Assembly (NCBI GenBank): GCA_963565915.1
Contig: OY751488.1
Location: 2,046,001 to 2,110,000, forward strand
Source: Entoloma clypeatum
Lineage: Eukaryota; Basidiomycota; Agaricomycetes; Agaricales; Entolomataceae
Direction of reading: 5' to 3'
DNA: 64,000 nt
The stretch's first letter is position 1. Each line of letters begins with the position of its first letter. A model generated the notes under the pieces. That model had not been told where the DNA came from. It saw only the letters and a list, made by a program, of their open reading frames with translations, and did not search any database. Positions 1-64,000 of the stretch are shown here, in pieces. A program made the position numbers and the translations under genes.

Positions 1-89
1 CGATGAAACAGTGAAAATATGCGACCGATAGAAGCGGAAAGGGAGGGACAACAATTATTAGTAGCCAACATCAAGAAAAAAACACAATG

Positions 90-738
90 TTACCTCTCCC
101 ATCTGCCCGTCGCCGATCGAATCGCTCTAGAAGGAATCGCTTCATGATCCAGCCCACTCAGTGTATCATCCGGATAGAACCATTGCCCGAATTCCTGTTC
201 AAAGTTGATGACATCGTTATCGTGCGGATTGAACCATTGACCAAAATCTCGTTCAAAATTGATATCATCGCCTGATCTGAACGCCATGCCATCGTCGAAC
301 TCATCCAAGAAGGAGCTCGCCACATTGTTTATGAAATCTGACGAGAAGATGTCGTCGAGGCATTTTTGGTGGGTTTGGAGGTGAGGGGATGTTGTCGTCG
401 CCCGGTCTCAACACCATGCTGTCCAACTCATTCAAGGAGCTCGCTACGCTGTGTATGAAGTCCTCCGACAAGATGTTGTCGGACATGATGCCTGAGGGGT
501 TCGCCAGTGACGATCGGCAACCCATCAACGACACAGGTGATTGGAGCCCGTGGAGCGCCTGCAGCCGCCTGACTAAACCAGGGCCTGCAGCCCCTGCGAG
601 GGGACTGAGGGTCACAGAAGAACTTGGCGGTTGTCGGTTCCCTAGAGCCCCGATATGTGTGGGATTATTCTCTGCGGTTTGACCAGAGCCAGGAGTAGTT
701 GGCTGGTCATCAGGGATGGCTGGAGAAGTTGGAAGCAT
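90..738 (-). pseudogene. Decayed duplicate(s) of the 3' end of the LisH regulator gene
   Basis: Two overlapping minus-strand open stretches (about 90-323 and 301-738) repeat the C-terminal part of the intact LisH gene that ends at 1302. The shared end of the parent protein has the order DNIFSSDFINSVASSLDEFD, then a charged stretch with FERDFGQWFNP, then SGLD. In 301-738 the first part survives in altered form (SDNILSEDFIHSVASSLNELD) and then loses frame. In 90-323 the FERDFGQWFNP motif appears twice in a row. At DNA level the stretch near 228-268 closely matches 1342-1382. No upstream LisH domain or start is present, so these look like tandem 3'-end copies under decay. A short expressed ORF cannot be excluded. 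Confidence 0.7.
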
Positions 739-1301
739 CGTCTGAAGTCGGCAAGTGAAAGAGGTAGTCTAGAGGTAGTCTAGAGGCTCTGTATGCCTGA
801 AAGGCGTCGACGCGAGGCCGACTCGGACTCTTCCAAGACTGACTCAAATCTCCGCATTCGCTTGTGAGACGGTATCAGTATATATCCATCCAGAAGCTAC
901 GATTTAGTGGGACAAATTGTACATGCAGCAAGACAATTAGTAAGTAGAGCACAACCGAGGTCAGTAAGTAAATGAGGGCGGAAAAAGAAAAAAAGAGATA
1001 TTATGAAAACAAAAGAAACAACACAGAAAGGGTAACTAACACATATGCGACAGGGAAAGAAAAGGCACGCAGGACAAAGAAGCCAACGATAATCTAAGAT
1101 CAAGAAGAAAAAACATACCACCCCTCCCGCAAACGCGGGAGTGAATGTCCATTGCAAATGGCTCTTTCGCTTCATCCGCAACACACCCACATGACGCCAG
1201 CATATACTCAACATCAAGCACATGAGTCGACGCTGCGTCTTCCATGCCTGCAGACAGAAGCCTCCAAACAACTGTCGCAACCAGAAAAGGTCACGGACAA
1301 A
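739..1301. other. 3' flank of the LisH gene, no gene seen
   Basis: This stretch lies between the decayed copies and the stop codon of the LisH gene. It holds an A/G-rich segment around 970-1110 on the plus strand and no ORF that resembles a protein family. It probably contains the 3' UTR of the LisH gene. Confidence 0.5.
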
Positions 1302-4166
1302 TCACTTCATCGCATCCAGCCCGCTCACTGCATCATCCGGATTGAACCATTGACCAAAATCTCGTTCAAAATTGATATCACCGTCCGGTCTGAACGCCAT
1401 GCTATTGTCGAACTCATCCAAGGAGCTCGCCACACTGTTTATGAAATCTGATGAGAAGATGTTGTCGGGCATGCCTGGTGGGTTCGTCAACGAAGGTTGG
1501 CCACCCATGGGCGGTGGACCGCCGAGCATTGCGGACGGGGATGGAGCCATGGTAGGACCGCCAGCTCCCAACCCTACAGACCCTTGGGGACCCGGACCGG
1601 GGCCGCCGGAATTCTGGTTCTGAGGAGTGGGAGGTACAGGAGTCGGCGGTCCACCACCATTGGGCGTTTGTCCAGCGTTAGGACCTGTGTTGAGCGGGGG
1701 GTTCCTCGGTGACTCGAGACTCATCGGATTCTTCCCGCCGGTTTGACCACCAGGCCCTGGAGTGTTCGCCTGGTCCTTTGGAGCACCGTTCATGCCTGGA
1801 GAAGGTGGAGGCATCATCGTCTTCGGTCCCATTCTGTTGGGTCCCACGCCCGGATTGAATACTGGGCCGCCACCAGGACCCGGTCCTAACCCGCCAAGGT
1901 TGAATGAATCTCCAGAGGCTGGTGAGCTAACATTGCCCCCCATCATGCCGCCCATTCCAGCTGACTGCTTAGACATTGGCCCCCCCCTGAAATGCGCTTC
2001 GCGTGCTTGCATATGCTGGTTCTACCGTGAGAGGGAACTATGTTCAGAAGAGAAGAGAAAGACTCAAAGATCAGATAAACGCACATGCATATGTGGTGTC
2101 ATTGTACTGGGAGGTCCCATGTGCGGGTGCATGCCGCCTCCCATCTGCATCCCCATATGCGGTCCCCCACTCATTCCAAGTCCACTCAAATTCATATGCC
2201 CTCCTGACGGCGGCTGCCCTGGGTGCTGCTGGCCCCCATTCATCCCCATCATCGGCCCGCCCCGCCCCATCATCATGGACGGATTGGCCATCATCACGGA
2301 GTGCGGGAGGCCCGGTGGCTGAGGGTGCTGTTGAGGAGGACCTTGAGGGTATGGTATAGATTGTGCGTTTGATTCCATAGGTGAACGACGCAATCGCTTG
2401 CGTTCAGGCGGAGAAGACTCAGTACGAGGCAAAATATCTGGCTATTGCGCAACAGGTTCAATCTTTTGAGTCAACGAGACCATCGCAAATAAAACTCACG
2501 TCATCGCCGGGGGAGTTACTGTTACGTTTTGCCCGTTGCTGCTGGTGCTGCTGCAATTGTTGTGATTGTGGTGGTTGGTTTCGCTGTTGATTCCGTTGTT
2601 GTGGGTTCGGAGGTTGCATCATCGGATTGGAGGGACCAGCCACGGCGTTATCTGGGGGCCCACCGGGCTTCTGTTGTCTCGTACGCCATGCCCCCAGGAT
2701 CCGTTGCTACGGATAAAAAGAGCGTAAGCTTGATTTATAAAGGAACCCGGGTTTGCAAAGGCGATCGGGACAGCGGAAGAAGTAATACCTTTTCGGTGGC
2801 CGTAAGAACATTGATTTCCTTGTCTTGAATTCCCAGTTCTATCTTGATTTGTTGGAAGGCCAACTGGGGGATTGCCATAACTTGATGGTTCATATCGCTC
2901 GGATTCATCTGACCGCTTGCCCCGGGAGGCTGCCGCGCAGCAAGAGATGGGCTTGGGTTCATTATCCCTCCCTGTCCTTGACCGGGGGTGCCGGTCCGAC
3001 TCGGGGGTTGCCCAGGCTGGGGGTACTGTCCGGGCGTCGGGGCGTTGTTTTGACCAGGAAGGCCTTGGTGGGAATTTAGTCCCTGGTTCGGCGGAAGCAT
3101 CCCGGTACGGTTCATATGTGCCAAGTGTGGCGAAGGTCCGCCAAGCTGGCCCATGGGAGGGTGTGAATGGTGCTGCTGCTGTGGATGTTGCGGAGGCTGC
3201 TGACCGGGAGGATTTTGCGGAGAATTGGCCATATTGGGGGATTGAAAAGGTCCGTTGGCTGGCCGTTGCTGTTGGGGAGGTTGCTGGGGTTGCTGCTGCG
3301 ATAAAGCACCACCAAGTGGGCGTTGGGCATGAAGAAGTGACTGGTAGGGGGGTTGTGTGGGGGGTATAGCTCCTGGCGGTGGAGGGGGACCATGCTGTCC
3401 TGGGATTCCGTTTGACGTTGGGCCACCAGGCGTCATAGGGAAGGGGCCGAGGCCACCGGGCTGCATCGATCCGGGCGGTCCGACACCATTGGCCATGGGC
3501 CCATTTGGGGTGAAGGCCATTCCAGGTCCGGGTCGAGGGCCGATGCCGTTCGCAAGACGACCTATGGAGGATTGAGGCTGATGCTGTTGCATCGAGGGCT
3601 GAGGCTGTTGACCCAATGGAAGGGGTTGTCCCGTTACTGCTGCCAGTCGCTGGGCAGTCTGCCGGTGGAGTTGTTGATTCGCTTGATACTGGAAAGTCAA
3701 GTAGTTAGTTGGGGGAAAGGCGCATCGCAGAACTCTCGCACCTGGGTATACAACATCGCATCCTCCGGGCCGGTTCCATTAGATTTCGCAGTAAACAGCA
3801 CCCAGAACACGCTCCACCACCTGAAGTTCAGGGTTTCTGAGAATTATTTCCGAGGAATGAAGCGTCGATGACGGGACTTACTCGAAGAGAAGACCCTGCC
3901 TCGCATTGATCGGAGGCGCTGAGTCTGGTGGGAGTTCAGCTTCGCTCATGAGTTCGCGGGCTGTCTTGCGATATCCTCTTTTGAAGCAGTAGTCGTAGAT
4001 GTAGACGTTGAACCTGGGATATGGAGTGAGAACGGGGGTGGGAAGGATAAGAGAGGTATACGACGGACATTCTCTCGCCCTCCCAGGAGAGCGGGACGGA
4101 TGAGGAGGCATCAGGCAGGGGTATAGGCGGTGGCTGGGCGGGTGCTGGTGGGGGGACGTTGGCCAT
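1302..4166 (-). CDS. LisH-domain transcriptional regulator (Flo8/Som1/SSDP-like), glutamine/proline-rich
   Basis: Seven exons by my model: 4166-4069, 4013-3882, 3820-3742, 3688-2789, 2706-2500, 2441-2085 and 2015-1302. They total 2,487 nt, a multiple of three, giving 828 residues. The N-terminal domain spans exons 1-3: NVYIYDYCFKRGYRKTARELM is a LisH helix pair, followed by PPINARQGLLFEWWSVFW, the extension seen in Flo8/Som1 and animal SSDP proteins (established knowledge). The remaining roughly 700 residues are low complexity, rich in Gln, Pro, Gly and Met. The last 60 residues form an acidic-aromatic end (DFINSVASSLDEFD, FERDFGQWFNP) that resembles an activation segment. Known relatives act in the nucleus on adhesion and morphogenesis genes; the precise role here is inference. 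The ATG at 4166 is the first in frame before the LisH domain. Confidence 0.82.
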
Positions 4167-4527
4167 GAGGGAGGAATCCAGCGAAGATCCTGGGCCGTGG
4201 GGCAGCGCGGCTTGGGTGCGGGTTATGCGTGAGAGAAATTAGATTCCGTTGTGAGAAAATTATGAGGGTGGGCGAAAATACAGGGCTCCAACGGCGAGGA
4301 TGGTGGACAATACACAAGGGGCGTCGAGGAAGGGATGGTGGACGACGGCGGGAGCGGCGACGGGGAAGGGCTGGACGTCGGGGGATCGAAGCAAGACAGG
4401 TGCTATTACTGGACACTATTAATTCAAATTCATCGCCGACCCAATCTTCGCCACTTGCCGGTTGATCAGGGTTTTCATTTTCCGAGAAAAACTACGGACA
4501 CCAGGTAAGTAGCATCCCCGACCATCG
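4167..4527. other. Gap between LisH gene start and START gene stop
   Basis: About 360 bp upstream of the LisH ATG that should contain its promoter and the 3' UTR of the START gene. The segment 4300-4390 is purine-rich and GC-rich on the plus strand. No clear TATA box or gene was seen. Confidence 0.4.
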
Positions 4528-7500
4528 CTAATGTCGTCGCACCACCGCTACCTGGAAATCCCACCCACCAACCAGATACTTGACTTCCACAAGCCGCCGT
4601 ATTTCTCGCCACCCACTCTCAAAGTTTCCCTCTTCCACCTGCTTCAGGTCCGTCACCACGTAAATGAAATCAGCTGGTGATAGCAATGATCGAAGCAAAG
4701 AGCCAATCAGAAACGCAATGACTGCCACCGCAAGCACAGTCGATAAGGGATACTGTCTCTTCTGACCGGTATGAGCTGCTGTTCCCGCAGTCTCCACGTT
4801 CCCGAGACCACCCGGAATAGGTAAAGGCGGACTTGGTGTCGTTGGAGCAGCATCTCCTTTAGTAGCATCTGCCTTAATATTGCTCAGCGTTTTCGCATCG
4901 GCCGGCACGGTGGTACCCCCGTTCGTGAAGCGCGCAAGCGGATTGTTGTAGGCGTGCAAGAAACCGAGGAAGCCATTGGGTGCAGCATGGGGGACACGAG
5001 GTGTGGATAATGCTGAAGGGGGTTGCTGATCAGACGTCTGGCATTTGGAAACTCCATCATTAGCACCTCGGTATCCCAACCCTAGAATAGAATACTTGCC
5101 GTGTCAGATTCCTTGTCACCAATCTCAGATATACCGTTATCCTCCACCGACTGTGTTGAAGCTGGATCATGTGCTGTGGAGCTCGCTGAAACGGAATCTA
5201 GCAAGTCATCCGCAATCGCCACTGGAATCTTTAAGCTGTCTGGAAGAGGCTGCGCATCATTCGGCAGCCTGCAAAGACCAGGTCGTTAATATCGACTTTG
5301 ACACCAACAGCAAACAGGCTTACCGCACCAGCACACCCATCTTCGAAACCCGATCATCCAGCAACTCCTCCCTTCCCAGACTCGTCAACGATTCTTTCTC
5401 ACCAACCACCTTTACCTCAGTCCCATCCACTCTCACCGTTTTCACTCTCTTCCCTTTCACGCTCCCACTGGCGACGGCCACATCTTTCCTCGGCCGCACC
5501 TCAACAAAAACAACCACACCCCCCTCTCGCATCTCTGCCAACCATGACGGTGCTGGCGGAGGAGCCTGTAGTTCCCCGGTCAATGGATCCCTCACAGTCG
5601 TTATCTCATACTGCGCTGTCGGTAAACTCAGTCTCAGCAAATGGCGCGATGGGCTTTCTCCCTCATTCAGGCCCGACGAGTGTAAGGCTGATGACGGGAT
5701 CGTGTATATGGTGGGCGCCAGCGGAAGGTCGAGCTCCAGGTCGCTCTCCCTCAACGAAGGCGCGTCTGGTGTTGTCAATGGGGATCCCTCAGCCTGCGAA
5801 CCCTGCAAGGGCATATAATCCTCTTTATCCCCTACCCTCAACCTGGACCTCATTGCTGACCGCAAACTAACATCATACCCCTCTGGATACAGCTTTGACT
5901 CAACCACCAACTCCCCAACTATCAGGTCCGTTGAAGGCCGCACCTCTCCCTTGAGCGTGAAAGCAGAGGACATGGTACGACCACGAATATACGAACCGGG
6001 GGTCGTTACAACAGGAGGTGCCGAAGACGACATTGACCGCTGACGAGCAGAAGGCGCGATTGGGGAGGGGGAGGTAGGATTAGAAGATGGGCCATTAGCG
6101 CGGACTAAAAGACCTGTCGCGATCATGTCATCGTTAGGGGTGGTGGGGGTGTCAAACTGTTGGAAGAGCTCAGGCGATGGTTCCACAAATTGAGAGGACG
6201 GGCTGGCACCAAGATTCAGTCTGCTTGGACGAGGTGTAGTCTGGTCGGCGGGGCTTCTGCCAAATCTTCTCGAAGGCGCCGGAGACGAAGTAGGCGACTT
6301 CGGAGCCGTCACCAGGATCGTAGCAGCATACACCCTGTCTTCCGCAATGTACTTCGTATCCACCAAAAGCCTATTCTCATCCTTCTTCTTGAGCTTCCAC
6401 GCCACAGTAGCCAGATGTTCGTCCATCTTCTTATCCGTAAGCACCAGCCCCGGTGCCGGAAGCCGCGTCAGCGGATGCGAAATGAAACCCTTCACAAACG
6501 CTTCCACCGCCAAGACCGCCCTCGGCAGCGTCGCGTTGATTATCGAGTTGACGGCGGCAGGTATGGCTCCCGCAAAGTCCACAGCGACAAGCCTTGTGCA
6601 CCGCGTCGACGGGATAGCATAGTTCTCCTTCGTATACGGATCCAGCGTCTCCAGCACCCACGCGTCGACATACACCCTCCCCACAGGAAGCACATACGGG
6701 TTACATTTTGCCGGAGAGAACCGTGCAACCGAGTCCGGGCTGAACGAAGCAGACACACAGAATATCGCATTCCTCACTCCGTTCGACTGGTCCGCCACCT
6801 CACCCGAGTTCGATGCCCGCCGCGACGCAGAAGGGGGTGTCACCGCCCTTGCCATGACCGACGCAAGATAGAACCCACGGTCGCGCCACGGAAAACCCGT
6901 CTTCACAACCACAAACGACGTCCGCGACTCCCCTCCAAATGCCTCCAGCACCTGCACCGAGTCGTACCGGTCATCCCACTTTTTCCTGTCCTCCGGCTCC
7001 GTCACAATCGCCGCCAACTCCTCAGCCGATACCCCTTCGATCACCTTGGAGCCCTTGTACACAGGTATCACCGAACATATCTCAGGCGCAAGCTTCTTGA
7101 GCACAGGCAGGCCCTTATCCTCCACCGCTTCCCATCCCGCCGAAGGGAAAATCGAATGCGTCTCCTGCACCCACGCAAGGGCCTCCAAAGCGTACTGCAT
7201 CGGCAGCTTCGACGGTGAGGGCATAACCATGCTCCCCGACGCACCCGCAGGTGAAATCGCAGCAACCGCCTGCTGTGTCGTCGCCGTCGCTGACTCCACC
7301 GCGTAACTAAGCAGCCTTGTCAACGGACTCGAAATCTGCGGCGCCGACGCCCACGCGCTCATCTTCCCTCCATTTCCACTGCCAGAACTCCCCGTTCCCG
7401 CCGAATCAACCTCCCACTCCGCCCTGCGTCGCCGTATGACGCCATCCACAGGCGGCTGGTCCAGCGGTATTCTTGGGGGCTTCACCCTCTTCTGCTTCGT

Positions 7501-10198
7501 CAGCGCCTTGATCTCTAGCTCTGAAAGCTCTTCCGCGTCCACCACAATCTTCGCTCCGTTCACCATCACCAGCCCCTTCTCCTTCCCCGGCGCCCGCCTA
7601 ACGATCGCGAGAAGCCGGTCATCATCCACAAACATTGCATCGTGCATCATTGAGAGCCACAGCCCCCCGCCCCCCGTCGACAGGCGATGCCGTCGCAGAC
7701 ACGAAAGTGTCTGCGGTGGCGGGTCGACGACGATATCCAGCGATTGTGCCCACGTGTCCATATCGCACCGGATCTCGCACTCGATCATGGGCGACGACAA
7801 GGCCGCGTCGTCTGTCGCGTTCGTCCGCCGGCTGGCTGAAGCCTCGTACTCAACTCTGAAACTCGACTTCTCATGGTCGTATCGCAGTTCATTAGCCCTG
7901 GCGCCTGATAGACGTGTCATGATCGGGGGACCACCGCATTTGATGGCAAAATCTCCAATCCCCGCGAGGTAGTTGATCATTTGTGTTGGAATGGAAGTCT
8001 TGTTTGTCCATCCTTTGGGGTCAGATTGCTCCAGCAAGGTTAACAAAGTAGTCGTGGGTGACAGAGCCTCGATGGACCAACCCTGTAGATCGACTTGAGT
8101 ACGGATAACATTGGGATCCACGGGTGGGATGTTGGGGAAAAGATGAGAGTCGTCAGCAGAGAAAGAGAAGACGTGGATAGTCGTAGGAGATTTGTATACA
8201 GTCTTGAGGACCACAGCATCACGACCGCTTTTTATATATTGGAGGTCAGAATATGAGTGCAATGGTGTAAGATGCAGTGCGACTCACTTGACGGGCCAAG
8301 CCGGTCGTGTTTTATAATGCCACAGCTCGGTAAGTTCGTTGACATCTTCTAATAACACTGCGTCCTCGTGTTGCTTATCCCAGTAGATCTTAGCTCCAGG
8401 CGTGACGACGGCTCCATAAAGGTCCCAAAGCCCGACGCCAACAAACGTTGCTTCTGCTCGGTAAACCACAAGGGTGGGATCTATCGAATCCAGCTGAGTG
8501 ATAGACACTCCTCTGGCCTCTGTGGCTGAGAAACAAAGTCAGCAATCAAACATATCTGAGGGTGACAAACATACTGCGCCTCCATTTGGCTTCCGGTTCT
8601 TGTAGTAACGACGAGAAGTAAATATAATTTCTTCGTACTTTGGACAGGATTGATTTGTCCGCAGCAGCCGTACGTTCAACCGTCGGACGAACGGAGATAT
8701 GCATCGACGAGGTGGAAACTCCACTGTTAACAGTCCCCAACGATGAACTCGTTTGGAAGCTTAGGTCAACGGCACTTGAGACGTCTTGGAGAATTTGTTC
8801 GGAAATGAAATAGCAAGACGGGTCGCGTTCCTCTACTTCTTGTATGGTCTGAGGTATACCATTGAGTCGAAGTCCGCTGGAAGGACCGGATCTTTCAATG
8901 ACGACATTGACTTTGAGGACAGAGTTATCATCAATCAAGGCCGCGTGTGAAACCCTGAACGTGATCTGATCAGGAGTTATCGAGGAGGGCGACGAGCTGC
9001 TCCGAATCGCATGGGTTGTCCAAGGCAATTGTTCAACTTCTTCAGAAGACGCTTTCGTGGTTACACGAGCATCCCACCCTTCCGAGGAGGGCAGGATACA
9101 TTCGATTGAACGCGTAAGTCTTTGCTGCTCTCGGAGAGTGTGTACTTCGTTCATGCCATGCATGGTGGGATGTTCCTCGTCTTCAGGTACGATAGCATAG
9201 TCAATAGTGAGCGCTTCCCGATCGACTTGAAATCGGATGCGCTCGATGCTGACGCTGTTTCCGTAACCTGTCAACTTGGCGACATGGGTTCCACGTTTGA
9301 GGACGGTCTTCAAAAGCCCAAGCGCCATGGTGGAAAGTTGTTGTGTGAGACCAGAAGTTGTGGCCAAGTTCCAGAGGGACTTAAGATCGTGCTGCCAGAA
9401 GCAGGTCACGCGAATCTTTCCGGGCGATGATGATGGCTTTCTGATCTTCTCGTTGGGCACGGGGGGAGGTGGTTGAGGCTGGATATGTTGAATGCACCAT
9501 GCGAACACTGACAGCGAAAGGGTAAGTAGATGAGTCTCTTGGGGAAGGAGAGACATACAAGAAACGTGGGAGCGAACATATGGGGGAGAAGGCCGCAAAT
9601 ATGCTGGTTCGTCCGGAGAGCGTGGAAGAGAGGTGGTGATGTCAAGGACGGTCGTAGGATCATAAAATGAACGGGATATGGTGACCGCATCTCGCGGGCT
9701 TGGGGATGGGTCAGACATGGGACTGTAACTCAGGATAGAGCTCACTTTGCTGGCCACCCTAGTGTAAAATTAGTTTTCGATATTCGAGTGGTATGGTCGA
9801 ACATCTCTAGTAGGCGGGCCTCTTCCACAGCAGGATCCCACTCCTGTCTCAGTTCGGGGGTTGTGAGGACAGCTCTCCAAGGTTCCAACGAAACAAGTTC
9901 GTCGCCCGTAGGGATGTCTAGAATGAGTCGGTAAACGTCCTCTGCTGCCTTGTTGGCGAAGCGATGAATAGTGACATCAGTGAGCTCTGGTATTGATGAT
10001 GCTCGGGCTTTCCCCTTCTTGGTAGGAGATGCGTCGGCTGGGCTGGTTACTCTTCTCCAATCATTGGACGTCAAGAGCTGGCGAAACTGTGTTTCAGCAT
10101 CATCAAGTGCCTTTGACCATGCCTGTCGCAGACTGAAAGGAGTTGACGGGAACGATAGAGGACAAGGGTAAGTATACGAACCTAGAACCATCTGACAT
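4528..10198 (-). CDS. Large START-domain lipid-transfer protein with C-terminal membrane anchor
   Basis: Exon model: 10198-10182, 10132-9746, 9698-9559, 9507-8575, 8525-8288, 8227-5324, 5268-5100 and 5037-4528. The total is 5,298 nt, giving 1,765 residues with every junction in frame. START-like segments occur near residues 7-230 (EPWRAVLTTPELRQEWDP and a following RDAVTISRSFYDP) and near 915-1160 (VYKGSKVIEGVSAEELAAIV, RKKWDDRYDSV, KTGFPWRDRGFYL). These are the helix-grip strands that bind a lipid in the START family. A single hydrophobic helix near residues 1693-1715 (STVLAVAVIAFLIGSLLRSL) suggests a tail anchor leaving the START domains in the cytosol, as in membrane-contact-site lipid carriers (inference). 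The 62-nt last intron uses a GC donor. Exon 1 is only 17 nt, and an upstream in-frame ATG near 10519 is an alternative start. Confidence 0.8.
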
Positions 10199-11017
10199 TA
10201 GGGTTTCGTGTCGGCGAGTATCGTCGAATGTCGACAAGTATCGTTCGTCCACACGAGTCGGTGCAGGAAAAAAAAGCGCGTTCAGCCTGTGGCATTTGGA
10301 GCAAGCTCCGCGAAACGGCGTGATCCCGTGTCGCGTCAGCTGACACGCACTCGATGTCTCGCACGGCAGCAACCATTCACACCTATGGACGCAATACCCA
10401 TGCTCTAGAACATTCACTCTCACACGGCATTGAAACATCACTACTGCTAGCACGGAAGTTCCGCGAACGGACACGACGATCTCAAGATGGCCGCGTGGCG
10501 AGTCCATCAATTCCATCAATGCTGCCGATGTATGTCGTGCGCTCGCTTGAGCGCCGATTCTGGGAAGACCAAGATCTGGACCTCATCATCTCAAAAATCG
10601 AGAATGTCGCCCTCAAGAGCAAACTTTGGCTTTAACCTTCGGTATGTTGCCGCTTCGTGTTGCAGTCCGCTAAACTAAACATGGGTATCTCAGCTACTCT
10701 CGTGGAGCACATATTGGCCCAAAAACCGCCGATTCCTGTTAGCTTGTGTAGCCTCTTCCTGCTGAAGACTCATTTTTGCACCTCCAGTAAGTACTCCCTG
10801 CAATAGGCTGCCGTTGTCCTTGCAATTGAAAAACTCAGCGTGCAAGTTCTGCCGCGGTGCCTGTGCTTCCATTGCAAAGTCCTTCCCACAAAAAAAAATT
10901 CCCCGAAAATGAGCCCCGTCGTTTCAGGTGAAGCAGTTATTTTGCTTCTTTTTGCTATAAAAATACACGAGCCGACTCATGTTTACAACAGTCAGCCTCC
11001 CACTCCTTTGACCTCAT
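10199..11017. other. Divergent promoter region between START and GH92 genes
   Basis: About 820 bp between two divergently transcribed genes, so it should carry both promoters. Short ORFs here have no recognizable content. A TATA-like box lies before the GH92 start and is listed separately. Confidence 0.5.
10956..10963 (+). promoter_or_regulatory. TATA-like box of the GH92 gene
   Basis: TATAAAAA lies 55-62 nt upstream of the GH92 ATG at 11018, a fitting distance for a fungal core promoter. This is a motif match only. Confidence 0.45.
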
Positions 11018-14000
11018 ATGTCCCCTCTCCCATCCAAAGCAGCCTCGCTACTGCTTGCGTCACTCCTTTCGACTTGCGTCAATGTCTACGCTCAACCTTC
11101 CCCTAAAGTCCAGGCCCGCATCTCAGCTGCGATCAAAAAAGCAGCCAATCAAAAGAATCCCGACTATACTGCATTTGTGAATCCTTTCATTGGAACGGGT
11201 ACGTTTTCCTGTGGGAGTGGTATTCCCATTTTCTCATCCCATATTCAGATAAGAATGGGGATGTATGGTATGATCTTCTATCACCGTTACGCCTATATGC
11301 GACTTTCTCAGAGATTCACTGCAGCCCTGGCGCCTCCATACCCTTCGGAATGGTACTAATTCACGGTATGATTCGCTGGGCGCGACTGACAAGGATCGAC
11401 TGCAGGTCAAATTCTCCACCGACCTCACCGGTTACGCCCCAGCTGGTACGTAAGCGCGACATCACCTCTGTTCCATTCTTGATCCGTTGGCTCAACATAT
11501 AGGATATATTACCGATCCAACCCAACACATACATGGAATCAGTCCGCTTCATGACAGCGGTACTGGCTCGTCCCTCGGTATGCAATAATTCATGAGTCAC
11601 CACCTTTTTGTTTCAACTGATCGTTTTATCAAGGAACCTATGGCAACTTCGAAGTCATGCCCCTTCTCTGCCCCGGCGGCTTTAACACCTGCACCACCAC
11701 TCTTGCCGCGCGTCAGAGGCTACGCAAACTAAACACCGATGGTATACCGCTCAGTATTTTTGTGAAGTGCATATACCCACCCAAGTAACTCTTTCAAACA
11801 GACGCTTCCCCTGGATATTTCACGCAAACACTCGACAACAACATCAAGATTGAAGCAACCGCGACTCGTCGCGCGGGGCTCGAGCGCTTCACGTTCCCAG
11901 CTGGAAAGAAGCCGTATTTCGTGCTAGACTTAGCGAATGATTTACCGCAGTCTTTTGCTGGAGGATCATTGAACATTGATCCCAGAAAGGGACGGATTAC
12001 TGTCGGTGGGCAGTGGGGCTCGAGGTGCGTGACATCGTCCTGCAGCCCTCGAGCCGGGTTTAAGAATCATGCATCACTCTAGCTTTGGCCCAGGTTCCAA
12101 CAACTACCGTGCTTTTGCGTGCTACGATCTCTTGGATCGCGGAAAACAGAAACTAGCTGAATACGGCGTCTGGACTGGAGACACGTAAATATCCACCTTT
12201 GTTTTCAATCCTTCTGTTCGAAGTTGAGGACCACCTTCTTTGCCCTACCAGATCCGGTCTAGACGCCAAACGCCTTGGCCTCACACACCTCAACTTCACA
12301 TCAGGCGAATACCAATCCGGTGCCCTCTTCTCCTATGCTCCTCAAAAGACACCCATCAACATCCGCGTCGGCGTCTCCTTCGTCTCCGCGGATCGGGCAT
12401 GCGCCAATGCTGAGTCTGAAGTCGGGACATCGTCGTTTGAGGTTGTGTGGACGAAAGCAAAGGCGCTGTGGCAGGAGAAGCTTAGCAAGGTGGAGATTGA
12501 TGTGGGCGCCACCCCGCAAAGTGTGACGGAGATGTTGTATTCGTCTTTGTATCGCGCTTCCTTGACTCCGGTATGTCGCTTCTGATATTCTGTCTCGCCA
12601 TCGATAGTTATGTATTGTGGTCTTAGAATAACGCGACGGGCGAAACCCAGGGCGCTTTTGCGGGTACCACATCTTTTTATTTTGATTCGTTGTACTGCAG
12701 GTACGTGGCCTAGTTTGTCCTTTTCTCCCGCGTATGTTCACATTTCCAACCTCGAATCGCAGCTGGGATACAGTAAATAGTTCCCTAGCGTTTCTGACAG
12801 ATGCATAATCTCTAACACTTATAATTTGACAGTACCGCACATTCTTCCCGCTCCTGGCTCTCCACTCACCCGTGGAATTCGCGCAGATTGTCGATAACTA
12901 CATCGACGGCTGGCGCAAGCTCGGCTGGATGCCCGAATGCCGAGCGAACAACTTGCCGGGATGGACGCAAGGAGGTGCGCCTGCAATTTTCCCTTCTATC
13001 ACAATGAGATTCAACGACACGGAATAGGCTCCAGTGCAGATAACATTGTCTCTCACTTCGCCATGAATTACCATAAAGAAGCTTCAGCCCTGGGTATCAA
13101 TCTCAACGAGCTCTACAAGGCTCTCTGGACGGATGGCGAGGTCAATCCGCCGGAGTGGGCCACCTTGGGTAGACAGGTGAATGTGTACAAGTGAGTCTTG
13201 ACCAGCCTGATCACTTGCTGTTTTGTGTTGGACACTGATATTACGCAGGAAATACGGATATGTTCCCTTCGGCGTTTCAGACCCGAGCAGCACAGGAGGG
13301 CTAACCACTGGCATGGAAGGGAGTCGCACATTGGAAGTGAGCCCCTTCAGGGCAACAGTCAAATACCTCAACTCATGAATCCTTGTTAGTATGCTTTCGA
13401 GGATTTTGGGATTCGCCAAGTAGCCCTCCTTCTCGGAAAATCCGCTGACGTTGCGAAATACACCAATCGCTCTCTTGTAAGCAACTTCTGTTTTATTCAT
13501 AATGCCCATAACCATGGTCATGACCGATTTAGTCCTATCGCAACATCTGGGACCCTGCCACCACGAGCGATGGCTTTGAAGGTCAGCCCCAGAGTCTGAC
13601 CAAAGTTCGTGATTGTCAAAGGGCTTGTGGTATTTCTAGGATTCTTCCAGAAACGGACGCCGAGTGGCAAATTTGTGTTTACCGACCCTACGTTTTGTTC
13701 GCCCCGAGACAACAGCACTACAAGGTCATGTTCGTTGCAGGTCGATACAACAACCGGTTTCTACGAGTCTTCGGCTTGGGAATACAGCTGGTAATATCTT
13801 ACTCACGGATCAGTGAACAAAGTGTCTTAAGTGAGGATACATGCAGGTTCGCGCCGCACGATACTGCTCACCTGATCCAGCTTATGGGCGGGAATGTAAG
13901 ACATTCTTCAACCTTGAAAGATGCAAGATGCGTGTATGAATATGATTCAGGAAACTTTCGTCAAGCGTTTGGATCACTTCTTCGACGTTCGTGATTTGCT

Positions 14001-14703
14001 TTCATTTTTCTATTTCAAACTCTGACTCTATTCGATACATAGGCGGGATATTATCTGGCTGGCAATGAGCCATCGTTCCAGACACCGGTCGGATACCATT
14101 ACGCCAATCACCCTGCCAAATCAGTTGATCGCGTCCGCGATGTAGTATTCTCCAACTTCCATACCAGTTCAGTACCCCCAACAAATATCCACGAAAAATA
14201 TGAAACTAACGCGTTTTTTCTCTCTGATAGCCCCTGCTGGTTTGCCCGGGAACGACGACCAAGCCGCCATGGCAGCTTCGCTCACTTTCCACCTTCTCGG
14301 CCTTTACCCGGGTATTTTGCCCGCCTTCGCATCACCTGCTCACCTCTGATGGTGAACATTCCACACAGTGCCCTCAACGACGGAATACCTCATCCTCTCC
14401 CCCTTCATCCCCAAATACACAATCCACAACTCCTACCTCAATGTCAGCACAACTGTCACCACCCTCCATTACGATCCCAAATCCGTGCAACAGAAGATCC
14501 CGCCGGGTACGGCGGCGTACGTTCAGAAAGTCACCATCAACGGCTTGCCCTCCGCCTCGCGCTGCCACTTTGATTTCTACGACGTCTTCAGGGTGGGCGG
14601 GGAAGTTGTGATCACGCTCACGGCGGATAAAGCTGCCGCAGACAGTTGCATGGGAAATCTTCCTCATAGTATTTCAACAGGAGGATTTGCGAGGGCGCGT
14701 TGA
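11018..14703 (+). CDS. Secreted GH92 alpha-1,2-mannosidase, 22 exons
   Basis: Exon starts and ends: 11018-11198, 11249-11267, 11325-11352, 11406-11445, 11503-11577, 11634-11741, 11802-12024, 12083-12184, 12252-12570, 12627-12700, 12763-12772, 12833-12974, 13028-13190, 13249-13336, 13390-13476, 13533-13581, 13640-13790, 13847-13895, 13951-13986, 14043-14166, 14231-14311, 14369-14703. Total 2,484 nt, 827 residues, in frame throughout. A signal peptide ends near residue 25 (NVYAQ). GH92 landmarks in order are VNPFIGT, CPGASIPFGMVKFSTD, SLYCSWDTYRTFFPL, YVPFG and the GNDDQAAM motif with the paired Asp of the calcium-dependent active site. The family removes alpha-linked mannose from glycoproteins. 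Exon 11 is 10 nt and exon 2 is 19 nt. Adjacent ALG2 on the same strand works on the opposite, synthetic side of N-glycans. Confidence 0.9.
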
Positions 14704-15062
14704 AACGTTATGGACGCTGTCGTATTTTTTTTTCCTTTTGGCACTGGGTGTAATACATAAATCAATACGGATGGCACCGATATATCCGAATCCGGGTGAG
14801 GCAAGCGGAGCTCATGCTGGAATCGAGCGGCAAGGATAACATTGAGCATACTTGAGCATGACTGGTCAACTTTCATAACCAGCAGTACATATACATATTT
14901 ACAAGGCCTAACTTAAATATTGCACCCCGCTTGAAGCTACCCACTCAGTGTCACTTGTTCGATTCAGCCCAATTTATCAGACGAGGTCCCTGTCACCGTG
15001 CTTTTTCCATGTTGGAATTGGCAATTTGTCGATGATGTGAACTCTTTATCCAACCACGTTCC
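14704..15062. other. Short spacer between GH92 and ALG2
   Basis: About 360 bp between two genes on the same strand. It should hold the GH92 3' end and the ALG2 promoter. Nothing else was recognized. Confidence 0.4.
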
Positions 15063-16779
15063 ATGCCTCGATCCTTGCGAGTAGCCTTCGTCCATCCAGA
15101 CCTCGGCATAGGTGCTTATCATCCCTCATATTAGACTTCCATTTGCTTGAATCTGAGGTTGCGTTTTAGGTGGTGCGGAGCGTCTCATTGTTGATGCCGC
15201 GCTCGGTCTACAAGCACGCGGCCACTCGGTCGATATTTATACGTCCCACCATGACCCCAATCACTGTTTTGAAGAGACGAAAGACGGTACGTGCCGTACG
15301 GTGTTATCGTGAAAGGAATTGAACACCAAGGATCGTTCTGTTAGACAGACTTCGCGTCCACCACGTCATCCCGCCATTCCCTCGCTCGTTCAAAGGGAAG
15401 TTCCACATCCTATTCGCTCATGCGCGGCAACTACACTTGACGAGCCGACTCTTGCATCCAAATTCCCCGAAATACGATGTCTACTTTGTAGACCAGCTTT
15501 CAACATGTGTGCCGTTCTTGAGAGCGTTGGGAAATACCCGTGTAGTATTCTACTGCCACTTCCCTGACAAGTTGTTGGCGCACGGGGCATTCGTGGAAGG
15601 AGAGCTTAAAATCAAGGGAGGAATATTGAAGAGGATCTATCGTTATCCCATGAACTGGTTGGAGGAAACGACGACGCGTATGCGACCTAGTTCGTCCTAT
15701 TGTCATGGTGGAACTAACGTGATTACAGGACCAGCGGATGTCATTCTCTCCAACTCAAGGTTCACCGCCCGAGTATTCAACTCGTATTTCAAGTCGATAA
15801 AACAGACGCCCCGCGTCGTTTATCCAGGGATTAATATCTCAGCCTACGAAGGCGGTGTCGATTCCAGTGATCCTGACATCCATATCATATCTTCGTGAGT
15901 GCCTCTCGTCACTTTCATAGAAGTACCCTTGACAGAGCGTTGACGGCCCAGTGACCGTCCAACCCTTCTCTCCCTTAATCGGTTCGAGAAGAAGAAAAAC
16001 GCAGCACTGGCCATACAGGCTTTCGCTGTGCTCCTGTCTAAGGCTGTCCCATCTTTCCCTCAAGACACGCGCCTCATACTTGCAGGTGAGCTTCATGCCA
16101 AAAACCTTGAATTCTCAACAACTCTGATTGTTTCATAGGAGGCTATGACCCCCGTCTGCAAGACAACGTCCTCACCCTCCAATCCCTCATCAAGCTCGCG
16201 CAATCCCTCTCCTTGACCTTCAACATCATTACGCCACCCTCAAGCTCTAAAGAAGTGGACCTCCCCCTACTCAACATCACGGAACTCAACCCACAAGTCC
16301 TCTTCCTACTCAACTTTACCACCGCACAACGCACCGCCCTTCTAACGAGCCCGTCCACAAAAGCTCTGCTCTACACCCCCGCAAACGAGCACTTCGGGAT
16401 CGGCCCTGTGGAAGGAATGATATGCGGCGTGCCCGTGCTAGCGTGCGATAGCGGAGGTCCAACAGAGAGCATTGTTGACCGTCCTCCTGAGAAACGGACG
16501 GGCTGGCTGAGGACACCGGATGCGGACGTGTGGGCCGATGCCTTGGTGGATATCGTCTCGATGGGCGATGTGGAACGCCAAGGGCTGTCGGAGAGGGCTA
16601 AAGAACGTGCGAGGGCGCTGTTCGGGATGGATGCCATGGCGCGTGGGCTGGAGGAGGCACTCGTGGAGGCGGTGGAGATGGGGGAGGTTGGGAGGTTTGG
16701 GGTAGTGGTGTGGTTGGTGTGGCTGGGTCTTGTGGCTGCTTGTGTGGCTGGGGCGTGTTCTCGCATTGTAATTGAATGA
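15063..16779 (+). CDS. alg2: ALG2 alpha-1,3/1,6-mannosyltransferase of the dolichol pathway
   Basis: Six exons: 15063-15111, 15170-15286, 15345-15677, 15729-15894, 15952-16085 and 16139-16779, total 1,440 nt, 479 residues. It is a GT4-type glycosyltransferase. The N-terminal Rossmann half opens with [20 protein letters not shown], the ALG2 signature. Further landmarks are [26 protein letters not shown] and the nucleotide-sugar motif [17 protein letters not shown] with its paired Glu and the following SGGPTE. A C-terminal hydrophobic stretch near residues 455-472 ([19 protein letters not shown]) would hold it to the ER membrane. ALG2 adds the second and third mannose to the dolichol-linked oligosaccharide on the cytosolic ER face (established). 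Length matches the family. Confidence 0.93.
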
Positions 16780-17946
16780 GAAGAAAGTGAGGATTGCGTT
16801 TTTCTATATCATGACTGTGTTTAGGCAACCGCAGAGGCCCAGCCTTTCCCCCCGAAATTGGAAGAAAAAGCAAAAGGTCTCTGAAGCCATAGCTCGTCGA
16901 TTGACAGTCAGACTTTGACACTTATCTGAATCCAAAACATCGACAAGAGAGAAACAGAAAGCGCCCGAGGCATCACCGCATCCCTCGGTCGGAATCCGAG
17001 TTCTGGGTTCTATCTATGTACATCGCCGTGAGTAGCTTGCGGGAAGGAAAACTGACAATATCTGGGTAGCCCAGACTACACCCTGCAATATCGGCTCCCT
17101 CCAACGCTGGTTTCCTGCACTCCAAAGCTGTCCGGGAACCAGGCCGTCAAAGCACTAGTAGAGCAGTCATAGAGCGCCGTGCTTACGTGCCAAGGACCTC
17201 CAGTCTGCGCAAGGTTTATGGGGTTCTCTCCACCACCACCACCCTCCCCCCGATTTAAACAAGAACTAGTAAAATAACAACCACTTGAAGCACCTGCGAC
17301 GCCTCGATTGTGAGGCCATTTATATGTGATCGAGCGTCCGTATAGGACTCTGAAAACTGCATCGCCTTCAGCAGAAGCTGTCTTAAGGTCGTATCGCGTT
17401 CAGTCCCTGTCAATACCTGGGCAGGTACAAACCATTTGGCGTTGGTAAGTCCTGCCATCTGCAAAGGACTGTCTCTAACGCCTCGATAATGTGGCCGCGG
17501 TTTTCAATTCGACATGGAGCAGCCCCTACCCTTTATGATGGCAAGTGATGCAGTACCAATCAGTTTGAAATCAGTTTTGCATGACTCGGACGAAAAATCA
17601 ATCTTGTTCTTTTATGTAGCGAAAACGTGATCCTATCTCTGCCATGTGTCCTTGTCCCGCTTTTCTATTAGTTTCCTTATCCATTATCTCTAAATTTTCT
17701 ACCTATAAAAGCCAGTGTCTTACCTAGAATTCGGTAGTCTTTCGAATTGAGAGCTTCGTGAGGACTCTAATTATTCTCGTGTATCAGTCACAGTTACTTT
17801 GGGGCAAAAAGTTGTATTGTGATGTATTTGAACCTGACGGTGCCTTGACCTTTGACCACCATCATCCCATTCCCCTTCCTGCAGGGACCGCACGCTCTTT
17901 ACTTCTTTTTCTGTCCTTACCGCAAAAAAACAAACAAACTGAACCA
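16780..17946. other. Intergenic region with promoter of the Ser/Thr-rich membrane protein
   Basis: About 1.2 kb with no supported gene. TATAAAAG at 17704-17711 is a plausible core promoter for the gene starting at 17947. The segment 16900-17500 has no ORF of recognizable content on either strand. Confidence 0.45.
17704..17711 (+). promoter_or_regulatory. TATA-like box upstream of the 17947 gene
   Basis: TATAAAAG about 240 nt before the ATG at 17947, implying a leader of about 200 nt with pyrimidine-rich tracts. Motif match only. Confidence 0.4.
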
Positions 17947-19669
17947 ATGGCAGGTCATCATCAGCTTCCTCATCGCCGTCTGCAGCGTAACCGTGTTGCC
18001 AACCATGACGACGACGTTCAACGACCCGGTCTCATGGCCCGCTTCAGCCCTCTTATCCCTGGGACTGGCACCACGACCGACACAACGGCACCCACTACCA
18101 CCACTGACCGTGAGTGTTATAGGATACTTCTCTCTTCCGACTTGACTCTTCCTCATTCTTAATTAACCCTTGGTTCGCTTGCTTACATATCTTTCTTCAG
18201 CTGGTACCAAGTCGCCCGTCACGACCGCCGCCACAACCACCACCTCTGCAAGCGTGACCACCAGCTCGCTTCCCATTTCAGACAATACCCTAACCACCAC
18301 GTCCACGAGCGCCACTTCGACAAGCACTAGCACGAACACAACGCCCTCCACTTCTAGCGCTTCGACAACAACTCAAACATCCGTTTCTCGTAGTGCTCTG
18401 GTGAGCCTTTTCACTCTTTATTTTTTACATTGTACAATTCATTTTTCAAAGGTCACAACTTCAGCCCCACTTTCTGCACCAGCTCTTACAAGTGTCGGCC
18501 CTCTAACCACTTTCGTCACTCAACCGACCTTGAGCTTGAGCGCCGTATCTTCAACTCCCACCACTCAACCTGATACCTCGGGTTCGGGCACCAATGTCGG
18601 TGGAATTGTCGGTGGTGTCGCCGCTGTCCTTTTGGGTCTCGCCGTTCTCTCATTTATCGTCAAGTGGCTCTTGGTGCGTTGATTTTGATCCATTTCTTGA
18701 CTATCACCTACTAACCCCAATTTACAGGCGCGCAAACGCCGTCATAACAGGGATTCCGAGACTTTCAATGCGAACGAGTTCAGACGCTCGGCCATCCTCA
18801 TCGATGATCCACCTACCCATGCAGAGACCGTCGCACGCGGCTACAACCCCCGCCCACCTACCATGATTGAGCGCAAGCTGGCCACCCCTGCCCCGACCTT
18901 TGGCAATCAATACGGCGGTGGTCCGGATGGCTATAGTGATTATAACAACGACATGCAGGTCAACCACGGGCAGTTCGCGTCCTATGCACCTGAACAGATG
19001 ATGAGCACACCTCAACCCCCCTATCCAAGCCCTACCTACGTTTCCCCCATTGGAGCTACCACACCTTCCGGCCTCGCAAACCCTTATGGATCCAGCTATG
19101 ACGAGTCCAGCCAGGCCTCTGGAGTAGGGCTCCCGGCCTACTCCGCCTCCGCCGCTGCGAACCCTTACCTGACTAGACAGCCCTCTGCCAGCGCTGGCGC
19201 TTACGAGTTCACCAGAGGGCCGCCCTCTCCCACTCGACATGGTGCCGACTACGTCGATCTCAGCCGTTCAAGCCCGGTCCACGCCGGCTCTCCCTTCGAG
19301 TCTCCGGCCTTCTTCGCACCCGTCGCTACGGACCACGAGCCTCTCTACTCCTCACAGAATCAGACCGAGCCCTCGCGGATCGGCTCTGGTCCTCCTGTGC
19401 TCCCGGAGGTCAACGTTCCGCGCGCCTCGTCGGATTTCAACGGGCGCCCGTCTGAGGAGTACGCGAAGATCATCGTGAGCAGCGGGTATGACTTGCCAAC
19501 GAACCCGCTGGTAGGCGAGGACGCCTTTGCTAGCAGACCAAGCGAGGATGCCGTCCTGCCTGGGTATGGGAGCGGTGAACCAAAGCCCAGGGAGAAGAGA
19601 GCTAGAGGGGAGGAGGTGAATAGGCCCCAGACGGTCTACGATGAGGGAGACGCTTATGCTGCAATCTAA
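17947..19669 (+). CDS. Ser/Thr-rich single-pass membrane protein (paralogue 1)
   Basis: Exons 17947-18109, 18201-18400, 18452-18673 and 18728-19669 total 1,527 nt, 508 residues. The outer part (residues about 40-165) is almost pure Ser/Thr/Pro/Ala, as expected for a heavily O-mannosylated stalk. It is followed by GGIVGGVAAVLLGLAVLSFI, one membrane helix near 171-195 that ends exactly at the exon 3/4 boundary. The cytoplasmic tail (196-508) begins with basic ARKRRHNRDSETFNANEFRR, then is rich in Pro, Tyr and Ser and ends VYDEGDAYAAI. No cleavable signal peptide is evident; the N-terminus is His/Arg-rich. The layout recalls fungal wall-stress sensors (Mid2/WSC-like), but no cysteine domain is present, so function is unassigned. 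It is closely similar in plan to the gene at 23700-25402. Confidence 0.75.
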
Positions 19670-20601
19670 AGTCGAGGCGGAATGAAGGTTGATCGTTTTT
19701 CCTTTGTTCTTGTTCGTGTATGCATACCCTCCGGATTGTTGGGTTTAATATCTGTTTGAGTGGCGTTTCTCTCCTGCTTCCGAAACTACATATATCTCGT
19801 ACAATGCTCATGTTAAGCAGGGTTCTTCGACGTTCATGGACTGTTGAAGCTGTTGAAGCTCTTATTTATTCTAGGTACCCCCTTTTCTCTTCTTGAGGGA
19901 ACGTGAATTGCCCTGCAATCTGTATTGTACTACTCTTCTATGATCAAAGGTCGTACTCTACGTGGTTATTATTACCTTCCCGATTTACTACTGGACATCT
20001 TACATGGTCTATTCACAAAGCATGACGTCGAGTTGACCACTATACCTCTACCTTTATTTTCACTTGCGGAAGTGCTTTCGCAACAACTTCTCGCGGATGT
20101 TGCAATATTTGTCGTAATATTAATACTCCTTGCAATACCAGACACTGTAATACGTCACGCTGACCTCCTTTGCGCCACAGGAGAATATCAGGGACCTCGC
20201 CATAAAACATTAGAATTATTTAAAAAGTACTAGATTGTTTTTGTAACTAATCTTACACCCCTGCCCGTCGCGTCTTTCCCTTCCTGAAACACCCTGCCCT
20301 GTCATACACGGCCTAATGTGAAAGTCACTCCAGGATGGTGACTAGTGCCCCTTAGCGACGCTGCACAAGAGGGCCAGAAATGTTGTTAACCTTGTAAACG
20401 AGATCGCACCCCCACCCGATCCTCCTCCACCAACCACTCATCGGTATCATGGAAATTACGGACAAAAGCATTGTCCACGATTTGTGAATTCCGGTGGGAA
20501 ATCTCTTCGTCTGTCGGTGCCATTTTTCGCCGGAGATGGAGTATTCTGTTTGGGGGGAGGAGAGATGAATATTTTGGTTTGGAATGCTGGACATGGGTGG
20601 C
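19670..20601. other. Convergent intergenic region, no gene seen
   Basis: About 930 bp between two genes pointing at each other. An ORF at 20352-20642 on the minus strand overlaps the last exon of the next gene in another frame and has no family resemblance. The central part near 19900-20250 is AT-rich. Confidence 0.45.
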
Positions 20602-21998
20602 TTACACTCTACATGCCTGATAAGAATGACCCTGGTCATCACACTGCAATAAGATAGAACAGAAAGGTTGTGCTCACTATGATATTTGAAAGGACGAGGA
20701 TGACTGGAAGCCCGATACCGGTGTGATATGTAGGTGGCCTACGAAAAAAAAAATGGTTGGGGTTGCAATCAGATCTTTGATAGAACCCGAAGGAGAGAAA
20801 AATGCCATACACAAAGAACAGAATCGCTGTGCCGACGTTGATGCTAGCAACAAACACAAAGGATGCCAAGCCTGTACATGTATGAACATTCTGCTGAAAC
20901 GTTCTTGCCAAGAGATTCAATGCTGGACGAACCTTGGCTAAAGAAGTACCTGCCTAGTGAGACCTGTCTACTCGAGGTGCGGTAGCAAACCTGCCCAACA
21001 GCCGATTAAACGGATGGCGACGAGACCAAAATAGAGGCCGACTTACAGTAATCACGACGAGTAACGAGACCATGTCCATCAACGTCGCTGCTAGCTTTTG
21101 AACATGAGTAAACGACGACCGACTGGCCACCGCGGGGAACATACCATGGAATACTAAGACGAGGAAAAGACAGTCGGAATTAGTGGGCAATCTCCTTGGA
21201 GGGACAGTGACTCCGTACCCCGATGCGCCCCGCAATCCACCCCGCGCCATAGTTCGGGAAACAGCCAGTGCCTCCTAGTATAATGTAATACTCTGCGGGA
21301 GGCATGAGGATATGCGCACAAAATGCCCATATATCGACGGCGATCAGACACGCATAGCAAAACAAAAGCAGACTCAGGATAGGCTTGGATCTGCCGGAGA
21401 AAGCATAGGCCCGGGTGAGCATCACACCTGACGAAGGTCTGTAAAAAAAAAATCCAAGACGCCCATAACGAATGGTAACCCACCTTGTGGGAAGATCTGC
21501 TTTTAGACCAGACCGTAAACAAGTTTCAGGATTTGTTGAGAACGCTTCTTTTTCTCAATGGTGGGAAACTCACACAAGGCGCGAAGAGGATGTGGACGGG
21601 TGCGCCGACGCGGTTGCAGACGGGGGCGGGATGATTTCCAAGGTATGCCCACATAACGAGATGCCAAAGCAGGAACGGGTAGTAGCGGCACAGTAGATAG
21701 GAGACTTTGACGGACGTCCAGGGCGACCTGTGTATCTGAGTGTGTGTGTATGTGTTGGTTGCAGGGATTGTGGCAAGGTCTAGGCGGGACGGCGACATAC
21801 AAGATTGACCTCCTTCCTTGCACTGAACATCCAACATTGAATACACCTCGAGAACTGATGATTGTTCATGAGCACTTACAGTGCGATGAGCTCGTAGACC
21901 TGCATACAGTAGACGGCACTGATAGCATAGCGCGCCTCTTGGATGTCACGTACTCCTGCTAGGAATTCCTTGTATTCCTCGGCGAACGACTCTGCCAT
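20602..21998 (-). CDS. DUF6533-family seven-helix membrane protein
   Basis: Model: 21998-21880, 21822-21801, 21735-21576, 21427-21219, 21153-21145, 21094-21047, 20932-20678 and 20643-20602, giving 287 residues. The start ARYAISAVYCMQVYELIAL, then ARKEVNLIHRSPWTSVKVSY and LLCRYYPFLLWHLVMW, is the DUF6533 signature common in Agaricomycetes. Further helices follow: LTRAYAFSGRSKPILSLLLF, a GGTGCFPNYGAGWIAGRIG loop, LMDMVSLLVVIT and a late pair around VFVASINVGTAILFFVYGIF. Function is unknown; family members sit in membranes. Exon 5 is a 9-nt micro-exon (Tyr-Ser-Met) and exon 2 is 22 nt. A 48-nt stopless stretch in exon 7 with a poly-T acceptor may be an optional intron, which would give 271 residues. 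The donor of exon 3 is a weak GTGTGA. Confidence 0.72.
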
Positions 21999-23699
21999 AA
22001 GAGGAATCGGTAGCGTTAATCGGGGGTAGAGAGCCAACTTCTGGATCGACAAAGCGAGGGAATCTGGGAGAGGTGGGTATGGCACTGCACCGCCGATCTT
22101 CTGGCCAGGCCAGCCATACTTATGATGGGTACGCCCATCTTCTCACGTCAAAGTCAAGAACACACTTTTCTGTGACCTCACGGGATCCCGATATAGCAGC
22201 TGGCTCCCAGCGGGTTCAACAAGGCCGACATAACGCATCAAATCCCGGGTACTTCGAATCCGCTGCATCCAAGGATACAGAACCAGCTGACGACTTTGAG
22301 GTACTCTTGGCGGTGAAGTTGTCAATAGCCATCTGGCATAAGTACAAGTCAGTTGTGCAACAGTAGTGGCAGCTTTGAGCAGGGGCACCGCAAAATCAAG
22401 GAGGGGGCCAGCGGGGTGGGTCCGCTCTCCTCATTGAATTGACTATTGGGTGAGGGACGTCGCCAAACTTGCTTGCCTACGTCACCAGGCAAAAAAAGTT
22501 CAGGGACTCCCAAGTTACTACCTGTACAGGGATGACTGGACTCTTCTCGATCGGCAGCAGGGATGGATGGTGATATCTAAAACACGTGTGCCCCTGCTAG
22601 ATTATCAGAGCGTATTCCAGGCAACCCAGAGATAACAGCACATAACAGGTTACTGACTGAGTCATTAAGCCCCAGTGGAGAGAGATCGCGTCACTTGAAG
22701 TTGAAGTCGGTCCCTCTAAAGCTGTCGTTTCAAATCGGAATATGCTCAAGCTATCAAACGCGCTGCAATAAGTTGCCTAAACATGGTCGGCGTCGTCGGA
22801 ATAAGGAATAAGGACAGAGCACGAACAAAATCTGCGTGGCCTCACCAGAGTCGTTACGCAGAGCTATCATTGAAATCCTCAGGGAAAAAAAAAGCTGCAT
22901 TCCCCCTAGTATTTCCGGGTTAATAATGCTGATTTCCGCCAAATTTCAAGACTCACTACGGTGAGTATGTACCACACGTAAGATGCCAGAGCGAGTGAAG
23001 TCAACAAGTTGGAACACGACTTGACCAAGTTCTGAAATGATCTTTGCTTAGTCTGAAATGCCAGCAGTTGGGAATCCTTAAGTTTACATGCCGTACTTTG
23101 CACTGAAGAGCTCGCGAGCTCAAGCGAAGCGAGGATAGGGCCTGAAGCTGTGCAGCTGAATCGAGATCGAAACGTGAACGAAACATCAACAAGATGGGTC
23201 TTGAGTGAAGTGGCAACTTTATGTATTCTCTAACTTGAAAATCATATCGAGGAAATTAAAAAAAAATAATCAATGGCACAGAAAACGCACGACTTCAGCG
23301 ATGGAAAAGCAAAAGCAACTCGATGCGGTTAAACTCATGAAGGGTATATACAAGAGGATGGGAAATAAGGCGGGGGGAGGGATTGGTATACAAGCAGCAA
23401 AAGTAGAATGGTTATCGATAACGGTAAACCTAAGTTGGGACCCTGAGTAGGAGGAATGAGAAAGCACACGACGCACAGCCCGAACCAGGGCAAAAACAAC
23501 TCTACAGCCCCACTCTACAAGAGGAAGAGGAAGCAAGGAAGCGAATCAAGGCCAAAACCCAGCCCACATTGGGTGAACGGCATTAAGAAAAAGAAAGCGC
23601 GCAAGCGCTGTGCCAACAAAAAGTGAAACGCAAACAACCACTTTGGATTGTAAATAAATAAAGAGGAGCGAGACCTCCTCGCTCCAACTTTCATTCCTT
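21999..23699. other. 1.7 kb intergenic region, nothing assignable
   Basis: Only short ORFs occur here. A minus-strand stretch near 22906-23103 encodes a hydrophobic run (LLTSLALASYVWYILTVVS) that might be a worn fragment of a membrane protein such as the DUF6533 family, but no motif confirms it. Confidence 0.35.
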
Positions 23700-25402
23700 T
23701 TAAATTCCACCATATGCATCAGCATCCTCATACATCATGCTATGCATCGAGTTCGGCCTCTGGGCGCTTGTTTGCGCCGTCACAGTGGGTCCAGCAGCAC
23801 TGGGACCACCTGCTCCTTCATGCCCATTGGCACCATTTACCGGTGACGGCGCGACCTTCACATCCCTCTGCACATCTGCATACTGCGCACCAGACTCGTA
23901 CGCCGCTGTAGCGACGGACTCGGACGTGGTCGATTTTCTGCTCAAAACAGCTGGTGCTCCAGCTTGAGGAGATGCAGCTGTCGGAGAGACGGGAGCGGGA
24001 GCGGGAGAGACCGGGGCAGGAAACGTGGCTTCAGTAGGCGTAGGCGTAGCAGAAAAGGAGAGGGCAGCGATGGGTCCCGGAGATTTGGCGGCGGCACGGG
24101 CGGCGGCAAGAGCAGCAGCAGCGGTGGTGGTAGGTGGGGCATCGGCGAAAGGATTGTGTAGATCAGTGTGGGATTGTTGGGTGCGAAGCGAGGTTGTTTG
24201 GCTGGGGTACTGTTGGGGAGGGAATGGGAAGTGTTGGGAGAGGTTGTCTGGGGCTTGACCGTACTCTTCTGGGGGCAGGGAGAATCGCTGGCCTTGGTGA
24301 TATGGCGAACCGTAGGATGCATATGAAGCATGTTGACCATACGTTGCGCCGCTGAGGTTCCCGCCGTACTGGGCCTCTGCATAGGGATCGCGGTTGATCT
24401 GTCCATCGGCACCGTAGTTGGAGATATTGTACTGCTGGGCACCAGCGGCGTACTGTCGGTAGGGATCCGCGCCATGCTGGGCATGCTCTCCATAGGGGAA
24501 GGACGCGGGTGGGACCGCTGGGGCTTGAACCATGGGAGGCGGGATATTGTACTCTTTCGGTGGAGGAACGGGATCATCAAGCATAAGGGCAGAGCGGCGG
24601 AAGCTCGAGGCATTGAAGGTCTCCTTCATCTCAGCTTTCTTGCGGTAGTAGCGCTAGACGATCGGAAGTTCAGATATAGGAGATCTAAGGGATTTTAAGG
24701 GTTCAAACTTACGACCACCCAGAGGATCGCGGCAGCGAAGAGGCCAACGGCGATAAGGGCTCCAAAGACCCCTCCTCCTACGGCGCCAGTGTTCGACCCA
24801 GATTTGGCAGGGGCGGAGCTAGCCGAAGGAAGGGCGCTAGAGATGCGGCTGGAAGTGGGGATTGCATCCGTCGTGGGCTTGATGGTTGGCGTCAGCTGCA
24901 GAAAGATACCAGACCTAAACCACGGTCATCACGAAATCAAAACGATGTAATACCTTGAGTGAAGCGCTGGACGAAGATGGGGCGGCGACAGGAACCGAGC
25001 TGGGGGTAGAAATTGACGTTGGCGTTGATGCTGAGGTCGTGGTGGGGACGGCCACTGTCGGGATAATGAGAGGTGTAGTTGACAAGGTATCCGGGTCCGT
25101 GGTGGTGGCAGGAGGCTTTCCCTTGGTCTTGGTGTCTGGAGTTATAGAAGGGAGGCCGAGGGTAAAGGGAAGACCTGGGAGGGTGAAGGAGGGGAGCTCG
25201 AGGAAAGGGTCCGGATCCGTAGTTGGATCCGGAAGCACAACCGCAGTTTCTGTCATGCCAATGAGGATGCGAGAAAGGAATGGAGGGAGTATGAGCACGC
25301 ACGGACGATAGTCTGGATGACTGTCTCTATCACTTGGTCTTTGTTGCGTTGTCGAGCAACAAGAGCCTTGCGGGCATGTCCCGTCGCGTGGTGAGCATGC
25401 AT
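23700..25402 (-). CDS. Ser/Thr-rich single-pass membrane protein (paralogue 2)
   Basis: Exons 25402-25303, 25249-24954, 24895-24713 and 24653-23700 total 1,533 nt, 510 residues. It has the same plan as the gene at 17947: a His/Arg-rich start, a Ser/Thr/Pro-rich outer part, one membrane helix near residues 170-193 (GGGVFGALIAVGLFAAAILW) that ends at the boundary of the last exon, and a long Pro/Tyr/Ala-rich tail. The tail opens with YYRKKAEMKETFNASSFRR, then SALMLDDPVPPP, and ends MYEDADAYGGI. The shared block around ETFNA.xFRRSA.xxDDP and the shared acidic C-terminus show common descent. Function is unassigned; a wall or surface sensor or scaffold is an inference. The nearest ATG in frame at 25402 was chosen, and longer starts lie upstream. 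Confidence 0.75.
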
Positions 25403-25652
25403 GGTTGTTGGTTGGAAACGAAAGGAATGAGAAGAGAGTGTGAGAGATGTATGCCGCAGAGGCAGGAGGACGAGCACTCGGACAACAACGACGACGGCGA
25501 CAACGAACTTGACGATGTTCAAGACGTCGTTACCGCCAAGGACCTGATCTTCCCACACCCAAGGCTCTTGCCACACACTACCAAATAGCATCTCCGAAAG
25601 CTGCGGTCAGAGTCCACAAGAGTACCATCCACACATTCACCATCCAATCGAC

Positions 25653-27252
25653 ATGGATCCAGGTCCCCCTCTCGTAGTCGACAACGGAACTGGGGTGAGC
25701 GGAATTAACAGAGAATCATTCACCTCACCGACCACGATCTCTAGTTTGTCAAAGTAGGCTACGCTGGCTCCAACTTCCCCGAACATGGTACTCTTCCCAA
25801 TATTCACATTCACGTCGCATCTCGCATGACAACATCCACCATTGCACAGTCTTCCCATCCATCGTCGGGCGTCCCATACTGCGCGCCGAAGAGCGCGTCG
25901 GGTCTGCTGTAATCAAGGACATCATGATCGGCGACGAGGCCGCGGCCAACCGAAACTACCTCCAGGTAACACAACCCATGGAGCACGGTATCGTGCGCAA
26001 CTGGGAAGACATGAAGCATCTCTGGGACTACACCTTTGACGAGAAACTCAAAGTCGATCCACGCGGACGGAAAGTCCTTCTGACCGAACCACCCATGAAT
26101 CCCAAAGTAAACCGGCAGCGCATGTGCCAAGTCATGTTCGAGGACTATGGGTTTCAGGGAGTCTATGTTGCGATCCAGGCCGTGTTGACGCTTTATGCGC
26201 AGGGTACGTCGCAACGCCGGCGTAACGCTACTCATGGTCTGACTCTGCGCAACAGGTCTGACAACCGGCGTGGTCGTGGACTCTGGAGACGGCGTGACGC
26301 ACATCGTACCAGTATATGACGGCTTTTCAATGCCACATCTCACTCGCCGTCTCGACATCGCCGGGCGCGACGTCACGCGCTACCTCATCAAGCTGCTTCT
26401 TATGCGCGGGTACGCATTCAATCGCACAGCAGATTTCGAGACTGTGCGTGAAATCAAGGAGAAACTTTGTTACGTCAGGTATGCCTTTTCCCGATGCAGG
26501 AGAATCACATGCCCTCATCTATCTCTGTAGCTATGACCTTGACATGGACACACGGCTCGCAGAAGAAACAACGGTTTTGGTAGAAAGCTACACCGTCAGT
26601 CTTCCATTGCGTCACATATGACTTCTCCAACGCCGCCTTTCCCTAGCTGCCCGACGGCCGGACGATCAAAGTAGGGTCCGAACGATTCGAGGCCCCCGAA
26701 TGTATGTTTCAGCCCCACCTAGTCGACGTCGAGCAGCCAGGCGTAGCAGGTTCTTGCTCAAGCCGTCAAGTATCGTCCTAATATATTGAAATTTCCTTTT
26801 CCGCAGAAATGCTGTTCCAAACAATCCAGAGCGCCGCCGTGGATGTCCGCACGGAGCTCTACAAGCACATCGTCCTTTCCGGCGGTTCCAGCATGTATCC
26901 TGGTCTGCCCAGCCGCCTAGAGAAGGAGATGAAGCAGCTGTACCTCACCCGTGTTCTCAATGGCGATCCGTCGCGTCTGAATGTATGTTGTCGCCTTTAT
27001 CTCCCTGTTCTCTTCTCTTGCCCTTTGTCCTTCGCCAACCACGATACCCATTTCTGATCTATTATGAAATCTTTTCCTTCAAAGAAATTCAAAATCAAAA
27101 TCGAAGACCCACCACGACGAAAACACATGGTCTTCCTTGGTGGCGCTGTGCTGGCAGATATCATGAAGAACCGGGAGGAGTTTTGGATATCGCGGGACGA
27201 GTGGTTCGAGCAGGGTGTGCGGGCGCTGGACAAACTTGGGAGAGCAGAGTAG
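25653..27252 (+). CDS. arp2: Actin-related protein 2 (Arp2/3 complex)
   Basis: Eight exons: 25653-25694, 25745-25787, 25850-26203, 26256-26478, 26531-26594, 26647-26749, 26807-26982 and 27085-27252. They total 1,173 nt, 390 residues, the usual Arp2 length. It has the actin fold with phosphate loops: [16 protein letters not shown] near the start and [16 protein letters not shown] in the middle. The Arp2-type motifs [14 protein letters not shown], the [19 protein letters not shown] nucleotide-binding segment and [14 protein letters not shown] near the C-terminus are present. Arp2 pairs with Arp3 to nucleate branched actin filaments in endocytosis and polar growth (established). The start [14 protein letters not shown] is the only one that preserves the first strand. 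Confidence 0.95.
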
Positions 27253-27725
27253 ATTGGCCGTTTTGTATGATATGGACAAGTTTGATATAATTCTTGCGGA
27301 TCGTGGAACCGACGTGACTCTGATCCCTTGGACGAGTATTAAGCTGGGTATAGATGTGTTTGTTGGACTGGTTAGTATTCCCGGAGCCGTAATTATCGAA
27401 ACTCAACGACTCTGATCGGGGGTAATCGTTGAGTACGTTGAGTACCCGGAGCCTGCATCGATCGTGAGACTGCTCATAAGTTGGTATTTGAGTAATCGCC
27501 TCGCAGAAAGGTAGTTCGAGCTGTAGATGTTGCATACAGGCCCAGGGCTTATGAACGCCGCCAAAAGCATTTGCAAGATTTGAATAAAAATCCTTCTGAT
27601 TAGTTTTCCACTACATGGTGCGAACATGGATAGTGCATATTCGAAGGAGCGTCCAAGCCAGGGATTGTCAATGGCGACACCTAGATCCGTCCAGCCCAGT
27701 CCAAAGAACATGCTAGGAGGATTAT
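27253..27725. repeat. 3' flank repeat shared by the SSP genes
   Basis: The part near 27570-27715 (TGGATAGTGCATATTCGAAG and following bases, then CTAGATCCGTCCAGCCCAGT) recurs with changes near 30415-30510, 39910-40010, 41860-41930, 43645-43730 and 53565-53650. Each copy lies just beyond the stop codon of an SSP gene. It is therefore part of the duplicated unit. Confidence 0.7.
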
Positions 27726-28279
27726 TTAAACGACGTGGAGATTAACAATGAAATTCTCTTCGAGGCGTTTCTTAGAAGCCTGTTATCAGAGAGAAAACAT
27801 CAGCGATCCAGATCCACAGAAAGAAATAAACTCACCCCAGTCAAACTGATACGCCTGACTCCCAACAGGGCCGGTCCCTTGAGCGTATCTTGAGGTATTT
27901 GGACTGTGAAATTCTGGTACTGAGGCTTGTAGTATTCGTGGTACTGAGGCTGGTACGGGCTAGTGCACAGCGGGGTTCCTAGCCCCTCAGAGGGGTGGTG
28001 ACAGCCGTGCTGGCACGTCTGGAGACCTATCTGGACGCCGAGTTCGATCGAGGGTGTGAGGGTGTTCTGGATGGAAGATCAGACTCATAACATATATTTA
28101 TGTGGAGAACCTACCGGTCTGTCGAGTTCGATCGTGAACAACTGGCCCGGTTGTACGCGGCTTATCTCGGAGCCGGGTGCAGTGGGTGGGTATCCAATTT
28201 GCGCGTTCTGGGCAGACGTGGTACCGGCGGCAATCAGGAGGGTGGCTGCCGCTGTGGCAAGGCTGGGAAGGAACTTCAT
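27726..28279 (-). CDS. Small secreted protein SSP-A (lineage-expanded family)
   Basis: Three exons, 28279-28115, 28066-27836 and 27779-27726, total 450 nt, 149 residues; both introns are phase 0. A signal peptide (MKFLPSLATAAATLLIAAGT, cleavage near TSAQ) leads a mature protein opening with IGYPP and a short strand FTIELDRP. Exon 2 has three Cys in a cluster (QTCQHGCHHP, then PLC), then YQNFTVQIPQDTLKGPALLG. Exon 3 ends ENFIVNLHVV. The alternating hydrophobic pattern suggests a small all-beta secreted protein. I do not recognize a named family; the same plan occurs in six more genes of this window. Promoter strength and secretion are inferred from sequence only. Confidence 0.8.
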
Positions 28280-30504
28280 GGTGTGAGGACGAATACTGGG
28301 TCGAGATGAGAGAGTCAGACGGAATGTCGTGGAGCCTTTCATACTAGGAGGGTTCAGGGAGGCGGATAGGAATTGTGCGATCATGGCGGTGGTCCGGGCC
28401 CGCTTGCCAGGCAGCGCGAAATACTTGAATCGTCATACTTCTGAGAACGTTTGGTCAAACGGCGCAAGCCTTAGAAATGGGGAGAACGTTAGCGACTTTG
28501 AGAAATCTGAATAGACCAGTTAAGAATATTGGGTGGGCTGAATCCTGAAGCTTGAAGTCTAATCTACACTCGGACTCGGACGCAACTCGCGTTGTGGTCA
28601 ACACAGATGATTGGGTCACTCTGCTTACCTATGGAGGGAGCGATGAACTCCACCATGGCCAGTGAACTCCGTAAGGGCTCTGCCTCGCTCATCCAACCCT
28701 CTATACTTGGAAGAATTCTTCTCGCTAATCCAACACCCCTGGAATGTGTTGGCCGTACTCCCCACTGGTCGTCACAGGCCAATGAACTCCGCATGGAGGG
28801 TTGGATGAACGAGGGTAATTAGGTTACATAACTGGAAACCCTCTCTTGGCCGCCCTCCGTGCACTGTGAAGTGGTGATTGGAAGACCCACATAACTAAAA
28901 CAGAAGTCCTCAGAGCCAGAGGACGCAAGAGTTCGACGCTGTGTGCGACCATTGGCATCCGCCATGATATCACTGGCGGTCATCGATATCACTATTATCA
29001 GGCAAAATGTTACGCCAGGGCAATGTCAGGCCTGGTCTGGTACGTTTCACTGGTAAGACTGCTTATGCTCTCCTTGGGGCGAGTTGGTTGTGTATCCGAA
29101 TATCCATGCAGACACTCTCAAAGTCGACGGCCGCCGTTGCTGCGACCCCTGAACAGACCACCGTGACCCAAGGCGACCCCGTCGCAGTCAATTGGGTCTT
29201 CTTCAACCGGGTCTTAACGGTCGCCCTCGCTCCATCGATGTCCCTCGGACACTGTTCCATGGCAAATCACAAACTTGCAGTGCTACCGAAATGTTGAAGG
29301 AGTAGGAATTTGAAGCGGCTTCTCGTGGTCCATTATGAACTAACGTCTCGTAGCCTAAGGAGCTGCTTTTTTCTTGAAACCATGCACCCTAGATGGACGG
29401 AGGGCATGAATGAGGAGAAATTCAACGATTCCTTCACCTCCCCAAGAGTCCTGCCGCTACTCTGGAGTCTGGAGAGCTAGAAAACGGGTCAGTTTGGTCG
29501 TCACTGCGGGGCGCGCTTATCACAGCGTCGAGGAGCAGAACGATCACCCCTCCAAACGACGCCGTCTGCTTGGCGAACCGCCACACACTCCGCCGGGTAA
29601 AATAGCAATGCCCGAGACAAGGAACAGTGCATGGTACATCATCGTTCAGCAGAGACCGTCTTTTGAATGATTTCCATTAGGTCCATCATGCCTCAACCGA
29701 GGACAAATCTTGAGTGCACGCCAACAAACCCTTCGAGAGAAACATCGACAACTTGGCGAAGGGAGGATTGGACATGTATTTCGGCTCCATCGGACGCGAA
29801 GGGAAACAAGCATATGTATATCTTGACATGGGCTTGCCATCTGAACTTGTTCTTCTCCTTCATCACCTCGGCATGGAACTCCACGAGGAAGAGGGTTGAC
29901 GATGTGCCGCCCTGGGACAACATTCATACTTCGGTGGCATGATATCTAGGTCTTGCTGCAAGTATTGCGGCCGTGGACTCGTAGGCCGTATCGTGACAAG
30001 GATGGGCTCTGATAATAGTTTAATACAGCTAGATTCTTATTGTTAGGCCACGCGAAAAATAAATAAGTACACTGGCAGGTGCATGCTTGGTCCCAAGAAG
30101 TGACGATGCTGAACAGAAGAGTCCACACCGCCTTTATTACATCTGATTCCTGCCAAGGAGATTCCTCTGTTTGACATTCCTTGGATTTTTCTCAACAAAA
30201 CACATCGATTTCTCGAGTCTTCTTCATAACCCATACTCTTTGATAACCCATACCACCGAGGGGTATGGGTTAAGATCTAGGGAGTCCATTGTACAGTAGT
30301 TTCAGTTGCGAATGTTGGGTACGCAACGCCGCCAAAGTCAACCAGATAAGAAAAGTTTCTGATTAGGTTCTGTCGAGGGATATAGAGCATCTCACGACTA
30401 CTTTGTAGATCTGTATGGATATGGATACTGCATACCTGAAGAAGCATCCAAGCGAGGATTGTCCATTGGCGACACCTACATCCGTCCATCCCAGTCCAAT
30501 ATTT
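28280..30504. other. 2.2 kb intergenic region with duplicated blocks
   Basis: No supported gene. The segment near 28660-28800 (a CGCTCATCCAACCCTC run and a following GTCACAGGCC) has relatives near 41150-41260, 42900-42970, 44755-44820 and 54490-54560. Plus-strand ORFs at 29007-29297 and 29410-29670 have no family resemblance. A 10-bp inverted repeat (AACCCATACC / GGTATGGGTT) lies near 30245-30271. Confidence 0.5.
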
Positions 30505-31149
30505 TTAATTGATGATGAGAGGAATACCGAAATATCCGCCGAGAGGTACTGTGATGGATGCCTGTTGTCAAAGAAAAACATCAGCGATCCGGGTCAAAAA
30601 AAAAAAAAAAAAACAAAGAGAGCCGGGACGGTACGAGATCAAACTTTGTGAGGCAAGACAGCAAAAAAAGAAACACACCCCAGGCCCAGTGGTATACGAA
30701 GCAACACGACTAAATCCCAAAAGGGACAGTCCCTTCTGCAGGTCTGAGGGGATCGTGACCGTGATAGTTTGGGACGGGGCCCCCCCCTGGGGGTCCCTGG
30801 ATGGGTTGAACGAGATAGTGTACAACGTCCTCCCCGGTTCCTTGGAGAGGTCGACGACGCAGATTTTCCCACATTTATGGAAACTGAGGGTGAGGCCTTT
30901 CTCTTTTATGGAGCCTATCCTACTGTCAAACTTTACAAAAGAACTGGCTCAGTATATGGGGGTGTTGACTTGTATATGAAGAAGTACCTCTCTCTGAAGT
31001 ACGAACTGAAAGTCCGCCCCCGCTTTTACGGCCGGTGTGGTGTGAGGAGGAGGGGTTTTGACACTCACGGACTGGGCAGACGTGGTACCCGCGGTAAAGA
31101 GGAGGGCGGCGGCGGCGGCGCCTGTTGCGAGGCTGGGAAGGAGCTTCAT
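30505..31149 (-). CDS. Small secreted protein SSP-B
   Basis: Exons 31149-30988, 30930-30679 and 30561-30505 total 471 nt, 156 residues, introns phase 0. The signal peptide runs to TSAQ near residue 26. The mature start has TPPPHTTPAVKAG instead of the IGYPP motif of SSP-A, and FQFVLQREV replaces the usual strand. Exon 2 carries CGKICVVDLSKEPG with a C-x3-C pair and SQTITVTIPSDLQKGLSLLG. Exon 3 ends GGYFGIPLIIN. It is closest to SSP-C (at 40009), which shares the PPPHTTP and CGKICVVDL features. These two flank the copia element. A 15-nt A-run lies inside the last intron. Function unknown. Confidence 0.78.
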
Positions 31150-31184
31150 GGTATGGGTCGAGAGTCAGACGAGATGTCGTGGAG

Positions 31185-31193
31185 CCTTTTATA
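31185..31193 (-). promoter_or_regulatory. TATA-like box of SSP-B, conserved in the array
   Basis: On the minus strand TATAAAAGG ends 36 nt before the ATG at 31149. Similar boxes occur at the same place before SSP-C (TATAAAAAGG, 40645-40654) and, in altered form, before SSP-D, SSP-E and SSP-G, followed in each by GCTCC or GCTC. Conserved position within a duplicated unit supports a core promoter, implying very short leaders. Confidence 0.5.
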
Positions 31194-31632
31194 AGTTACA
31201 AGGGTTTGATCAAGGAGGCGGGTAAAAATTGTGTAGTCGTGTGCACGTCCGAATACCGTTGTAATGCACGATTACTGGTAAGTAAGCGCAAGATCTAGAA
31301 TGCATATCGCCAAGATCGAGTAGTAATGAGGCCGAAGATCTATCAAAAGGGCTGCGATGAAGCGCGAAATACATCAAGCTTCAAAGCTTCAAGTCGCATG
31401 TGGTGAGAATCCAAGTGACTACAAGCTCCTGGCTGTGCTTCTTGGTCGGCTCCCGATGATGCAATGGATTGTACATTTGAACCGAAACCTCTGAGCCGCA
31501 CAGCGGAGTCTCACACCGCGTGTGTCAATGAGCGATCCATCACCCGTAGAATTCGGGGAGTCCTGGCAAAGGATGATGACGTCTTCTAAATTCCACGACT
31601 AAATTCGCCCAGGTGGATTTTTGGGAGATTGC

Positions 31633-31981
31633 TGTTGAACATATCGCCAGATATGTCGCACCATGTGCTTGTCACAGAAAGTGACTATAAGTCACTATTA
31701 CCATATATGTGAGTTTATGGTATAACCACGGACGCATGACTTGTTTATGTATTGTTTGTACAATGGTCCGTGCGCATATTGGATTAGTATAAATACCCAT
31801 GTATTTAGTACGATGAATCCTAACTTCTTGAACACCCCAGTTCTTTGAGTTAACTAACAAGCTAGTATAGCTTCTAGATTCCCTTTAGTTACTCTTAACC
31901 AGGTTAGTTGAGCTTCCACTATGCCTTCGTACCGCTACGTCTTGAGCACCCTTTGGGCAGCCTACGTCGGTTACATCATTA
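31633..31981 (+). repeat. Left LTR of the copia element
   Basis: 349 bp beginning TGTTGAACATATCG and ending ACATCATTA. A TATA box TATAAATA at 31788-31795 sets the likely U3/R border near 31820. The end is TA rather than the usual CA, fixed by comparison with the right LTR and the target duplication. Confidence 0.93.
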
Positions 31982-32757
31982 GGTTATGGGCCCCGGCCCT
32001 AGCGCCGCATGCTCTCAGTATCCTAGCTTTTGCGCTATTATTGGCAGCATCCGCTTTGTATACTAGCCTGGAGACTGGTTTCCTCAGCATCGAATACATC
32101 GAGCTCGACGGTTCCCTCAACGGTGAATCTCGCAGCATTCGAGGTATTGAATGTACCTTTCAGTGGGCCATTCTTGATCGATTGCTTGAGAGAATCCCTG
32201 TTACAATGATCGTATCACGAGAGCAAGTCCATATGGTGCCAACGGCACAGGGCTCAGTCCCTTCAGGTCTTGATGACAATGGACGCATCGTTGCACGATG
32301 CGGGGTGTGTCGACAACTTGTTGTTGACAGTCAGCATTGCCCAAGGCATTGCATAGACAACACCACTTTTGACTACTTGTGTACTACGTGTGATGCAGGA
32401 TCAGCCAGGACTCGAGTTCAAAACCGCAGACGGCGTAATCGCCGTACTGAGGTACCTGTTGCGGTACCTACCCAAGATGGAGATCCCACGGATCCTCCGC
32501 CCGTGTATGTTGATGATGGGACCATCCCTGAAGCACACGGAGCACCTCCTCTTTCGCCTCCGGCCCGACAAATTCGGTTGCCGGACAATGACCCCTTAAT
32601 TGAGGCGGCGAACAGAGCGAATGAAGTCATGCTCCCTATTCAGGGAGGATCTTGCACCTGTGGGCAACACAGCACTCAGGGCGCACATGACGATTGGGTA
32701 GAACTAGTGATGGCATTTCATATGCTACCACTAGACCAAACAGAGAACGAAGAATGA
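31921..32757 (+). CDS. Extra copia ORF starting in the LTR: two hydrophobic segments plus Cys cluster
   Basis: 278 codons, ATG in the LTR leader, reading through the LTR end and the primer-binding site. Residues about 6-20 and 28-48 are hydrophobic (SILAFALLLAASALYT) and may form two membrane helices. A cysteine/histidine cluster follows: C127, C130, H139, C140, H143, C144, C154 and C157, a zinc-binding pattern. Then comes a basic patch RVQNRRRRNRR near 166-176, a Pro/Asp-rich linker and a second small motif SCTCGQH. I do not recognize the family. It is not gag, which begins separately at 32847. It may aid membrane targeting or RNA handling, but that is speculation. The first 20 codons also exist in the right LTR. 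Confidence 0.65.
   Translation: MPSYRYVLSTLWAAYVGYIIRLWAPALAPHALSILAFALLLAASALYTSLETGFLSIEYIELDGSLNGESRSIRGIECTFQWAILDRLLERIPVTMIVSREQVHMVPTAQGSVPSGLDDNGRIVARCGVCRQLVVDSQHCPRHCIDNTTFDYLCTTCDAGSARTRVQNRRRRNRRTEVPVAVPTQDGDPTDPPPVYVDDGTIPEAHGAPPLSPPARQIRLPDNDPLIEAANRANEVMLPIQGGSCTCGQHSTQGAHDDWVELVMAFHMLPLDQTENEE
31982..31993 (+). other. Primer-binding site, half initiator-tRNA type
   Basis: GGTTATGGGCCC follows the LTR with no gap. It is complementary to the anticodon-arm segment GGGCCCAUAACC of eukaryotic initiator tRNA-Met, not to a tRNA 3' end. Drosophila copia is known to prime from a cleaved half initiator tRNA in this way. Confidence 0.75.
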
Positions 32758-32846
32758 TGATCGACAAGGCAGCTCGTCTATTTATTTTCTGATGCGCTTT
32801 TTCGATATTTCATATGCTGATTCTATTTATGTTTCACAGCATCATC

Positions 32847-35800
32847 ATGTCTTCAAACTCAAAACTCGACCTTGCTTCCTCCGTTCCCAAGCTCACCACC
32901 ACGAACTTCTCCATCTATCAGGAGAAAATGAGCGCCTACCTAAAGGCAGCTAAAGTGTGGAGGATCGTCACCGGCGATAAGAAAATCCCGGGTGATCCTA
33001 AAGAGACAGATTTCCAAGACAAGTTAAACACTTGGCATGAGCAGGACGATCAGGCCCAAGGCCTAATCCAGATGTCCATATCGGACTCTCTCGTCCATCA
33101 CATCAAGGGAGCTAAAACCTCCAAGGAGATGTGGGACCTGATCGCCACTAAACTGTCCACGGTCGGCCCGTCCACCGTCTTTGCTGATTTCCAGCAACTC
33201 CTCCGCACTTCTCTTTCTCCCGCCAATCCTTTATCTGGCATCGATAAGATGCAGACCCTATTTCAGCGACTCGAGCACAACCACATAGATATCCCCAAGT
33301 TCGTCCGGATCATGATGATCCTGAATGGACTGCCTCAGGGCTATGATGGTCTAGTACACAGCATCCTCTTTGATGCGGTGCACTATGTGGCGCCTGGCGG
33401 CAATCAGTCCACAGTACTCGAAATCGGGAAGGTAATCGAGCAAGTACGCTCGGAATACTTCTGTAAAAACCCGCACGCTCCACAGTCCCAAGGAAGCGCT
33501 CACGCGAATAAGATCTCTGCGGTAAAACGCGCTCGTCCCAACCCCCCGAAGTACCAGCCTCGCACTGGACCCTCTCAGAGATCTTCGGAAGGACCGGCTG
33601 CTAACCAGCAGCATTCGCATCAGCACTCCAAGCCCTGGAAGGGCAAGGGACGAGGAACTTCTGCCAGGAAGACCAAGGGCAAAGGACCCTGGAAAGGAAA
33701 AGAGAAGGCGCATTTTGCCTCCTCTGCCATGGATAGCGCCCCTGATGGGCAGCTTCCAATCCAGACCTTACCCAACATGGTCATTTACGGAAATGGGTCT
33801 ATCTTCACTCCGCACCCCTCATCATCCACCGACTGGAGGATTAGGAACAACCAATCGCTTGCGATCGGTAACATTCCTGGCCCAGGCCCTTTCACGGACC
33901 TGGATGGAGCGCGCACACTAGCTAACAGCATTGGTGTCCCTCCAACAGCTCAGAATCTAACTCGCCTCGTCGAGGTCCCTGCACTTCAACGTAATGAAGC
34001 TGCAACGTCAAGGCCGCTCTCAGCGCCTCCGACAATGGACCCCCGGAATCACCGCATTCCGGTTTTCGAAGAAACACCGAGTAGAATCAGCTGGGCCGAT
34101 GAGATGGAAACAGAAGACATAGCCCCCACCATAAGGGGCTATTACGATGAAGGATACGTCAATGACTATATGGAGTATGAAGTTTCCCGTGGTGATGGAA
34201 ACAACGACGACATGGGGTATGTTTCACATTCAAAAGCACGTACAATGCAGTTAACAAATACTTCACAGAAGCCTCTTTGGAGACGAGTGAATGGACGGCG
34301 GTCCAATGTATTTTTATCACCTGCTGTACACGCGCTTATAGCGCAAATAAATTCTCATTATGCGAATTGTGCTGAATGTAAGAAACAGAATCAATCCAAT
34401 TGGATTCTTGATTCAGGTGCATCATTGCACTTTACTTATGATATCAATGATTTCATTGAGTATACCCCACTAAAAGATCGTCAATCTGTGCAAATTGCGC
34501 AGAAAGGTCACACTATTCAGATCCTTGGACAAGGAACGGTGTTGATTAATCACACCAACAAGAAAAACGGGCGAGAACAAAATAAAATAACTCGTCTATC
34601 ACCCGTTTATTATATACCAGATTTAGACGTTCGTCTTTTATCTGTAGGCGAGATCCTTAAACAAGGAAATGAAATTAGCGGACGATTTGGTTCGATCACG
34701 CTAAAGACCAATTCAGGTCTTCCTTTGTTTATGTGTTATCCTCATAAGGCAAATGAATCGATTTATTGGCTAAACGCCACGATCATTAAAGAGGAACGAA
34801 TACACTTGGTTAGTCTTAGTGTCTCACAGTCTGTTGATTATGACACTTGGCACAAGCGATTCGGACACCCTTCACATGAAGTACTGCGACATGCTTCTAA
34901 ACATGTCAAAGGTTTCAATGGAGTGGACAAACCGTCCACTGAGCGACCCTGCAAAGGATGCGCTCTTGGAAAGATGCCTTCAAAATCTTTCCCACCATCT
35001 CAGACACGCGCTAAAGCACCTCTTGAGCTAATCCATTCGGATTTAAAGCAATTCAAGAAGGCAACTTATAGCAAATATAATTATTATATCAGCTTTGTTG
35101 ATGACTACACATCACACGCCTGGATCTCTTTATTGAGACTAAAATCCGATGCACACTCTGCACTTCGTGATTTTAATGCCATGGTTAAAAACCAATTCAA
35201 TACGACAATTAAAACTTGGCGTTTTGATGGCGGCGGTGAGTTTGTCCCTTTCCAAGCAGATATGCGTGAGATGGGAATCCAGGGTGAAGTTACTGTGCCG
35301 CACCAGCCACAACAAAACGGTCGAGCGGAACGTTTTAACAGAACTTTAATGGATAAAGCACTTGCTATGTTGCATGATGCTTGCCTACCCGAAATATGGA
35401 TTCAATTTGCGGTAGAACATGCACTTCACTTGTATAACCGAACTCCATTGAAAAGACATGGATGGCTTACTCCGTATGAGTCCCTTAAAAAGGAAAAGCC
35501 TGATGTGTCGAACCTACACATTTTTGGATGTGGTGCTTACGTCTTTCTTCCAAAAGAAATTTGTACTACCACCGCTAAATCCGAGCTGATGATCTTCATC
35601 GGATTTAAAACTGGAACTAAAGGTTACCGGTTTATGCGGATCCCAAACAACGTAGTCTTCATAGGTGTCACAGCAATGTTTGATGAACAGCTGTTCCCAA
35701 AATGTTCTACAATGAACAAAATACCTTCGATAACACAATACCATGATCCAACATCAGACGATATGGGAAACGATGATGCAAATGGACATGATGGCCCGTC

Positions 35801-38029
35801 TGATTTACCAACCGACGATTTCCATTCGGAAGAAAATGATGCACATGGTCCTGGCGGTTCACATTACCCGTCTAATCCAGGAACCCATGATGACAATCAT
35901 AACCTCCCTGATACAAATAGCGACCAAACTGGTCAGCTTCCCGAAGGTTCCAGTCAGACTTCTGATGGAACAAACAGACAGGACACCGCTGAGAATCAGC
36001 AGTGGGTTCCCCGGACTCGCAATCCAGGGAAACGTGTGCGCATAGATGCACCAAACGATGATCGTACCTTACCAGGCGATTATCGTCCACAAACTGATCG
36101 TCCTCGTCGTACTCGGGTTATACCCCAGCGTCCTGGAAATGTTTACGGGAATGACCCGGCTGAGGCCTTGCGTCAAAATCAGCGTGATTGGAGCAGAACC
36201 GTTCAGGAGGATTCACGGCGATACGCCTATAATCCCCGATCGGAGACCAGACCCCAGCAATCTGGCGCTGTTCCATCAACTAGCTCCGCTGATCCTCAGA
36301 TGTATCAGAACAATTCCAATCCGAATACGGATATAGATATGGAGGAATTACTCTATATTAGGAAAGGGGGAGGACAGTCACAAATGCTTGCGCACTTGCT
36401 ATCTAAAGCAATCCCTGCATATGACGAAATTCCACAAGACCCAAAGTCTTGGCAAACGATGGACATAAATAAGCTACCTGAAAAGGAAAAGCTTGAATGG
36501 AAAGCAGCATGCCGTGAGGAACTAGAAGCCCTCCGGAAGCGCAATGTCTTTAAGTTGGTTGACCTGCCTAAAGGTCGTAAAACCATCAGAAATCGATGGG
36601 TATTCGACGTCAAAACTGACGGACGAAAGAAGGCACGACTCGTTGCCAAGGGTTTCTCACAGATCGAGGGTATCGATTTTGATGAGATCTTCTCACCTGT
36701 GATACGTTTCGAGACTATCCGAATCCTCTTCGCCGTAGCTGCGCTTGAAGGATGGGTGATTGAAGGAGTAGATGTCAAATCAGCTTTTCTCTATGGAGAG
36801 CTCGATGAGGAAATCTATATGAATCAACCCGAAGGCTTTGTTGTCAAAGGCCAAGAACGGAAGGTCATCCGTTTATTAAAAGCACTCTATGGCCTAAAAC
36901 AGGCAGCAAGAGCGTGGTGGATCGCGCTCAATGCATCAATGGAGAAGCTAGGTTTTACTCGATGTAGAACTGACTCAGGCGTCTTTGTTTACCACAACAA
37001 ACAATCAGGTGATTTGATAATCGCTTTGATCTATGTTGATGACGGCCTGTTCATGGGATCAAACCCAGATCTTGTTCGCAAGATAAAATCTGACTTTAAA
37101 AATAAATGGGAAAGTCGTGATCTTGGTATTGCTAAAGAATTCTTGCGTATGAGAATACGACAAGATTCGGAAAAGCAGATCGTAACAATCGATCAGTCAG
37201 AATACCTGAAGAAGATCATTAAGCGCTTTGGCTTAGAAAATGCAAGGCTGCTGACACTCCACTCCCAAAGGGTTATTACCCTGCACCAAATGAGGGGGAG
37301 GTGGATCCCACACTCAAAACAAGGTACCAAATGATCATTGGATTGTTGTTGTACTTGTCCATTGGAACGAGACCGGACATTGCTTTTGCAGTTGCAAAAA
37401 TGTCGCAAATGTCTGCAAACCCTTCCAAAGAGCATGAAAAATACGCTCTGCGGATTATCAGATATCTTGTCGGTACTCAAGACTATTCTATAATCTATGA
37501 TGGTCGATCCAAAGCTTCCTTTGAAGCATGGACAGATTCAGACTGGGCATCAGACCCATCTGATAGAAAGTCCCAATTGGGATATTTCCTTAAGCTTGCA
37601 GGAGGACTTGTTCTTTGGAAAAGTCACAAGCAAAAGACAGTGGCACATTCGTCCACTGAGGCGGAAATGGTTGCTGCCAGTGAATGTTCGCGGGAGTGCG
37701 AATGGGTTACTCATCTCTTCAAAGAGCTTGGACTACAGGACATTACCAAAATGCCGTTCCATGTAGATAACCAAGGTGCGATTTTCAATGCGCAAAACCC
37801 AGTCACTGAAGGCAGAACCAAACATATAGCAATCCATCACTTTGCTATACGCGATAGAGTTCAAGATGGATTGATCGAACCACGGTTCGTTCCGGGAACT
37901 GAGAATCCGGCTGATATGTTTACCAAGCCACTTGGTCGCCAGGAATTTGAGAAATTCCGTGCTCTACTCCGAATGGAGTTTAAAGATCCTTATACTCCAC
38001 TTACGAAACCTACCCGGGATTCTAAGTGA
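32847..38029 (+). pseudogene. copia gag-pol polyprotein broken by one frameshift
   Basis: The first frame runs from ATG 32847 (an upstream in-frame ATG is at 32814) to a stop at 37334. The second frame, offset by one base, runs to 38029. Numbered from 32814: a UBN2-type gag occupies about 15-230; a Gly/Lys-rich basic stretch replaces a CCHC zinc knuckle, which I do not find; the protease Asp-Ser-Gly is at 533. The integrase His/Cys domain spans about 680-715 (WHKRFGHP, CKGCALGK), and its catalytic residues are Asp743, Asp805 and a Glu near 839 in NGRAERFNR. Reverse transcriptase spans about 1225-1480 with YVDD near 1407. The frame is lost near 37243-37250, just after FGLENAR. RNase H (DSDWASDP, STEAEMVA) lies in the second frame. 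Confidence 0.92.
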
Positions 38030-38036
38030 GGGGGAG
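38026..38036 (+). other. Polypurine tract
   Basis: GTGAGGGGGAG abuts the right LTR and is the normal plus-strand priming signal of LTR elements. It overlaps the end of the gag-pol reading frame. Confidence 0.8.
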
Positions 38037-38385
38037 TGTTGAACATATCGCCAGATATGTCGCACCATGTGCTTGTCACAGAAAGTCACTATAAGTCACT
38101 ATTACCATATATGTGAGTTTATGGTATAACCACGGACGCATGACTTGTTTATGTATTGTTTGTACAATGGTCCGTGCGCATATTGGATTAGTATAAATAC
38201 CCATGTATTTAGTACGATGAATCCTAACTTCTTGAACACCCCAGTTCTTTGAGTTAACTAACAAGCTAGTATAGCTTCTAGATTCCCTTTAGTTACTCTT
38301 AACCAGGTTAGTTGAGCTTCCACTATGCCTTCGTACCGCTACGTCTTGAGCGCCCTTTGGGCAGCCTACGTCGGTTACATCATTA
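38037..38385 (+). repeat. Right LTR of the copia element
   Basis: 349 bp matching the left LTR except for a G/C change after CAGAAAGT and an A/G change in CTTGAGC[A/G]CCC. It carries the same TATA box, splice donor and ATG, so a transcript starting here could run into the flank toward 39 kb. Confidence 0.93.
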
Positions 38386-38390
38386 ATTGC

Positions 38391-40008
38391 GCCTTGATCT
38401 ACTCGGATTCTACCAGAATTTGCCAGTGACAGAGCTGATCTTTGGTTGTGTGTATAATCTGACATGTTAGCATTCTTTCCCACAGTCTGCAAGATCGATC
38501 AACACCATGACGTTCCAACGAATCTCCCACGGAATCTGTCGACCCCCGCAAGACGTGCGTGTTCTGTCAGCAGTTTCGCCTTATGGCTCTTTTAGCTGAG
38601 TGTTCATGCAGCGTGTGTGCCACTAAACCTCCTGTCTTTAGGCAACATAACGCGAAACCCATCGCAATGACAACTCGGACACCATCACAGTCATCTTGCC
38701 TTGTATCACAACAAACAACCGACCGAGCCGGTCTAGACTCGACTCCTCAGTACTCAGTACTCAGTGCTGGTGTGGTCGCCTCCTAGCCTTCGTTCACGCA
38801 GCCATTGAAGTCGAAAAGTCTGAATCTTCTGCTGGTCAAGAAGCTGTAGTACGTTATAGGCGATGCCTCGGATTTCCTAATCTTGCCTTGCAAATATATC
38901 AAGCGACTCGGAGCCGTTGGTGTGGGGTGATTGTCGAGTAGAGTCTGCGTCCATGTTCTTCTGGGGTCTGTTCGCTTGAATTCAGCGGTGGACTGCTTAT
39001 CAGTTGCAAACCCGGTGTTTTCCTGACCCCAAGTTGCCAGTGGTTGAAGGTGCGCGGAACTTCTGAAAGTAGTAGACGCCGCGGATACTAGTACAGTTGC
39101 GGACAACCAAACACGACAAAAATATTGACTGAGTTTTGTACCTTCCCACAATTGTCGGATTTTCTTGAAAATAGCAGAAATGTGTTATTTGAGATCTACT
39201 GAAGTGATTTGCACAAGCCGATTTTGCTCAATGTCGAATTTTGGGTTTTGACCCCCCAAAAATTGGCCAAACCATCAAAAAATTCACTAAAATCATGAAA
39301 AAATGCGGAATCAACTCCTTTTTGCGGGCCGAGTATGATCCTACAAAAAATTATGACCAGAAAAATACATGGTGGGCAAATTTGGAAATCCTTACCATAT
39401 TTGGAAGGCACGTGCTCTGACATGTGTCTCACGCTTTTCATGATGATGTGTCACTGTAGAAATACTGATACAACAACAGGATCTATCACAATATCAACCT
39501 TAAAAAACATAATCCATTTTATTAAAAACGAGTGAACAGAATTTCATCAACAGAGAGGAAAAAGGACAGGGCAATGCTGGGAAAAGATAAATTGAAGGGA
39601 AAACAAATATTGATGTCAGATGCATCACGGCAGCCAGAGAGGTCAATGATTACTGACTGAAGCAACAAGTGACATGCTATTTTAAGCCAATGACACAGGT
39701 AGTAGTGTTTTTCGACGTATTTCCTCATCCTGAGTCTGAATCTGAAGTCAGAATAAATTTTCATCGACCCGTTTGGGAGCTGTCCCCTTACGGACTAAAT
39801 TGTCGTGTTTGGCTGTCCGCAACTGTACCAATGCCACCGAAGTACTTATATGCAAGGTCAACCAGAAAAAACAGTTTCTGATTAGGCTACATATGTAGAG
39901 GAATATAGAGCTATTGTACGAATACAAATACTGCATATTTGATGGAGCATCCAAGCAAGGGATTTTCGCAACACCCACCCAGATCCGTCCCGCCCAGTCC
40001 AAGATTTT
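38391..40008. other. Intergenic region with old duplicated blocks
   Basis: No supported gene. The part near 38810-38975 resembles 41570-41740 (shared GCGACTCGGAGCC, GGTGTGGGGTGATTG and GAGTAGAGTCTGCGTCCATG). This is a duplicated stretch of the SSP units. The part near 39190-39660 is AT-rich and has no recognizable content. The end near 39850-40008 is the conserved 3' flank of an SSP gene. Confidence 0.5.
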
Positions 40009-40605
40009 TTATATGATCATGAGAGGAATACCGAAATATTGGGTGAGGGGCCTCGCATTAGTAGCAGACTGTTATGAAAGAAAAACATCAGCAATTCGGG
40101 TCCAAAAAAAAACGTAGCCGGGACGGTACGAGATCGAATTTTATGAGAAAGCAAAAACAAACTCACTCCAACCGAAGCAGTACGCCTAACTCCCAAAAGG
40201 GCCCGTCCTTTCGGCGTGTCTGAAGGGATCGTGACCGTGAAGGTTTGGTACCGACCCCCCCACGACGGGCCCGAAGGGTTGTACGAACTATTGTACATCG
40301 TCTTCCCCAGATTCTGGGCGAGGTCGACGACGCAGATTTTCCCACACGTTTGGAAACCGACGATGACGCCTTTTTCGGTCGTGGGGCCCGTAACATCAGC
40401 CTTAGCGGAGCATTAGGCTAAGTATATGGGTTTTGACTTGGGTATGAAGAAATACATCTCTCTGAAGTTGGAAACTAAAGTCCTTCCCGCTTTTTACGAA
40501 CGGTGTGGTGTGTGGGGGGGGAACGTTTATACTCGCGGTCTGGGCAGACGTAGTGCCAGCGGCAAAGAGGAGGGTGGCGGTGGCTAGGCTGGGAAGGAGC
40601 TTCAT
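40009..40605 (-). CDS. Small secreted protein SSP-C
   Basis: Exons 40605-40456, 40400-40167 and 40068-40009 total 444 nt, 147 residues, introns phase 0. A signal peptide ends at TSAQ near residue 22. The mature part has PPPHTTPFVKSGKDFSFQLQ, and exon 2 has GPTTEKGVIVGFQTCGKICV with a C-x3-C pair, then YQTFTVTIPSDTPKGRALLG. Exon 3 ends QYFGIPLMII. It groups with SSP-B by the PPPHTTP and CGKICVVDL features. A TATA-like box lies 40 nt upstream. Function unknown. Confidence 0.8.
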
Positions 40606-41926
40606 GTTATGGGTCGACTGGGAGTCAGACGATATATCGTGGAGCCTTTTTATAAGTTACGAAGGTTCAAGGATTGTGCAGTCGTGTGTACCTTCGAATA
40701 CCATAGTAAAGCACCATGACATGGTAAGTGAGGTAAGATGCTTACTCCGGTAAGCGCAACAATGCATATCGGGGCGCGATGCCATGCAGCCCATAGATCG
40801 AGTAATGATCAGAGGCCGAAGATCCATCAAAAGATCAGGAAAAATTGGAGTGGTACCAGCTGCACAGTAGTTGCCGGTAGACTCAGTACCACCAGTACCA
40901 CTGTCCATTTTTCCTGATGAAGAGCTGCGACTATCTGTTATAACGGGCAGGACTTGAGCAATGGTGAGGAGACCAAGGTGCGTTGAAACGAATAAAACTC
41001 ATCAATTTACAGGCTTGGTCTCGGTCATGTCTGAAACCCACTGCGCTGGTTCTCTCAAGCACCCAAAATTTCCCCATGCGAACCCGGATCGTTTGCACAA
41101 GTCCGGTCTGCCGCGGCGTCAGCTTATTTCAAGGACTGATGGTCCGGCGCATCGCTCATCCAACCCTCCTCATGCGAGAAGTACAAACTCTTTGGGAATC
41201 CTTTACTCCGGTGATTCCCTGCGTCGTGTTGGCCCTTTTCGTCACAGGCATTGAAAGTGGAGGACCTGAGCCGTACAGCGGGGTCCCACGCCGTGTGCGA
41301 GCGATGCCATCCGCCGTGGATCGGTCATGGTAGGATTCCGGGACAACGCCCGAGTCCTGGCAAAGGATGATACCCAGTCGATGACGCCTTCTAGGCTCAG
41401 AGGTTTTGCCTATTCAGCCTTTTGTAAGGCTGCAGCAATGATAATCTCGCCTTCAAGCGTCAAACGGGCGGCCGAGCCGTTCTCAGGCTGGATTGACCGA
41501 CTCCTCGGTACTCAACACTCAGTGTTGGCGTCCTAGCCTTCGTTGGAAGGGCCACTGAAGTTGAAAAGTCCGAACCTTCTGTTGGTCAAGAATCTGGGTG
41601 TCCGGTCGAGGCCATGTCTCATATTTCCGAATCTTGTCTTGCAGAAAATGTATTGAGCGACTCGGAGCCTTTTGGTGTGGGGTGATTGCTGAGTAGAGTC
41701 TGCGTCCATGTTCATTCTGGGGTCTGTTCGTTTCACCAGTGCCAGCCGCGGATAGGGACTCAGCAACGCCGACAAAGTAAGTATACCTTCACAAGGTCGA
41801 CCAGAAAAAAGAGTTTCTGATTAAGCTATGCAATATAGGGCTTCACGCAACTACGTCGTATGGATATGGATACTGCATATTTGAAGGAGCACCCAAAGGA
41901 GGAATTGTTTATGGAGTCCAAGATTT
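40606..41926. other. Intergenic region between SSP-C and SSP-D
   Basis: Upstream flank of SSP-C, clearly related to the flank of SSP-B (shared GGAGCC...TATAAGTTAC, AATGCATATCG and AGGCCGAAGATC runs), followed by blocks shared with 28.7, 38.9, 42.9 and 44.8 kb. ORFs here are short and lack family resemblance. Confidence 0.5.
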
Positions 41927-42522
41927 TTAAAGGATGTCGAGATCGATACCAAAATTTTGGACCGAGGTTTTTTCCTTCTGATAAACCTGTTATCAAAAAG
42001 AGACAGTGATCCGGATCCAAAAAAGATGAGTGGGGACGGTGCTGAATCGGATTTTATGGAAACTCACCGGATATGTACAGGTACGCCTGACTCCCAAAAG
42101 GGCTGGTCCCTTCTGTGTGTCTGAAGGGATCGTGACCGTAAAGTTCTGGTACTTGGGCTTCCAGGTTTCGTGATATGACGGGTTGAATGTGTCCCAGTGC
42201 ACCTGCTTCCCCAGGTCCTTTTTGAGGTCGTATTTGCACTTTGTCTGGCACGTATGGAGACCAACGATGATGGATTTTTCGGTGACGGGGCCTGCAAAGT
42301 CAAAGTAGGACTTGGTGGAAGATCAGGCTCAGTATATGGGTTTCGACTTGGATATGAAGAACGTACCAGTCTATCGAGTTCGAAAGTAAAGCCCCCCCCC
42401 GCTTTTACGCGCGTTACCGTGCCAGCAGGAGGGTATCCGATTGCCACAGTCTGGGCAGACGTAGTGCCGGCGGATAAAAAGAGGGCGGCGGTCACTGTGG
42501 CGAGGCTGGGAAGTAACTTCAT
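41927..42522 (-). CDS. Small secreted protein SSP-D
   Basis: Exons 42522-42367, 42310-42068 and 41986-41927 total 459 nt, 152 residues, introns phase 0. A signal peptide ends at TSAQ near residue 24, then IGYPPAGT and FTFELDRL. Exon 2 has GPVTEKSIIVGLHTCQTKCK with a C-x3-C pair, a third Cys near the exon end (RRTCTYP), and YQNFTVTIPSDTQKGPALLG. Exon 3 ends NFGIDLDIL. It belongs to the IGYPPAGT group with SSP-A, SSP-E and SSP-G. Function unknown. Confidence 0.8.
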
Positions 42523-43720
42523 GATACGAGGATGAGTGGCAGGGGAGCAGATGAGGAGGGATGAGACGCAAAGTCGAAGAGCCTCTCATAAGTTACGAGG
42601 GTTCTGGAAGGGGGACAAGGATCGTGCACCGCCGAGTAGTCAATACTGATGACTCGAAGACCGAGGTTGCAACACATCTAAGGGCTGTTGACTTCCGCGC
42701 GGGATCGCGAGATACTTTGAAGCGCTACGCTTCTGCCGAGTCTGACGCAATAACAAAGAGGACGTTGACGATTGAGGATCCCGATGAACCAGTCTTCGTT
42801 CATGGGCACATTAATGGGTTGCAGTCCAATCTGCGAACACGGAGGGAAATTCAGGTTGCCAACGGCCTGGGACAGGAGTCCTGAGGTAAGTGGAAACTCT
42901 CTGTGAACTCTTCTGCTCGTCCGACACCCCTGCAGTGTGTCGGCCACGCTTTTGTCACAGGCCAGTGAAGTTCGGATTGTACGACTATGAGGCGAATATT
43001 AAACATCATCCTCCATCCAAGCCTTTCTTCGAGGTCCTTGATCTCACATCTCGGACATTTAGGAACTTCAGCGTCTTGACATGGACGGCATGGACATCTG
43101 TCATCATCGATGAATTCCAGAGTGAACTCGTGGACGAAACACGGAGACCATGACTGTTTCGCAGACGAAATGATTCCGCCAAAATTCCGCCTCAATCAGG
43201 GAACCGAGCAGATTGAGAGGTTTGTTAGAGATGGTGATTAGAGCGCGCCGTGTTGTGCTGGTAAAGTGACCTCTTCAAGCTAGTATGAGAGGCAGTGCGG
43301 TCGGGTGCGGTCAGCGTCGCTGTTGTCAAAGCATCAATGATTTTGTCGAGGGGTTGAACCTGAAAGTTTGCACTGCCACGTCACAACTCAAAAACCAAAT
43401 TTGTATTCCGATGCGAACACCCATCCCATGTTCATCCACAACAACCCCTTCATTGCCTACGACATCTTTTATAAGGGGTTTCAAAGTTGTACGGAATACT
43501 TCGAACGCGCACCCATTACAGTTTCTCCCGCTTTTTTTTCTCAACTTGAAGACCGAATCACACTCACTGCAAATTGCGCGGAACTTCTGAAAGTAGCAGT
43601 ATATGCAAGGTCGGCTGATAAGGCTATGTATTCACGCAACTACATTGTACGAATATGGATCCTACATATTTGAAGCGAGGAATATACATAGATTCGTCTA
43701 GCCTAGGAATCTTAAGATTT
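42523..43720. repeat. Intergenic duplicated blocks between SSP-D and SSP-E
   Basis: Holds a block near 42895-43400 that recurs in part near 53190-53350 (shared ACACGGAGACCAT, CTGTTTCGCAGAC, TTGTCGAGGGGTT and TGCACTGCCAC). A GGAACCGAGCAGATT run with a following GAGATGGTGATTAG near 43200-43240 recurs near 45110-45150. No intact gene was seen. Confidence 0.55.
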
Positions 43721-44339
43721 TTAAGTGATGTTGAGATGAATTTTCAAATATTTGACGGAGGAATGCTGAGCATTGGCAGTCTATTATCAAAGAAGAACAT
43801 CAGCAATCCGGATCCAAAAAGAAATGAGCGGGGGCGGTACGAAATCGAATTTCATGCAAGAAAGAAAGGAAAAATGAAACTCACCCCATACGAAGCAACA
43901 CGCCTCACTCCCAAAGTGGCCGGTCCCTTCGGCGTGTTTGAAGGGATCGTGATCGTGAATTTCTGGTACGGGGGCTTCCAGGTTTCATGGGACATCGGTT
44001 GATATGGGCCCGTAAACACCTGCTTCCCCGGGTCCTTGGAAAGGTCGTCGGGGCAGCTTATCGCGCACGAATAGAGACCAACGGTGATGCCTTTTTCGGT
44101 TGTGGGGCCTGCAACGTCACGGTCGACCTTGGTGAAAGATCAGGTTCAGTATATAGGTTTTGACTTGGATACGAAGAACATACCTGTCTGTCGAGTTCGA
44201 AAGTAAATTCCCCCCCCGCTTTTACGGGCATTCTGGTGTCAGAAGCGGGGTATCCGATTACCGCGCTCTGGGCAGAGGTGGTGCCAGCGGCAAAGAGGAG
44301 GGCGGCGGTCGCTGTGGCGAGGCTGGGAAGTAACTTCAT
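43721..44339 (-). CDS. Small secreted protein SSP-E
   Basis: Exons 44339-44184, 44127-43885 and 43780-43721 total 459 nt, 152 residues, introns phase 0. A signal peptide ends at TSAQ near residue 24, then IGYPASDT and FTFELDRQ. Exon 2 opens VDRDVAGPTTEKGITVGLYS, then CAISC, YQKFTITIPSNTPKGPATLG and a conserved RRVASYG end. Exon 3 ends KIHLNIT. Sequence around both introns is nearly shared with SSP-G at 53647, showing recent duplication. Function unknown. Confidence 0.82.
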
Positions 44340-45432
44340 GGTATGAGGATGGGTACTGGGTCGAGAAGCAGATGAGGAAGGAAAAGGGGCAAAGTCGAGG
44401 AGCCTCTTATAAGATATGAAGGTCCAGGCCTGCAGGAAGGTGGACAATAATTGTGCATCGCCGAGTAACAACTAGTCAATACTGATGACTTGGAGGCCAA
44501 GAGCAATCAAAAGGGTTGCGATCATTTGAGGACTGTTGACTTCCATGCTGGGGGTAGGACCGCGAGATAATTTAAACCATGCTTGAGCCGAGTCCGACGC
44601 AGAAACGAAGATGATGTTATCGATTTTGAGGATCCCAACGAACCAGTTATCGTAGGCAATAGAGTACTTTGATGAGTTGAAGTCCAAATTGCACGCGCAG
44701 AGGGCAAGTCGGGTTGCCACAGGCCTGGGGCGGGAGTCCCGAGGTAAGTTAAAACTCTCTGGAAACTCTCCCGCTCGTCCAACACCCCTGTGTGTTGGTC
44801 GAGCTTTCGTCACAGGCCCTCTGAGCCGCACAGCAGGCGTGTAACCTACCTCTGAAAGTGGCGAATATCGGACATCTTCCTCCGTCCGATCTGGAATCGA
44901 TGATCCTCGAAGCCGGGACTCCTCCTACCTTGGAGGAACTCGTTCTCTACAGTCATGGGACGCATGGACATCTGTCGTCAACGATCATCATGGCGTAATA
45001 ATTTTGTCGCGAAACAGGTATCGTCTTCGCGTTTCGTCGCCGAGTCTACTCCGGAATTCCGCCTCAACTTTCAAGACCCTGGACGCTATACTTGTACTTA
45101 CCAGGGAACCGAGCAGATTAAAACGTCCTTCAGAGATGGTGATTAGGGTGGGGCGTGATTTTGTTCTCATCGTCAAATCGTTGCTGGTAAAAGTGACTTC
45201 AAGCTGGCTGAATACCCTGTGAAAAGGACCAAGGTAGAGGCAAAATGAAGTTTGCACTGCCACCGCAGTCCAACTCAAATGTGTTTACGGCCTTTCCAGC
45301 CCTTTGGATTTATTTTCGGCCTCATCCTCGCTTATCATCATTTCTGGGCTGTGTACAGCATGCGCGCTCAAAATATATAGGTCGACGAAATGCCCTCATT
45401 CACGAATCGCCCTGCGCTCCTAGACCTCAATC
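44340..45432. repeat. Upstream duplicated block between SSP-E and SSP-F
   Basis: The part 44870-45230 is strongly similar to 54660-54990. Shared runs include GCCGGGACTCCTCCTACCTT, CGTCTTCGCGTTTCGTCGCC and ACTCCGGAATTCCGCC. The conserved translation fragments have no open frame, so it may be a relic of an old gene carried along in the duplicated unit. A TATA-like AATATATAGG lies near 45369-45378 before SSP-F. Confidence 0.6.
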
Positions 45433-46008
45433 ATGAAGTTCCTCCCAACCCTCACCGCAGTCGCATCTGTCATCCTCGTAGCCGCCCGCTCCACAGCTGC
45501 GCAAACTGCGTTCATAGGATACCCCCCAGCTGGGACATCCGTGAGCGCAGGATCGACGATCACCGTTGAAGTGGACAGACCCGTGCGTTTCTACGTCACA
45601 TAGCACAGAACCTATCATCCCTAAGGAACTCATTCGCATTATTGAACGAAAAAGGACTCGCTCTCGTCCTCCACCGAAGTCGGCATCGCGATTGGCCTCC
45701 AGGCCTGTTCAGGTTGGGGCGGCTGCCGGGACCCAGTCGACGGCCTGGGGATCGTCCTCTACCACGGCGCTTACGACCCACAATTCAGGGTACCCAGGAA
45801 ACCCCCGCATCAGAATTTCACCATCATGATCCCCGCGGATACGCCGAAAGGGACGGCAGTGTTGGGATTGTTCCACGCTACTTTGATTGGAGTGAGTTCT
45901 TTTTTGACCCCGCCCTCGTCGGTTATTTGGTGGCTCATGATTTTGAGAGAACAGGCTGTTGCAGCACCTCTCTCCGAAACTCGTAACGTCACACTAAACA
46001 TCGTTTAA
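45433..46008 (+). CDS. Small secreted protein SSP-F, divergent copy on the plus strand
   Basis: Exons 45433-45582, 45655-45891 and 45955-46008 total 441 nt, 146 residues, introns phase 0 at the same places as in the other six. A signal peptide (MKFLPTLTAVASVILVAARS) ends near AAQ, then IGYPPAGTSVSAGSTITVEV. Exon 2 has STEVGIAIGLQACSGWGGC with a C-x4-C pair, then HQNFTIMIPADTPKGTAVLG. Exon 3 ends ETRNVTLNIV. It is the only member on the plus strand and the most different, so it may be the older, functionally separate copy (inference). Function unknown. Confidence 0.82.
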
Positions 46009-46359
46009 AGTTGAGACCGGATAATTCATGGACATCTTGAACCATATAGTTATGCGCCTGTGTATCGATACAAAGTGGACACGTAAATCTAGTGGACATT
46101 GGCTTTAATGACATTACGTCAAATCATAGGACGAACTTTGACCAATGCATGCTGAATGGTGCCAGTGAAATTCCGACGGCAGCACTTGCTATTGAACTAA
46201 TTAGATTAAATCCAGTACTGAGCATAAGTGCAACCGATAGTTTCAGTCTAATAAGTAAGAATAGTAATGGTATCTGAACGAGCGTGTATGCATTATTTTA
46301 GGCATAGGGAGCAACAGATAGATCGGACAAATCAGAGTGATATAAAACGCGTTCGTCCC

Positions 46360-49148
46360 TCAACTCGGCAAGACCACACTGACTGCCAGAAGACCGCTAT
46401 CCAGCGGACTCGCAGCAGCAGAAGCAGCATCCACCATTTTTCTTCTCCTCTCCCCAACCTTCCAAATAACATCCTTCAGCTCCTGCACAACCTCCCCTCC
46501 AGGCCCCCACTTTTCCACCCCTCCCTTCTTCAATTCTGTCGTCTCAGTGGACAGACACACATCGATACCCAATCCCAACACGCCACCCTCATCACTCTCC
46601 CTGCGCGCCCTGACAAGCTGGATCCTCTCCTCCCTCGTCAACTTCGATCTTTCCCTCTTGAACGCCCCGACGTTCCCAGAGTCCGCCTCGAACACCTGCT
46701 CAAGCCCAGGCAGCGGCAGCCCCTGCGTCGACGTCGCAAGCAGCAGATGCGGCGTCGCGTCGTCCACGATGCCAACGTCGACTCCATCCGTTTCAGGAGA
46801 AGCGACAAGGGCGTGTGCTCCGAGGTGCTGCTCGACGTCGTCGTCGAACGGATAAAACAGGTCATGCTTATCTGTGTCGTCGCTGGCGTCGTGCCCGAGC
46901 CCAGGGAGATCGTCTAATGAACTGTCTTCGTCATCGGCATTGTCGTCGGACGGAAAGACAACATCCAGGAGACGCTCTCTGCCGCGTTCGCACTCCCGTA
47001 GCGCAAGCCCTAGTTCACGGCGGAGACGTTCATAAGTTTCCAAAGAACATGAGACTTCTTCTTCATCCCCCTCGTCCATAGGTCCATCCTCGGAGCCAAC
47101 AGAAAGTCGCGATATCCGCTTTCTTTTCCTCGCACGCCGACCCGCCACTGACCCACCCTCGCTCTCGTCCCTCAAAGACGCAACACACTGTTCTAGATTA
47201 TCTCTCGCATCATCCAACGCCTGGTGCATCGCCTCCACATGTCCCATGAACCGCGACAACTGGCTCGGCAACGGCGCAAACGACACATTCCCGGCCTGCG
47301 TCCTCCTGTTCTTCCTAATTGGCACTTGCAGCTTCTCAAAGCTCGTGTCTTCAAACGGGGTGGGATTCGAGTCTCGCAGCTTCTGCTGCTCCACCTCATG
47401 CAGCACCTCAGACAGCCCTGCTGATGCATCGAGGAAAGTACTCGTTAGGAGCCCCATCACGCTGCGCACGTCCTCCCAGTACCCTTCATCCTCCTCGTCT
47501 GTGAACCGCAGCGCGAGGAGGTGCGAACATGCGTACCGCTTCGACGCAAGCGCGCCTTGGAGGGATTGCGTAAGCGCAGACACCGAGTGTGGGTGACGGG
47601 CAGCTTGGATGGGTGTGAAACGGCATCCTGATAACGCGGTGGACGATGTCGGTGGGGTGGAAGGGGGGTGGAAGGCCGAACTTGGCGCGAAAGATTCCAT
47701 CCCTGCGCTCATGCGATGGCGGCGGAGTTCAAGGGCAGCTGCGCCGAATGACAGCGTCTCGTCTGCTGCATGGGAAATCTGATCGCGCTCGGAACCGATG
47801 TCGTCCTCATTGACAAGAGGGAGAGGGGCTGGGCTAGGACTGAGGGATCTGTGTGAGGGAGTAACGGGAGCGCTGATAGATGTCAAGGAGGGGTGTGAGG
47901 GGCTGTGAAGCAGAGAAGGTAGATGTGATCTCCTATTTTCTCGCACATGGGTTGCTGGGCTGGTTGTCCGGGAAAGCCTGGAGTGTGAGCCATTCCAGGT
48001 CTGACGTTTGTTGTAACGATCACTAAGGGGAGAGGATGTCTGGCCTCGGGTGGGGAGGGACAGCGGTCGAGAACCCAAATCGCGCGAAAAGAGAGGGGTG
48101 GATGGAGAAGGGGGAGCATACATCTCGGCAAGTTGTGAAACCTCTGATGGTGAAGTTAGAGCAGAGAAGAGGTGGCGGATATTATCACATTGAGTCTGAG
48201 TCGTAATGAGGGAAGATCCGAGCGTGATTCGAATCGATGAAGAGGGGGAAGAAGAGCTCGAGGTGCTGCAGTTTCAAGATTAACATCCCCAAAAGTGACG
48301 CAAATGACGCTGTGGACTGACCTTCGTTCCTCGTTTTCAAGGACATTGATAGCTTCTTGGACTACGAATTCCCACTCGTCAATGGCGGCAATCATATCGC
48401 TAAGCGATTGTAAGGACTAAGCGTTGGGTGAATTAGGAACGGAACGCAAGTGATTGGGGATGTGGACGTACGGGAGACGTATCGTGTTTTGAGGGTTCGT
48501 CCATGGTTCTTAAAGTGTATACAGTGATTGCAAAAGATCCGATGGTTAGGAACGTGCATCCTGTGTTGAGAAAAATTGCAAATAAGAGGAGTGATAAAGA
48601 GGGTATCAAGTAAGATGGCTGAGAGGGTGGGGTAGGAGGAGGAGGCGCAGTGATATCAGAATCGATGCTCGAGGAACGGCTGTGGTCCAATTGGCCAGGA
48701 AATGAGGAGGGACGCGGCGTTCGAACATGTGTAGACGGCAAGGTAACTGATAGAAGTGAGGAGGAAATCACGTCGTATTTGAAGCGCTCAACGAATGGAC
48801 TTGGTTGATTTGTAGGGTGCGCTGCTGAGACGACAGCCATGCACACCTATGGGAACCGAATAAGTTACATCGATGGCGACGTCGCGAAGGGGTTTAGGAC
48901 GTGCCTCCAGTAATTTTATCAAAAAGAGTGGACGCCATTCTGTCTGGCTTGTGTCGTCTTCCTCCGAGTTCGAGTGGTGTACAGGTTCAAGCTCGAGGTC
49001 TAGGTCAAACGAGCTTCCTGGCATGAAGTCTTGTGTTTCACCCACATCTAAACACTGGAGTGAGAACTTGAAGGGTTGGCAACTGAAGAGTTGAGGTACC
49101 TTGGAGGTACTGTTCCAGTGGGTGTTGGTCAAATACAGCCTGTGCCAT
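46360..49148 (-). CDS. Vezatin-like membrane protein with myosin-binding-type domain
   Basis: Model: 49148-49100, 49047-about 48881, 48846-48472, 48416-48322 and 48265-46360, about 863 residues. A double hydrophobic segment (YLIPSLSLLLFAIFLNTGCT, then FLTIGSFAITVYTL) near residues 160-195 suggests a membrane hairpin. Downstream lie helical stretches: IAAIDEWEFVVQEAINVLEN, VRSVMGLLTSTFLDASAGLS, FMGHVEAMHQALDDARDNLE and YERLRRELGLALRECERGRE. This order resembles the vezatin / Inp2 peroxisome myosin-binding family, where the soluble part binds class V myosin (established for the family). The C-terminal third is acidic and low complexity. The intron near 48847-48880 is uncertain: the in-frame choice is only 34 nt long. 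Family assignment is moderate. Confidence 0.58.
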
Positions 49149-49535
49149 CTCAGTAAGAGGTTTTGGTCGTTAGCGGTCGTGGACAAGAGGCAGAGATGGA
49201 GAACAAGGACAGACAGACCCTACACCGGCAGAGTTGCGAGCACAGCAGCCATTGTATTACCTAATTCTTGGCTACATACATACACCTTCCAGTTTACAAC
49301 AACTTCACGCATGCCCTCGTTGTAATAATTCACAACCCATGCAAGGCAAGGTCCTCACCAAGTGTTTCTTGTCATCAAGGTTGCGAACATATCGCCATGC
49401 ACAACGAAGTCACATCCATTTTTTGGTAAAAATGCCGAGTCAGCATCGGTCCGGGTTGTCCTGTTGTCATCAAAGAATCAAATGGTTGGCACTATTAACC
49501 CGGCTTGGTCGTCGAATCAACCGTCCTAGTCGGTA
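49149..49535. other. Upstream region of the vezatin-like gene
   Basis: A possible extra first exon starting at an ATG near 49252 (minus) has nine codons before a donor-like GT. Otherwise nothing was recognized. Confidence 0.3.
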
Positions 49536-49903
49536 CTATGCTCTGCCCTGACTTCGGATGGGCTGTGCAGGCGTCCTCACTTCGGAGTCACATGATGTCA
49601 CATTGTCTGAGAGTGAAATCGTCCTTCTTTGGCTTCATCCACTGCAACAAACACAACGGAACAACCCGAATTCCCATGATTTTGGTGACACTCCCAAATT
49701 TGGTAATAAATGACTGATAAAGCTAAATCGCCGTCCTCTTCTGCCCTTTCGTTGGCTTCAATACTATATCGTAGTATACAAGGTGGATAAATGACAATGA
49801 TCATAAAATTCAGCATATTTAGAGAGAGAAATGGTGCTATATGAGCTTATCTCCGAAGTGAGGACAGCCTGCACAGCCCCTCCGAAGTCAGGGCAGAGCA
49901 TAG
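49536..49903. mobile_element. TA-flanked MITE with about 52-bp terminal inverted repeats
   Basis: The first bases CTATGCTCTGCCCTGACTTC and the next 30 or so are repeated in inverse complement at the end, ending 49903, with about one mismatch and one indel across 52 bp (inner end near CTCACTTCGGAG). TA dinucleotides flank both sides (49534-49535 and 49904-49905). The 368-bp length, lack of an ORF and TA target duplication fit a non-autonomous Tc1/mariner-type element. Confidence 0.88.
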
Positions 49904-51090
49904 TAAGTACTAAGTATCCGAGGTTTGTGTTGAATTATCTCCGATCGGCGATGTCCTGCCTGTAAGTCATGCTTTCTATCGCTCAAGATTCCGTTCTTCT
50001 AATCGATCTCCGCCTTCCCCTGCTAAAGGAACCCTGAGTTCTCCGTTGACCGACTCGTCTCGGCGCGCATGCGCAGGAAGATCATCATAAATAATAAATC
50101 TTCACATTCCCATACTAGGCTAATGGTTCGAACGATGCTTTCCGAGTCAAGCCTGTAGAAAGACAGCGTTAGTATCCCCTGTGAGTCCTGACATCCTCTA
50201 TCGCCGACCCAAGTTGCAGAGGTGGTTGAGTAATGCAGAACCCTTGTGTTGCCAGTTTATCGCGTACAACCGCTGTGGGTCTTCTGTGGATTCTGGAATG
50301 CGGAATGGCCGGAAAAACACCATATGCCGCCATTGGGAAAGTCAGTACTTGGGACTGACCCACATGTCGCGTTGGACAAATCTTTACCGCCAGAGACGGC
50401 TTTTACTTCCTATGCTCAGGCGCTCTCGGCCCTTCCCAATATTCCAGCACCGATCAACGGCCAATGACATCACTGACCTCCGTGGATAATGGACGGGGCA
50501 TCTTTGACGCATGTGTTGATGATCGCGGCAAGATGTTTTTTTTTGGAACGTTGACCTTAACTCCCCTACAGAGTGGAGCCATCGCAAAACATATACTTCT
50601 ACACCATCAGAACGATTTGCGGAAGCTACATTAGTGTCGTTGCGTGAATCCAGCGGAGGAAGAGTCACAGCTGCCCGACTTCTGTTAGCTAGAGGCGCGA
50701 CATCCGGAATTTCTCATCCCAATACCTGATGAACACCTATCATAAACCGTTGATGACATGCCCAAGCAGCTTCAGTCCACGGCAGCTACTAACAAGGGGC
50801 CGTCAGAACGAGCCGTTGATTTCCAAGCCTTGGCTTCTTCCTGGAATAACTCGACTGCCCATAACTTCCTCCCATCGCGAAGCACTTTTTACGGCAATTC
50901 AATCTTATCTTGCTTCTTCCTTGATAACCGGAACGCAAGACGTCCGCCGAGATAGGTTGTCTTTTGACGACTCTACAGAACCCCACACCGTGATGTGCCG
51001 GTGCACGACACAGCTGCACGACACAGCCTGTCCTTCGAATACCACGCCGCAGTCAAGACCTGTCAAGGCGGTATATAATCGATAATCACA
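49904..51090. other. Intergenic region, no gene seen
   Basis: About 1.2 kb with scattered ORFs under 120 codons (50181-50489, 50729-51085 and minus-strand equivalents) without family resemblance. Confidence 0.4.
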
Positions 51091-51425
51091 AAGTACGTCT
51101 CGTTCTGTTTTTGTATGAGCTCTTATGAGCGCTCGGCCGATTGTGGTTCTTCGTTCAACAGAACTTCCATGCGTTTCCCATGTCATACGTCCCGCCACTC
51201 ACGGGCAAATAATAACGTAGTTCCTTAACCACCTACCATCTCCAGGTAAAGCTCCACTCATTGCGTTTCACATCCTAGTGTAACGGGCTTACGACCCATG
51301 GAATCAAAGCAAGTGTCGTTCTATTTTTATATGAGCGCCAGAAGGCTCAATGTATTGTGGCTCTTCGTTCAACAGAGCTTCTACGCATTCAAGCCCCCCT
51401 GTCACACGTCCCGCCACTCACGGGG
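51091..51425 (+). repeat. Duplicated 115-bp block upstream of the thaumatin-like gene
   Basis: 51091-51205 and 51311-51425 are two similar copies in the same orientation. Shared runs include TATGAGC, TTCTTCGTTCAACAGA (CTCTTCGTTCAACAGA in copy 2) and CGTCCCGCCACTCACGGG, which closes each copy. They lie 90-425 nt before the ATG, where promoter elements are expected. Confidence 0.75.
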
Positions 51426-51514
51426 TGTTAAAGTTCTCATCTACTCTCCCGAGGTATAAAAAGGCATGAAAATGGCTGGTAAGGATCCAAGTCTCTACTC
51501 GAGCCTCTCACAAC

Positions 51515-52845
51515 ATGAACCGATTATTGGTCTGGAAAGCTGTCACCTTTGCATCTTTGGCTTTTCACACCATCGCTGCTCGCACCATCACGGTTTGCAT
51601 GCCTCCTTACTAGCCGCATGGAAATTCATGAGTCCAGCTCACCTACACCTCATAATAGGTCTCCAATGCGTGCCCTTTCACTATCTGGTATGTAGCCAAG
51701 ATCTTTCCCGAACGTAACATGCTGATTATGGCTTAGGCCAGCGGTAAGAACTGTTGAAGTTCGTCTGGCGTTTCCCTCGATCTAATTGCTTCTGAAGTTG
51801 TTTACGGGTTCTGGACCCAGGCCGTCCCATACCACAGGGTAGGCAAGGTCTTCTCATTGTCGATTTATATGTAAGTTTACAATTTCCCCCCAGATGGCAG
51901 GCAAATCCACACACCTCGGTGAGCTTCACGGTTCCTGAGAAATGGACAGCTGGTAGAATCTGGGTAAGTCACACAAGTGATTTGCCAAGGAGGATATAAT
52001 CGAACACGCATCGCTTTCGGATCTATAGGGACGTCGTGACTGCGACTTCTCCAAACCTGGCCCCAGCTCTTGCTTGAGTGCGGGATGTAACGGAGGGCTT
52101 GTTTGCGATCCCAACACCGGAACCGTCAGTCGAACAGCACTTTTTCGCTTCTTCAGGTCCTGATATTGAGGCGACAGGGTGTACCACCCGCGACACTTGC
52201 GGAGTTCAGTCTGCACACCGCGAGTCAACTCGACTTCTATGATGGTCAGGATCCGCATCAACATCTTGTAGTTTTTCGAATCACCGATTTTTTCTCAGTG
52301 TCTCTTGTGGACGGGTACAATCTCCCCATGAAGATAACCAACAACCAGGGATGCGGAGTTCCATCCTGTCCTGTGGATCTAGGACCCAACTGTTCGCTGG
52401 TTATTACCTCATTGCAGCTTTTTAATCGTTAAAATTGGAGTTTAGGTCCGGCCCCACTCAAGGGACCATTCGATACCCATGGCTTTCCCCTGGGTTGCAA
52501 GAGTGCATGCGTAGCTAACCTTGATGGAAACCCTGGTACGCGAACCATATATTCAATGTCGAGATATTTCAATGACATACTCCATAGCCAATTCTCCCAA
52601 CTGCTGCTCTGGTAGCCACAACAAACCTGGCACCTGTCCGCCTTCTGGTGAGTGTAACGTTTCAGTGGCCCATCATCATCGCAAATGTACTGATTTTTCG
52701 GTGTATAGGTGTCGCTTTCTACAGCTACTTCAAGGACCGATGCCGCAACTCTTATGTCTATGCCTATGACGAAAGCAGCGGCACAGCTCTGTGGAGCTGC
52801 CCGGTCTCGCGCCAAGCTGACTACACCGTCACCTTTTGTCCCTAA
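51515..52845 (+). CDS. Secreted thaumatin-like protein, 11 exons
   Basis: Exons 51515-51592, 51659-51687, 51737-51743, 51798-51838, 51894-51963, 52029-52124, 52178-52244, 52299-52391, 52446-52535, 52588-52647 and 52709-52845 total 768 nt, 255 residues. A signal peptide ends near residue 22 (HTIAA). Family landmarks are RTITVSNACPFTIWPA at the mature start, TAGRIWGRRDCDF, PATLAEFSLH, DFYDVSLVDGYNLPM, CCSGSHNKPGTCPPS and the final YKD-type YSYFKDRCRNSYVYAYD then DYTVTFCP. The many paired Cys fit the eight-disulfide thaumatin fold. Members bind or cleave beta-1,3-glucan and act in the wall or against other fungi (established for some). Exon 3 is only 7 nt (GCCAGCG). Confidence 0.9.
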
Positions 52846-53646
52846 TCTCCTCCCAGTCTAAAGTTTTCATTTGCCCGTTAGTCTTTTAGAATGAAGTGGT
52901 TAAGTTGCTATAAGTACAGAAGACAATTGACTGAGCTCGGTGTGGGGGAGTTGCTCTAGCTGACCGTGGATCTCGTCACACGTCCGAAGGACCACTTCCG
53001 ATGGCACCCCGCCACTTCCGATTTTCTTAGTAGTCTTGTTCAGTAGTGTCAGCCTCTCTCATGTAGTATCAAAGGGCCTTGGTACAAAGTATATAATTCA
53101 TTCCCTCAGTTTTTACTTCGTTCATCAGTGCCTGCGCTCTCTCATCTCTCTCATCTCGTTCTTGGCACTGGCATGCTGGCATCTGTCATCATCCATGAAC
53201 TCTGGAGTGGACTCGGACTCGCGGGCGGGACACGGAGACCATAACTGTTTCGCAGACAAACCCACCCCACCAAGATTCCGAGGTATCAATGGACTTGTCG
53301 AGGGGTTCAAGTCGAAACTAAAAGCTTGCACTGCCACATCGCAAGTACTTTATTAAATTTGTATTTCGGTGTTGTTTCGGTGCGCCAAATGCACCCGTTA
53401 CATTCACAAGTTTCTCCCGCTATCTTTCTCAAGACCGAATCGCAGTCGCAATCCAGGTGTTCTCCTTGCAGCAAATTGGATGAACGTGCGCCGAGAGCAG
53501 CGGACGCCGCGCCGCCAAGGTAAAGGCGGGCTATGTATTCACGCAACTACATTGTACGAATGTGGATACTACATATTTGAAGGAGCCATCCAAGCGAGGA
53601 ATCGTCCATGGTAACACCTAGATTTGTCCAGCCCAGTCCAAGATCT
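52846..53646. other. Intergenic region with partial duplicated blocks
   Basis: The segment near 53190-53350 resembles 43100-43380, and the segment near 53530-53646 is the conserved SSP 3' flank. No supported gene. Confidence 0.5.
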
Positions 53647-54238
53647 TCAAACGATGGTGAGATAAATATCGAAATTTTCGACGAGAGGTTTTTTAATACG
53701 ACCAGGCTATTAAAGAATTCGGGTCAAAAAAAAGAATGAGCGGGGACGGTGCTAAATCGAAATTTATGCGAGAAACAAAAACTCACCGCATAGTACGAAG
53801 CAGTGCGCCTAACTCCCAAAAGGGCTGGTCCCTTCCGCGTGTCTAAAGGGATCGTGACCGTAAATTTCTGGTACGGGAGCCTCCAGGTTTCATGGACCAC
53901 AGGATGGTATGGGCCTGTGTACACCGGCTTCCCCGGGTGCTTGTCGAGTTGGTAGGCGCAGTTTGTCGCGCACGTATGGAGATCAACAGTGATGCCGGCT
54001 TCGGTTGTGGGGCCTGCAAAGTCACGGTCGATCTTGGTGAAAGATCAGGCTCAGTATATGGGTCTTGACTTGAAGAACATACCTGTCTGTCGAGGTCGAA
54101 AGTAAACTGCCCCCCTGCTATTACGGACGTTGTGCCGCCAGCAAGAGGGTATCCAATTACCGCGCTCTGGGCAGACGTGGTGCCGGCGGCAAAGAGGAGG
54201 GCAGCGATCGCTGTGGCGAGGCTGGGAAGGAACTTCAT
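53647..54238 (-). CDS. Small secreted protein SSP-G
   Basis: Exons 54238-54083, 54032-53787 and 53706-53647 total 462 nt, 153 residues, introns phase 0. A signal peptide ends at TSAQ near residue 24, then IGYPLAGG and FTFDLDRQ. Exon 2 opens IDRDFAGPTTEAGITVDLHT, then CATNC, the HPGKPVYTGPYHP segment and YQKFTVTIPLDTRKGPALLG. Exon 3 ends ENFDIYLTIV. Closest to SSP-E although 9.5 kb away, with the vezatin and thaumatin genes between. Function unknown. Confidence 0.82.
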
Positions 54239-55257
54239 TGTATGAGGATGAGTGCTCTGTCGAGAAGCAGTTGAGGAAGGATAAGACGCAACGTCGAGGA
54301 GCCTCTTATAGATATGAGTTCAGGCCTGCAGGAAGGTGGACAAGAATTATGCATCGCCGAGTAATGACAAGTCGATTTGGAGGCCGGGGGCGGCCGCGGG
54401 GGTTGTGGTCATCTGGGGACTGTTCATAGAGTACTTTGATGGGTTGAAGTCCAAATTGCACACGCAGAGGGCAAATCGGGTTGCCACAGAAATTCTCTGG
54501 GAACTCTCCCGCTCGCCCAACACCCCTTGTTGGCCGCGGTTTCGTCACAGGCCAGTGCAGGAAAGGTGGAAGTCCCCTGAGCCACAAAGCAGGCGTGTAG
54601 CCCTACCAGAAAAATTTGGTTTGTAGGATTATGAGGTGAATATTGGATATATTTCTCTACTCGAGCCTTTCTTTATGTTGAAATTGATGATCCTCAAAGC
54701 CGGGACTCCTCCTACCTTTAGGGAACTCGAGCGTTGGGACATCTACACTGTCATGAACGATCATCATCGCGGAATCCTTTTGTCTGCGAAACAGGTACCG
54801 TCTTCGCGTTTCGTCGCCGAGGCTACTCCGGAATTCCGCCTTAACTTTCAAGACCCTCGGACGCTGTACTTGTACTTGCCAGGGACTCGACGGAGCAGAT
54901 TAAAAGGTCCTTCAGAGATGGCCATTGGGGTGGGGCGTGTTGTTGTTCTCGTTGTCAAATCGTTGTTGGTAAAGTGACTTCAAGCTGACTGAAATACGGT
55001 GAACAGGGCCAGGGTAGTAATAGCATGATAGGGGGCCAGGTTGAGAGTGATCAAAGCACAAGTTTGCACTGCCACCGCGTCCAACTTACTGTCCCTCTCT
55101 GGAAGAAACGTAAGGCATAACGGACCCTCCGTTTTGTTTCTTATTTTCAGGGGGGTCACGGGTAACGGTGGGTCCGTTTCCCAAAAAAAACCGTGACAAA
55201 AAGGACACGAATTGTTGGCAGTGAGATTCGTCCATAGCTTCCGTATCTACTCGTTCC
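54239..55257. repeat. Upstream duplicated block of SSP-G
   Basis: Shares a promoter-proximal stretch with SSP-E and a 330-bp block (54660-54990) with 44870-45230. No gene. The far end near 55080-55250 has no recognizable content. Confidence 0.6.
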
Positions 55258-55315
55258 CTAATCTGCGACAGGGAGATTACCTTTCGTTGCCCATTTTTCA
55301 CCTTGGTTATCGTAA
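55258..55315 (-). pseudogene. Last codons of a DDE transposase, cut off by a pogo-like insertion
   Basis: On the minus strand the frame that ends at 58398 with DDEDIWAY continues here, across the 3.1-kb insertion, as DNQGEKWATKGNLPVAD and a TAG stop at 55258. The join through the duplicated TAA target keeps the frame exactly, which is strong evidence for the insertion event. Confidence 0.75.
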
Positions 55316-55351
55316 CACAGGATCGCCGGACCAATGTTCCTCTCGTGAACA

Positions 55352-55435
55352 TAGTGAACAAAGGATGATGTAATATAGTATTTTTTATCTTCATCAAGAT
55401 AAAAAATACTATATTACATCATCCTTTGTTCACTA
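55352..55435. mobile_element. 84-bp perfect hairpin MITE inside the left terminal repeat
   Basis: Two 40-nt arms (55352-55391 and 55396-55435) are exact inverse complements around a 4-nt loop CATC. The arms begin TAGTGAACAAAGGATGATGT. The homologous right terminal repeat lacks this stretch, so it is an insertion, with TA at its borders. Confidence 0.9.
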
Positions 55436-55696
55436 TAGTAATTGACCAGTCACATGGACACCCAAATTGTTTTTGTCAAATTGCATGAGATCGTGATGGA
55501 CAGTAATCATTCCAGCTATCTAGGAATCAAACTAAGTACCTAAAGAATACACTGAACAAGTGCCAGAGCCATCAGGGGTTGAGAAGTGGATGTGGAATGG
55601 TTTTAGTCAAAAAGCATCCAATCTCGCCAAAACCAGTCACTTGGACACCCGTGAGAACGCCACCCAAATCCCCCCGATAATGCATCAACAACCATC

Positions 55697-57934
55697 TCAC
55701 TTCTCCCCATCATCCTCTGAAGACATGTCAAGGTCAAAATCTTCTCTGCCCGAGTCTCCAGCATCCTCGACGGCCTTTTCATAGAGTTTTGGCTTTGTGA
55801 TTGCACCTTCTGCTTTCCATTCAGGATCAGTTTTCTTTGGCTTCCAGTGAGTTGCTTCCCACTCTCTGATCTTACCACCCATTGCCTTAATCTCTGCTTT
55901 TGCAACCTTCCAGGCCTCCTCTGCCTTCTTCCACTCAGCTTCACACTTCTCGTTACGGACCTTTCGTGCTGCTTCTGCAGCTCTCCAATTGTCCATCTCC
56001 TTATCATATGTTTTGCGCTGGTCCTTCATACCCTGCTTCTTCTTCTTTGCCGCTGCCGTGGCCTCTTTCTTTTTCTTGACCTGCTGAACAAAGTCCTCAT
56101 GTGTGAGGAGGGGTGCTAGTTTCTCATCCAACTGTCCTCCATCGTCTTTCTTATCCCGTTTCTTTTCCTTTGCCCCCAGTTGACCACGAACACAAGCGCA
56201 ATAGATCTGTTGGATGCACACCTGTGCCTGCAACTGCATGGCCACTCCCTTCACCTCCATTACCTTGGCCCGGGCTATCTCCAGCTCTTGCTCAAGCTCA
56301 AGTTCTCGCAAGGTTTGTGGTTTGTGCTCGGTCATCCGTTTCACTGCTCCCCTATGCTTAACTGGCGAAATGTTGATGTTCGGCATGTCTGGTGGTGGGG
56401 TTGAGGCTTTAATGGGAGATTTTGAGACGAGATATCCAAGGCTGGTGCTGGCGAGCTGTGGGACTGCAACACGAACTGGAAATGATGGTAGGTTTTGTGG
56501 CATTCCTGGGTCATCGTGAGGCTGAATAACATCCATAAGGAGGTCGGATACGATACAAATTGGTGTCGAAGGAATTATGGGAGTAAAAACCTTATAAGAG
56601 GTGTCTTTACTGGGAGCCATCATCTCTGGTGTGACAACGTTTCGATCGACGGGAATGATGCCAGTTTTGCGAAATCCTGTCTTGATTAGGTTCGGAGTCA
56701 GAGTATTCAGGTGAGCTTGACCATAGATCTTCAAAAAATTCTCCTTCGTGATTGCCTCCCCAGTTGTGCGAAGATTCTCGTCCCAGAGACGGCCAAATTC
56801 AAGTTTCAGGGGAGCAAAAAGAACAACATCAAGACATTGATAGATGTGTGTAGCCTGCTTCGGGTAAGCAGCAACTTTGATGGTCTGTGCGATGCAATAC
56901 TGAAGGAATTCATAGGTAATGTGGGAGTCATGTGAGTCAAGCCATAAGACTTGGGTTCACCTGTGTGCAATCTTTTTGGTTTGAGCATCAAAGTCCTTGG
57001 CATACTCGACACAGATTGTTTGGTTTGTCCATCCCTTCTTTGAGTACCCCAGCCTGAAACCTTAGTCAGTATATTTCTCTATGGATGTTGGGTTGACTTA
57101 CGAGGCATTTGCAGGATTATCCTGAAGCCAACGAACTCGATAGGCCTTTCCCTTGAAAATTACAGCTGGGTTCAATGGTTTTCCATGGCCACCCACTGTC
57201 ACCAGCACAGTTGTATTTTCACGTGTTCCCTTCTGTTGTTGATACTGAACCTTCTTGCCAGTTGCACCAATCACCTTCTCGAAGTCCTCGTTCCCGTTTG
57301 GCTGAAATCCTATTTCATCCATTGCATACGTGCATTCTGGTGCAATGGGCTTTCCATTATCGCCACGTAACTGGACCTCCTCAACCAAATCAAAGTGCAG
57401 CTTGTTAGCTGTTTTATTGACAGCTTGCCCACGTGCTGTGTCGAGAGATTTAGCTGTATAAATGTGTAGACATTCAGAGTGCTTCTCAATGAAATGCCGT
57501 GTCCAATTCTGTCCCACACCATCCTCCGGAAACTTGGATCCCAGTCGTGCTCGAAGTATGTGATTGATATGTTCCGTCATTCATCGTTGGCTCAGTGGAT
57601 GGCCCCAATCAGCTGTTTCAATGGCAAAACGGATGACCTCCTCAGTTTCATCATATGTGATCCAACTTTTGTCCTCGAAATTCGCCTGAGCTCGTGTGCG
57701 ACCACCGTTGATAAGATTATGCAAGGTATTGTGGCACAGTACAACTCTGTGCTTTGTTTTAAAGTAGTACTCATCTGACACCAGTCGACAAATCATACGG
57801 AGGCCATCTCGTCTCTCGCCATCAGGCTTTGTGAGCTCCTGTTGATACCAAACAACAGCCAGCTTCATGACTTTGTCCTGTTCCTCTCGGCTGATCTGGG
57901 CTTTCTTGGTCTGAGAAAGAGCTTTCCGAGCCAT
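55697..57934 (-). pseudogene. pogo-like transposase with CENP-B-type HTH and DDE_1 domain, two premature TGA codons
   Basis: The N-terminal part (57934-57584) is a helix-turn-helix region with KAQISREEQDKVMKLAVVWY. A TGA at 57583-57581 interrupts it, and the same frame resumes at once with MTEHINHILRARLGSKFPED. An intron is predicted at 57101-57054. A second in-frame TGA lies at 56959-56957, before the VLWLDSHDSH motif. The DDE acids are expected in CTYAMDEIGFQPNG, VLWLDSHDSH and IYQCLDVVLFAPLK. The C-terminal third (55697-56500) is a Lys/Glu-rich coiled coil ending in an acidic tail. Without the two stops it would be a full-length transposase of about 700 residues (inference). Confidence 0.85.
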
Positions 57935-58397
57935 TGTATGAGCTTAGGAATAGGTCAGCGTAGTGATATGTGATGCAGAGGGGATAATTTTGAACAATGA
58001 ATTTCATGGTCTGAGGACACGTTGTACCACAACGTAATAACACATTTTCTCCAACCTCTTCTATGTAAATATCAATCACAATGGCTCTGATGATTCATAA
58101 ATGGTCTAGAAACATGAATTGGCATGAAAGAGCATGAAATTCAGTGAGAGCAAAATGTTATGAGCCAGATATGATTTTGGAGACCAGTGTGAGAAGATAT
58201 GTTTTGAGATTTACAGGTGCAAAACATTAGGTTTCTCCTATTTTGAAAACATTTCCTACATGCTAGAGAATATGTTCATGGACTATGCTATGTGTTTCAT
58301 ACTGAAACACAACAGGAAGGGAGAAATTGTCGAGTGTCCATGTGACCGGTCAATTACTGTATGTTCACGAGAGGAACATTGGTCCGGTGATCCTGTG

Positions 58398-59060
58398 TAA
58401 GCCCAAATATCCTCATCATCTGCCATGGGAACCAGTTCTCCTTCGGCATCTTTTGTGATGCTTTTCATGACAAAATCATACCTGCCATTGACCACATTGT
58501 AAGCAGAAGGCTCGAGATTGATTGGGCCGACAGTAGCTGAGATGACTGCACTGAGAGGAATGGCAGTATCATCTGCTGAATTTTCATCGGTGTCAGCTTC
58601 TGCTGCTTTCTTCTCAGGGTTATCGAGGCCGTCAACTTTGCCACATTGCTCCATGATGTCCTTGAACAGTGTGGAATCACCGCCAATATATTCAGTGAGG
58701 GCACTTTGGGCCTTTCTTGCCATCAAACACCCTTCAGAGAGGCACCAATCTTTTACAACACTCTTTTCCCAAGCTGGCTTTCGGAATGAGTAACAGAGAG
58801 AATCAGAGAAATAAGGTTTGTGCACCTTGCAGATAAGATCACGGCCATAGGGCCCAGTCATGAATTCATAGGCATGAACAATACCAGCAACAGACACATC
58901 CCAAAGACTTGGAAGGGATGTGGTGATCTCGACATCCTTAGGGCGAATCCCAGATGCAATCTGCCGGTGATGAGTTTCAGCAAGCCAAAAGAAAAGCTCC
59001 TGCTTGAGCATATGCTTGATTGGATGTTGAAGTCCAACATCAGCAGGTTGGAACAGACTG
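58398..59060 (-). pseudogene. 3' fragment of another DDE_1 transposase, interrupted by the pogo-like element
   Basis: The frame contains NSLFQPADVGLQHPIKHMLK, FFWLAETHHRQIASGIRP, TTSLPSLWDVSVAGIVHAYE and AWEKSVVKDWCLSEGCLMAR. These are the late part of a DDE superfamily endonuclease common in Agaricomycetes; the aspartate of FQPADVG is the third catalytic residue. The 5' two-thirds are absent: homology ends near 59060 where unrelated repeat sequence begins. Its last codons lie at 55258-55315, beyond the inserted element. Confidence 0.75.
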
Positions 59061-59945
59061 TTAAGTAGGTGAAACATTGGAGCTTTGTCGGAGTCCATCG
59101 GAGGTTGGACGTAAGACTGAGACTGGAGCGGAACTCCGGAATTGCAGAGGAACGACGAAGGGGAGGGACGTGGCTTCAACGTATGTGTTGCGCCGCCGTT
59201 TGTTGGATTAGGTGTCCCAATTTCAGGAGGTCAGAGGAGAGGTTGGAGGTGTGGAGGTCCTCGGAGAGATCTCGGTGAGAGACACGCTGATGTGGAAGTG
59301 GTCAGACAATGTCGGAGTTGTGACTCGGACACAGTACTGAGCTCGTTGAAGGGTAACAATGGAGGAGGAGCAGAAGATGAGGATGTCGTCGGCATATTGT
59401 ACCACAGTGAGGATCTCTGGCATGAAACGAGAGTAGAGGAGTGAACTTTGTTGATATTTGAACTCAGGAACTACAGGTATGGTATGAGCTTAAATATCTA
59501 AATGTGATTACTTTATGGAGATGGTCGGAGTAGGTCCGGAGTTGTGGCATAAGTTGCCAGCGACTGTATCGAACATCGGAGATGTCGGTCAACGGATCAT
59601 GCAGAAAAGGCGATGCATAAGTAAATGGGAATATGAATATGAAATGCATAGAGGCATGGAGTTATGAATATGAAATGCATGATGGCAACATGCGGAGATG
59701 TGGAGGCAACAGATGTCCAGAATGTTGGAGGACAATCGGAGTGGATCGGAGATTCGGAGACGGATATAACAGTATTCCCCTCTTAGGTCTGACACCCATG
59801 GAAGACCACAAGAAAATAAACAAGGTCATGTGGTCTCGGTCATTTAATGGAGATGAGCGGCTTCAAGGATTTCTTCCAGTTACCACCAACATGCCCCAAG
59901 GCTTGAGCACACAGCCCACCTGATCCAGCACCAACCTGGATGACT
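59061..59945 (+). repeat. Repeat region A preceding a Zn2Cys6-type gene
   Basis: Rich in CGGAG/TCGGAG words. Near its start it has GGCTTCAACGTATGTGTTGCGCC and a following GGTGTCCCAATTTC. Near its end it has TATAACAGTATTCCCCTCTTA. Matching landmarks in the same order occur at 62840-63280, each time just before a coiled-coil Zn2Cys6 gene. It may be an LTR or a promoter unit of a mobile element. Confidence 0.55.
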
Positions 59946-60763
59946 CCAAGAGGAGCTCCTGTGCCGTCTGGCGCAGATATGCAAGGAGGAGGAGGAGGCG
60001 GAGGCAAGGAAGAAGGCGGAGGCCGAGAGGAGGGCAAGGGAGGCAGAGGTGAAGAAGAGGGCAGAGGTGGAGGCAAAGGCAGAGGCAGAGCGGAAAAAAG
60101 CAACGAAAACAGGGAAACAGAGGGCGGAGAGCGGACTGGAAGAGTCAGAGGTCCGGGGGGAGGTGTGTCAGGCCTGTGCGCAGGCAAAGGTGGAGTGCAA
60201 GTGGGCGTTGTAAGTACCCACTTCTCCATTTCCTTTTTCTTACTGACAATCTCCTTAGGCAGGGGAAGGGCACCACATGCCAGCGGTGTAAAGACAGCAA
60301 ACGGGTTTGCCTGAAGGCCGGCAAGACACAGGCGAAGCGGAAATGGGGAAGGACGGAGGAGGCTGTTGCGGAGGTTGCGGGCCCCAGCGGGGCAAAAAAC
60401 TGCTGCGGGGCAGGGGTTGCAGAGGAGCCCCGGGAGCTCTGGGAGGCTCTGGAGGAGAAGGGGGAGCAGTCGGCAAGGGTCGGTTGGGTGCTGCTTCAGC
60501 AGCTGCAAATTTTAAACAACCACCTCGCCTACCGGAACTTCTTGCTGGAGGCAGCGGCTCTGGAGTCGGAGGATGATGGAGGGGAGGAGAAAGGTGCGGA
60601 AGAGGACGAGGAAGGGGATGAGGAAAAGGACAAAGGGAGAGACGAGGGGTTGGATGAGGGGGAGCTTGCGGAGCTGCAAGCGGAGAAAGAGGAGGCGGAG
60701 GGAGAACCGGAGGAAGAGTCGGAGGATGACGGTCTGCCGGCCAAAAAGGCCAAAACCCAGTAG
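59946..60763 (+). pseudogene. Coiled-coil protein with Zn2Cys6 cluster (copy 1), start not found
   Basis: The coding frame runs from about 59946 to a donor at 60209, then an exon from 60259 to the TAG at 60763. A Glu/Ala/Lys-rich coiled coil leads to CQACAQAKVEC, then after the intron CQRCKDSKRVC. Together this is C-x2-C-x6-C-x10-C-x2-C-x6-C, the binuclear zinc pattern of Gal4-type proteins. The last third is acidic (runs of Glu and Asp) and ends PAKKAKTQ, a likely nuclear signal. No ATG lies in this frame; a TGA directly precedes it near 59941. So it is either broken or has an unseen first exon. Same layout as the gene at 63436. Confidence 0.6.
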
Positions 60764-62757
60764 CCCCTCCCCCCTCTAATTTCTTTTTATTATTATTATT
60801 TATTTTGCAATATGAATGTCTTGCATGGTTCTATAGGCGTGATAAGGGGCCCGGTTTCTCTGGATACATGGAGTGGAAGTCTGCGACTAAGTCTGTCGCG
60901 TGTTTGAGTTCTGTGGCGGGCTCAATGGTCAATCATCCTCGATGATGAATTTCTGGAAGCATACCGGCATGGAATGGTCGTCAAATGTTGTGATGGCATT
61001 TGGCGCCATTTTTACCCTTGCATATTCACATATTCCGCAGATTACAAGGAGAAGTGAGTTCTCACCACATTGTCAGAATACTAAAAACTCATATATCTTA
61101 GAATACTACTAGCCAGCATCCGTAATCTTGGTCGCTGCCCTTGTCCCTGGTGTCTCATACCATTGGATTGTGTTTCTAATATGGGAATGCGTCGGGACAT
61201 GGCGCAGCACCTGTCCCTCGCCCGTATTGACGGTGTGAAGCATCATAGTTGTGTCAAGGCTGCGTGAGAGGTCATATATGGGAGCAACTGTGCGGTTGAC
61301 AGCGCGGGTGTGGAGAGGCTTCTAAAAGAGGATTCTCTGGTTCCAACAGCAGTGAGTGTGCCTTTTTGTTATGCGGCTGAGGTTAACGACCCACTGTTTC
61401 AGAATGTATTCTCGGATAAGCTATCGTCACTCGACTTCAATATATTCAACATGCTAGTTGTAGATCTAATGCATGAAGTTGAGCTTGGCATCTGGAAGGC
61501 AGTATTCATCCACCTGCTACACATTCTAGACTGCAGGAATGAGAACCTGAAATATGAACTGGATCGGCGGTAAGCATTATTAGTACATCCTTTGGGATCT
61601 AACACTAAGCTTCAACTTCATTAGCTTCAGAGAGATTCCGCCTTTCTGGATTGACGGTGTAAGGAGGACAATGACGAACTGGTCAGAACTAAAGAAGATG
61701 ACAGCACATGATTACGAGGATATGTTGCAAGTAAGTAGGGTTGATGGCTAGATTTAAAATGAACATAACTCATGTCTAAATGCTCATCCAGTGCGCCATC
61801 CCGGCCTTTGATGGCCTCCTTCCTGAACCCCACAATACACATATTCTCCAGCTTCTGTTCGATCTGGCTCACTGGCATGGTCTTGCCAAGCTATGGATGC
61901 ACACAGACCTCACTCTAGGACTTTTGTCACAAGTCACTACATCTCTGGGTGACAGACTTCACGGATTCCAGGAGGAGACATGTGTAGTATCTCCAACATG
62001 GGAATTGGAACACGAGAAGGTTGCCCGAATGTGGCATCAGAAAAAAAACATGGCCACAACGGAACCAGGATCTTCCGACTCGAAATCTCAGAAAGGTCAC
62101 AGTGCAAGACAACCAAAACAGTTTAACTTGAAGACTTACAAATACCATGCGCTTGGCGACTATCATTATACTATTCAGCGATTCGGTACAACAGACTCAT
62201 ACTCTACTCAGCCAGTAAGTTTCTCTTGACACCCTGATTGAGCCACTTGATATCAACCGCCTATCAGAGTGAGCAGGAGCACCGAACTTCAAAAGGGCGG
62301 TTCCTTCGGACTAGTGGCCGATCGATACCACAGCAATTGTCAAAGATCAAACAGCGACAATGACACATCCGCATGATCCGCGAAAACATAAATGGCTTTC
62401 CCTCTCAAATAGAGCTGGAGGATATAACCGTCAATCCCGGGGTTTGTTACAGTATGGATATGTCACAGAAATTCCCTGTGCATATTCCCACCTTTCTACA
62501 ATGGAATGGTGGCAATCCTGCCATCAAGGTGACCAGTTTTCTCTCTTTTATATGTGCTCCCTCAAACCTCTAGTACAGAATTTTTTTCCAAAGCTGAGAG
62601 ACCATCTACTCCCCCATATCCAAGCGGCACTTGAGCAGGAGGCTGAATCTCATCCTGAGCTCAGTACAGCCCCCGATGCCAGATCCTCCCTTAGTCTGGG
62701 TGATACTGCGTGTGATTATGTGTTCTTCAAGCGCGACTGTATATACCAACACTGTTA
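60764..62757 (+). pseudogene. Plavaka/CACTA-like transposase relic
   Basis: Fragments in order: WKHTGMEWSSNVVMAFGAIF (about 60950), CPWCLIPLDCVSNMGMRRDM near 61135, then a frame from about 61268 with VVDLMHEVELGIWKAVFIHL, introns near 61573-61625 and 61731-61791, CAIPAFDGLLPEPHN, LLFDLAHWHGLAKLWMHTD, and after another intron FPVHIPTFLQWNGGNPAIK and YVFFKRDCIYQH. These match the multi-exon transposase-like proteins abundant in Agaricomycetes and often assigned to Plavaka (from memory of the family, moderate). In-frame TGA codons at 61265-61267 and near 62359 break it. It stops at 62757, where repeat region B begins. Confidence 0.6.
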
Positions 62758-63435
62758 AGAACTGATCGACAAAACATCGGAGCTACGTCGGACGCGTTGG
62801 AAGGTCGGAACATCGGAGCGTGTGCAACATAGGGGCAAGGACTTGGCTTCAACTTGTGTGTTGCGCCCTCGCTAATACGTTGGTGTCCTTATTTCGGAAG
62901 ATCAGAGGATTGGAGGATCGGAGGTCAGACTCAAGTTAAGAGTCGGAAAGAGGACGGGAGGTGTGATGTCGAATCTAAGTTGATATTCAAACTGAAGCTA
63001 ATACACGATTCTACATAAGTTTAAATACTATGTCGGAGGACGTGTGGCTTCGTCGGAGTCAGATAACGAGTGGCTGTCGGAGATGCTTAACATGGTCAGA
63101 TGTAAGTAATGTATGTAGTAGAGAGATTCATAACAGTAAGTATGCATAATAAGTATTAGTCAAAATGTTGGAGGTGTTGGAGGTGTTGGAGGTGTTGGAG
63201 GTGTTGGAGGTGTTGGAGGTGTCGGAATTGGTCGGAAATCGTCGGAATTGATCGGAATGTAACAGTATTTCCCCCTTAGGGCTGAACCCATGAGGCCTAA
63301 GGACCTAGGTGGTCAGTGCACGTGAACTGCGTCATGTGATGTGTTTGTTGAAAATACCGTCCAAGTGGTTCTTTCTTCTTGTTCCCCCCCATTATCTTTC
63401 CGCTTGAAAAAAAACTCTTCCGATAAATCCTCAAA
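62758..63435 (+). repeat. Repeat region B preceding the second Zn2Cys6-type gene
   Basis: Shares landmarks in order with region A: GGCTTCAACTTGTGTGTTGCGCC, GGTGTCCTTATTTCGGA, many TCGGA words and TGTAACAGTATTTCCCCCTTA at the end. Contains a minisatellite at 63167-63220. Confidence 0.55.
63167..63220 (+). repeat. Minisatellite, six exact copies of GTTGGAGGT
   Basis: Six uninterrupted 9-bp units, followed by degenerate TCGGAATTGG-type words. Lies about 215 bp before the ATG at 63436. Confidence 0.95.
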
Positions 63436-64000
63436 ATGTCGGCAACTGATTTCCAGAAAGAATTGGAGGTGCTGCAGGCCAAACTCGCGGAGGTGGAGGC
63501 TAAGAAGCGAGCAGCGGAGGAGGAGGCTGCCAAGAAGGCTGAGGAGGAGCGGAGAGCAGAGGAAGAGAGGGCTGCGGAGGCGGCGCGGGTAGCGGAGGAA
63601 ACACATTGGGCGTTGGGCAAGGGGTCAGGGGAGCCGCAGGCGGAGAAGAAGAAGAGGGCGACAAAGAAGAGGAAGGTGGAGGAGGTGTCGGCAATGGTCG
63701 GAGAGGGGTCGGGAGTCAGGGTCGGGGTCGGCACCTGTGATAGGTGCATTGTGAAGGGCGTTGAGTGCGAACACGATGAGTGAATTCTTCTTTGGTTTGT
63801 TTTTTCTGTTTTAACCTTTTGTTTTAGGAATAAGTCGTCCTGCAAGGGTTGTATCAAAGACAAGAAGAAGTGCGAGGTCGGAGCGTTGGAGGGAAAGTCG
63901 GAGGTGAAGAAAACGGTGAAGGTGAATAAGGGGAAGAAGAAAGCGTCGGAGATGCCATCGGAGAGTGGGTCGGAGGACACCGTCTTGGGTGTCCTCAAGA
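63436..64000 (+). CDS. Coiled-coil protein with Zn2Cys6 cluster (copy 2), runs off the window
   Basis: Exon 1 is 63436-63779; the next exon starts at 63828 and is open to the window end. The N-terminal MSATDFQKELEVLQAKLAEV begins a Glu/Ala/Lys coiled coil (residues 5-55), followed by a basic patch (EKKKRATKKRKVEE). The zinc cluster is CDRCIVKGVEC, a loop of eight residues that contains the intron, then CKGCIKDKKKC: C-x2-C-x6-C-x8-C-x2-C-x6-C. This fits the Gal4-type binuclear zinc pattern of fungal DNA-binding proteins, but placement after a coiled coil is unusual. Both copies are embedded in transposon-rich DNA next to a transposase relic, so it may be an accessory gene of a mobile element (inference). 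Confidence 0.68.

What the first reader, a model, noticed from the sequence alone, without database searches (positions are those of the whole stretch)
31903..32847. Extra copia ORF packaged inside a predicted intron that starts in the LTR
The copia element has a 278-codon ORF before gag. It starts in the LTR leader and is flanked by a near-ideal donor (CAG/GTTAGT) 18 nt before its ATG and an acceptor (TTTCACAG) 7 nt before the gag ATG. Unspliced RNA would give the extra protein first, and spliced RNA would give gag-pol first. Splicing would also remove the primer-binding site, so only unspliced RNA could be reverse transcribed. That would be a built-in switch between genome and message. I know of no described copia element with this layout.
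Basis: partly seen in the sequence, partly recalled or inferred. Interest (0 to 1): 0.88.

Follow-up and report, generated by a model that had tools for sequence, protein, structure and literature searches.

The report
Copia retrotransposon with protein-coding leader intron
A jumping gene in an unnamed, probably fungal genome seems to carry an intron at the front of its message that holds both an extra protein gene and the site where copying starts, so that splicing would separate the RNA that makes its proteins from the RNA that is copied; sister copies keep these parts, but no RNA has yet been examined.

Summary
Confirmed at the stated places: a Ty1/copia element (31633-38385) has a 278-codon ORF1 (31921-32757) that starts in the 5' LTR. 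A predicted 937-nt intron (31903-32839) holds ORF1 and the primer-binding site and ends 7 nt before the gag ATG. The own genome holds 88 near-complete ORF1 copies of 80% identity or more. ORF1 is under purifying selection (dN/dS 0.21; 0.82 and 1.83 in shifted frames; gag 0.115); 68 of 94 aligned copies are intact. On a tree of 92 copies the eight core donor sites, the CTRA branch core and the acceptor AG show no change, while sites that splicing tolerates change often (donor +7: 15; acceptor -4: 22; branch Y: 13, all C/T). ORF1 has no relative in the collections searched. A second copia family has a similar predicted leader intron without ORF1. Best reading: unspliced RNA is genome and ORF1 message; spliced RNA, without PBS, is gag-pol message. 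Splicing is unmeasured and the role of ORF1 unknown. Nine library searches found no described element of this layout; a 2005 paper states that no intron upstream of gag was known. New variant of a known kind.

The parts
31628..31632 (+). target-site repeat ATTGC, 5' side
   Evidence: sequence
31633..31981 (+). 5' LTR, 349 bp
   Evidence: 2 mismatches to the 3' LTR
31788..31795 (+). TATA-like box TATAAATA; RNA start estimated near 31822
   Evidence: sequence; start estimated, not measured
31900..31908 (+). predicted 5' splice site CAG|GTTAGT inside the LTR
   Evidence: core unchanged in 92 of 92 aligned copies; +3 is T (74) or C (18)
31903..32839 (+). predicted leader intron, 937 nt, holding ORF1 and PBS
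31921..32757 (+). ORF1, 278 codons: hydrophobic N-terminus, C/H cluster, arginine-rich stretch
   Evidence: purifying selection; no homologue found
31982..31998 (+). primer-binding site GGTTATGGGCCCCGGCC directly after the LTR
   Evidence: sequence; conserved in copies and present in leaders of two other copia families, e.g. L118 and L119; match to the initiator tRNA anticodon arm is recalled
32505..32510 (+). possible internal donor GTATGT; joined to the same acceptor it would fuse ORF1 residues 1-194 in frame to gag
   Evidence: GTNNGT in 89 of 92 copies; not conserved beyond what coding sequence would give
32817..32821 (+). predicted branch site CTGAT (CTGAC in 20 of 92; CTAAT in L099)
   Evidence: CTRA core unchanged, Y changes 13 times, C/T only
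32837..32839 (+). predicted 3' splice site CAG
   Evidence: AG unchanged; position -4 changes 22 times
32847..37334 (+). gag-pol frame (gag, protease region, integrase, RT)
37301..38029 (+). rest of pol in another frame: pol is broken in this copy
   Evidence: not mended
38037..38385 (+). 3' LTR
38386..38390 (+). target-site repeat ATTGC, 3' side
   Evidence: sequence

Best explanation
A young member of a multi-copy Ty1/copia family. Transcription from the 5' LTR gives one RNA. If the spliceosome removes the leader intron (31903-32839), the message loses the PBS and ORF1, and gag becomes the first open frame: this is the gag-pol mRNA. If the intron stays, the RNA keeps the PBS and can be the reverse-transcription template, and as an mRNA it gives ORF1 rather than gag. 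Genome and gag-pol message would thus be different RNAs, and Gag-Pol would package the genome in trans. Shown here: the layout, protein-level selection on ORF1, and conservation of donor, branch site and acceptor in sister copies. Inferred: that splicing takes place, that only part of the RNA is spliced, and the division of translation. For ORF1 I commit, weakly (about 0.3), to an accessory protein that works on or with the unspliced RNA (retention, export or packaging).
For: Own-genome search: 140 matches to ORF1, LTR fragments included, 88 of them spanning residues 1-275 or more at 80% identity or better. All 94 rows with the gag profile range of this family have an ORF1 hit within 2.5 kb upstream by position. 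dN/dS of ORF1 0.214 in 68 intact copies, 0.816 and 1.831 in the shifted frames; gag 0.115. Tree counts over 92 copies: donor core 0 changes at 8 sites against 2.32 per site in the 78 leader sites before it; +7 15 changes; branch CTRA 0 at 4 sites; branch Y 13 changes, all C/T; acceptor AG 0; -4 22 changes. No AG between branch site and acceptor in 92 of 92. Donor kept in copies whose ORF1 is only 66-80% identical. No upstream ATG in 89 of 92 leaders, while 74% of letter shuffles of the window's leader have one; gag ATG has A at -3 in 92 of 92. A second copia family has GTAAGT in the LTR leader, ACTGAT and TTAG just before gag, around its PBS.
Against: No RNA data. No spliced genomic copy was found, which fits loss of the PBS but gives no positive proof. 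Donor +3 is T or C, not the purine of the usual consensus (consensus recalled). 32 of the 78 leader sites and 28 of 56 gap sites also show no change, so the simple site test is modest: P 0.013 for the donor, 0.062 for branch plus AG. ORF1 has T or C at -3 in 54 of 92 copies, so its start is often weak. One divergent copy (L097) has AAG at the acceptor; L096 and L099 have no donor at the place.
Confidence: 0.72

Rival explanations
1. The intron is real and spliced, but it is mainly a device to get a long, ATG-rich PBS leader out of the gag mRNA; ORF1 is a later arrival in it with a separate role, and there is no regulated switch.
For: A second copia family of the genome has a predicted leader intron around the PBS; in L118 it is about 430 nt and has no ORF of 50 codons or more.
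Against: ORF1 lies upstream of all 94 gag rows of this family listed and is constrained, so it is not an idle passenger.
Confidence: 0.3
2. A shorter intron from an internal donor (32505) to the same acceptor fuses ORF1 residues 1-194 in frame to gag, giving a tagged Gag besides plain Gag.
For: GTATGT at 32505 is present as GTNNGT in 89 of 92 copies and is in frame with gag.
Against: Two changes at its first base, one at its last, and no conservation beyond coding sequence; the C-terminal part of ORF1, which would be skipped, is also constrained (residues 231-278: dN/dS 0.25).
Confidence: 0.1
3. No splicing: gag is reached by reinitiation, internal entry or an internal promoter, and the splice-like motifs are chance or serve U1 binding only, as in suppression of 5' LTR polyadenylation in foamy viruses.
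For: U1 binding to an LTR donor has that role in foamy viruses (PMC3694450, abstract and passages). A TATA-like stretch lies near 32779. The ATGs at 32814 and 32829 are in frame with gag.
Against: U1 binding would not explain the unchanged branch core and AG and the AG-free tract. The TATA-like stretch is altered in divergent copies L097, L098 and L100. In the window copy 22 ATGs lie between ORF1's start and 32814.
Confidence: 0.1
4. ORF1 is a spurious frame.
For: No homologue by sequence; low-confidence fold.
Against: Frame-specific purifying selection; C/H cluster mostly kept even in divergent copies.
Confidence: 0.02

Closest known systems
Spliced copia elements: Drosophila copia, barley BARE1, Arabidopsis EVD
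   Same: Ty1/copia; splicing separates RNAs with different coding roles (PMC3735527, passages; PMC8892269, passages).
   Different: In BARE1 and EVD (passages seen) the spliced RNA makes Gag only and unspliced RNA codes for gag-pol; for Drosophila copia I recall the same. Here the intron is upstream of gag, holds the PBS, and unspliced RNA would code for another protein first.
Ogre (plant Ty3/gypsy) and rice Retrosat2/FRetro3 (ORF0)
   Same: An extra ORF of unknown function upstream of gag-pol (Ogre: PMC1142308, passage; ORF0: PMC3485330, passage).
   Different: Plant elements, gypsy type (for Retrosat2 recalled). PMC1142308 states that no intron upstream of gag was reported for any LTR retroelement, Ogre included. 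The ORF sequences were not compared here.
Soybean Diaspora (Ty3/gypsy)
   Same: Predicted donors in the LTR and acceptors at the gag start (PMC1142308, passage).
   Different: Long leader without extended ORFs; sites predicted with medium confidence, their relevance called unknown by the authors.
Foamy viruses (major splice donor in R)
   Same: Donor inside the LTR (PMC3694450, passages), so splicing would remove the PBS (inference).
   Different: A spliced RNA serves pol (passage), not gag; no ORF between donor and gag (recalled).

Membership tests
Ty1/copia LTR retrotransposon | LTR pair with target-site repeat | tested here: met
Ty1/copia LTR retrotransposon | gag - integrase - RT order | tested here: met
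   Retrotran_gag_2, Pol_BBD, gag_pre-integrs, rve (below its cut-off) and rve_3, SH3, RVT_2 in this order; the last part of pol (37301-38029) gave no Pfam match
Ty1/copia LTR retrotransposon | PBS directly after the LTR | tested here: met
   sequence; the same string in L118, L119 and L121-L125, a near-identical one in L120; tRNA identity recalled
Spliced copia type (copia, BARE1, EVD) | intron at or after gag giving a Gag-only mRNA | not tested
   the splice signals studied lie upstream of gag; introns further downstream were not sought
Spliced copia type (copia, BARE1, EVD) | spliced RNA observed | not testable with these tools
   no RNA data
LTR elements with an ORF upstream of gag (Ogre, Retrosat2) | conserved extra ORF upstream of gag | tested here: met
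LTR elements with an ORF upstream of gag (Ogre, Retrosat2) | ORF homologous to Ogre ORF1 or ORF0 | not tested
   those proteins were not compared directly; no hit in the general protein searches
Foamy-type LTR donor | donor inside the LTR | tested here: met
   donor at 31900-31908 within the LTR 31633-31981; position in R or U5 unknown
Foamy-type LTR donor | acceptors downstream of gag | not tested
   the acceptor studied is upstream of gag; others were not sought

The most novel reading that the evidence does not exclude
A retroelement with reversed retroviral logic: the genome RNA cannot make Gag-Pol but makes a dedicated protein (ORF1) from inside the intron that would otherwise be spliced away, and that protein acts on the intron's fate (Rev-like retention or export, or packaging of the RNA that encodes it), while all Gag-Pol comes from spliced RNA that cannot be copied.
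Probability: 0.22. Interest if true: 0.9.

Novelty: new variant of a known kind. Interest (0 to 1): 0.68.

Why it matters
How one retroelement RNA serves both as message and as genome was called a major question in 2013 (PMC3735527, abstract). An intron that carries the PBS would answer it by construction: only unspliced RNA can be copied, only spliced RNA makes Gag-Pol. About 90 natural copies and a second family without the ORF make this testable from RNA-seq. The LTR also brings a promoter-like box plus a 5' splice site wherever it lands, so it could splice into neighbouring genes.

Tried and rejected
ORF1 homology: no protein with E up to 10 for ORF1 alone or for an alignment of 10 copies without inner stops (where the 7994 candidates sharing most words were scored); no relative in viral contigs; only two insignificant PDB hits, E 2.1 and 2.3; one sub-threshold Pfam match. 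The protein collection holds few relatives of this element even for gag-pol (11 hits, top hit 36% identity), so the absence is weak evidence. The fold of ORF1 without an alignment has mean pLDDT 40 and was not searched. The CCHC search of the genome scored 150 of 2835 candidates, mostly repeats of one kind, and told nothing about this family. The first dN/dS run used a wrong gag frame (redone). Spliced genomic copy: the pattern gave 10 exact matches; by position 10 of 10 lie just after an ORF1 hit on the same strand, so they carry the C variant at acceptor -4 and not the junction. Internal promoter and internal donor were considered. The host species was not determined; 'fungal, probably basidiomycete' is my reading of gene content and introns.

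Full report
What is there. Window 31633-38385 is a Ty1/copia retrotransposon: two 349-bp LTRs with 2 mismatches, 5-nt repeats ATTGC on both sides, and Pfam domains in copia order. ORF1 (31921-32757, 278 codons) starts in the 5' LTR, reads through the LTR end and the primer-binding site (from 31982), and ends 89 nt before the gag ATG at 32847. The predicted intron is 31903-32839, 937 nt. The pol frame of this copy is broken near its end; other copies have longer open frames (up to 1756 codons against 1513 here). This was described only, not mended.

Chance. In 20,000 dinucleotide shuffles of leader and gap, a donor AGGTNAGT occurs in 1.5%, a branch site plus YAG within 10 nt of the gag ATG in 2.5%, both in 0.055%.

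Sister copies. The own genome (60 Mb, 20 contigs) gave 140 ORF1 matches; 88 rows span residues 1-275 or more at 80% identity or better, and one more row (66%) also spans 1-278 (by the tool's own statement lower bounds; short rows at the end are mostly LTR-coded first residues). I fetched 100 loci: the 87 of the 88 other than the window's own, and 13 divergent or partial ones. Seven (L101-L107) were left out of the alignment because they are pieces or interrupted; 94 rows remain (window plus 93). 68 of 94 have an intact ORF1 (66 distinct sequences). Of the 26 others, 19 have one inner TGA and 7 have several defects or a frame change. At 18 of these 19 the window has CGA, at one (L025) TGG, read against the sequence. 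For leader statistics L096 and L099 were dropped because their leaders do not align (92 rows).

ORF1 is a real protein gene. Over all pairs of the 68 intact copies, dN/dS is 0.214, against 0.816 and 1.831 in the two shifted frames; gag gives 0.115 (shifted 1.571 and 2.529). By segment: LTR-coded residues 1-20 0.138, 21-60 0.100, 61-120 0.227, 121-165 0.158, 166-230 0.450, 231-278 0.250. The 94 rows that share the window's gag profile range all have an ORF1 hit within 2.5 kb upstream by position; one search scored only 150 of 1152 candidates.

Splice signals. In 92 copies the donor is CAG|GTTAGT (74) or CAG|GTCAGT (18); the branch site is CTGAT (72) or CTGAC (20); the acceptor ends in CAG in 90, TAG and AAG in one each; AG is invariant (one search prints counts over all 94 rows). 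The two dropped rows have no donor at that place; their acceptors are ACAG, and the branch site of L099 is CTAAT. On a tree, the 8 donor core sites have 0 changes, while the 78 leader sites before them have 2.32 per site; donor +3 has 1, +7 15, +8 5. The CTRA core has 0 changes; the Y position 13, all between C and T. Acceptor AG 0, -3 2, -4 22. This is the tolerance pattern of spliceosomal sites (consensus recalled). Against this: 32 of the 78 leader sites, 7 of 12 sites at 31909-31920 and 28 of 56 gap sites also have no change, and the cruder site test, which ignores how often a site changes, is modest: P 0.013 for the donor and 0.062 for branch plus AG. No AG lies between branch site and acceptor in 92 of 92. 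Among 12 divergent or partial loci, the donor is found at the right place in 9 (L095, L097, L098, L100, L101, L102, L105, L106, L107); L099 has a donor-like string elsewhere, L103 and L104 none; the acceptor pattern is found in 8 of 12. Two host introns that I inferred by eye on the window's minus strand near 8574 and 8285 have the same kind of branch site, CTGAC.

Translation logic. With the RNA start estimated near 31822 from the TATA-like box, 89 of 92 copies have no ATG before ORF1; 74% of 2000 letter shuffles of the window's leader do have one. In the window copy 25 ATGs (ORF1's own included) precede the gag ATG in unspliced RNA; the last two, 32814 and 32829, are in frame with gag and would only lengthen it. 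ORF1 has A at -3 in 38, T in 29, C in 25 of 92 copies; gag has A in 92 of 92. So unspliced RNA should give little Gag, and ORF1 from a weak start in many copies.

The protein. It has no sequence relative in the collections searched. Its N-terminus is hydrophobic (peak 32-50) and modelled as two helices with low to moderate confidence; the rest of the model is unreliable. A cluster CxxC-x8-HC-xx-HC-x9-CxxC (127-157) and CxCxxH (245-250) is nearly invariant in the 68 intact copies and mostly kept in divergent ones: among divergent rows that cover it, L100 lacks C130 and H139, L103 has F for C140, L104 has Y for H143. An arginine-rich stretch follows at 163-175. Pfam finds no CCHC knuckle in the window's gag-pol. 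A zinc- and RNA-binding role is an inference from these features only.

Other copia families. Leaders of further families were read from 9 loci. In one family (L117, L118, L121-L125) a GTAAGT donor lies in the LTR leader before the PBS in 4 of 7 loci (2 others start inside the motif, 1 after it), TTAG stands just before the gag ATG in 6 of 7, and ACTGAT in 5 of 7; L117 lacks the leader. No ORF1-like frame was listed in L118. The two others, L119 and L120, have short stretches between PBS and gag and no ORF1-like frame there. So a leader intron around the PBS may be older than ORF1.

Literature. Seen as passages only: BARE1 (PMC3735527), EVD (PMC8892269), Diaspora (PMC1142308), Retrosat2 ORF0 (PMC3485330), foamy virus donor (PMC3694450), additional ORFs (PMC7264820), Laccaria transposons (PMC3411680), RNA dimerization (PMC5874298). 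None of these passages describes an ORF and PBS inside an intron upstream of gag. PMC1142308 states in 2005 that no intron upstream of gag had been reported. The library holds open-licence papers only, so older or subscription papers were not seen.

Verdict. The anatomy and its conservation are well supported; splicing in cells is likely but unmeasured; the switch is the best reading; the role of ORF1 is open.

Noticed in passing
L117, L118, L121-L125: A second copia family with a predicted intron from the LTR leader to just before gag, around the PBS, without ORF1.
   Followed up: partly
window 37254-37334: The pol frame of this copy breaks; sister copies with longer open frames exist.
   Followed up: no
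L012-L095 (ORF1 copies with one inner stop): 18 of 19 single stops stand where the window has CGA, and 1100 of 2068 changes on terminal branches are C to T or G to A, as expected of deamination or a RIP-like process after insertion.
   Followed up: partly
window 38037-38385: The 3' LTR carries the promoter-like box, donor, ATG and 20 codons of ORF1, so any LTR could splice or read into flanking DNA.
   Followed up: no
window 32505-32510: Internal GTATGT that would fuse the first 194 residues of ORF1 in frame to gag with the same acceptor.
   Followed up: partly
window 32416-32754: Synonymous diversity in the 3' part of ORF1 (pS about 0.07) is below half that of gag (0.178) but close to the diversity of the noncoding gap (0.069); recombination between subfamilies or RNA-level constraint could cause this.
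   Followed up: no
window 32847-33720: No CCHC zinc knuckle found by Pfam in this gag, though ORF1 has a C/H cluster.
   Followed up: partly
window 55697-56734: Minus-strand frame that looks to me like the end of a DDE transposase; not searched.
   Followed up: no
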